Positions 1 to 37,159 of a DNA stretch of 37,159 nucleotides are shown here, piece by piece. The notes beneath the pieces were generated by a model, which saw only the letters and a program-made list of their open reading frames with translations, ran no database searches and was not told where the DNA came from. The translations under genes and the position numbers were made by a program. Source of the DNA: Rhodospirillaceae bacterium. GTDB lineage: Bacteria; Pseudomonadota; Alphaproteobacteria; Puniceispirillales; Puniceispirillaceae. The DNA lies in contig WTIL01000004.1 in assembly GCA_011522725.1 (NCBI GenBank), forward strand, positions 3,220-40,378, given 5' to 3'. Position 1 is the first letter of the stretch; each line of letters begins with the position of its first letter.

Positions 1-1352
<1,352 letters not shown>

Positions 1353-1371
1353 CACCTGTCAGGAGGCCCCG

Positions 1372-1986
1372 ATGCTTGCCCTTTATTACTCCCGCAAATC
1401 CTGCGCCTACGCGCCGCATATCCTGCTGCATGACGCCGGCGCCGCGTTCGAGGCACGCCATATCGATTTCGCCACCGGCGAGCAGAACGGGCCCGAATTT
1501 CTGGCGATCAATCCCAAGGGGCGCGTCCCGGCCCTGGTCACGCCAGACGGGATCCTGACCGAGAACCCGGCCATCCTTCTCTATATCGCGCAGACCCACC
1601 CGCAGGCCGGGCTGGCGCCGACCGAACCCTTTGCGCTGGCGCGCGCCCAGGCCTTCAACATGTTCCTTGCCTCCACTGTCCATGTCGCCCATGCGCACAA
1701 GCACCGGGGCGCCAGATGGGCCGATGACCCGGCCGCCCATGCCGCCATGACAGCCAAGGTGACAAGCAACATGGCGATGTATGCCGGCATGATCGAAGAG
1801 CATTATTTGAAGGGGCCGTGGGTGCTCGGCGACAGCTATTCGATCTGCGATCCCTATCTTGCGCTGATCACCAGATGGCTTGGCGATGACGGCGTGAGGC
1901 TGGCCGATTTTCCAAGGCTGGCGGCGCATGACGCGTTGATGCGCACGCGGCCGTCTATGCAGGCTGTGCTGCCGCTCTACGACTGA
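1372..1986 (+). CDS. Glutathione S-transferase family protein
   Basis: A 204-residue protein with the standard two-domain GST layout. The N-terminal thioredoxin-like domain runs to about residue 80, with Ser10-Cys11 at the active-site position (YYSRKSCAYAPH), the cis-proline loop in NPKGRVPAL and the glutathione-binding TENPAILLYIA. An all-helical domain follows, with the GDSYSICDPYLAL segment typical of helix 6. Cys11 suggests a beta-class-like bacterial enzyme that may form a mixed disulfide with glutathione. A strong AGGAGG ribosome site lies 7-8 bases before the ATG. It starts 19 bases after the HD oxygenase stop and is probably cotranscribed with it. Its substrate cannot be read from sequence, and a direct part in phosphonate breakdown is only suggested by position. 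Confidence 0.88.
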   Translation: MLALYYSRKSCAYAPHILLHDAGAAFEARHIDFATGEQNGPEFLAINPKGRVPALVTPDGILTENPAILLYIAQTHPQAGLAPTEPFALARAQAFNMFLASTVHVAHAHKHRGARWADDPAAHAAMTAKVTSNMAMYAGMIEEHYLKGPWVLGDSYSICDPYLALITRWLGDDGVRLADFPRLAAHDALMRTRPSMQAVLPLYD

Positions 1987-1995
1987 CATCTACGC

Positions 1996-2032
1996 AAAAA
2001 AAGGGGCCGCGCCGGATATCTCCGGCACGGCC
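1996..2032 (-). terminator. Intrinsic terminator of the cupin gene
   Basis: On the - strand an 11-bp stem (2022-2032 with 2005-2015) contains a single G.U pair and closes a 6-base loop. It is followed by two Cs and a run of seven Ts (A-run at 1996-2002 on +). It lies 45 bases beyond the stop of the cupin gene and just past the stop of the converging GST gene. There is no T-run on the + side, so it should act mainly on leftward transcription. Confidence 0.85.
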
Positions 2033-2077
2033 GCATGTCACGCAGATTTCAGACTGGCGGCCTTGCGCCACCCTGCC

Positions 2078-2446
2078 TCAGGCTGATTTCCAGGGGCCGA
2101 AATCCTTACCGGTCTCGACGATCTCGTACATGATGCAGGGCTCGTCGCCATCGACCCAGCCATCATGGCCCGGGGCGAAATAATAGGCGTCGCCCGCCTT
2201 CACTGTGATCTCGCTGCCGTCGTCATGGATGCAGGTCATCTGGCCCGCGACGATCACACCGACATGGCCTGCCTGGCAGCTGTCGCCGCCGACCACCGGC
2301 TTGATGCATTCGGACCAGCGCCATCCCGGCTGCAGGACAAGCCGCGAGGCATTCATGTTGCCGAGCTTGACCACCTCGACATGCGCTTTCGGCGGAGACT
2401 TGACCTCGTCCGCGTCATCAAAGGATTTCTTGTACAGATTCGCCAT
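2078..2446 (-). CDS. Small single-domain cupin protein
   Basis: A 122-residue cupin. The beta-barrel motifs are seen in PGWRWSECIKP, then GHVGVIVAGQMTCIHDDG, then AGDAYYFAPGHDGWVDGDEP. Motif 1 has few of the usual histidine ligands: there is GH at the start of the second strand and PGHDGW in motif 2, so metal binding is possible but not of the full HxH-E-H kind. The start is supported by GGGAGAG 5 bases before ATG 2446. It is separated from the upstream cyclic-nucleotide-binding gene by 209 bases, so it probably has its own promoter, and it ends at a good terminator. Function is unknown. The neighbourhood (flavoprotein demethylases, phosphonate oxygenases) hints at a role in small-molecule catabolism or sensing, without proof. 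Confidence 0.8.
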   Translation of the reverse strand: MANLYKKSFDDADEVKSPPKAHVEVVKLGNMNASRLVLQPGWRWSECIKPVVGGDSCQAGHVGVIVAGQMTCIHDDGSEITVKAGDAYYFAPGHDGWVDGDEPCIMYEIVETGKDFGPWKSA

Positions 2447-2655
2447 GGTTCTCTCCCGTAAATCGACTTCTTAGAATTGTCTTGTCTTCAAAAATCGTCC
2501 CGCCACCCGGCCTGTTGCCAACCGGCCTGTTGCCACCCGGTCTGTCGCCGGTCGGTGCGGGATATGACGCCGTGAAACAGGCGCCGGCAGCGGCAATGCC
2601 GCTGCGTATTAGCAAAAGCGTATATGAAAAACGGGACCGGGGAAACCTGTGTGCC
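2447..2655. other. Intergenic region with short repeats between the cyclic-nucleotide-binding and cupin genes
   Basis: No convincing gene is present. It holds a three-copy 15-base tandem repeat at 2505-2549 and a small perfect hairpin (GCAGCGGC / GCCGCTGC around AAT) near 2587-2606 without a T-run. A - strand reading frame crosses it (GGNRPVGNRPGGG) but it runs into the cupin gene out of frame and resembles no known protein. The promoter for the cupin gene should lie here, but I cannot identify a clear one. Confidence 0.5.
2505..2549. repeat. Three-copy 15-bp tandem repeat
   Basis: Three adjacent copies of ACCCGGCCTGTTGCC lie at 2505-2519, 2520-2534 and 2535-2549. The second copy differs by one base and the third by two. 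The unit is a multiple of three and the region is non-coding as far as I can tell. It lies about 60-100 bases upstream of the cupin start and could be a regulator-binding array or simple slippage. Confidence 0.8.
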
Positions 2656-3018
2656 CTAGCCAATCAATCTGTCGCCGAAGTTCGGCCAGTTGCGGACGCA
2701 ATAGATGATGAACGGGTCGCTGGCCGCGATGCGGTCCTTCAGCACCTGCTCGGGGATACGGGTGATCCGCGATTTCTCGACGACCGTTCCGGTAAAATAG
2801 CGCGCGTCATTCTCGAACAGGGTCTTGTAGACCCCGAGGATTTCACCGGCCCCCACGAAGATTCCGCGCTGGACCGAACCGCCTACCTCGCGCGACAGTT
2901 CTACCTTGCCGACCTGAACGATGAACCCGTCACCGTCGGTGCCGCCCTGCTCGAACAGCACCGTGCCGGCCTCCATCGTTTCGGTCGGAAACACATTTGC
3001 CAGATCGGCGACCTGCAT
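2656..3018 (-). CDS. Stand-alone cyclic-nucleotide-binding-domain protein
   Basis: A 120-residue protein that is almost wholly one CRP-type beta-roll. Recognisable parts are AGTVLFEQGGTDGDGFIVQVGKVELSR, then VGAGEILGVYKTLFENDARYFTGTVVEKSRITRIPEQVL. The GE of the phosphate-binding cassette is kept, but the following residues depart from the consensus and the usual Arg-Ala pair is altered, so ligand binding is uncertain. There is no DNA-binding, kinase or membrane domain. It follows the FAD oxidoreductase by 20 bases, with a strong GGAGGAGG ribosome site before ATG 3018, so it is clearly the last gene of the flavoprotein operon. It may be a small regulator or subunit for those enzymes; that is inference from position only. 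Confidence 0.8.
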   Translation of the reverse strand: MQVADLANVFPTETMEAGTVLFEQGGTDGDGFIVQVGKVELSREVGGSVQRGIFVGAGEILGVYKTLFENDARYFTGTVVEKSRITRIPEQVLKDRIAASDPFIIYCVRNWPNFGDRLIG

Positions 3019-3038
3019 GACATGCCTCCTCCGGTTGC

Positions 3039-4346
3039 TCAGCCAAGAACAGAGAAGCTGCTTTCCTCGTTGATCTCGCGCTTGCGCGAATAGAACCCGA
3101 CATCGATATCCCGCCCGATATAAGGCAGCGTATATTGCAGCGGCGCGACGTCATGATCTGCCCCGCCCTCGCAATAATCGATAAGGGCGGCCATCATCTT
3201 GCCGGCGATCGGGGCGTTCTTGTACTGGTTGCCGCTCGACCCGCAGGCCATGTAGAAGCCGCCGAGCGAGGATTTGTCATAGATCGGAATCCAGTCGGTC
3301 GAGGCATCGTAGAGATCGACCACACCGCGTGACTGCGAGGGGATGCCGAGGCTTGGCACACGCTGGCCATAGCGCATGACCTGATTGTTCCACTGCTCGG
3401 TGAAGTCGCCGTCATATTCGCGGTCGTTCTCGGTCCACATATGCGGATCGCACTCGGGATCCTCGCTTCCGATCAGGATGTTGTTGCCATGCTCCGGGCG
3501 GATGTAGCAGGCGATGTCGCTGTCCGAGACAACCATGCCGAGACTGTCGAAATCGAACCCTTCGGGCGCCGGCACATGCGCCACTTCCTGGCGAAGCGGC
3601 CTTGTCTTGATGGTCATTTCATCAGTGACCCCGGCAAGCCCGTTGATATGGGCCGATCCCGGGCCGGCGACATTGACGACGACCTTGGCATGGATCTCCT
3701 CGCCGGAAGCCAGCTTCACACCGCGGACGCGGCCGTCTTCCTTCAGGATTTCGACCACCTCGACGCCAAGGCGGAATTCCGCGCCGTGCTGGCGCGCGGC
3801 ATCGGCGAGGTTCTGCGACGACAGGGCCGGGTCTGTCACATAGCCACCATTCGGCCAGTAGAGCGCGCCGCCGATCCGGTTGCCGTTGGCCGTGCCGAAT
3901 TCCGGATCATCGATCCGGCGCGGCGGCGAGAAACTGTCCAGCGAATAGATCGGCAGCTTGTCCAGAATGGCCGCCTCGTCCCACTCCTCGACCGGGATAT
4001 CAAGGTCGCGGCTGTTCTCGAGATGCTTGTCCAGATTGCCGTTGGCCTCGGTGCGCATCACCATGCAGCCGCATTCCTTGAACTGCGCCAGCGCATGCCC
4101 GTCGGGCAGTCCCAGATACGCCTTCCAGTCGCGCCAGTAATGATAGCCTTCCCAGGCGAAGGCGGTGCCGTCGAAGGTCGAGTAATGCATGCGGATGATG
4201 GCGCATGAACCAGCGGTCGATCCGTGGCCGATCTGGGCATTGCGGTCGAGCGACAGCGTCTTCCAGCCGTTCTTGGCCATTTCAAAAGCGACGGCGGTGC
4301 CGATAACACCGGTGCCGATGATGATTGCGTCGGGTTGCTGGCTCAT
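3039..4346 (-). CDS. FAD-dependent oxidoreductase of the DAO (sarcosine/D-amino-acid oxidase) family
   Basis: A 435-residue single-domain flavoprotein. The N-terminal dinucleotide fold is clear: GTGVIG at residues 11-16 and an acidic residue ending strand 2 (LSLDRN, Asp35). The DAO core follows, with NVAGPGSAHINGLAG in the middle and a C-terminal FAD-contacting stretch (FYMACGSSGNQYKNAPIAGKMMAALI). It has no folate-binding GCV_T domain. Such proteins oxidise secondary or tertiary amines, for example sarcosine, methylated glycines or D-amino acids. It lies 34 bases after the dimethylglycine-dehydrogenase-like gene and 20 bases before the cyclic-nucleotide-binding gene. A purine-rich GAGGAAGAGG site precedes ATG 4346. 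The family is secure; a second demethylation step after the large enzyme is an inference. Confidence 0.85.
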   Translation of the reverse strand: MSQQPDAIIIGTGVIGTAVAFEMAKNGWKTLSLDRNAQIGHGSTAGSCAIIRMHYSTFDGTAFAWEGYHYWRDWKAYLGLPDGHALAQFKECGCMVMRTEANGNLDKHLENSRDLDIPVEEWDEAAILDKLPIYSLDSFSPPRRIDDPEFGTANGNRIGGALYWPNGGYVTDPALSSQNLADAARQHGAEFRLGVEVVEILKEDGRVRGVKLASGEEIHAKVVVNVAGPGSAHINGLAGVTDEMTIKTRPLRQEVAHVPAPEGFDFDSLGMVVSDSDIACYIRPEHGNNILIGSEDPECDPHMWTENDREYDGDFTEQWNNQVMRYGQRVPSLGIPSQSRGVVDLYDASTDWIPIYDKSSLGGFYMACGSSGNQYKNAPIAGKMMAALIDYCEGGADHDVAPLQYTLPYIGRDIDVGFYSRKREINEESSFSVLG

Positions 4347-4380
4347 GGCCTCTTCCTCACTTCAGACTTGGTACTGTTGT

Positions 4381-6786
4381 TCAGCCACGCATAACCGCGC
4401 CGGCAGGATCATAAGGCGACGGCGCGATCACTTTCACTTCACGCTCCACCCCGACGATATGCGAGGTCAGGTCGGTCCCGACTTCGGCAAGGTCGGCATT
4501 GACCAGCGCCATGGCGAGCGACTTGCCGACCGTGTGGCCATAACCGCCCGACGTGACAAAGCCGACCTTGTTGCCGGACGACCAGACCGGCTCGTAGCCG
4601 CTGGCATCGGCACCGTCCGCCGCCACCTCGAGGGTGACAAGGCGTTGCGCCGGGCCATTGCCGTCACGCTCGGCAAGCGCTGCCTCACGGCCGACAAAGG
4701 CCTCCTTGTTCCAGTCGATCCAGCGATCCATGCCGGTCATGCCGGGCGTGTAGCCTTGCGTGAATTCGGCCGACCAGATGCCGTAGCTCTTCTCGAGCCG
4801 CAGCGACAGCAGCGCGTTGAAGCCATATTCGCTGATCCCGAGATCGGCGCCCGCCTCGAGCAGCATGCGGCGCAGCGCGATGTGATCGCCCATCCGGCAG
4901 CTGATCTCGTAACCGGCCTCGCCGGTCACCGACAGGCGCCCGACCTTGGCCCGGATCAGGCCGATATCGAAATTGCCGCATCCCATGAAGGACAGGTCGC
5001 CGACCGGACCGTCTGTCAGACGTTCGATCACCGCCCTGGAATTCGGACCGGACAACGAGAAGCCGGCCATTTCCTCGCCAAGGTCGCGAATGGTCACGCC
5101 ATCCTGCATGTGATCGTCGAACCAGCGCATGTGCCAGCGGCGAAGATAGTAGGACCCCATGATCCACCAGGTGCCGTCGCCCCAGTTGAACAGGGTCAGA
5201 TCACCCTTCAGGCGGCCATCATGTCCAAGCGCCACGGCAAGCCGTGCGCGGCCGGGAGCCGGCAGCTTGGTCGCGAAGACACTGTTCAGCCATGCCTCGG
5301 CATTCGGGCCGCTGACTTCGAAGCGCGAGAAGCCGGTAATGTCGAGAAGACCCACATTTTCGCGAACCGCGCGGCATTCCCCGCCGACAATGTCGAACGC
5401 GTTGGAGCGCTTCAGCGACGGCGTCTCGGCAAATCCCTGCGGTGCGAAATAGAGCGGCACCTCGAGGTCCCAGCTGTTGCCCCAGACCGCGCCGGCGGCG
5501 GTCATGTCGGAATGGGCAGGTGCCATCTTCAGCGGCCGGCCGGCAGGAAGCTGTTCGTTGGGATAGGTCATCACGAACCGGCGCGAATAGAACTGGCCGG
5601 TGGTCTGCCTGATATATTCCTTGTTTTCGGCGAACGGGCCGTAACGGGCCACATCCATGCCATAGACATCGGCCTCGGGCTCGCCATGGATCATCCATTC
5701 GGCAAGCGACTTGCCGACGCCGCCGCCCTGCAGGAAGCCGGCCATCACCGCACAGGCGGACCAGTAGTTCTTCTTGCCGGGCACCGGTCCGACCAGCGGG
5801 TTGCCGTCCGGCGAGAAAGTGAAGGCGCCATTGACCCAGTTCCGCACACCGGCATTCTGCAGCACCGGATAGCGCTCGAAGCCGAGGGTGAGCTCGTTTT
5901 CGATCCGGTCGACATCCTCCTGCAGCAGTTCGATGCCGTAATCCCACGGCGCGCCGTCCATCATCCAGTGCTGGTGGTTGATCTCGTAGATGCCGAGCAG
6001 CATGCCCTTCTGGTCCTGCCGCATATAGGTGAAGCCCTCGAGATCGACGACGAGCGGGAGCTCCTTGTCGAGCGCCTCGACCTCGGGAATGGTCTCGGTG
6101 AGAAGATAATGGTGCGCCAGTGGCGAGACCGGAAGCTCGATGCCGGCCATCCGGCCCACCTGCTTGGCCCACAGGCCGGCGGCATTGACGACATGCTCGC
6201 AGCTGATGGTCCCCTTCTCGGTCACCACATCCCAGCCCTCGGCGGTCTGGTTGAGTTCCAGCACCCGGTTATGCTCGATCACCGTGGCGCCGTTCTTCTT
6301 TGCCGCGCCGGCATAGGCCAGAACCGTACCGGTGGTATCGACATAGCCTTCGCGGTCAGCCCAGAGACCACCCAGAATGCCATGGGTCGACAGGACCGGG
6401 CACATCTCGCCGGCTTCCTCGGGCGTCACGAGCCGGACATCCTCGATGCCGATGCTCTGATAGACGCGGTAGGCGGATTGCAGCCATTCCCAGCGGTCCG
6501 GCGTGCCGGCAAGTGTCAGGCCGCCGGTCATATGCATGCCGACGGACTGACCGCTTTCTTTCTCGATCTGGCTGAGCAGATCGATGGTGTAGGCCTGCAG
6601 AGAGGAAATGTTCGGATCCGCGTTCAGGGCATGGACACCGCCGGCGGCATGCCAGCTCGATCCGGCGGTCAGGACCGACCGCTCGATCAGGCAGATGTCG
6701 GACCAGCCCATCTTGGCGAGATGGTAGATAATCGAGGCGCCGACGACGCCGCCTCCAATAACGACAACACGGTAATGCGAATTCAT
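4381..6786 (-). CDS. Dimethylglycine/sarcosine dehydrogenase-type flavoprotein with folate-binding domain
   Basis: At 801 residues this matches bacterial dimethylglycine dehydrogenase-like enzymes. A DAO domain spans about 7-365 with GGGVVG at 11-16. SSWHAAGG at 43-50 contains His46, the position that carries covalent FAD in dimethylglycine and sarcosine dehydrogenases. A short FAO_M linker follows to about 425, then GCV_T (about 430-690) and GCV_T_C (about 700-795) domains of the aminomethyltransferase type. These enzymes remove an N-methyl group and pass the carbon to tetrahydrofolate as 5,10-methylene-THF. The exact substrate (dimethylglycine, sarcosine or another methylamine) cannot be fixed from sequence. 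A GGGGGAG ribosome site precedes ATG 6786. It is the first gene of a three-gene operon. If the nearby TmpA/TmpB pair makes glycine betaine, this enzyme could act further down the same route to glycine. Confidence 0.88.
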   Translation of the reverse strand: MNSHYRVVVIGGGVVGASIIYHLAKMGWSDICLIERSVLTAGSSWHAAGGVHALNADPNISSLQAYTIDLLSQIEKESGQSVGMHMTGGLTLAGTPDRWEWLQSAYRVYQSIGIEDVRLVTPEEAGEMCPVLSTHGILGGLWADREGYVDTTGTVLAYAGAAKKNGATVIEHNRVLELNQTAEGWDVVTEKGTISCEHVVNAAGLWAKQVGRMAGIELPVSPLAHHYLLTETIPEVEALDKELPLVVDLEGFTYMRQDQKGMLLGIYEINHQHWMMDGAPWDYGIELLQEDVDRIENELTLGFERYPVLQNAGVRNWVNGAFTFSPDGNPLVGPVPGKKNYWSACAVMAGFLQGGGVGKSLAEWMIHGEPEADVYGMDVARYGPFAENKEYIRQTTGQFYSRRFVMTYPNEQLPAGRPLKMAPAHSDMTAAGAVWGNSWDLEVPLYFAPQGFAETPSLKRSNAFDIVGGECRAVRENVGLLDITGFSRFEVSGPNAEAWLNSVFATKLPAPGRARLAVALGHDGRLKGDLTLFNWGDGTWWIMGSYYLRRWHMRWFDDHMQDGVTIRDLGEEMAGFSLSGPNSRAVIERLTDGPVGDLSFMGCGNFDIGLIRAKVGRLSVTGEAGYEISCRMGDHIALRRMLLEAGADLGISEYGFNALLSLRLEKSYGIWSAEFTQGYTPGMTGMDRWIDWNKEAFVGREAALAERDGNGPAQRLVTLEVAADGADASGYEPVWSSGNKVGFVTSGGYGHTVGKSLAMALVNADLAEVGTDLTSHIVGVEREVKVIAPSPYDPAGAVMRG

Positions 6787-6808
6787 CGCGCGCTCCCCCT
6801 TGCACCGG

Positions 6809-6836
6809 AATATTCAGCAATAATCTCAATCTGCAA
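6809..6836 (-). promoter_or_regulatory. Possible promoter of the flavoprotein operon
   Basis: On the - strand TTGCAG (6831-6836) is followed after 16 bases by AATATT (6809-6814). Transcription would start about 15 bases before the dehydrogenase ATG at 6786, leaving just room for its ribosome site. The match is modest, and other AT-rich boxes occur in this divergent intergenic region. Confidence 0.3.
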
Positions 6837-6920
6837 CACAGGCTTGTCCACCAGTTTCTTTCAGGCCGACGACTAGTTGGCGGTTTTCGCCCCCGCACAT
6901 TGTTTAAAGCCCATCTTTGG

Positions 6921-6949
6921 CTGGCAAAATTGCGTGGCCATTCTATAGT
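6921..6949 (+). promoter_or_regulatory. Probable promoter of rnd-lptCAB
   Basis: CTGGCA (6921-6926, four of six to TTGACA) and TATAGT (6944-6949, five of six to TATAAT) are separated by exactly 17 bases. Transcription would begin near 6956, about 65 bases upstream of the chosen RNase D start. This argues against the earlier GTG at 6952 as start codon. Confidence 0.45.
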
Positions 6950-7020
6950 GGGTGCGGGCCCTCGCGGGGCATTCCTGTGCAGCAATCCGGCCCACCACAA
7001 TCACGGACCCGGACCGGCAA

Positions 7021-7632
7021 ATGGCTGTTTTTCTGCATCATGACGATCTTCCCGAAGGCGTCGATTTCGGCCCGTCTGTGGCAATCGACACCGAGACCAT
7101 GGGGCTGAACCCGCTTCGTGACAGGCTTTGCCTTGTGCAGCTGTCTTCCGGCGACGGCGATGCGCATCTGGTCAAGGTCGGGCTGCCGGCAAAACCGGCA
7201 CCGCGTCTCGCCACGCTTCTGGCCGACCCCGCCGTGACCAAGCTGTTTCATTTCGCCCGCTTTGATCTCGCCAGCCTGATGCACGGCATCGGCCCGGTAT
7301 CGGGCCCGGTGTATTGCACGAAGATTGCCTCGAAGCTGTGCCGCACCTACACCGACCGCCACGGGCTGAAGGACCTTTGCTCGGAACTGATCGGGGTCGA
7401 GATTTCCAAGCAACAGCAATCATCGGACTGGGGCGCGGCAGAGCTGTCGAAGGCACAGCAGGATTATGCCGCCAGCGATGTTCTCTATCTGCACCGGCTT
7501 CGCGAACGTCTTGACGAGATGCTGGAACGGGAAGGACGCACCAAGATGGCGCAGTCCTGTTTTGAATTTCTCCCAACCCGCGCCGGCATGGACCTCGCCG
7601 GGTTCGACGAACTCGACATTTTCCATCACTAG
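7021..7632 (+). CDS. rnd: Ribonuclease D-type 3'-5' exoribonuclease
   Basis: A DEDD-y exonuclease of 203 residues when started at ATG 7021. Its catalytic residues are visible: Asp and Glu in AIDTETMGL, the next Asp in LFHFARFDL, and Tyr and Asp in DYAASDVLYL. It lacks the HRDC domains of E. coli RNase D, which is normal for the short alphaproteobacterial form. The role is trimming of tRNA and other RNA 3' ends. The frame is open back to a GTG at 6952, but that codon falls at the expected transcription start and the added residues do not look conserved, so 7021 is preferred. It is followed after 11 bases by lptC and probably heads an rnd-lptC-lptA transcript. Confidence 0.88.
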   Translation: MAVFLHHDDLPEGVDFGPSVAIDTETMGLNPLRDRLCLVQLSSGDGDAHLVKVGLPAKPAPRLATLLADPAVTKLFHFARFDLASLMHGIGPVSGPVYCTKIASKLCRTYTDRHGLKDLCSELIGVEISKQQQSSDWGAAELSKAQQDYAASDVLYLHRLRERLDEMLEREGRTKMAQSCFEFLPTRAGMDLAGFDELDIFHH

Positions 7633-7643
7633 GGCGAATCCTG

Positions 7644-8291
7644 ATGACAGACGAACAGGATAATGGCAGCCGCACACCCAGGTTTGCACCGCGGGAACGT
7701 GCCGATACCGACTCGCGCCAGCCATTCCGCACCAGCCTGATTTTTGTCGGGATCGGGATCATCCTTTCCTTTGTCACTGTGCTCTGGCTCGGCCTGTTCA
7801 ACGAGCAGGACGAAATTCGCCTCGATGTGACCGACATCAAGGTTGACGAGACTGGCGAGGTCGAACTGACAGGTGCCGTCTATCGGGGACAGACAGCCCG
7901 CGGCGAACCGTATGAAATCACCGCCGACACAGCGCGCGAACGTGATACCGGCGTGGTAGACCTTTCGGCGCCTGCCGCCGAACTGACACAGACCTCGGGC
8001 GATGTGGTCAATCTGACATCCTTGACCGGCGTCTATTTTCCACAGCGTGGTGAGATTGATCTAGCAGGTGACGTGGTGATCACAAGCCGTGATACCGGGC
8101 TCGTCATGACGTCGCAGGCGATTACCGCAAACCTCGATGCAGGCGAAATGGTCAGCGAGAATGCGGTTCGCGTCGAGAATGACAGTGGCGTCATCGTCGC
8201 CGACAGCATGCAGGTGGTAGAGCGTGGAGACCGCATCATTTTCGCCGGGTCACCGCGATTGACCTTGCGGGATGTCGGCGAGGCGCAATAG
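7644..8291 (+). CDS. lptC: LPS export protein LptC
   Basis: This 215-residue protein has one membrane anchor (about residues 31-52) after a short charged cytoplasmic tail. The rest is a periplasmic beta-jellyroll of the OstA/LptC type (DVTDIKVDETGEVELTGAVYRG, then repeating D-I and T-S strand patterns). LptC passes lipopolysaccharide from the inner-membrane LptBFG transporter to LptA. Sequence conservation is low in this family, and the call rests on topology, length and its place directly before lptA and lptB. The lptA start is placed 49 bases beyond the lptC stop; the lptA frame itself is open from within the end of lptC. Confidence 0.88.
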   Translation: MTDEQDNGSRTPRFAPRERADTDSRQPFRTSLIFVGIGIILSFVTVLWLGLFNEQDEIRLDVTDIKVDETGEVELTGAVYRGQTARGEPYEITADTARERDTGVVDLSAPAAELTQTSGDVVNLTSLTGVYFPQRGEIDLAGDVVITSRDTGLVMTSQAITANLDAGEMVSENAVRVENDSGVIVADSMQVVERGDRIIFAGSPRLTLRDVGEAQ

Positions 8292-8340
8292 GATTTTTCG
8301 GAACGACCTTCAGCCGCAGACAGGCTGCAGGAAAGAGGAG

Positions 8341-9165
8341 ATGACGGGACAGATGGCCGGAGCAGTATTTTCCAACCGCAACGAAGACCGAGCGAAACAC
8401 TGGCTGGCCCTGTCGGCCGGGATTGCCGTTGCAGCATTTCTTTTTTCCGGCGCGGCTCTGGCGCAGGACTCGGAGCCGATGACCGTCGAAGCGGACGATC
8501 TGCTGGAATGGAACCAGACCGAAGGCATCTATACCGCGACCGGCAATGCGGTGGCTGTCCAGGGCACGCGGACCATCCGCGGCGACGTTCTTGTTGCGCG
8601 CTATGACCCGGATGCCGAAACACAGGACATTGACGTGGTGACAGCCACGGGCGATGTGTCGTTCGAGGACGAGACGACCGAAGCGACCGGCAGCAAGCTC
8701 GTCTATAACATCGCCAATCAGGATTACAGCGTCGATGGGCCGAATGCGCGTGTTTCAGGCCGGCGCGGGGTAATCACCGCAGACAGGCTGATCACCCTGC
8801 AAACAGCAGATGACGAGAGCCAGACGATGACGGCGCGAGGCAACGCCGTCTATCGCGATTCGACGGGCCGGGTGTTCGCCGGCAACCTGCTTGTCGCGCT
8901 GTTCGACAGCGACGGCAGCCTGCAGACCATAGATGCCGAAGGCGATGTGACCGTCACAACCGAGGCCGGCCGAAGGGCCGACGGGGACGCCGCAACCTAC
9001 AGTGCGCTGACCGAGCAGGCCACACTGACCGGCAATGTCGTGATCGTGGATGGCGAGAGCACCATGAGTGGCGGCCGCGCCGAAGTTGATTTCAAGTCCG
9101 GCAACAGCCGCATGCTCTCGTCCGGCGCAGGCGGACGGGTCAGCGGCGTTCTGGTCACAAACTAG
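8341..9165 (+). CDS. lptA: LPS periplasmic bridge protein LptA
   Basis: A 274-residue protein with an N-terminal signal peptide: basic region to residue 20, hydrophobic stretch 21-37, and a signal peptidase site after ALA at 39-41, before QDSEP. The mature part is an OstA-like beta-jellyroll (MTVEADDLLEWNQTEGIYTATGNAVAVQG) with several repeats of the A-x-G-N-V type. It carries lipopolysaccharide across the periplasm towards LptD. The frame extends upstream to 8272 inside lptC, but ATG 8341 follows GGAAAGAGGAG and gives a normal signal peptide. ATG 8353 is a second possibility. A putative attenuator begins at the base after its stop. Confidence 0.88.
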   Translation: MTGQMAGAVFSNRNEDRAKHWLALSAGIAVAAFLFSGAALAQDSEPMTVEADDLLEWNQTEGIYTATGNAVAVQGTRTIRGDVLVARYDPDAETQDIDVVTATGDVSFEDETTEATGSKLVYNIANQDYSVDGPNARVSGRRGVITADRLITLQTADDESQTMTARGNAVYRDSTGRVFAGNLLVALFDSDGSLQTIDAEGDVTVTTEAGRRADGDAATYSALTEQATLTGNVVIVDGESTMSGGRAEVDFKSGNSRMLSSGAGGRVSGVLVTN

Positions 9166-9208
9166 GGGTGGCCTGCGAAGGTCAGGAAACCCGTTTTTTT
9201 CCGGGTTT
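9166..9208 (+). promoter_or_regulatory. Possible terminator/attenuator between lptA and lptB
   Basis: Directly after the lptA stop a stem can form from GGGT (9166-9169) with ACCC (9189-9192) and CCTG (9172-9175) with CAGG (9183-9186), with a 2x2 internal loop. It is followed by G and seven Ts (9194-9200), as in an intrinsic terminator. A second hairpin, AAACCCG (9187-9193) with CGGGTTT (9202-9208), uses the same ACCC arm and puts the T-run in its loop, so the two folds exclude each other. Partial termination or switching between lptA and lptB is therefore possible. No ligand or leader peptide is evident. Confidence 0.45.
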
Positions 9209-9293
9209 TCCGGCAGGTAACTGTTGACTGACCGTAACGTCATGTTGGATACCAAGATTACGGGGTTGCAGCAGAAAAGCGCGGCATGACGCG

Positions 9294-10112
9294 ATGAGTT
9301 CATCGGATTTCGACAAGATGGCGGAGCTTGAACGGCAGATGGCAGGAAGCCAGGAGCCGGAGAATGCGCGACCGCGCCTCGTGTCCCATACCGAGGGCCT
9401 GGTCGCCAGCGGCATCGGCAAAAGTTTCAACAAGAAGCGCGTCGTGCGCAACGTGTCGATGCAGCTCCGCCGTGGCGAGGCTGTAGGCCTGCTGGGGCCC
9501 AACGGCGCCGGCAAGACCACTACCTTCCATATCCTTGTTGGCCTTCTTCCCGCCGACGAGGGCAACGTGCAACTGGACGGCAACGACATCACCGGACTGC
9601 CGGTGTTCCAGAGGGCGCGTCTCGGCCTTGGATACCTCCCGCAGGAATCGAGCATTTTCCGCGGCCTTACGGTGGAACAGAACATCCGTGCCGTGCTGGA
9701 GACGACCGACGGCACCAAGAGCGACCACGACGCCATTCTTGAGGACCTGATGGCCGAGTTTTCAATCTCGCACCTTCGCAACACCTCGTCTGTGAACCTG
9801 TCAGGCGGTGAGCGTCGCCGTCTCGAGATCGCACGGGCCCTGGCGATGCGCCCGACATTTCTTCTTCTCGACGAGCCGCTCGCCGGCATCGACCCGATCG
9901 CGCTTACCGACATTCGAAATCTTATCAGCCAGCTCAAAATGCACGGGCTCGGCGTTCTGATCACCGATCATAACGTTCGCGAGACCCTCGATATCGTCGA
10001 CCGCACCTATATCATCCATGACGGCACTGTGCTGATGGAAGGCACGCCGGACGAGGTGATCGGCCACCACGGGGTCCGCGAGGTGTATCTCGGCGACCGT
10101 TTCACCATCTGA
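9294..10112 (+). CDS. lptB: LPS export ABC transporter ATPase LptB
   Basis: A complete ABC ATPase of 272 residues. The Walker A is GPNGAGKT (68-75), the Q-loop is YLPQESSIFRGLTVEQN (the LptB signature), the ABC signature is LSGGERRR, Walker B is FLLLDEP and the H-loop His is in VLITDHNVRETL. It powers extraction of lipopolysaccharide by LptBFG. It has about 33 extra residues before the usual LptB start (GLVASGIGKSF), which look polar and unstructured. No strong ribosome site precedes ATG 9294, and a short ATG frame (9285-9296) overlaps it, so a later start at 9318 or 9339 is possible. The usual downstream genes rpoN and hpf are absent; ptsN comes next. Confidence 0.93.
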   Translation: MSSSDFDKMAELERQMAGSQEPENARPRLVSHTEGLVASGIGKSFNKKRVVRNVSMQLRRGEAVGLLGPNGAGKTTTFHILVGLLPADEGNVQLDGNDITGLPVFQRARLGLGYLPQESSIFRGLTVEQNIRAVLETTDGTKSDHDAILEDLMAEFSISHLRNTSSVNLSGGERRRLEIARALAMRPTFLLLDEPLAGIDPIALTDIRNLISQLKMHGLGVLITDHNVRETLDIVDRTYIIHDGTVLMEGTPDEVIGHHGVREVYLGDRFTI

Positions 10113-10142
10113 CCATCGGCCGCCCGGACGCCGCCAAACTGC

Positions 10143-10171
10143 TTGACACCCGGCATGGGCGGCTCTAAGAC
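10143..10171 (+). promoter_or_regulatory. Probable promoter of ptsN
   Basis: A perfect TTGACA at 10143-10148 is followed after 17 bases by TAAGAC (10166-10171), a weak -10 box. Alphaproteobacterial promoters often rely on the TTGAC element, so this is a fair candidate. It would give a leader of about 75 bases before the ptsN ATG. Confidence 0.45.
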
Positions 10172-10254
10172 ACAGCGCTTTCCGGAGTTGGGGACCGAGC
10201 CGCACCGCGGCCTGATAACATCAACCCGGACAAACCGTATCCAGGTGCCCATCA

Positions 10255-10707
10255 ATGACCACAGCTACTTTCACGCCCGATGTCGTGGCGTGCCGCCTTG
10301 CTGCCACCAGCAAGAAACAGCTGCTGCAACAGCTCAGCACCATGGCGGCGGCTCATGCCGGGCTGTGCGACCGCAAGGTTCTGAGCGCGATTATCTCGCG
10401 CGAGAAACTCGGCAGCACCGGGATCGGCAACGGTCTGGCGCTTCCGCATGCGATCCTCGAATCGGCCACGCGTCCGGTGACACTGCTGGCCACGCTTGAG
10501 ACGCCGGTCGACTTCGGCTCGCCTGACAACATGCCGGTCGAAGTAATGGCCCTTGTCCTCGGCGCGGATGAGGACAGCAACGGATACCTGTCCACGGTCA
10601 ACGCCGTGTCGCGGATACTTCACCAAAGACACGCACAGCTCCGCGACGCCAGAAGCGAAGCCGATATCCGCTCCACGCTGGAAGAACCGCAAATCGTTGC
10701 CGCCTGA
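10255..10707 (+). CDS. ptsN: PTS IIA-like nitrogen regulatory protein PtsN
   Basis: A 150-residue EIIA-Ntr protein. The phosphorylated histidine is His65 in GIGNGLALPHA, and the supporting family pattern (REKLGSTGIGNG, then TLETPVDFGSPDNMPVEVMALVLG) is intact. In the nitrogen PTS it receives phosphate from PtsP via HPr (PtsO/PtsH) and regulates potassium transport, sensor kinases and other targets. In most alphaproteobacteria it follows lptB-rpoN-hpf; here it follows lptB directly after 142 bases. It has its own likely promoter and ends at a strong bidirectional terminator, so it is probably monocistronic. Whether a phosphate donor exists in this genome cannot be seen here. Confidence 0.93.
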   Translation: MTTATFTPDVVACRLAATSKKQLLQQLSTMAAAHAGLCDRKVLSAIISREKLGSTGIGNGLALPHAILESATRPVTLLATLETPVDFGSPDNMPVEVMALVLGADEDSNGYLSTVNAVSRILHQRHAQLRDARSEADIRSTLEEPQIVAA

Positions 10708-10766
10708 CAACGCTGCCGGCCCGGCGGCCCGGAGAGGCCGCCCTCCAAACAGTCAGAATCAACGCA

Positions 10767-10799
10767 CAAAAAAACCCGCCGGCAGGCGGGTTGTTTTTT
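10767..10799. terminator. Bidirectional intrinsic terminator between ptsN and tRNA-Ala
   Basis: A perfect 8-bp stem AACCCGCC (10773-10780) / GGCGGGTT (10785-10792) with loop GGCA is followed on + by G and six Ts, and preceded on + by seven As (Ts on the - strand). It can end ptsN transcription rightwards and tRNA-Ala transcription leftwards. Confidence 0.92.
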
Positions 10800-10808
10800 G
10801 AACGAGGT

Positions 10809-10884
<76 letters not shown>

Positions 10885-10926
10885 CCAGTTCTCGTTCGCC
10901 CCGGCGTTTCCGCCGAGGAGCCACTG

Positions 10927-10954
10927 TCTATCCCAGCCGCATGGCCCCGGGCAA
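10927..10954 (-). promoter_or_regulatory. Candidate promoter of tRNA-Ala
   Basis: On the - strand TTGCCC (10949-10954) is followed after 16 bases by GATAGA (10927-10932), placing a transcript start about 35 bases before the tRNA. A perfect TATAAT also occurs on the - strand at 10979-10984, with a poor -35 but an equally usable position about 95 bases upstream. I cannot choose between them. Confidence 0.35.
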
Positions 10955-11031
10955 GTAAAAAATAAGACACCAAACAGGATTATAGAGAAGGTGCCCATAT
11001 GCGCCGGCGAAACGTCTCGCCTCGCGGGGCC

Positions 11032-11418
11032 TTACTCGTCCTCTTCCGGAATCCCGGGAAGGATGTCCTCTTCCCCGTCGAGGTCGTTGCTGATCAGCCC
11101 GGCTCTGTCATCGGCATCCGCGTCGATGTCGTCATCGTCACCGTCGAATTCCATGTCGCTCTCGCCAGAGCTTGCGTCCTCACCGTTATCAGTGGAGATC
11201 GCTTCCTCTTCAGCCTCCTCGTTGGCCGTCTCGGCCGCCGGTTCCTCGGCGGCCTTCGCGCTTTTCGGTGCAGCGCGGCCCCGCCGGCTTCGGATCACTG
11301 CTTCGGGATCGAACTCCGTCTGGCACCCGGGACAGATGATTGGGGTCCTGTTGAAATCATAATAACGCATGCCGCAGGACAGGCATGTACGTTTCAAACC
11401 GAGTTCAGCCTTGGCCAT
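11032..11418 (-). CDS. TIGR02300-family acidic zinc-ribbon protein
   Basis: This is the alphaproteobacteria-specific TIGR02300 (FYDLN-acid) family. The N-terminus MAKAELGLKRTCLSCG, then YYDFNRTPIICPGC, forms a four-cysteine zinc ribbon (Cys-x2-Cys twice). After a short basic stretch (RSRRGRAAPKSAK) the C-terminal two thirds is very acidic and low-complexity (GDDDDIDADADD, ending GIPEEDE). The function of the family is not established. ATG 11418 gives the conserved MAKAELG start and 128 residues; a GTG at 11430 would add four residues. The family motif is slightly changed, with YYDFN instead of FYDLN. It sits between tRNA-Ala and aroA on the opposite strand to aroA, a common arrangement in this class. 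Confidence 0.88.
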   Translation of the reverse strand: MAKAELGLKRTCLSCGMRYYDFNRTPIICPGCQTEFDPEAVIRSRRGRAAPKSAKAAEEPAAETANEEAEEEAISTDNGEDASSGESDMEFDGDDDDIDADADDRAGLISNDLDGEEDILPGIPEEDE

Positions 11419-11583
11419 CAAAATACCCACGCTCTGTACGCGGGAGCCGGGTTGCCAAGCGGCTCGCAGCTCCCATGGTCACATGCGATTTGAAACAAAT
11501 TCTGATGGCTGTCAAAGCAATTCTTGTCGTTGCGCATTTTTCTCGCATCCGGGGAATCCGCAAGCCGAGCCTTACCGGCGAGA

Positions 11584-11613
11584 TTGCCTCGTGCCGGTCA
11601 AGAATGCTATCTG
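11584..11613 (+). promoter_or_regulatory. Possible promoter of aroA-cmk
   Basis: TTGCCT (11584-11589) and TATCTG (11608-11613) are 18 bases apart in the 250-base gap between the divergent TIGR02300 and aroA genes. The -10 match is weak. The rest of this gap holds no recognisable gene or structured RNA. Confidence 0.3.
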
Positions 11614-11679
11614 TTCGCCGAGCGTCACCGAATACCGGTTCCGGGCCGGCGCGCCACCTTGCAAAAGACGGTTTAATCC

Positions 11680-13035
11680 ATGTCAAACGACGACATCCTG
11701 ACACGTTCCGAAACCCTGACATCGGGCCGGCATGATGGCCTGACAGGTCAGTTCGACGTTCCCGGCGACAAATCGATCTCTCACCGCTCTTTCATCCTTG
11801 GCGGCCTTGCCATCGGCACCACACGCGTCACCGGACTTCTGGAAGGCGATGATGTGATGGCGACCGGCCGCGCCATGCAAGCGCTCGGTGCCGGCATCGC
11901 CCGCGACAGCGACGGCAGCTGGACCATAACGGGTGTCGGCACAGCCGGCCTCGTATCGCCCGAGGCGCCGCTCGATCTCGGCAACAGCGGCACCGGCGTG
12001 CGGCTGCTGATGGGTGTTGTCGCCGGCCTGCCGGTAACGGCAACATTCTGCGGCGATGAGTCACTCAGCCGCCGGCCGATGGCGCGGGTCACCGACCCGC
12101 TCGAACTCATGGGCGCCAAGATCACAGCCCGCGACGGCGGACGGCTGCCCGTCACAATCACCGGGGCGCGCACGCCGCTTGCCGCCGACCATGCCAGCAA
12201 GGTGGCCTCGGCACAGATCAAGTCGGCCGTGCTCCTCGCCGGCTTGAACGCGCGCGGCACCAGCGTTGTCCGTGAACCGCACGCATCCCGCGACCATACA
12301 GAATCGATGCTCCGGCATTTTGGCGCGAACGTGCGCCAGCAGGTCGAGGCTGACGGCACCCATGTCGTCGAACTCGAGGGCGAGGCCATGCTGACGGCAT
12401 CCGACGTGGTCGTGCCGCGCGACCCGTCTTCAGCGGCTTTTCCGATGGTGGCGGCCCTCATCACCGAGGGCAGTGACCTGTTGATACCCGGGGTCGGCAT
12501 GAACCCGCTTCGCACAGGCCTGATCACCACGCTTCAGGAAATGGGCGGCGATATCGAGATCAGCAACGAGCGTACCGAGGGCGGCGAGACAGTCGCCGAT
12601 CTTCGTGTTCGCCACAGCCGGCTTCGCGGCATCGATGTTCCGGCCGAACGCGCCGCCTCGATGATCGACGAATATCCGATCCTCGCCGTTGCCGCGACCC
12701 AGGCCGAGGGCACCACCAGAATGCTCGGGGTCGCCGAACTGCGGGTCAAGGAGACCGACCGCATCGCTGTCGTCGCCGAAGGCATCATCGCGGCTGGTGG
12801 CAACGTTACCTATGACGAGGACAGCATGAGCGTGACCGGCAGCCCGGTCGCAGGCGGCATGAGCATCGATTCGCAACATGACCACCGGATCGCGATGTCC
12901 TTCCTCACACTCGGCATGGTGTCCGCAGAGCCGATCACCGTCACCGGCTGCATGACGATCAACACCAGCTTCCCCGGCTTTGCCGCCAGCATGAATGGCT
13001 GCGGCGCGGCGCTGGCCAGTGTCGGTGACGCATGA
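11680..13035 (+). CDS. aroA: 3-phosphoshikimate 1-carboxyvinyltransferase (EPSP synthase)
   Basis: A 451-residue EPSP synthase that joins phosphoenolpyruvate to shikimate-3-phosphate in aromatic amino acid synthesis. The PEP/S3P-binding PGDKSISHRS starts at residue 28. The loop LDLGNSGTGVRLLMG, LSRRPMARV, SAQIKSAVLLAGL, the catalytic Asp-Glu region (RVKETDRI) and the C-terminal DHRIAMSFLTLG are all present. The length and the GDKSISHR / GTGVRL pattern point to the class II group common in alphaproteobacteria, yet the loop keeps Gly where the tolerant CP4 enzyme has Ala. Its stop overlaps the cmk start in an ATGA, so the two are coupled. The aroA-cmk-rpsA order is typical. Confidence 0.95.
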   Translation: MSNDDILTRSETLTSGRHDGLTGQFDVPGDKSISHRSFILGGLAIGTTRVTGLLEGDDVMATGRAMQALGAGIARDSDGSWTITGVGTAGLVSPEAPLDLGNSGTGVRLLMGVVAGLPVTATFCGDESLSRRPMARVTDPLELMGAKITARDGGRLPVTITGARTPLAADHASKVASAQIKSAVLLAGLNARGTSVVREPHASRDHTESMLRHFGANVRQQVEADGTHVVELEGEAMLTASDVVVPRDPSSAAFPMVAALITEGSDLLIPGVGMNPLRTGLITTLQEMGGDIEISNERTEGGETVADLRVRHSRLRGIDVPAERAASMIDEYPILAVAATQAEGTTRMLGVAELRVKETDRIAVVAEGIIAAGGNVTYDEDSMSVTGSPVAGGMSIDSQHDHRIAMSFLTLGMVSAEPITVTGCMTINTSFPGFAASMNGCGAALASVGDA

Positions 13036-13670
13036 TTATCGCCGTCGATGGCTCGGCCGCCAGCGGCAAGGGTACTCTGGCCAAGCGACTGGCCCTGCAT
13101 TTCGATCTTGCCCATCTGGATACGGGATCACTGTACCGCGCCCTTGGGCTGCATCTGCTGAGATCAGGCGTAACCGCTGAAAACGCAGAAGAAAACAAGG
13201 CGGCTGCCGCAGTCGCGAGCCTCGATCCGGGACTTGCGGATTCCCCCGAAATACGGACCGATGCCGTGGCCGGCATGGCGTCCGTCATCGCCGCGATGCC
13301 TGCCGTGCGGAGCGCCTTTACCACATTGCAGCGCGATTTTGCGACGGACCCGCCGCATGGCGGCGGCGCGGTTCTTGACGGCCGTGACATCGGCAGCGTG
13401 ATCCTCCCCGACGCCGACTTCAAATTCTTCATCGACGCCGATCTGGAAGTGCGCGCGGACCGCCGCACCCGGGAGTTGCAAGCCAAGGGACAATCCGTTA
13501 TGTTCCGCGACGTTCTCGAGGACATGCGCGATCGTGACAGGCGCGACCGGGAACGCACGACGGCTCCGCTCAAGGCGGCCGACGACGCGTTCGTTATCGA
13601 CACCTCCACGATGGACGCGGACAGGGTCTTCACCCTGGCCGTCGACCACATCGCCAGACCCTCGGAATAA
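13032..13670 (+). CDS. cmk: Cytidylate kinase
   Basis: A 212-residue NMP kinase that phosphorylates CMP and dCMP. The P-loop is DGSAASGKGTLAKRL near the N-terminus, with DTGSLYRALGLH as the CMP-binding segment. VLDGRDIGSVILPDADFKFFIDA and the Arg-rich lid (RRTRELQAKG, RDRRDRERTTAPLK) complete the family signature. It starts within the aroA stop codon (ATGA overlap) and is followed by a 244-base untranslated stretch before rpsA. Confidence 0.95.
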   Translation: MIIAVDGSAASGKGTLAKRLALHFDLAHLDTGSLYRALGLHLLRSGVTAENAEENKAAAAVASLDPGLADSPEIRTDAVAGMASVIAAMPAVRSAFTTLQRDFATDPPHGGGAVLDGRDIGSVILPDADFKFFIDADLEVRADRRTRELQAKGQSVMFRDVLEDMRDRDRRDRERTTAPLKAADDAFVIDTSTMDADRVFTLAVDHIARPSE

Positions 13671-13914
13671 AGACGGGGCGCACGGACAACTGGACAGCCG
13701 TGCATCCCAATCAAAACCTGGAACCGCTGGCGGCAAATCAACCATTCGCCTCCAAAGACCCGGCCCGGGTTTCCGATATCGGCACGACGCTTTTCAAAAG
13801 CGGCCGCGGAAACCGTGTTCAGCTCGTCCGGCCCTCATCGCCAGCTGAGGACATCATCTGCCCGTGCGCGCCAACCGTCGGCACAGGCACCAGAAGGCGA
13901 AAACGGAGATTTAT
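13671..13914 (+). other. cmk-rpsA intergenic region / rpsA leader
   Basis: No separate gene is convincing here. A GTG frame at 13864 runs into rpsA, but TTG 13915 is the better start. The region includes an inverted repeat CGCTTTT-C-AAAAGCG at 13788-13802 and GC-rich dyads nearby. In other bacteria the rpsA leader binds S1 for self-repression, and a similar role is possible. No clear promoter is seen. Confidence 0.45.
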
Positions 13915-15633
13915 TTGACATCCGAAAACACCAGTGCGGCTGACGCCGCAACCGAAAACTTTGCCGATCTTCTCGCCGAGAGCTTTGGCGAGAACACCAA
14001 CATCGAAGGTAGCGTCGTTCGCGGCTTCGTCATCGGCATGGAGGGCGACGCCGTCATCATCGATGTCGGCCTGAAGTCAGAGGGCCGCGTTCCGCTGAAG
14101 GAACTGACGACGCCCGGCCAGGAGCCCGACGTCAATATCGGCGACGAGATCGAAGTCTATGTCGAGCGCATGGAAGACAAGAATGGCCAGGCCATGCTGT
14201 CGCGCGAAAAGGCACGTCGCGAAGAAGCATGGGGCGTTCTCGAGGCATCCTTCGAGAAGCAGGAGCGCGTCACCGGCGTGATCTTCGGCAAGGTCAAGGG
14301 CGGCTTTACCGTCGACCTGTCCGGCGCCACCGCCTTCCTTCCGGGAAGCCAGGTGGACATCCGCCCGGTCCGTGACCTCGGCCCGCTCATGGGCACTCCG
14401 CAACCGTTCCAGATCCTCAAGATCGACCGCCGCCGCGGCAACATCGTTGTCTCGCGCCGCGCCGTTCTGGAAGAATCCCGCGCCGAAGCCCGGTCCGAGC
14501 TGGTCTCGAACCTGCAGGAAGGCCAGGTTCTTCAGGGTGTGGTCAAGAACATCACCGATTACGGTGCGTTCGTCGACCTTGGCGGTGTTGACGGCCTGCT
14601 GCATGTCACCGACATCGCATGGCAGCGCATCAGCCACCCGTCCGAGGCCCTGCAGATCGGCGAGACCGTCGAGGTACAGGTCATCCGCTTCAACCCGGAG
14701 ACCCAGCGTATCTCGCTCGGCATGAAGCAGCTGCAGTCCGACCCGTGGGAGAGCGTCGAGGGCAAGTTCCCGATTGGCTCGAAGCTGGAAGGCCGTGTCA
14801 CCAACATCACCGACTACGGCGCGTTCGTCGAGCTGGAAGCCGGTGTCGAAGGCCTTGTCCACGTCTCGGAAATGAGCTGGACCAAGAAGAACGTCCATCC
14901 TGGCAAGATCGTCTCGACCAGCCAGCAGGTGGAAGTGATGGTTCTCGATGTCGACCTCGGCAAGCGCCGCATCTCGCTTGGTCTCAAGCAGTGCAGCGGC
15001 AACCCGTGGGAAGAGTACAGCGCCGCCAACCCGGCCGGCACCGAGATCGAGGGCGAGATTCGCAACATCACCGAGTTTGGCCTGTTTGTCGGGCTGACCG
15101 AGGAGATCGACGGTCTCGTGCACCTGTCCGACATCAGCTGGGAAGCCACTGGCGAAGCCGCTCTCGAGGGCTTCAACAAGGGCGATATGGTGAAGGCGAA
15201 GATCCTCGATGTCGATATCGACAAGGAGCGCATCTCGCTCGGCATCAAGCAGCTCACCGATGATCCGTATGCCGGCCAGATGGACAGCCATCGCAAGGGC
15301 GAGGTCGTCACCTGTACGGTGACACAGCTTACCGACAACGGCATCGAAGTCAGCGTCGGCGAGTCCCTCACCGGCTTCATCCGCCGTGCGGATCTCAGCC
15401 GCGATCGTGCCGAGCAGCGCGCCGACCGTTTCGCCGTTGGCGAGAAGGTCGATGCGGTGATCACCAATGTCGACAAGAAGAGCCGCAAGCTCACCCTGTC
15501 GATCAAGGCACGCGAGACCGCAGAGGAAAAGCAGGCCGTCGAGGAGTATGGCTCCTCCGACAGCGGTGCAAGCCTCGGCGACATTCTCGGCGCGGCTCTT
15601 GCCAAGCGCGAATCGGACGACGACGACAGCTGA
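13915..15633 (+). CDS. rpsA: 30S ribosomal protein S1
   Basis: With a TTG start at 13915 the protein has 572 residues, close to the family norm. CGGAG lies 6 bases before the TTG, and the following TSENTSAADAATENFADLL resembles S1 N-termini; the GTG at 13864 has no such site and would add a basic tail. Six S1 RNA-binding domains can be counted, beginning near residues 30, 117, 202, 291, 377 and 462. Domains 3 and 4 are very alike (NITDYGAFVDLG and NITDYGAFVELE), also at DNA level. The C-terminus is acidic (RESDDDDS). S1 brings mRNA to the 30S subunit. A strong terminator follows 21 bases after the stop. Confidence 0.95.
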   Translation: MTSENTSAADAATENFADLLAESFGENTNIEGSVVRGFVIGMEGDAVIIDVGLKSEGRVPLKELTTPGQEPDVNIGDEIEVYVERMEDKNGQAMLSREKARREEAWGVLEASFEKQERVTGVIFGKVKGGFTVDLSGATAFLPGSQVDIRPVRDLGPLMGTPQPFQILKIDRRRGNIVVSRRAVLEESRAEARSELVSNLQEGQVLQGVVKNITDYGAFVDLGGVDGLLHVTDIAWQRISHPSEALQIGETVEVQVIRFNPETQRISLGMKQLQSDPWESVEGKFPIGSKLEGRVTNITDYGAFVELEAGVEGLVHVSEMSWTKKNVHPGKIVSTSQQVEVMVLDVDLGKRRISLGLKQCSGNPWEEYSAANPAGTEIEGEIRNITEFGLFVGLTEEIDGLVHLSDISWEATGEAALEGFNKGDMVKAKILDVDIDKERISLGIKQLTDDPYAGQMDSHRKGEVVTCTVTQLTDNGIEVSVGESLTGFIRRADLSRDRAEQRADRFAVGEKVDAVITNVDKKSRKLTLSIKARETAEEKQAVEEYGSSDSGASLGDILGAALAKRESDDDDS

Positions 15634-15654
15634 TATCGCCGTCTCTCAAATCAG

Positions 15655-15692
15655 GCGGGCCAGTGCAAATCGCGCTGGCCCGCTATTTTTTT
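15655..15692 (+). terminator. Intrinsic terminator of rpsA
   Basis: A 9-bp perfect stem GCGGGCCAG (15655-15663) / CTGGCCCGC (15675-15683) is followed by TA and seven Ts (15686-15692). It separates rpsA from the ihfB-trp transcript. Confidence 0.92.
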
Positions 15693-15845
15693 GTCTGAAT
15701 CACGACCGAACCGGCAAATTCGGAACGATTCTCGAGGCAATTTGGCTCCGATTCCACTTGTCGCCGGGGCAATATGGTTGACCTCCTCCCGGTCAGCATG
15801 CAAGGTATCTATCGGAATTTTCTAGTTTTACCTTGGGTGGGGCCA

Positions 15846-16124
15846 GTGACACGTTCTGAACTGATCGCCAGGTTGGCTGCCAAAAACCCTGCGCTGTACC
15901 ATCGGGACATCGAACGTCTCGTCGCCACGATCCTTGACGAGATCGGCGGCGCGCTGGAACGCGGTGACAGGGTGGAACTTCGCGGCTTTGGCGCATTTTC
16001 CGTGCGTGAGCGCAAGGCCCGTGTCGGGCGCAACCCGCGTACCGGCGCAAGCGTCGATGTCGCCGAGAAGAGAGTGCCGTTTTTCAAGATGGGCAAGGGC
16101 ATGCGCGAGCGGCTTAACCGCTGA
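15846..16124 (+). CDS. ihfB: Integration host factor beta subunit
   Basis: A 92-residue DNA-bending protein when started at GTG 15846, giving the family N-terminus (M)[14 protein letters not shown]. The dimer helices continue with [17 protein letters not shown]. The minor-groove arm is [14 protein letters not shown], with the intercalating proline in GRNP, and the end is [13 protein letters not shown]. The frame is open upstream to ATG 15774, but the 24 added residues are unlike any IHF and a purine-rich GGGTGGGG precedes the GTG. The 212 bases after rpsA hold the rpsA terminator and otherwise nothing I can name; no clear promoter was found. It is followed after 11 bases by a LapA-type gene. 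Confidence 0.93.
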
Positions 16125-16135
16125 CGGGCCTTGCG

Positions 16136-16498
16136 ATGAACTTCATCGGCCGCTTCCTCTGGTTGATCCTTACAATTGCCGCCATCAGCCTTGCGATGGT
16201 GTTTGCCGTTTCCAACACACAGCAGGTGACGTTGCAGTTCTGGCCTTTCACCGGCCAGCTGGAGATCGCAGCCTGGGTGCTTGTCATCGGCGCGATGGCG
16301 ACCGGCGCCCTGTTCGGCGGCGGCATTGTCTGGCTCTCGCTTGTCGCGGCGCGCACCCGCAACTGGGCGTTGCAGCGCCGCCTTGGCAAGGCCGAGAAAC
16401 GCGCTGCCACTGCCGAGGACCAGCTTGCGGCCACCAGTGCCGGCACCGGCACCGACCCGAAGCAGCCCGAGCTGCCGCCGTCACGGAGACTGTCATGA
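16136..16498 (+). CDS. lapA: LapA-domain (DUF1049) inner-membrane protein
   Basis: This 120-residue protein has two membrane helices (about 6-26 and 43-66). The LapA-domain signature VFAVSNTQQVTLQFWPF lies between them, followed by a basic cytoplasmic coiled-coil-like tail (RTRNWALQRRLGKAEKRAATAEDQ). In enterobacteria LapA works with LapB in control of LpxC and lipopolysaccharide synthesis. In alphaproteobacteria the domain is often found between ihfB and trpF, as here, without a proven role. Its stop overlaps the trpF start (ATGA). The domain is secure; calling it a true LapA orthologue is less so, because the LapB (TPR) partner is not beside it. Confidence 0.8.
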   Translation: MNFIGRFLWLILTIAAISLAMVFAVSNTQQVTLQFWPFTGQLEIAAWVLVIGAMATGALFGGGIVWLSLVAARTRNWALQRRLGKAEKRAATAEDQLAATSAGTGTDPKQPELPPSRRLS

Positions 16499-17151
16499 CC
16501 GCCGCCGGAGTCGACGTGAAAATCTGTGGCATCCGCACAGCGGATGATTACGACGCCTGCAGGGCCGCCGGAGCGGCTTTCGTCGGCATGGTGTTTTTCC
16601 CGCGCTCGCCGCGGCACCTGTCGATGCAGGAGGCCCGCACCCTCGCCGACCATGCCGACCGTTCGGCCGGAGGGCCGGCGCGCGTGGCCCTCACCGTCGA
16701 TATGGATGATGCCGGGCTTGAGGAAGTTGTCGCGGCCGCGCGCCCGCGGCTGATCCAGCTTCATGGCAGCGAGACCCCGGACCGGGCGGCCGCCATCCGG
16801 GCACGTTTCGGCCTGCCGTTGATCCGTGCCATCCGCGTTGCCGGACCCGAGGATCTCGCCGCCTGCCCCGAATGGGAAGGCATCGCCGACTGGCTGTTGT
16901 TCGACGCCAAGGGCGACCCGGGCGGGCTGCCCGGCGGTACCGGCCATGTGTTCGACTGGACGCTTCTTGCCGACCATGCCGGCAAGACCCGCTGGATGCT
17001 GGCCGGCGGGCTTTCCGTCGACAACATCACCCGCGCCGTCGCCGTGACCGGCGCCACCGCCGTCGACGTGTCGAGCGGCGTGGAATCGGCGCCCGGAAAA
17101 AAGGACGCAGACCGCATTCGCAACTTTGTATCCAGGGCCCAGTTGGGGTAG
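16495..17151 (+). CDS. trpF: Phosphoribosylanthranilate isomerase
   Basis: The enzyme of the third step after anthranilate in tryptophan synthesis, converting PRA to CdRP. It is 218 residues from ATG 16495, which overlaps the lapA stop. The TIM-barrel catalytic residues are Cys11 in VKICGI and Asp137 in LLFDAKGD. Other signatures are GMVFFPRSPRHL, LIQLHGSE, GGTGHVFDW and the phosphate-binding AGGLSVDNI and VDVSSGVES. A longer upstream frame exists but crosses ihfB and lapA and is not used. trpF-trpB-trpA order is typical. Confidence 0.95.
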   Translation: MTAAGVDVKICGIRTADDYDACRAAGAAFVGMVFFPRSPRHLSMQEARTLADHADRSAGGPARVALTVDMDDAGLEEVVAAARPRLIQLHGSETPDRAAAIRARFGLPLIRAIRVAGPEDLAACPEWEGIADWLLFDAKGDPGGLPGGTGHVFDWTLLADHAGKTRWMLAGGLSVDNITRAVAVTGATAVDVSSGVESAPGKKDADRIRNFVSRAQLG

Positions 17152-17216
17152 TTTCATAGCCTTTCCCAACGGGTTATCCCCGCCTGGTGATCCCATCGAC
17201 ACAGTCCGGACGAATC

Positions 17217-18440
17217 ATGACCGACGTGAACCTCAATTCCCTTCGCAACCAGCCCGACGAGCGCGGCCGTTTCGGCATGCATGGCGGGCGGTTTGTCGCC
17301 GAAACCCTGATGCCGCTGATCCTGCAGGTGGAGAGCGCGTACAAGGCGGCCTGCACGGATGACGACTTCGCGAGGGAACTTCTCTATTACCAGACGCATT
17401 ATGTCGGCCGGCCGAGCCCGCTCTATTTCGCCGAGCGGTTGACCGCGCATTATGGCGGCGCGAAGCTGTATCTGAAGCGTGACGAGCTGAACCACACCGG
17501 CGCGCACAAGATCAACAATGTGCTGGGACAGGCGCTTCTCGCCAAGCGCATGGGAAAGACCAAGATCATTGCCGAGACCGGCGCCGGTCAGCACGGCGTC
17601 GCCACCGCCACGGCCTGCGCCCTGTTCGACATGGAGTGCGAGGTCTTCATGGGCGAGGAGGACGTCCGCCGGCAGAAGCCGAATGTCGACCGGATGCGCC
17701 TTCTCGGCGCGAAGGTCCATCCGGTGACGTCCGGAACCGGCACGCTGAAGGACGCGATGAACGAGGCGCTGCGCTACTGGGTGGCGAATGCCGAGACCCA
17801 TTTCTACATCATCGGCACGGTCGCCGGCCCGCACCCCTACCCGCAGATGGTACGTGACTTCCAGTCTGTCATCGGCAAGGAAGCGCGCCAGCAGATCATC
17901 GATGCCGAGGGACGCCTTCCCGACAGCATCGTCGCCTGTATCGGCGGCGGATCGAACGCCATGGGACTGTTCCACCCGTTCCTCGATGACGAGGACGTGA
18001 CGATCTACGGCGTCGAGGCGGCCGGCAAGGGCATTCCGTCCGGCCTTCACGCGGCGTCGCTGACCGGCGGTACGCCCGGCGTTCTGCACGGCAACCGCAC
18101 CTATCTGCTGCAGAATGACGACGGGCAGATCATCGACGCGCATTCGATTTCCGCCGGCCTCGACTATCCCGGCATCGGGCCGGAGCATGCCTGGCTCCAC
18201 GACCAGAAGCGGGTGAATTATGTCAGCGCCACAGACGAGGAAGCGCTCGATGCCTTCCAGCTCTGCTCGCGCCTCGAAGGCATCATTCCGGCGCTGGAGC
18301 CCTCGCACGCCCTTTCCTTTGTCGGCACCATCATCGGCGACATGGACAAGGACCAGATCGTCATTCTCAACATGTGCGGCCGCGGCGACAAGGATCTCGG
18401 CGCGGTGCTTCCCATGCTCGAGGAACGCGGCAAGCTGTAG
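17217..18440 (+). CDS. trpB: Tryptophan synthase beta chain
   Basis: A 407-residue PLP enzyme that joins indole and serine. The PLP lysine is Lys98 in HTGAHKINN. The glycine-rich phosphate site is [23 protein letters not shown] is the substrate carboxylate loop, and GRGDKDL is the C-terminal signature. ATG 17217 gives the usual [20 protein letters not shown] start; a GTG at 17187 would add ten residues with no support. It works as an alpha2-beta2 complex with the product of the next gene. Confidence 0.96.
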
Positions 18441-18473
18441 ACCGGCCTGCTGCCAATACGGAAAGACAGACCC

Positions 18474-19301
18474 ATGAGTTCACGTATCGAGACCGCCTTT
18501 GCCAATGCCAAAGCCCAAGGGCGCGGCATCCTCGGCGTCTTCGTGACCGCAGGCGACCCGGACGAGGGCACGTCGGCACAAATTCTCGACGCGCTCGTCG
18601 AAGCCAATGTCGACATCGTCGAGCTTGGCATGCCCTTCTCCGACCCGATGGCGGACGGGCCGGCCATCCAGGCGGCATCGCTTCGCGCCCTGAAGAACGG
18701 CATGACACTCGCCGGCACGCTCGAGATCGCGCGCGGCTTCCGCCAGCGCCATCCGGATACGCCGCTGGTTCTGATGGGCTATTACAACCCGATCTATATC
18801 TATGGCGTGGACCGCTTCCTCGCCGAGGCGTCGGAGGCCGGGGTCGACGGGCTGATCGTGGTCGACCTGCCGCCGGAAGAAGATGACGAGCTGTGCGAAC
18901 CGGCCACCGCGGCCGGCCTTGATTTCATCCGGCTTGTCACACCGACCAGCGATGCCGAGCGGCTTCCCGTCGTCCTTGGCTCGGCAAGCGGTTTTGTCTA
19001 TTATGTGGCGATCACCGGCATCACCGGCACCCGCAGCGCTGCCGCCGACAGCATCTCGGCGGCCTACAAGCGCATTTCCGCTGCCACCGACCTTCCCGTC
19101 GTTACCGGCTTCGGCATCCGCACGCCCGAGCAGGCCGGCGAGGCCGCCTCGCTCAGCGACGGGGCCATTGTCGGCTCGGCGGTCGTCGAGATCATTGCCG
19201 GCAATCTTGGCGATGACGGCAAGGGCACGCCCGAAATCGTGTCCAAAATCGCCGCATTTGTGGGCGACCTTGCCATGGGTGTGGCTGGCAAGTCCGGCTG
19301 A
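18474..19301 (+). CDS. trpA: Tryptophan synthase alpha chain
   Basis: A 275-residue TIM-barrel that cleaves indole-3-glycerol phosphate. The catalytic pair is Glu50 and Asp61 in [14 protein letters not shown], equivalent to Glu49 and Asp60 of Salmonella. [33 protein letters not shown] and [11 protein letters not shown] follow the family order. It starts 33 bases after trpB and is certainly in the same operon. A gap of 112 bases separates it from accD. Confidence 0.96.
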
Positions 19302-19413
19302 CCGGACGGAAGTGTTGGTCAAAACCGCTGGCGCTGCGGCGTTATTCTGCTGTATGCCTGCCGGAAATGCCGCCTGAAACCGGCGATGTCGGCAATGGGG
19401 AAGGGATAAGTTC

Positions 19414-20283
19414 ATGAACTGGATCACCAACGCGGTTCTGCCGAAAATCAAGGCGCTTGTGACCGCGAACGACGTTCCCGACAATCTGTGGGTCAAGTGC
19501 AAGTCCTGCGGACAGATGATTTTCCACCGCGAGTTCGAACAGGCGAACAATTGCTGTTCGACTTGCGGAAACCACGCCCCGCTGCCGCCCGAGGCCCGGT
19601 TCGCCATGACCTTCGACAAGGGTGTGTTCGAAACCGTCGCGCTGAAGCCGATCGAGGACGACCCGCTGAAATTCCGCGACACCCGCCGGTATGCCGACCG
19701 GCTGAAGGACACCCGCGCCAAGACCGGCATCAATGACGCCATCGCCGTTGCCCATGGCACCATCGGTGGCCAGAAGGTTGTGATGGCAGCGTTCGATTTC
19801 CGTTTCATGGGCGGGTCGATGGGACGCATGGTCGGCAACGGCATCATCGCCGCCGCCGAAGCCGCGGTCGAGCATGGCGCCGCGCTGATCACCGTGCCGT
19901 CCACGGGTGGCGCGCGCATGCAGGAAGGCGTGCTGTCGCTGATGCAGCTTCCGCGCACCATTCTGGCTGTCGAGAAGGTCAGGAATGCCGGCCTGCCGCA
20001 TATCGTTCTTCTGGCGCATCCGACAACCGGCGGCGTGACGGCCTCCTTTGCGATGCTCGGCGACCTGCAGATCGCCGAGCCGGGTGCCATCATCGGGTTT
20101 GCCGGTCGTCGCGTCATCGAGGAAACGGTCCGCGAGAAGCTGCCCGAAGATTTCCAGACAGCCGAATATCTTCAGGATCACGGCATGGTCGACAGCGTCG
20201 TGCCACGCGCCGAGCAGCCTGAGTTCCTCGGCCGTGTCCTCGGCTTCCTGATGGGCCAGCGCAAGGCGACGCGGGCCGCCTGA
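19414..20283 (+). CDS. accD: Acetyl-CoA carboxylase carboxyltransferase subunit beta
   Basis: A 289-residue carboxyltransferase beta subunit that, with AccA, transfers CO2 from biotin to acetyl-CoA in fatty acid synthesis. The N-terminal zinc ribbon has Cys29, Cys32, Cys48 and Cys51 with the same spacing as in E. coli. The crotonase-like core includes FDFRFMGGSMG, STGGARMQEG and PTTGGVTASFAMLGD. A purine-rich GGGGAAGGGA lies before ATG 19414. The last base of its stop is the first base of the folC start (TGATG), so the pair is coupled. Confidence 0.96.
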   Translation: MNWITNAVLPKIKALVTANDVPDNLWVKCKSCGQMIFHREFEQANNCCSTCGNHAPLPPEARFAMTFDKGVFETVALKPIEDDPLKFRDTRRYADRLKDTRAKTGINDAIAVAHGTIGGQKVVMAAFDFRFMGGSMGRMVGNGIIAAAEAAVEHGAALITVPSTGGARMQEGVLSLMQLPRTILAVEKVRNAGLPHIVLLAHPTTGGVTASFAMLGDLQIAEPGAIIGFAGRRVIEETVREKLPEDFQTAEYLQDHGMVDSVVPRAEQPEFLGRVLGFLMGQRKATRAA

Positions 20284-21602
20284 TGACCCCACCGGTCTCC
20301 GGCGATGACAGCGCGCGCGCCGGCGCGGCGCTAGAGCGGCTTGCCGCCCTTCACCCGAAACTGATCGATCTGGGGCTGGACCGCACCCGCGATTTACTGG
20401 CACGGCTCGGCAACCCGCATCACCGGCTTCCGCCAGTCATCCATGTTGCCGGAACCAACGGCAAGGGGTCCGTGATCGCGACGATGCGCGCCATGGCCGA
20501 GGCCGTGGGCCTTCGCGTCCATGTCTATGCCTCGCCCCATCTTTGCCGTTTCAATGAACGCATCCGCCTTGCCGGCAGCCTGATCGGCGACGGTGCGCTG
20601 GCTGACCTGCTGGAAGAGGTCGAGACCGCCAACGGCGATATGCCCGTCACCTTCTTCGAAGTCACCACGGCCGCCGCGTTCCTCGCATTCTCGCGTGTGG
20701 ACGCCAATCTTCTTCTTCTCGAGACCGGCCTTGGCGGTGCGCTTGATTCAACCAATGTGCTGGACGCTCCCGCCGCGACCGTGATCACCCCGATTGCGCG
20801 CGACCATGAGCATTTCCTCGGAAGCGACATAGCCGGCATCGCCGGGCAGAAGGCCGGCATCATGCGTCGAGGCGTTCCCTGCATCGCAGCGGCGCAGGAA
20901 GATGATGCGCGCGCCGCGCTGCAGGATCATGCCGCTGCGATTGGCGCGCCGCTTGGCATCATGGGAGCAGATATTGGCTGGACGCCGTTGGATGATGGCG
21001 GTGTGGCGATTGAGCTGGACGGCGGGGTAGTTACCCTTCCCGCACCGGCCCTTCGCGGGGCGCATCAGCAGGCAAATGCCGCTCTCGCCACTGCCGCCCT
21101 CACCGCCGCCATGCCCAACACTCCGGCGGACGCCCTTTCAAGAGGTGTCGCCAGGACCGTGTGGCCGGGACGGCTTCACCGCCTTGCCGACGGATCGCTG
21201 ACCTCGCTTCTGGACCAGCCCGTCTGGATCGACGGCGCGCATAACGCACATGGCGCGGCGGCGCTTGCCGCGGCGCTGCCCTCGATCGACAAGGGCAACT
21301 GGCATTTCATCTGCGGGGCTCTCAACACCCGGCCGGCGTCGGAGTTCCTGTCACGGATCGCGCCACTGGCCGAATCGATTCATTGCGTCACCATTCCGGA
21401 CCAGCCGGCCAGCCTGACCGCCGAGACCCTTGCCGCAGAAGCCGCCACGCTGCACACAGGCGCGCGCGCCGCCTCGTCCGTTGCCGGGGCGCTTCAGGCG
21501 ATTGCGAGCGGGTCAGTCGGCGCCGACCGTCCGGTGATGATTTGTGGATCGCTGTATCTGGCGGGCCACGTCCTCGCAGCAAACGGTACGCTGCCGGACT
21601 GA
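20283..21602 (+). CDS. folC: Folylpolyglutamate synthase / dihydrofolate synthase
   Basis: A 439-residue Mur-ligase-like enzyme that adds glutamate to dihydropteroate and to folates. The P-loop is HVAGTNGKGSV, ASPHLCRFNERIRL is the folate-contacting segment, ETGLGGALDSTN and the DHEHFLG and GQKAGIMRRG stretches bind metal and ATP, and IDGAHNAHGAAAL opens the C-terminal domain. It overlaps accD by one base. It ends 23 bases from the converging trxA stop; the small hairpin there has no T-run. Folates made here also serve the folate-linked demethylase at 4381-6786. Confidence 0.94.
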   Translation: MTPPVSGDDSARAGAALERLAALHPKLIDLGLDRTRDLLARLGNPHHRLPPVIHVAGTNGKGSVIATMRAMAEAVGLRVHVYASPHLCRFNERIRLAGSLIGDGALADLLEEVETANGDMPVTFFEVTTAAAFLAFSRVDANLLLLETGLGGALDSTNVLDAPAATVITPIARDHEHFLGSDIAGIAGQKAGIMRRGVPCIAAAQEDDARAALQDHAAAIGAPLGIMGADIGWTPLDDGGVAIELDGGVVTLPAPALRGAHQQANAALATAALTAAMPNTPADALSRGVARTVWPGRLHRLADGSLTSLLDQPVWIDGAHNAHGAAALAAALPSIDKGNWHFICGALNTRPASEFLSRIAPLAESIHCVTIPDQPASLTAETLAAEAATLHTGARAASSVAGALQAIASGSVGADRPVMICGSLYLAGHVLAANGTLPD

Positions 21603-21625
21603 CGCCCGCCCGGATGGCGGGTCAA

Positions 21626-21949
21626 TCAGGCGATGCTGCTGGTGATCCAGGCTTCCAGTTGCGACTTCGGCACCGCGCCGATCTTCTCGGCGACAACCTC
21701 GCCACCCTTGAAAATCAGCAGGGTGGGGATGCCGCGCACATTATATTGCTGCGGCGTCAGCGGATTCTCGTCGATGTTCAGCTTGACGATCGAAATGGCA
21801 TCGCCATGCGCGTCGCTCAGCTCTTCAAGAGCCGGGCCGATGGCCTTGCAGGGCCCGCACCATTCCGCCCAGAAATCAACAAGCACGGGCTTTTCCGCCT
21901 GAAGTACGTCAGTGGAAAAATCGCCGTCGGTTGTCTTGATCGTTGCCAT
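21626..21949 (-). CDS. trxA: Thioredoxin 1
   Basis: A 107-residue thioredoxin, the general disulfide reductase. The active site is WCGPC with Cys31 and Cys34, preceded by VLVDFWAE. The cis-proline is in VRGIPTLLIFKGGE and the C-terminal helix is KSQLEAWI. It has no signal peptide, so it is cytoplasmic. It lies 78 bases after the AddBA gene; addA-trxA adjacency is conserved in alphaproteobacteria. Confidence 0.96.
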   Translation of the reverse strand: MATIKTTDGDFSTDVLQAEKPVLVDFWAEWCGPCKAIGPALEELSDAHGDAISIVKLNIDENPLTPQQYNVRGIPTLLIFKGGEVVAEKIGAVPKSQLEAWITSSIA

Positions 21950-22027
21950 ATCCGGGTGCTCCCTTGGTGCAGTGCGCGTGCCGGCCCACCGCCGACAGTG
22001 ACAAGGTAAGAGGCAGGCACCGACCCG

Positions 22028-25000
22028 TCAACCCAGCGCCAGCGCCGCAAGTGCCGCATCTCTGGCGGCGCGGTCAATTTCCTCGACGGAGCGGTCTTCC
22101 GTCCAGACAAGCCAGGTCACAACCTCGCGATCAGGATAGATCTGCTCCAGCAGGGCGGCATAGAGCGCCATCTGCCGATGGTAGTCCGCCGGCGTCACCG
22201 ATGGCCGCGCCCCGGTCTTGAAATCGGCAACGATCACATTCGTCTCATCCACCAGCAGCCTGTCAATCTGACCGGCGACCCCTGCGCCGTCCACCGCTCC
22301 GGCGACCGACACCTCGGCCATCGCCGACAGGCTGAAGACAGGCGCCAGTTCCGGCATGGCCATCACCACACGGACTTCTGCCGCCAGTGCCGCCGCTTCC
22401 TCCTCCGGAACGTCCTGGTGCGATGCCAATACAAGTTTTTCCACATGTGAACGGTCCGCTTCGGCAACCGAAGGCAGCACCTCGAACAGCTTGTGGGCAA
22501 GCCTGCCACGCGCCAGCGCCGCCGAGGCCCCGCCGATCCTGAGACCGGGCGCACGTGCGCCGGCCGCCCTGCCGTCAGGCTGCGATGGACGCAATGGCCG
22601 TGGCGGTCGCGGCTCGTCCGGCGCGCGGGCGAACAGCCATTCCGGCACAGCCCGGGTTTCGGCCACCCCTTCGGCAACAGGCGGCGGCGCGATCATATCG
22701 TCGATGGATTCCGGCACATCACCTGCCACTTCATCGATGCGGACAATGCCCTCATCGTCGGTTGCCGCGCCCTCCATGCCGTTGATGGCCGCCGCAAGTC
22801 CCTCATAATGGCTTCCTTCCAGCGTCCGGCTGCTCTTCGACTGCCAGCCGCCGATCACAATGCCGTCACGGGCCCGGGTCAGCGCGACATAGAGAAGACG
22901 GTTCTCCTCCTCCTCCCGCCTCGCCTTTGCCGCATCTCGCGCGGCAGTGACAAAATCGGGACGCAGCGTTCCCGGGGCCCAATAGACAAATCCGGTCTCT
23001 GGGTCGCGGACAAGCTGGTCGGGCCTTGCGGAGCGCGGTTTCAGCATGTCGGGCAGCACCACCACCGGCGCCTCAAGACCCTTGGCGCCATGGATTGTCA
23101 TCACCCGCAACTCATTGCCGCTGCCGCCATCCATGTCGCGCCGCACTTCGCCGCCACTGCCCCGCACCTGCGCCAGAAAGGCGGTCAGCGATACCCCGCC
23201 TGCCGTCCCGAACGCCTGTGCAAGGCCTAGGAAGTGATCGAGCGTTTCGTCCACCGCCGGGCCAAGCCGGCGGCGGAATTCCTGTCGTGTCTCGATCAGC
23301 ACGCTGCTGTAGAACCCGAAGACCGAGGATTCATCGGCAAGCCGCCGGTACCGGCTGAGGGTATCGGCATACATTCCAAGCGCGCTGTCGGCGCCCGCAT
23401 GCGCCATCAGCCGGGCATGAAGGCTGCGATTGCCACGGCCATGGGCAAGGGTGAACAGTGTTTCCTCGTCGATCCCGAAGAGCGGCGACTTCAGCAGTGC
23501 TGCCAGTTGCAGATCATCTTCGGGAAGGCACACCACATCGCCAAGCGCCAGCAGGTCCTGGATCTCGATCTGGTCCTCCAGCGTCATCCTGTCGGCGCCC
23601 GCCACCGGAATGCCGGCCTGTTGCAACGCCGCCAGCAGCAACCGGTGATAGCGCCCGCGCGAGCGCAGCAGCACCATGATGTCTCCTGGCTGCATCATCC
23701 GGCCCGACGGCAGGGCACGCTTGCCGATCCAGCCGGCGATGCTCGTTGCGACCCGTGCCGCCGACAGGGCGGCGGCATCACGCGGCTGGCTGATTTCCGG
23801 CGGGGCAAAGGCCGGCGGGTCGGCAGGCGCCTCCTCCTCGGAAACGATCGGCCAAAGCTCGACAAAGCCGCCGGCATCCCTCCGCGCCGACCTGTGGTCC
23901 TGAAATTCGGAAATCCGGGCGTCGGTGATTCCGGCAAGGTCCGGCACCGCGCGGTTGACCAGCTCCAGAACGGGCCGTGCCGAACGGAAGGACACGTCGA
24001 GCCCGACCTCGCGCCATGGCGCGCGCAACATGTCGGCGCGCGATGCAAGGTCGACACGGTTGCTTCCCATCACCGCCGGGTCCGCCCCCTGAAAGGAATA
24101 GATCGACTGCTTGAAATCACCGACGACGAACAGGGTACGCGGCCCGGACTCATTGTCATTGGCATCCGCCCCGGCCTCGAAGAACTCGTCACTCAGCCGC
24201 CGCAGAAGCTGCCATTGCGCGGGACTGGTGTCCTGCGCCTCGTCGAGGAGCATATGGCGAATGCCGTTATCGAGCTTCCATCCAACCCACTGGGCGGCAT
24301 CGCCGTCGGCGAGCATGTCGTTTGTCAGCCGGATCAGATCGTCGTAATCGAGCAGCCCGCGCTGGGTCTTCAGCGCGCGGTACCGCTCCTGATAGGACCG
24401 GCCGAATGCATACAGCGCGTTTGTCAGCTCGTAACAGCGGTGCGCCGCCTGTGCTGCCAGCATACCGGACAGCGCCTGCTGCGCCGCCTGCTGTACGATG
24501 ACGACATTCGGGAAATCGGCGCGGATATCCTTGTTAGACAGGTTTCTTTCGGCAAGCGGGGCCAGCTCGTTCGTGAACAGCGCATCGACAAGCCTGTCGA
24601 TATGGCTGCGCCGTCCCTCCTCATCCTCGCCAAGCCAGGCTGTCATCCTGGACGCACGCTTCACCTGGCCGGCAACGCCGCTTTCCGCAAGCGCCGTCGC
24701 GACGGCGCGGATTCCCTCGATATCCAGATCGCCTATGACCCCGGCCAGCATCTCCTGCGGATCCCTCTCCGGATCGAACCCGCGGTCTTCGACAAAATGC
24801 GCGCGCAGCTGCTGCATCATATCGGGGGATGCCAGCCGCTCCTCCTTCTTCAGCAGCTCGTCCAGAATGGCCTCGGCATTGCCTTCAGAGGTCTGCGCCG
24901 CGATCAGCCCGATCATCGTCACCAGCGCCGGGTCAGCCGACCGAAGAAGGGCCTCGCGCGCCTCGGCCTTCAGGCGCGCCTGTTCGAATTCATCAGCAAG

Positions 25001-28000
25001 TTCAGATTGCGGCACAATACCAGCCTCGATCGGAAACCGGCGCAGCACCGACTGGCAGAACGAATGCACTGTCTCCACACGCGGGCCGTCATCATTGTCA
25101 AGAATCTCGGCAAACAGGCTGCGCGCGCGTTGCAGCATGGCCTGTGACGGCGTGCCGATCCCCATTCCGGCAAGATCGGCCAGCAGTGCCTCTGCTGTCG
25201 AAACCGTCCATTTCGCCAGCATCGCCGAGATCCGGTTGCGCATCTCTGCGGCCGCAGCACGGGTATAGGTGACGCACAGGATGCTGTCTGGCGGCGCCCC
25301 GTCCAGCATCAGCCGCAGCACACGGTCGGTCAGCAGCTTGGTCTTCCCCGTCCCGGCATTTGCCGAGACGAACACCGAGGATGCCGGGTCGGATGCCGCC
25401 GCCTGCCGCCTTGAGGCGTCGACAGACACCGCCGGATCGAAATCCGGGCGATGCGGCGCCGCGGGCTGGATCGCACCTCCGTCCATGCCGGCCAGCGCCG
25501 CGCCATTCTCGGCGATGCGCCACTCATCCACCCGCGCCAGATGGTCATAACGCGGGAAAGACGGGCCAATGGCCGGGTCCGGCCGGCTGGCATAGGGCGT
25601 GGCTTCACTGTCGAAATCCGCTGCCAGCCGCGCCAGCATCGCGGCGTCCTCGGCCGCGGACCAGCCTTCGGGCCGCACATCGGTCTGTTTGCCCGGCTCG
25701 CCGCGCCGGCCTGTCAGGCGCCAATATTCCATCTGGGTCACATCATCGGCGTCGATCCCCTCGAAGCCGCCATGCGCCGCAATGACCGCCTCGACAAGAA
25801 GCTGCGTGCGGCGGCGGCCGGCGACCTTGGCCTTGGACGGCGTCTCGCCGGTCTTGTAGTCGAGAACGGCGAGCCCGCCACCGGCGAGCCTGTCGATCCG
25901 GTCGGCCCGCGCGCCAAAGGTCACGTCACCGGCCGGTGCGGCCAGATCAATGCTGCCCTCGACCTCGGCATGGCTTGTCTCGATGCCGGCGCGGCGGCGG
26001 GTCTCGGTCTCGATGAACCATGCCGCGATGGTCTCGAAGGCGGGCCACCAGAAATGGCGGATGGTCGGGTGCTGCCAGTGCGGGTCAAACACGGCGCGCG
26101 CCAGCGACCGGAGTTCGGCAAGCGCATTGTCCGGAAGCGGACCCTCCGGAAAGGCCCGCAGGAACGCCGCCAGCGAGTCATGCACCAGATTGCCGCGGAG
26201 CGCCGCATCGATCGGCCGGTCCAGATCGTCCTTCGGGCGCAGCTCCAGAACACGCTTGGCGTAGATCGAATAGGGGTCGGCGATCCAGTCATCGATCTCG
26301 GTGGCGGAAAAGCTGCGGGGCCGCGCATCGACCGGCGGCGTCGGACAGGGGCGCGGCAACGGCGCCATCGGCGGGGCCGGAAGCAGCGCCGTCAGCTGGT
26401 CACGCCATCGCTGACCCCGATCGACTGCGGCGGTGATGCTCAGCGCCTCGGCCACGGCATCGAACCGCTGGCGCCAGCGGCTCGGCGTGGTGACGGCATC
26501 GCCGTCGCGCAGGGCGCGGGTGATGATCACCTCGGGCGCGCAGGACGCCATCCACACATCATGCGCGCTCAATCCGGTCCGCCAGTTATGCGGCTGCAGC
26601 CCGGCCGTGTGGCGCATCTCGGCATTGGTCCAGGGGTCGACCTCCGGCCGTGGTGGCCAGTTGCCCTCGTTGAACCCGCCAAGGATCAGGCGGTCGGCGC
26701 TTTGCATGCGCGCCTCGACAGGGCCGAGGATGGCCAGACGCGGATGGGTCTGCCAGGCCCGGCGGACCGTTTTTCCGGCAAGAAGCTGCGACAGGATTCG
26801 CGGGAAACTGTCACGGTCCGTCTCGAAACCGCTTCCCTGTTCGGCAAGAGACGCCAGAAGCAGCGCAGCGGCCTCGCCATCCTCGCCAGTCCACAGATGC
26901 ACAGCGCCGTCCGCTGCATCCGGCGTTCCATCTTCGCTGGTCGCCTGCGCCGCCATCTGCTCCGCCGCATCGCCAAGCGCCCTTGCCAGCGCGGCAAGGT
27001 CCGGTGCCATCATCTGCCATGCCTCGACCAGGCCGGCGAGTGGCATGGCAACCGAGGCTTCGAAAAATTCGGCAATATCGGCATATCTGGCTTTGCTGGC
27101 GAGCTTGCGACGAATGCCGTCGAGGCCGGCGCCTGGCCGGTACCCTCGGAAAGCCGCCATCTCGAGCTGCCGAACCCGCTCGCGAAAGGCCAGCGGCGAA
27201 ATGCCTCCGGATGCAAGGGGATGCTTCAGGAAGGCAAGGGTCGGCACCGGCGCGAAGTCGGCCGCCAGCATGGCGACAAGACTTTCCAGATAGCCGCCGG
27301 ACGGACATTGCGACAACGGCCGGCCGGCAGAATCATCCACCTCGATCCGCCAGCGCTGCAGCGCCGCGATCACCGCCTCGGCAAGCTGCCTGTCAGGCGT
27401 CACCAGCGCGGCTGTCCGGCCGGGTCGTTCCAGCACCTCGCGCATGGCAAGGGCGATGACCGACGCCTCGTCGGACCGTGTTTCACAATCAACGAAGGAC
27501 AACCCGTCAAGCGCGTCGCGACCAAGCTCGGGTTGGGTCGCGCCAAGCTGCCGCCAGTCAGCCGTCAGCGCCGCCGGCTTGAACACCTCGCGCATCAGCG
27601 CACGCCGCCGCGCGCTGATCTCCCCGCCGCCGGCAAGATCGGGCCAGTCGCGCACCGCCTCCGGCGTCACCGCCAGGCTGTCGAGCAGAACCGACAGCTG
27701 GTGCTGCGGATGGCCGGATTCCTCGCGCACCAGATCCCAGTGTTCCGCCGCCCCCCGATCCAGCCCCGGCAGCACGACATGCCCGTCCGGCAGGTCGGCA
27801 ACGGCGGCGATCAGTTCACGCGTGGCGGCAAAGGTACCGGTCGATCCGGCGACCACCACCAGCTCTTCGGGCGGATGGTCGCGCCACAGCCGGCAGCGCA
27901 GCCGGACAAGCCTGTTGCGCCTGTCGGCGGCGTCGATCACACCCTGCTCTTCAAGGATGGCAGGCCAGCGGTCGATCAGGATGGTCAGCAGTTTCAGTAT

Positions 28001-28495
28001 GTCCTGCCAGTGCCGTGAAAAGCGGTCGGGCAGAAGCTCGGGAAGAAGCTCCGGCGTCGCATCCGCATTGCAGAGGGAATCAAGAAGCCGGCCCAGCGAC
28101 TCGGCAAGCTGCATGGCCTGCGGCTGGGTCGGCGCCACGTCGCCGAGGCGAAAACCACGAAGCAGACGCGCCAGCCACAGCTGACGCCGCAAGGGGTCCA
28201 TCGCCGGCGGCAGGTCGGGCGCATAGGCGGCAAAGGCCAGCAGGTCGGGCGCATCCTCCTCGACATCGCCGATCGGGTCGATCCGCGGCAACAGGGCGGC
28301 ATTGTCGCCGCCAGCTTCCAGAAAGGCCGCGCGCAGGGCCTGGGCGGCGCGGCGTGACGGCACCAGCACGGTGGCACGCGCCAGCGCTTCCGGGCTGCCG
28401 GCCATGTGTCTGATGCCGGTGGCGAGTGAAACGGCGAAAGGAACGCCGGCAGGAATGGTGTAGAGCCGCTGGTCGCGGCGGGTCGGCGACGTCAT
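22028..28495 (-). CDS. addBA: Fused AddB-AddA helicase-nuclease (double-strand break repair), single 2155-residue frame
   Basis: One uninterrupted frame encodes what are normally two proteins. Residues 1 to about 1003 are alpha-type AddB: a degenerate helicase part (LVPSRRAAQALR, ILGPVEARMQSADRLILGG) and a PD-(D/E)xK nuclease with Asp865, Asp879 and Lys881 (LDYKTG). Residues from about 1004 are AddA: Walker A ANAGTGKT (1045-1052), Walker B DEAQD (1418-1422), QSIYSFQGAD, MTIHGAKGLE, LLYVALTRARDG and a second nuclease with Asp2078, Asp2091 and Lys2093 (ADFKTG). The enzyme resects double-strand ends for RecA. Both parts have normal lengths, so nothing appears lost. The junction is a polar, Pro/Ala-rich linker. 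Met1004 (ATG at 25486) could be a separate AddA start, but no ribosome site precedes it. GAGGC precedes the chosen ATG. It lies between tsaE and trxA, the usual addB-addA location. Confidence 0.92.
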   Translation of the reverse strand: MTSPTRRDQRLYTIPAGVPFAVSLATGIRHMAGSPEALARATVLVPSRRAAQALRAAFLEAGGDNAALLPRIDPIGDVEEDAPDLLAFAAYAPDLPPAMDPLRRQLWLARLLRGFRLGDVAPTQPQAMQLAESLGRLLDSLCNADATPELLPELLPDRFSRHWQDILKLLTILIDRWPAILEEQGVIDAADRRNRLVRLRCRLWRDHPPEELVVVAGSTGTFAATRELIAAVADLPDGHVVLPGLDRGAAEHWDLVREESGHPQHQLSVLLDSLAVTPEAVRDWPDLAGGGEISARRRALMREVFKPAALTADWRQLGATQPELGRDALDGLSFVDCETRSDEASVIALAMREVLERPGRTAALVTPDRQLAEAVIAALQRWRIEVDDSAGRPLSQCPSGGYLESLVAMLAADFAPVPTLAFLKHPLASGGISPLAFRERVRQLEMAAFRGYRPGAGLDGIRRKLASKARYADIAEFFEASVAMPLAGLVEAWQMMAPDLAALARALGDAAEQMAAQATSEDGTPDAADGAVHLWTGEDGEAAALLLASLAEQGSGFETDRDSFPRILSQLLAGKTVRRAWQTHPRLAILGPVEARMQSADRLILGGFNEGNWPPRPEVDPWTNAEMRHTAGLQPHNWRTGLSAHDVWMASCAPEVIITRALRDGDAVTTPSRWRQRFDAVAEALSITAAVDRGQRWRDQLTALLPAPPMAPLPRPCPTPPVDARPRSFSATEIDDWIADPYSIYAKRVLELRPKDDLDRPIDAALRGNLVHDSLAAFLRAFPEGPLPDNALAELRSLARAVFDPHWQHPTIRHFWWPAFETIAAWFIETETRRRAGIETSHAEVEGSIDLAAPAGDVTFGARADRIDRLAGGGLAVLDYKTGETPSKAKVAGRRRTQLLVEAVIAAHGGFEGIDADDVTQMEYWRLTGRRGEPGKQTDVRPEGWSAAEDAAMLARLAADFDSEATPYASRPDPAIGPSFPRYDHLARVDEWRIAENGAALAGMDGGAIQPAAPHRPDFDPAVSVDASRRQAAASDPASSVFVSANAGTGKTKLLTDRVLRLMLDGAPPDSILCVTYTRAAAAEMRNRISAMLAKWTVSTAEALLADLAGMGIGTPSQAMLQRARSLFAEILDNDDGPRVETVHSFCQSVLRRFPIEAGIVPQSELADEFEQARLKAEAREALLRSADPALVTMIGLIAAQTSEGNAEAILDELLKKEERLASPDMMQQLRAHFVEDRGFDPERDPQEMLAGVIGDLDIEGIRAVATALAESGVAGQVKRASRMTAWLGEDEEGRRSHIDRLVDALFTNELAPLAERNLSNKDIRADFPNVVIVQQAAQQALSGMLAAQAAHRCYELTNALYAFGRSYQERYRALKTQRGLLDYDDLIRLTNDMLADGDAAQWVGWKLDNGIRHMLLDEAQDTSPAQWQLLRRLSDEFFEAGADANDNESGPRTLFVVGDFKQSIYSFQGADPAVMGSNRVDLASRADMLRAPWREVGLDVSFRSARPVLELVNRAVPDLAGITDARISEFQDHRSARRDAGGFVELWPIVSEEEAPADPPAFAPPEISQPRDAAALSAARVATSIAGWIGKRALPSGRMMQPGDIMVLLRSRGRYHRLLLAALQQAGIPVAGADRMTLEDQIEIQDLLALGDVVCLPEDDLQLAALLKSPLFGIDEETLFTLAHGRGNRSLHARLMAHAGADSALGMYADTLSRYRRLADESSVFGFYSSVLIETRQEFRRRLGPAVDETLDHFLGLAQAFGTAGGVSLTAFLAQVRGSGGEVRRDMDGGSGNELRVMTIHGAKGLEAPVVVLPDMLKPRSARPDQLVRDPETGFVYWAPGTLRPDFVTAARDAAKARREEEENRLLYVALTRARDGIVIGGWQSKSSRTLEGSHYEGLAAAINGMEGAATDDEGIVRIDEVAGDVPESIDDMIAPPPVAEGVAETRAVPEWLFARAPDEPRPPRPLRPSQPDGRAAGARAPGLRIGGASAALARGRLAHKLFEVLPSVAEADRSHVEKLVLASHQDVPEEEAAALAAEVRVVMAMPELAPVFSLSAMAEVSVAGAVDGAGVAGQIDRLLVDETNVIVADFKTGARPSVTPADYHRQMALYAALLEQIYPDREVVTWLVWTEDRSVEEIDRAARDAALAALALG

Positions 28496-28501
28496 GCCTC
28501 A

Positions 28502-28507
28502 ATTATA
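28502..28507 (-). promoter_or_regulatory. Perfect -10 box immediately upstream of the AddBA gene
   Basis: TATAAT lies on the - strand 6 bases before the ATG at 28495. A start site about 7 bases downstream would coincide with the ATG and give a leaderless message. No good -35 is present at 17 bases; a TTGACC is only 11 bases away. Such a box is rare in this GC-rich sequence but may be chance. Confidence 0.3.
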
Positions 28508-28564
28508 GAAGCAAGCCCGGTCAAAGACGAGTGATGAAGATGCCTTCCATGGCGAAATCGTCAT

Positions 28565-29044
28565 TCACCCCATTTCGGCAGCCAGTTTGCCAAGCTGCTG
28601 CTGCCAGCGCGCACCGCCGGAAAGTCGCGCCACCCTGCGCTCGGGCGCCGACGGGTCTGGCTCCAGCGTGATGCGAAGCGCATTTCGCGGCAGCCATGGC
28701 CCCAGCCGCTCCGGCCATTCGACCAGACAGACAGCATCGACGAAGGCATCCTCGATGCCCAGATCAAGCGCCTCTTCCGGCGCCTCGAGCCGGTAAAGAT
28801 CAAAATGCATGACCGGCGGCCCGTCATCTGGCTCATAGGTCTGCACAAGAGTGAAGGTCGGGCTGGGAATGTCGGCCTCATGCGGGCAGAGCGAGGTGAC
28901 GATGCCGCGCGCCAGCACGGATTTTCCGGCACCGAGCGGGCCCGACAGGGCCACGACGTCACCCGCGCGAAGCAGGCCGGAAAGGCAAAGGCCCAGCCGC
29001 GTGGTCGCGGCCGGGCCCTCCAGTGTCAGGTCTAAGTCGCTCAT
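28565..29044 (-). CDS. tsaE: tRNA threonylcarbamoyladenosine biosynthesis ATPase TsaE
   Basis: A 159-residue P-loop ATPase that supports TsaB/TsaD in making t6A37 of tRNAs. The Walker A is GPLGAGKS (35-42), followed by the family segments SPTFTLVQTYE and MHFDLYRLEAPEEALDLGIED and the VEWPERLG motif. It begins 19 bases after ahcY and ends 69 bases before AddBA. In many alphaproteobacteria an amgK-murU pair lies between tsaE and addB; here there is no room for it. Confidence 0.93.
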   Translation of the reverse strand: MSDLDLTLEGPAATTRLGLCLSGLLRAGDVVALSGPLGAGKSVLARGIVTSLCPHEADIPSPTFTLVQTYEPDDGPPVMHFDLYRLEAPEEALDLGIEDAFVDAVCLVEWPERLGPWLPRNALRITLEPDPSAPERRVARLSGGARWQQQLGKLAAEMG

Positions 29045-29063
29045 GCGGCCCTGTTACCGGTTC

Positions 29064-30458
29064 CTAGTAGCGATACTGGTCGCCCTTGAACGGTCCCTGC
29101 TGCTCGACGCCGATATAGGCGGCCTGGTCGGCATTCAGCTGCGACAGTGTCGCGCCGACCTTGGCGAGGTGCAGGGCCGCTACCTTTTCGTCGAGATGAC
29201 GCGGCAGGGTATAGACCTTGTTGTCGTAGGACTGGCCCTCGTTCCAGAGTTCCATCTGCGCCAGAACCTGGTTGGTGAAGGACGCAGACATGACGAAGGA
29301 CGGATGGCCGGTGGCACAGCCGAGGTTCACCAGGCGGCCCTTGGCCAGCATGATGATGCGCTTGCCGTCGGGGAATTCCACCTCGTCGACCTGCGGCTTG
29401 ATCTCGGACCAGTTCATGTTCTGCAGCGACGAGACCTGGATCTCGTTGTCGAAGTGACCGATGTTGCAGACGATCGCGCGGTCTTTCATGTCACGCATGT
29501 GATCCATGGTGATGACGTCCTTGTTGCCGGTCGCGGTGACAAAGATGTCGGCCTTCGGCGCGGCCTGTTCCATGGTCACGACCTCATAGCCTTCCATGGC
29601 AGCCTGCAGGGCACAGATCGGATCGATCTCGGTGACCATGACGCGCGCGCCGCCCTGGCGGAGCGATGCGGCAGAACCCTTGCCGACGTCGCCATAGCCG
29701 GCGACAACAGCAACCTTGCCGGCCAGCATCACGTCGGTCGCGCGGCGGATGCCGTCGACCAGCGATTCACGGCAGCCATAGAGGTTGTCGAATTTCGACT
29801 TGGTCACGGAGTCATTCACATTGATTGCCGGGAACGGCAGGCCGCCTGCCTCGGCAAGCTGGTACAGGCGCAGAACGCCGGTGGTGGTCTCTTCCGACAC
29901 ACCCTTGATGGCGTCACGCTGGCGGGTGAACCAGCCCTCGCTCTGCGCGCGGCGCTTTTCGATCTGCGCCTTCAGGAATTCCTCTTCCTCGCTGCTTGGC
30001 GAGGCAAGGACGTCCTCTCCGGCCTCGGCGCGCGCACCGAGCAGGATATACATGGTGGCGTCGCCGCCATCATCGAGAATCATGTTGGCGGTGCCGCCGT
30101 CCGACCAGTCGAAGATACGGTCGACATATTCCCAGTATTCGGCAAGCGTCTCGCCCTTCTTCGCGAACACCGGCACACCGGCAGCGGCGATGGCGGCGGC
30201 GGCCTGATCCTGGGTCGAGAAGATGTTGCATGATGCCCAGCGGACATCTGCCCCGAGATCGACAAGAGTTTCGATCAGCACGGCCGTCTGCACGGTCATG
30301 TGCAGGCAACCGGCAACCCGCGCACCCTTGAGGGGCTTTGCTGCGCCAAACTCTTCCCGAAGCGCCATCAGGCCCGGCATCTCGGTTTCAGCTATGGAAA
30401 GTTCCTTGCGACCCCAGTCGGCAAGGCTTGCATCGGCAACAATATAATCTGTCGACAT
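29064..30458 (-). CDS. ahcY: S-adenosylhomocysteinase
   Basis: A 464-residue NAD-dependent hydrolase that splits S-adenosylhomocysteine to adenosine and homocysteine, relieving product inhibition of methyltransferases. Signatures include [46 protein letters not shown], the NAD fold [11 protein letters not shown] and [13 protein letters not shown]. The length includes the insertion typical of the proteobacterial form. The C-terminal YRY that reaches into the neighbouring subunit is present. The 84 bases upstream, before the rapZ stop, show no riboswitch that I can recognise. Its neighbours upstream are usually ptsH and an EIIA-Man gene; here rapZ is next. Confidence 0.96.
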
Positions 30459-30542
30459 CGAAGAACTCGCTTGTGTGATGAATTTGTGCGGACGGGATAG
30501 CAGATATCATGCCATATGGAAACCCGCTTGCCTGAAGATGCG

Positions 30543-31418
30543 TCAGCGCGTCGCCTCGAGCTCGCGATGGGTGCTTTCCACGTCGTAACCCTCGGCAGCC
30601 AGCCACGCCGCAACCGTTTCCACCGCCCAGACCGAACGGTGCCGGCCACCGGTGCAGCCAAAGGCGATTGTCATCAGCGGCCGGCCTTCGCGCGTCATCC
30701 GCGGCAGCATCTCTGCCAGGATTCCCTTGAGCGAAGATACGACACTGGAAGCCGCCTCATCCGCCTGCAGGAAGGCCGCGACCGGTTCGTCACGTCCGTC
30801 AAAGCTGCGCAACTCTGTGACCCAGTAGGGATTGTCGGCAAAACGCATATCGATGACGAGATCGCTATGGTCGGGAATGCGGCGGCGATAGGAAAAGCTG
30901 ATCAGGCGAACATTCACCTGAAAATCATCCGCCATGCCCAGCTTCGACAGAAGCGCCTGCCTGAGGTCGGACGGTTTTGCACCGCTGGTATCGATATGGA
31001 GATCGGCAAGCGGCGCCACCTTTTCCATTCGGTCCAGATCAGCGGAAATGGCATCGGCGAGCGACATGGCTCCGTCATGAAGCGGGTGCTGGCGCCGTGT
31101 GGCATTGAACCGCCTGAGCAGGTCATCATGCGATGCCGTAATGAACACCGTGGTGAACCTGTCACCGAATTTCTTGCGCAGGTTGCGGACAAGCGTTTCC
31201 GTCGTCTCCGCCGAAAACCCTGTTGTGCGCGCATCAAGGCCCATCGCAAGGCTGCGCCGACCGGTCTCCACCTCGAGCGCGACAAGGGTGTCGATCATGG
31301 CAAGCGGCAGGTTGTCGACGGCGTTGATCCCGCTATCCTCAAGGATGTCGAGCGCGGTCGACAGCCCGGCGCCCGACGCGCCTGTGACGAGGATCAGTCT
31401 TTGCCTGCCATCATTCAT
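30543..31418 (-). CDS. rapZ: RapZ-family RNase adapter with altered Walker A motif
   Basis: A 291-residue RapZ (YvcJ/YhbJ) protein. In enterobacteria RapZ senses glucosamine-6-phosphate and guides RNase E to the GlmZ small RNA; the role in alphaproteobacteria is unclear. Family segments are ILEDSGINAVDNLPL, FITASHDDLLRRFNATRRQHPL, the C-terminal ISFSYRR, DMRFADNPYW and the very conserved AFGCTGGRHRSVWAVE. The N-terminal P-loop reads GASGAGLST (13-21): the nucleotide-binding lysine is replaced by Leu19 (codon CTG). Nucleotide binding by this site is therefore doubtful, while the C-terminal sensor domain looks intact. It lies between chvG and ahcY, where hprK and PTS genes are usually interleaved. 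Confidence 0.92.
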   Translation of the reverse strand: MNDGRQRLILVTGASGAGLSTALDILEDSGINAVDNLPLAMIDTLVALEVETGRRSLAMGLDARTTGFSAETTETLVRNLRKKFGDRFTTVFITASHDDLLRRFNATRRQHPLHDGAMSLADAISADLDRMEKVAPLADLHIDTSGAKPSDLRQALLSKLGMADDFQVNVRLISFSYRRRIPDHSDLVIDMRFADNPYWVTELRSFDGRDEPVAAFLQADEAASSVVSSLKGILAEMLPRMTREGRPLMTIAFGCTGGRHRSVWAVETVAAWLAAEGYDVESTHRELEATR

Positions 31419-31486
31419 GAGGCCACCTTACCAACTGTGGCCGGCATATTCCAAACGCCATTGCCATCCGCGCGGATTGCCTCTGC

Positions 31487-33166
31487 TCAGGCCTCGCCGT
31501 CGGCAAGCGGCAGCGTCAGGGTGAAGCGGGCGCCGTCATTGTTGGCGGCTACCAGCTCGCCGCCATAGCCGCGCGCGATCTGCTGCGCGATCGAAAGTCC
31601 AAGGCCGGAATGTTCGCCAAAGGCCTCTCCGGCGGGACGTTCGGTATAGAACCTGTTGAAAACTTCCTCGAGGCGCCCGGGCGGAATGCCGGGACCGCGG
31701 TCCTGCACCGCCAGTTCAGCCTTGCCTTGTTCGTTGATGCCGAGATGGAAGCTGATCTGCGAGCCCTGCGGTGCAAAAGACACCGCATTGCCGAGCAGAT
31801 TGTCGAGAATCTGGACAATACGGCCATCCTGAACCGTCACATGAACCGGCATATCGGCCAGATCGGCGACAAGCTCGTGCGTGTCGGTTGTCGTGCGGCG
31901 CGCCTCGACAAAACTGGCGACAAGGTCGCGAAGATCGAGAGTGGCAGCGAATTCGGTCGCCATCTCGTTATCGACGCGGCTGGAGCGCGAGATATCCGTA
32001 ATCAGCCTGTCGAGACGCGATACATCCCGCAGAATGACATTCATCAGTTTCTGCTGCTGCTCCGGATCGGAAATCCTGCTGATCGTCTCTGCAGCGCTGC
32101 GAAGCGAGGATAGCGGGTTCTTGAGCTCGTGGGCCACATCCGCCGCGAAGCCTGCGGTCGCCGCCATCCTCTGCTGCAGCTCGTCCGTCATGTCGATCAG
32201 TGATTCGGACAGTTTGCCGATTTCATCACGCCGGCGCGGCAGCCGCTTCATGCGGGTCGACAGATCACGACTGCGCCGCAGATTGTCGGCTTCCGAGGCA
32301 AGGTAGGTGATCGGGCCGGTGATAGAGCGCGCCAGCCATACGCTGAGCGCGATCGTGATCAGCGTGACAATGCCGAAGAGCTGGATGAAGACCACATTCA
32401 CCTCGGCGATCTCCTCTTCGATCTTGCCGCCGCTGATGCTGACCATCAGCGCACCACGGACAAGGCGAAGGTCCTGAATGGGCACGGCGACCGACAGCAC
32501 GATGCGGCCGCGCGTATCCTGCCTGAGCTGGCGCGCCGGTTCGCCCGCCAGCGCCAGAACCACTTCGTTGTAATCCCCTGCCTGCTGCCGTTGCCGTTCA
32601 CGATAGAGCGGCAGGGTCATGTCGTTGCCGATCATGCCGGCGGCGCGGCGCATGCCGGCCTGAAAGTAATCCGATGCTCTCTTCCAGGCCCCTCGCCGGG
32701 CGCGACGCCGGATTTCCGCCCGACCGGCACCATTGCGCGCGGTATCGGCAAGCAGCCTTCCGTCATGGCGGAAAACCCGGGCCCGCAAATCGGTGCCGTA
32801 GCCGACAAGCGGCAGCAGGTGGTTCATGGTTTCCGGCGACAGGCGCCGGCGTGCCAGGCCGCCGTCGATATCGGACTGGGCCAGCGCCAGCGAGCGCGCC
32901 AGCGTAAAGCCCTGGCGTTCAAGCGCGGTGAATTCCGACTGGATCAGTGTCGTCCTGTACTGGTCGATCGAGAACAGCCCGACAAAGAACAGCACCAGCG
33001 GAAACATCATGATGGCCATGATGCGGGTGCTCAGACGGCTCAGGCGGAAGCGCAGTCTGACAAGCGGCCTGCCGATGGCAGCCCGCCCGAGAACCCGTCT
33101 GATCCGTGATTTGATCCCGTCGATCACGCTGACCCCGCCAATATGGGTATCACACAGCCGCGCCAT
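31487..33166 (-). CDS. chvG: ChvG-type sensor histidine kinase
   Basis: A 559-residue membrane kinase. A first membrane helix near residues 50-68 (MAIMMFPLVLFFVGLFSI) and a second near 258-276 (LFGIVTLITIALSVWLA) enclose a periplasmic sensor domain. A HAMP region follows (SITGPITYLASEADNLRRSRDLS), then the H-box FAADVAHELKNPLSSLRSA with phospho-acceptor His346, and the ATPase N, G1 and G2 boxes (QILDNLLGNAVSFAP, DRGPGIPPG, GLGLSIAQQIARGYGG). ChvG/ChvI responds to acid and envelope stress in related bacteria. It starts 14 bases after chvI. hprK, which commonly follows chvG, is not there. ATG 33166 is the longest plausible start; a shorter one is possible. Confidence 0.92.
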   Translation of the reverse strand: MARLCDTHIGGVSVIDGIKSRIRRVLGRAAIGRPLVRLRFRLSRLSTRIMAIMMFPLVLFFVGLFSIDQYRTTLIQSEFTALERQGFTLARSLALAQSDIDGGLARRRLSPETMNHLLPLVGYGTDLRARVFRHDGRLLADTARNGAGRAEIRRRARRGAWKRASDYFQAGMRRAAGMIGNDMTLPLYRERQRQQAGDYNEVVLALAGEPARQLRQDTRGRIVLSVAVPIQDLRLVRGALMVSISGGKIEEEIAEVNVVFIQLFGIVTLITIALSVWLARSITGPITYLASEADNLRRSRDLSTRMKRLPRRRDEIGKLSESLIDMTDELQQRMAATAGFAADVAHELKNPLSSLRSAAETISRISDPEQQQKLMNVILRDVSRLDRLITDISRSSRVDNEMATEFAATLDLRDLVASFVEARRTTTDTHELVADLADMPVHVTVQDGRIVQILDNLLGNAVSFAPQGSQISFHLGINEQGKAELAVQDRGPGIPPGRLEEVFNRFYTERPAGEAFGEHSGLGLSIAQQIARGYGGELVAANNDGARFTLTLPLADGEA

Positions 33167-33180
33167 GCGGCCGATGTCAT

Positions 33181-33873
33181 TCAGGATGCCCGGTATTTAT
33201 AGCCAATGCCATACAGCGTTTCGATATGGTCGAAGCTGGAATCCTGCGCCTTGATCTTGCGGCGCAACCGCTTGATATGGCTGTCGATCGTGCGGTCGTC
33301 GAGAAAGACGGACTCGCCATAGGCGGCATCCATCAGCTGGTCGCGGTTCTTGACCATGCCGGGGCGCGCGGCAAGCGCCTGCAGGATCAGGAATTCAGTC
33401 ACCGTGAGGCGCACCTCCTTGCCCTTCCAGCTGCACAGATGGCGGTCGGGATCCATCAGCAACTCACCCTGGCGGACAATGTTGGGACCGGTCGGGTCCA
33501 TGTCTTCGTGGCTGGCGCGGCGCAGCACGGCACGAATGCGCGCCAGAAGCAGCCGTTGCGAGAACGGCTTGGTGATATAGTCGTCAGCCCCCATGCCGAG
33601 GCCGAGCGCCTCGTCCAGCTCGTCATCCTTGCTGGTCAGGAAGATCACCGGCAGGTTCGAGCCGGTCCGGATTTTCTGGAGAAGCTCCATGCCGTCCATC
33701 CGCGGCATCTTGATGTCGAGAACGGCCAGCTCCGCCGGCCGGCGCGACAATCCTCGCAGCGCGGTTTCGCCATCGTGATAGCAATCGACCTCGAACCCTT
33801 CGCTCTCTAGCGTCAGCGACACCGACGTCAGGATATTCTGGTCATCATCTACAAGCGCAATCCGCGTTCCCAT
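33181..33873 (-). CDS. chvI: ChvI-type response regulator (OmpR/PhoB family)
   Basis: With ATG 33873 the protein has 230 residues and begins [28 protein letters not shown] directly upstream supports this over the ATG at 33921. The receiver domain has the acidic pair in VDDD, phospho-acceptor Asp53 in [11 protein letters not shown], Thr in FLTSKDDE and Lys in YITKPFS. A winged-helix DNA-binding domain follows ([45 protein letters not shown]). It is the partner of the ChvG kinase just downstream. A TATAAC box on the - strand at 33927-33932 could be its -10 element, but the -35 is poor. Confidence 0.94.
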
Positions 33874-34031
33874 CTCGTCACCTCTATCGTCCATATCCGG
33901 CAAAGGCATCACGCGCTTCACCCACCGTTATATCCGGACTAGCCTTGAAAAAGGGCCAACATATGACCGGATTGTGCCCCAAACCGGTCTGAAAGATGGC
34001 GCTTTCCGGCCAGTCGGAGGCCGGGTGGCGA

Positions 34032-36863
34032 TCAGTGCGCGTCGGCCCAGCTGTCGGCGATGCCTGCCTCGGCCACCAGCGGCACGGCAAGGTCGAGCAC
34101 CGGATCAGCCGCGGATTCCATCACCGCACGAATCGCCTCGACAGCCGCCTCGGCAATGCTCTCCTCCGCCTCGAAGATCAGTTCGTCATGAACCTGCAGC
34201 AGCATGCGCGCCTCGATGCCCGCCTCGGCCAGCGCCGAGGGAAGGCGCACCATCGCACGCTTGATGATGTCGGCCGCGCTTCCCTGAATCGGCGCGTTGA
34301 TCGCCTGGCGTTCGGCAAAGCCGCGCTGCGCCGGGTTGCTTGCCGTAATCCCGGCGATATGGATGCGCCGCCCGAACAGCGTCTCGACATGGCCTGTCTC
34401 GCGCGCCTCGAGCTTGATCCTGTCCATATAGGCGCGAATTCCGGGGAAATTCTCGAAATAGGCGTTGATGTAGTCGCGCGCCTCGCCCTGGCGGATGCCG
34501 AGCTGGCGTGCCAGCCCGAACCCGGAGATGCCATAGATGATGCCGAAATTGATCGCCTTGGCGCGGCGGCGCGTCTCGCCGTCCATCTGGTCCAGCGGCA
34601 CGCCGAACACCTCCGATGCGGTGCGGGCATGAATATCGACACCGGCACGGAAGGCATCGATCATCGATTGCTCGCCGGCGACATGCGCCACAAGCCGCAG
34701 CTCGATCTGCGAATAGTCGGCCGAGATCAGCTTCTTGCCCGGCGCGGCGACAAAGGCGGTGCGGATCTGCCGGCCCTCTGCCGTGCGGATCGGAATGTTC
34801 TGCACATTCGGGTCGGACGAGGACAGCCGCCCGGTCGAGGCGCCGACCATCGAGAACGAGGTATGGACACGCCCGCTCTCGGGAAGGATGCTGTCGACCA
34901 GCGCATCGGCATAGGTTGATTTCAGCTTGGCGAGCTGGCGCCAGTCAAGCACCCGCGCGGCGACCTCCACCCCTTCGGCCGCCAGCGTCTCCAGAACATC
35001 GGCCGAGGTCGACCAGGCCCCTGTCTTGGCCCGCTTGCCGCCCTGCAGCCCCATCTTGTCGAACAGGATCTCGCCAAGCTGCTTCGGCGAGGCAATGTTG
35101 AACTCCTCGCCGGCAAGGGCGTGGATCTCGGTCTGGAAGGCCTCCATGCGGGTGGCGAAGTCATTCGACATGCGCGCCAGGATCGACGGGTCGACCGTGA
35201 TCCCGGCATTCTCCATATCCGCCAGAACCGGTATCAGCGGCCGTTCCAGCCGCTCATAGACCGATGTCATCCCTTCGGTGGCGAGCCGTGGGCGCAGCAT
35301 CTGCCAGAGGCGAAGCGTGATGTCGGCATCCTCGGCCGCATAGTCGAGCGCCGCTTCCGGCGCCAGCGAGCCGAACGGCACCTGCTTGGCGCCCTTGCCG
35401 CAGACATCCTCGTATTTGATCGTGCTGTGATCCAGCCAGTGACCGGCCAGATTGTCCATCGAATGGCCCGACACCCGTCCCGCATCCAGCACATAGGACA
35501 GGCACATCGTGTCATCGACCGGGGCCAGCCTGATGCCGCCATTCACCGGGCGCATCAGCACATGGCTGTCATATTTCAGATTGTGGCCGATTTTCAGGAC
35601 CGACGCGTCCTCGAACAGTGGCTTCAGCACCGCGATGGCATCATCGAATCCGATCTGGTCATAGGTGGCCGGCGGCGCATCAAGCGCGAGCCCCCCCTGC
35701 CCGTCCGCCTCGACAACGGCGCCGCCATGGCGAAGCGGCACATAGCAGGCGCGCCCCGGGGCCAGCGCCATCGACACGCCGACCATTTCAGCCGCCGCCG
35801 CGTTCAGCGAACTGGTTTCGGTATCCACCGCCAGATAGCCCTGCTTGCGCGCCGCCGCGGCCCATTCCTCGAGCTTGGCGATCGATGTGACCAGCTCATA
35901 GCTGACCTCGCCTTCGGGAAGCGGTGCCGAAGCCGGTGCCGGGGCGCCTGCCGCCGGTTGCGGCGTGCCGCCCATCGACCTGACGGCCGGTTCTGCCGCC
36001 TCGGCAGGCGCGCCGACGCGGGTCAGCAACCGCTTGAAATCCTGCGCCTTCAGGAACGCGATCAGCCTGTCCATGTCGCGTTCGGTGCGCTTCAGCTCTT
36101 GCAGCGGCAGCGGCAGCGGCGCGTCGTCGCGAAGCCGTACGAGATCGCGTGAAATTCGTGCCTGCTCGGCGAAATTGATCAGATTTTCGCGCCGCTTCGG
36201 CTGCTTGATCTCCCCGGCGCTGGCAAGCAGCGTGTCGAGATCGCCATAGGCGTTGATCAGTTCTGCCGCCGTCTTCACGCCGATGCCGGGAACCCCGGGG
36301 ACATTGTCCGTGCTGTCGCCGGCAAGCGCCTGCACATCGACGACCTTGTCGGGTGTCACGCCGAAACGCTCCTCCACCTCCGGTCCGGCGATGCGGCGCT
36401 GTTTCATCGGGTCCAGCATGGTGACGCCGCCGCGCACCAGCTGCATCAGGTCCTTGTCGGACGAGACGATCACCGTTTCCATGCCGGCCGCCTCGCCGAG
36501 CGCGGCATAGGTCGCGATCAGGTCGTCGGCCTCGAACCCCGGCACCTCAAGCTGCGGCAGGCTCAGCGCCGTCGTCGCCTCGCGCACAAGGTCGAATTGC
36601 GGGACCAGCTCCTCGGGCGGGTCGGTGCGGTTTGCCTTGTAGTCGGCATAGATGTCGTTGCGGAAGGTCTTGCGCGCGGAGTCGAACACCACGGCGACAT
36701 GCGCCGGCGCCAGGTCATCAACCAGCTTCATCACCATGCCGGTAAAGCCGTAGACGGCGTTGACCGGCGTGCCGTCGCCGCGCGTCATCGGCGGCAGCGC
36801 GTGAAAGGCCCGGAAGATATAGCCGGACCCGTCGATCAGGACGAGCTGCTCGGACCCGCTCAT
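34032..36863 (-). CDS. polA: DNA polymerase I
   Basis: A 943-residue polymerase with all three domains. The 5'-3' exonuclease occupies about residues 1-290 (IDGSGYIFRAFHALP, VSSDKDLMQLV, GDSTDNVPGVPGIG). The proofreading exonuclease (about 330-530) keeps its acidic residues (VDTETSSL, IGHNLKYD, YAAEDADITLRLW) and should be active. The polymerase domain has motif A DYSQIELRLVAHVAGE, motif B RRRAKAINFGIIYGISGFG and motif C LLQVHDELIFE. Motif B has Phe at the position that governs dideoxynucleotide discrimination, as is normal. ATG 36863 is chosen; a GTG just before it adds one residue. Function is in repair and Okazaki fragment processing. Confidence 0.96.
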   Translation of the reverse strand: MSGSEQLVLIDGSGYIFRAFHALPPMTRGDGTPVNAVYGFTGMVMKLVDDLAPAHVAVVFDSARKTFRNDIYADYKANRTDPPEELVPQFDLVREATTALSLPQLEVPGFEADDLIATYAALGEAAGMETVIVSSDKDLMQLVRGGVTMLDPMKQRRIAGPEVEERFGVTPDKVVDVQALAGDSTDNVPGVPGIGVKTAAELINAYGDLDTLLASAGEIKQPKRRENLINFAEQARISRDLVRLRDDAPLPLPLQELKRTERDMDRLIAFLKAQDFKRLLTRVGAPAEAAEPAVRSMGGTPQPAAGAPAPASAPLPEGEVSYELVTSIAKLEEWAAAARKQGYLAVDTETSSLNAAAAEMVGVSMALAPGRACYVPLRHGGAVVEADGQGGLALDAPPATYDQIGFDDAIAVLKPLFEDASVLKIGHNLKYDSHVLMRPVNGGIRLAPVDDTMCLSYVLDAGRVSGHSMDNLAGHWLDHSTIKYEDVCGKGAKQVPFGSLAPEAALDYAAEDADITLRLWQMLRPRLATEGMTSVYERLERPLIPVLADMENAGITVDPSILARMSNDFATRMEAFQTEIHALAGEEFNIASPKQLGEILFDKMGLQGGKRAKTGAWSTSADVLETLAAEGVEVAARVLDWRQLAKLKSTYADALVDSILPESGRVHTSFSMVGASTGRLSSSDPNVQNIPIRTAEGRQIRTAFVAAPGKKLISADYSQIELRLVAHVAGEQSMIDAFRAGVDIHARTASEVFGVPLDQMDGETRRRAKAINFGIIYGISGFGLARQLGIRQGEARDYINAYFENFPGIRAYMDRIKLEARETGHVETLFGRRIHIAGITASNPAQRGFAERQAINAPIQGSAADIIKRAMVRLPSALAEAGIEARMLLQVHDELIFEAEESIAEAAVEAIRAVMESAADPVLDLAVPLVAEAGIADSWADAH

Positions 36864-36908
36864 CACGCGTTATCCCGCAGAATAGAGGTGAAGGCTGTCG
36901 TGCCGGTC

Positions 36909-37115
36909 CTAGTCATCATCCCCGCCGGTGCCCCGAACATAGCGGCGCGAGCAATAGGGGCAGATGATCTCGCCATCGGTGCCGAGCGTAAGCCAGACCC
37001 GCGGATGCCCGAGCGGGCCGCCACCGCCGTCACAGGCAATGCGTGCCTCTGTGACATGGATGGTCTCGGTCACTATTGCCTCGTTGGCGGCGCCTGCTGT
37101 CATGTTCTCGGCCAT
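36909..37115 (-). CDS. Zinc-finger domain protein (zf-CHCC, NDUFS6-like)
   Basis: A 68-residue protein with the CHCC zinc site seen in the mitochondrial complex I subunit NDUFS6: Cys in ARIACDGGGG, His in GPLGHPRVWL, and Cys-x2-Cys in EIICPYCSRRYV. It ends in an acidic tail (GGDDD). Alphaproteobacteria commonly encode it as a free protein, and a link to complex I assembly is inferred from the homology. It lies 45 bases upstream of polA on the same strand. ATG 37115 is used. ATG 37103 is also possible because an upstream frame ends in an ATGA overlap with it. Confidence 0.85.
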   Translation of the reverse strand: MAENMTAGAANEAIVTETIHVTEARIACDGGGGPLGHPRVWLTLGTDGEIICPYCSRRYVRGTGGDDD

Positions 37116-37159
37116 TCTCGATCCCCGCTTGATCCTGCTGTCGGCGCGCGCGGCGCCAT

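Follow-up and report, generated by a model that had tools for sequence, protein, structure and literature searches.

A single reading frame encodes AddB and AddA

The window analysed here is a stretch of 37,159 nucleotides (nt) from a Rhodospirillaceae bacterium of the family Puniceispirillaceae (contig WTIL01000004.1), and it carries on its reverse strand, at positions 22028–28495, an open reading frame of 2155 codons that we refer to as addBA. The gene is flanked upstream by tsaE (28565–29044, reverse strand; PF02367, TIGR00150) and downstream by trxA (21626–21949, reverse strand; PF00085, TIGR01068), and ahcY, a further neighbour, lies on the same strand as both. Between ahcY and a gene for a ChvG-like sensor kinase we noted a 350-codon frame on the forward strand (30516–31568) that neither Pfam nor NCBIfam matched; it overlaps a frame of 291 codons on the opposite strand and may be non-genic.

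Translation of the window showed that the addBA frame starts with ATG, contains zero internal stops and encodes a product with a calculated mass of 233.9 kDa. The AddB half (residues 1–985; 25541–28495, reverse strand) consists of a helicase-like N-terminal part and a RecB-family nuclease, the latter matched by PDDEXK_1 (PF12705) at residues 729–952 in Pfam, and hmmscan against NCBIfam assigned residues 10–993 to the AddB equivalog TIGR02786 with 865.5 bits against a cut-off of 486.5. The AddA half (residues 1025–2155; 22031–25423, reverse strand) comprises a UvrD-type helicase and a C-terminal nuclease; residues 1030–2137 scored 945.8 bits with the AddA equivalog TIGR02784 (cut-off 860.75), and Pfam placed UvrD-helicase at residues 1029–1476 and also matched UvrD_C. 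Between the two halves lies a linker (residues 986–1024; 25424–25540, reverse strand) that is predicted to be disordered at about residues 981–1015 and holds no conserved internal start.

The initial annotation had read this locus as AddB and AddA joined in one 2155-codon frame, and the start codon, the absence of stops and the two equivalog scores bear that reading out. The catalytic residues that it named were likewise found in place, namely D865/D879/K881 of the D...DxK nuclease motif in the AddB half, D2078/D2091/K2093 in the AddA half and the AddA Walker A motif ANAGTGKT at residues 1045–1052 (25340–25363, reverse strand). The AddA half additionally carries Walker B and other UvrD helicase motifs (LLDEAQD, GDFKQSIYSF, HGAKGLE and LLYVALTRA), and the nuclease and helicase motifs are conserved in 16/16 aligned fused proteins. 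Our scan for start codons and Shine-Dalgarno (SD) sequences also agreed that the in-frame Met1004 is preceded by no SD-like sequence. Two separately translated subunits, which are usual for alphaproteobacterial AddAB and lie outside the family-model criteria, are not what addBA encodes, because it is a single frame lacking an internal start that bears a ribosome site.

The fusion is conserved throughout the genus and absent from its sister genera

The AddB-AddA junction lies inside one open frame in 11 of the 12 genomes of the window's genus, at 61–97% identity to the window. Eight of these, the window's included, contain complete addBA frames of about 2160 codons without a stop, the seven other complete copies being 61–80% identical to that of the window; in the remaining three (G007, G009 and G011) the junction is crossed in an open frame and the gene is cut by contig ends, the G007 copy being 92–97% identical to the window. 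No addBA copy was found in the twelfth genome, G005, an assembly that is 58% complete. Among the remaining 49 genomes of the family (SAR116-type), no match spanned the junction in an open frame, and AddB and AddA are separate frames wherever both are present. Candidatus Puniceispirillum and a genome labelled SAR116 are among the split relatives, and this relationship places the window's organism in or near the SAR116 clade. The initial annotation had allowed for the fusion being confined to a single assembly; it is instead genus-wide, with sister genera that are split.

Within the genus, dN/dS was 0.11–0.19 for AddB, 0.11–0.19 for AddA and 0.33–0.54 for the linker, values that are approximate because synonymous sites are near saturation. 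By these estimates both halves of addBA are under purifying selection, and the linker, of about 35 residues, is fast-evolving; it also varies in length.

Several further observations were made during these searches. In G255, G394 and G118, long frames that contain AddB proved on checking to be chance extensions and were rejected as fusions, and a search for a viral homologue of the AddB-AddA junction found none. Genomes G026–G040, which belong to two other families of the window's order (f3 and f4), gave weak UvrD-type matches or none, that is, no AddAB. One genus member carries a second AddA-like fragment, 45% identical, at a contig end (G009:C25:62-352), possibly on a contaminant contig (the assembly has 3% contamination).

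The ancestral stop and start codons have been replaced by an insertion

We compared the distance from the conserved EW near the C-terminus of AddB to the AddA Walker A motif. It measures 88–127 nt in split family members, in every case 1 mod 3, against 168–201 nt and 0 mod 3 in the fused genus (the spacing of 138 nt in L007 was taken from a later EW located in the linker), an excess of typically about 60 bases over the nearest split relatives. In these nearest relatives the stop of AddB and the start of AddA overlap or directly adjoin, and the AddA ATG lies 28 codons before Walker A and is preceded by a 4–7-nt SD match; the fused genus lacks that ATG at the ancestral position, and its SD matches are 0–4 nt and unconserved. 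The start and SD comparison covers the nearest split relatives. Most likely, an ancestral overlapping addB-addA pair was joined through about 60 extra bases of frame-shifting length, and these bases replaced both the AddB stop codon and the initiation signals of AddA, its start codon and its ribosome-binding site.

Fused addBA genes occur in two further lineages

Our survey for fusions covered the Alphaproteobacteria and a sample of Pseudomonadota. Among the matches listed in a class-wide scan of 385 genomes with the AddB model were frames of 2162 and 2453 codons, both in lineage f38, a family whose order has no other family in the genome collection. Within f38 the junction lies in one frame in 12 of 16 genomes, including the two-contig genome G299, and is split in none; AddAB is absent from the other four. 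Three of these four (G461, G465 and G466) contain RecB-like frames of 1253–1274 codons (for example L074:355-4017), and the frame that was checked, in one AddAB-less genome, is a RecB over the cut-off, so that in the f38 members that lack AddBA the fused enzyme seems to have given way to RecBCD. In G468 the fused gene (C16:104713-109841) is broken into three frames, by decay or sequencing error.

We then searched three overlapping samples with a profile of the fused junction, namely the 385-genome class sample, a further class sample of 388 genomes and 398 genomes from the phylum; this added just one fused lineage, a two-genome genus (G844 and G960) whose sister genera are split. The linker of this third lineage is built of Ala-Thr-Pro and Gly, as an ATP repeat and Gly6, and in G844 it contains ATLATPTTPATPATPAPVATPAQPASANSGGGGGGATP. 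Members of all three fused lineages match both equivalog models over the cut-off. The initial annotation had implied that the arrangement might be unique; the recurrence of AddB-AddA fusion in two unrelated lineages contradicts this.

In the AddA tree, the window's genus (100% SH-aLRT) falls within the SAR116 family, f38 is placed elsewhere and the third lineage stands beside its split sister genera, a topology that requires three changes. An AU test rejected a single ancestral fusion for the window's genus and f38 (p 1.8e-10), and a second rejected one clade of the second and third fused lineages (p 0.0019), both being based on a quick tree under LG+G4. Together, the tree and these tests support separate origins of the fusions.

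AddBA is very likely a natural single-chain helicase-nuclease

An AlphaFold2 model of residues 701–1560 has a mean pLDDT of 88.2, mostly over 90 in both domains, and the linker, at pLDDT 44–58, is predicted to be disordered; with a pTM of 0.67, the relative placement of the halves is not fixed by the model. By fold, the AddB nuclease domain matches Bacillus subtilis AddB (3u4q_B, Z 15.9), and for the AddA half the matches are UvrD-type helicases, AddA and RecB among them. The genus yielded neither a second AddAB nor a RecB: against the RecB equivalog TIGR00609 (cut-off 696) no protein of the genus scored above the cut-off, the best matches being the fused gene itself, at 161–162 bits, and also sub-threshold UvrD-like proteins. 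The genus therefore probably has no RecBCD/AddAB-type enzyme other than AddBA.

We consider it very likely that AddBA is a natural single-chain AddAB helicase-nuclease, created by a replacement of stop and start with about 60 bases and assembled in cis at 1:1. A natural fusion, as the initial annotation had suggested, is favoured by the character of the linker, the disappearance of AddA's own start and ribosome site, the intact motifs and the purifying selection on both halves. Translation from the AddB start would yield one chain of about 234 kDa, in which the AddB scaffold and nuclease are followed by a disordered linker some 35 residues long and then by the motor helicase and nuclease of AddA; the halves would fold separately and then dock in cis like two-chain AddAB, the stoichiometry of 1:1 would be set by the gene itself, and the enzyme would unwind and cut broken DNA ends, readying them for RecA. 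The fixed 1:1 chain with two nucleases proposed in the initial annotation is supported by the frame, its conservation and the motifs; we infer that the chain stays intact in the cell, that its halves dock in cis and that it has the normal activity of AddAB, any response to Chi included. The biochemistry ascribed here to AddBA is drawn entirely by homology, and the solved AddAB structures that we found are all from B. subtilis.

Among other explanations, the one that survives best, improbable as we judge it, is that AddBA is a polyprotein that is cut in the linker, the working enzyme being an ordinary AddA-AddB heterodimer. A linker that is predicted to be disordered, evolves fast and varies in length would be accessible to proteases, but we found no conserved linker sequence suggesting a cleavage site, either within the genus or between lineages, and the ATP-repeat/Gly6 linker of one lineage is typical of a permanent tether; on cleavage as such, the sequence evidence is nearly silent. 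Somewhat less probable still is that AddA is additionally made alone, through internal initiation of translation in the fused frame. Candidate codons do exist in the linker, such as Met1004 and, in several genus members, a GTG that precedes Walker A by 25 codons. However, they are not conserved across the genus, the ancestral AddA start position has been lost, and their SD matches of 0–4 nt compare poorly with the 4–7 nt at the fixed ATG of the nearest split relatives.

That the fusion is an artefact of assembly or sequencing was rejected, and we give it almost no credence: the window's assembly is fragmented, at 86.5% completeness, but the same arrangement recurs across assemblies and lineages, in other assemblies of the genus, in most genomes of the second lineage, G299 among them, and in both genomes of the third. 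An error of the indel type would not turn up repeatedly beside conserved flanks, with both halves under selection. It is equally hard to credit that the fused gene is decaying with loss of function, as the disrupted copy in G468 and the four second-lineage members without AddAB might suggest, since the window's genus shows strong purifying selection on both halves, intact motifs and no RecB replacement.

Discussion

The enzyme described here is of a known kind; the new part is its single-chain architecture and repeated origin. AddBA resembles the two-gene AddAB of Alphaproteobacteria in both proteins, in the addB-then-addA order and in the catalytic motifs, and differs from it in being one chain with a linker whose AddA has neither its own start nor a ribosome site. 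For B. subtilis AddAB (3u44, 3u4q and 4cei), chain A is similar in fold to the AddA half and chain B to the AddB nuclease. The B. subtilis enzyme consists of two chains, AddBA of one. B. subtilis AddB also carries a four-cysteine iron-sulphur cluster, which residues 700–1000 of the AddB half cannot hold because they contain a single cysteine, Cys717. RecBCD is composed of three separate chains, of which RecB is related to the AddA half by sequence and fold, with AddBA scoring far below the RecB cut-off. Mycobacterial AdnAB, with fold matches between AdnB and AddBA, is also a helicase-nuclease with two nucleases, and is made of two separate chains that each have their own helicase-type and nuclease domains. 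In the open-access literature that we searched we found no description of a natural AddBA fusion, and a comparative survey from 2005 makes no mention of one (PMC1193525).

Tentatively, and with somewhat less than even confidence, we propose that AddBA is constitutively single-chain and that the advantage of tethering in cis explains its three or more origins among the Alphaproteobacteria. If so, the advantages could include a fixed stoichiometry and the avoidance of subunit exchange, whether after Chi or when breaks recur. Work on AddAB and RecBCD has treated them as machines of several subunits, and a question that still stands is whether these subunits need to separate, for instance once Chi has been recognised; AddBA would then allow a natural test of the role of subunit exchange or disassembly in AddAB. 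That the tether has been retained throughout a genus and, independently, in an order suggests that natural selection tolerates the covalent linkage. For expression, structural and single-molecule work, AddBA would offer a ready-made single-gene AddAB.

The junction comparison points to one clear route to fusion, in which an overlapping stop and start are replaced by a frame-changing insertion. Elsewhere in the class, in G147, G943, G877, G256, G152 and Nisaea (L125) among others, AddB and AddA lie in one frame with a single stop between them, and such lineages, one mutation away from fusion, may represent a second possible route. The single-stop arrangement, with the AddA start just after the stop, was seen in several unrelated lineages (L097, L099, L100, L125, L223, L226 and L242).
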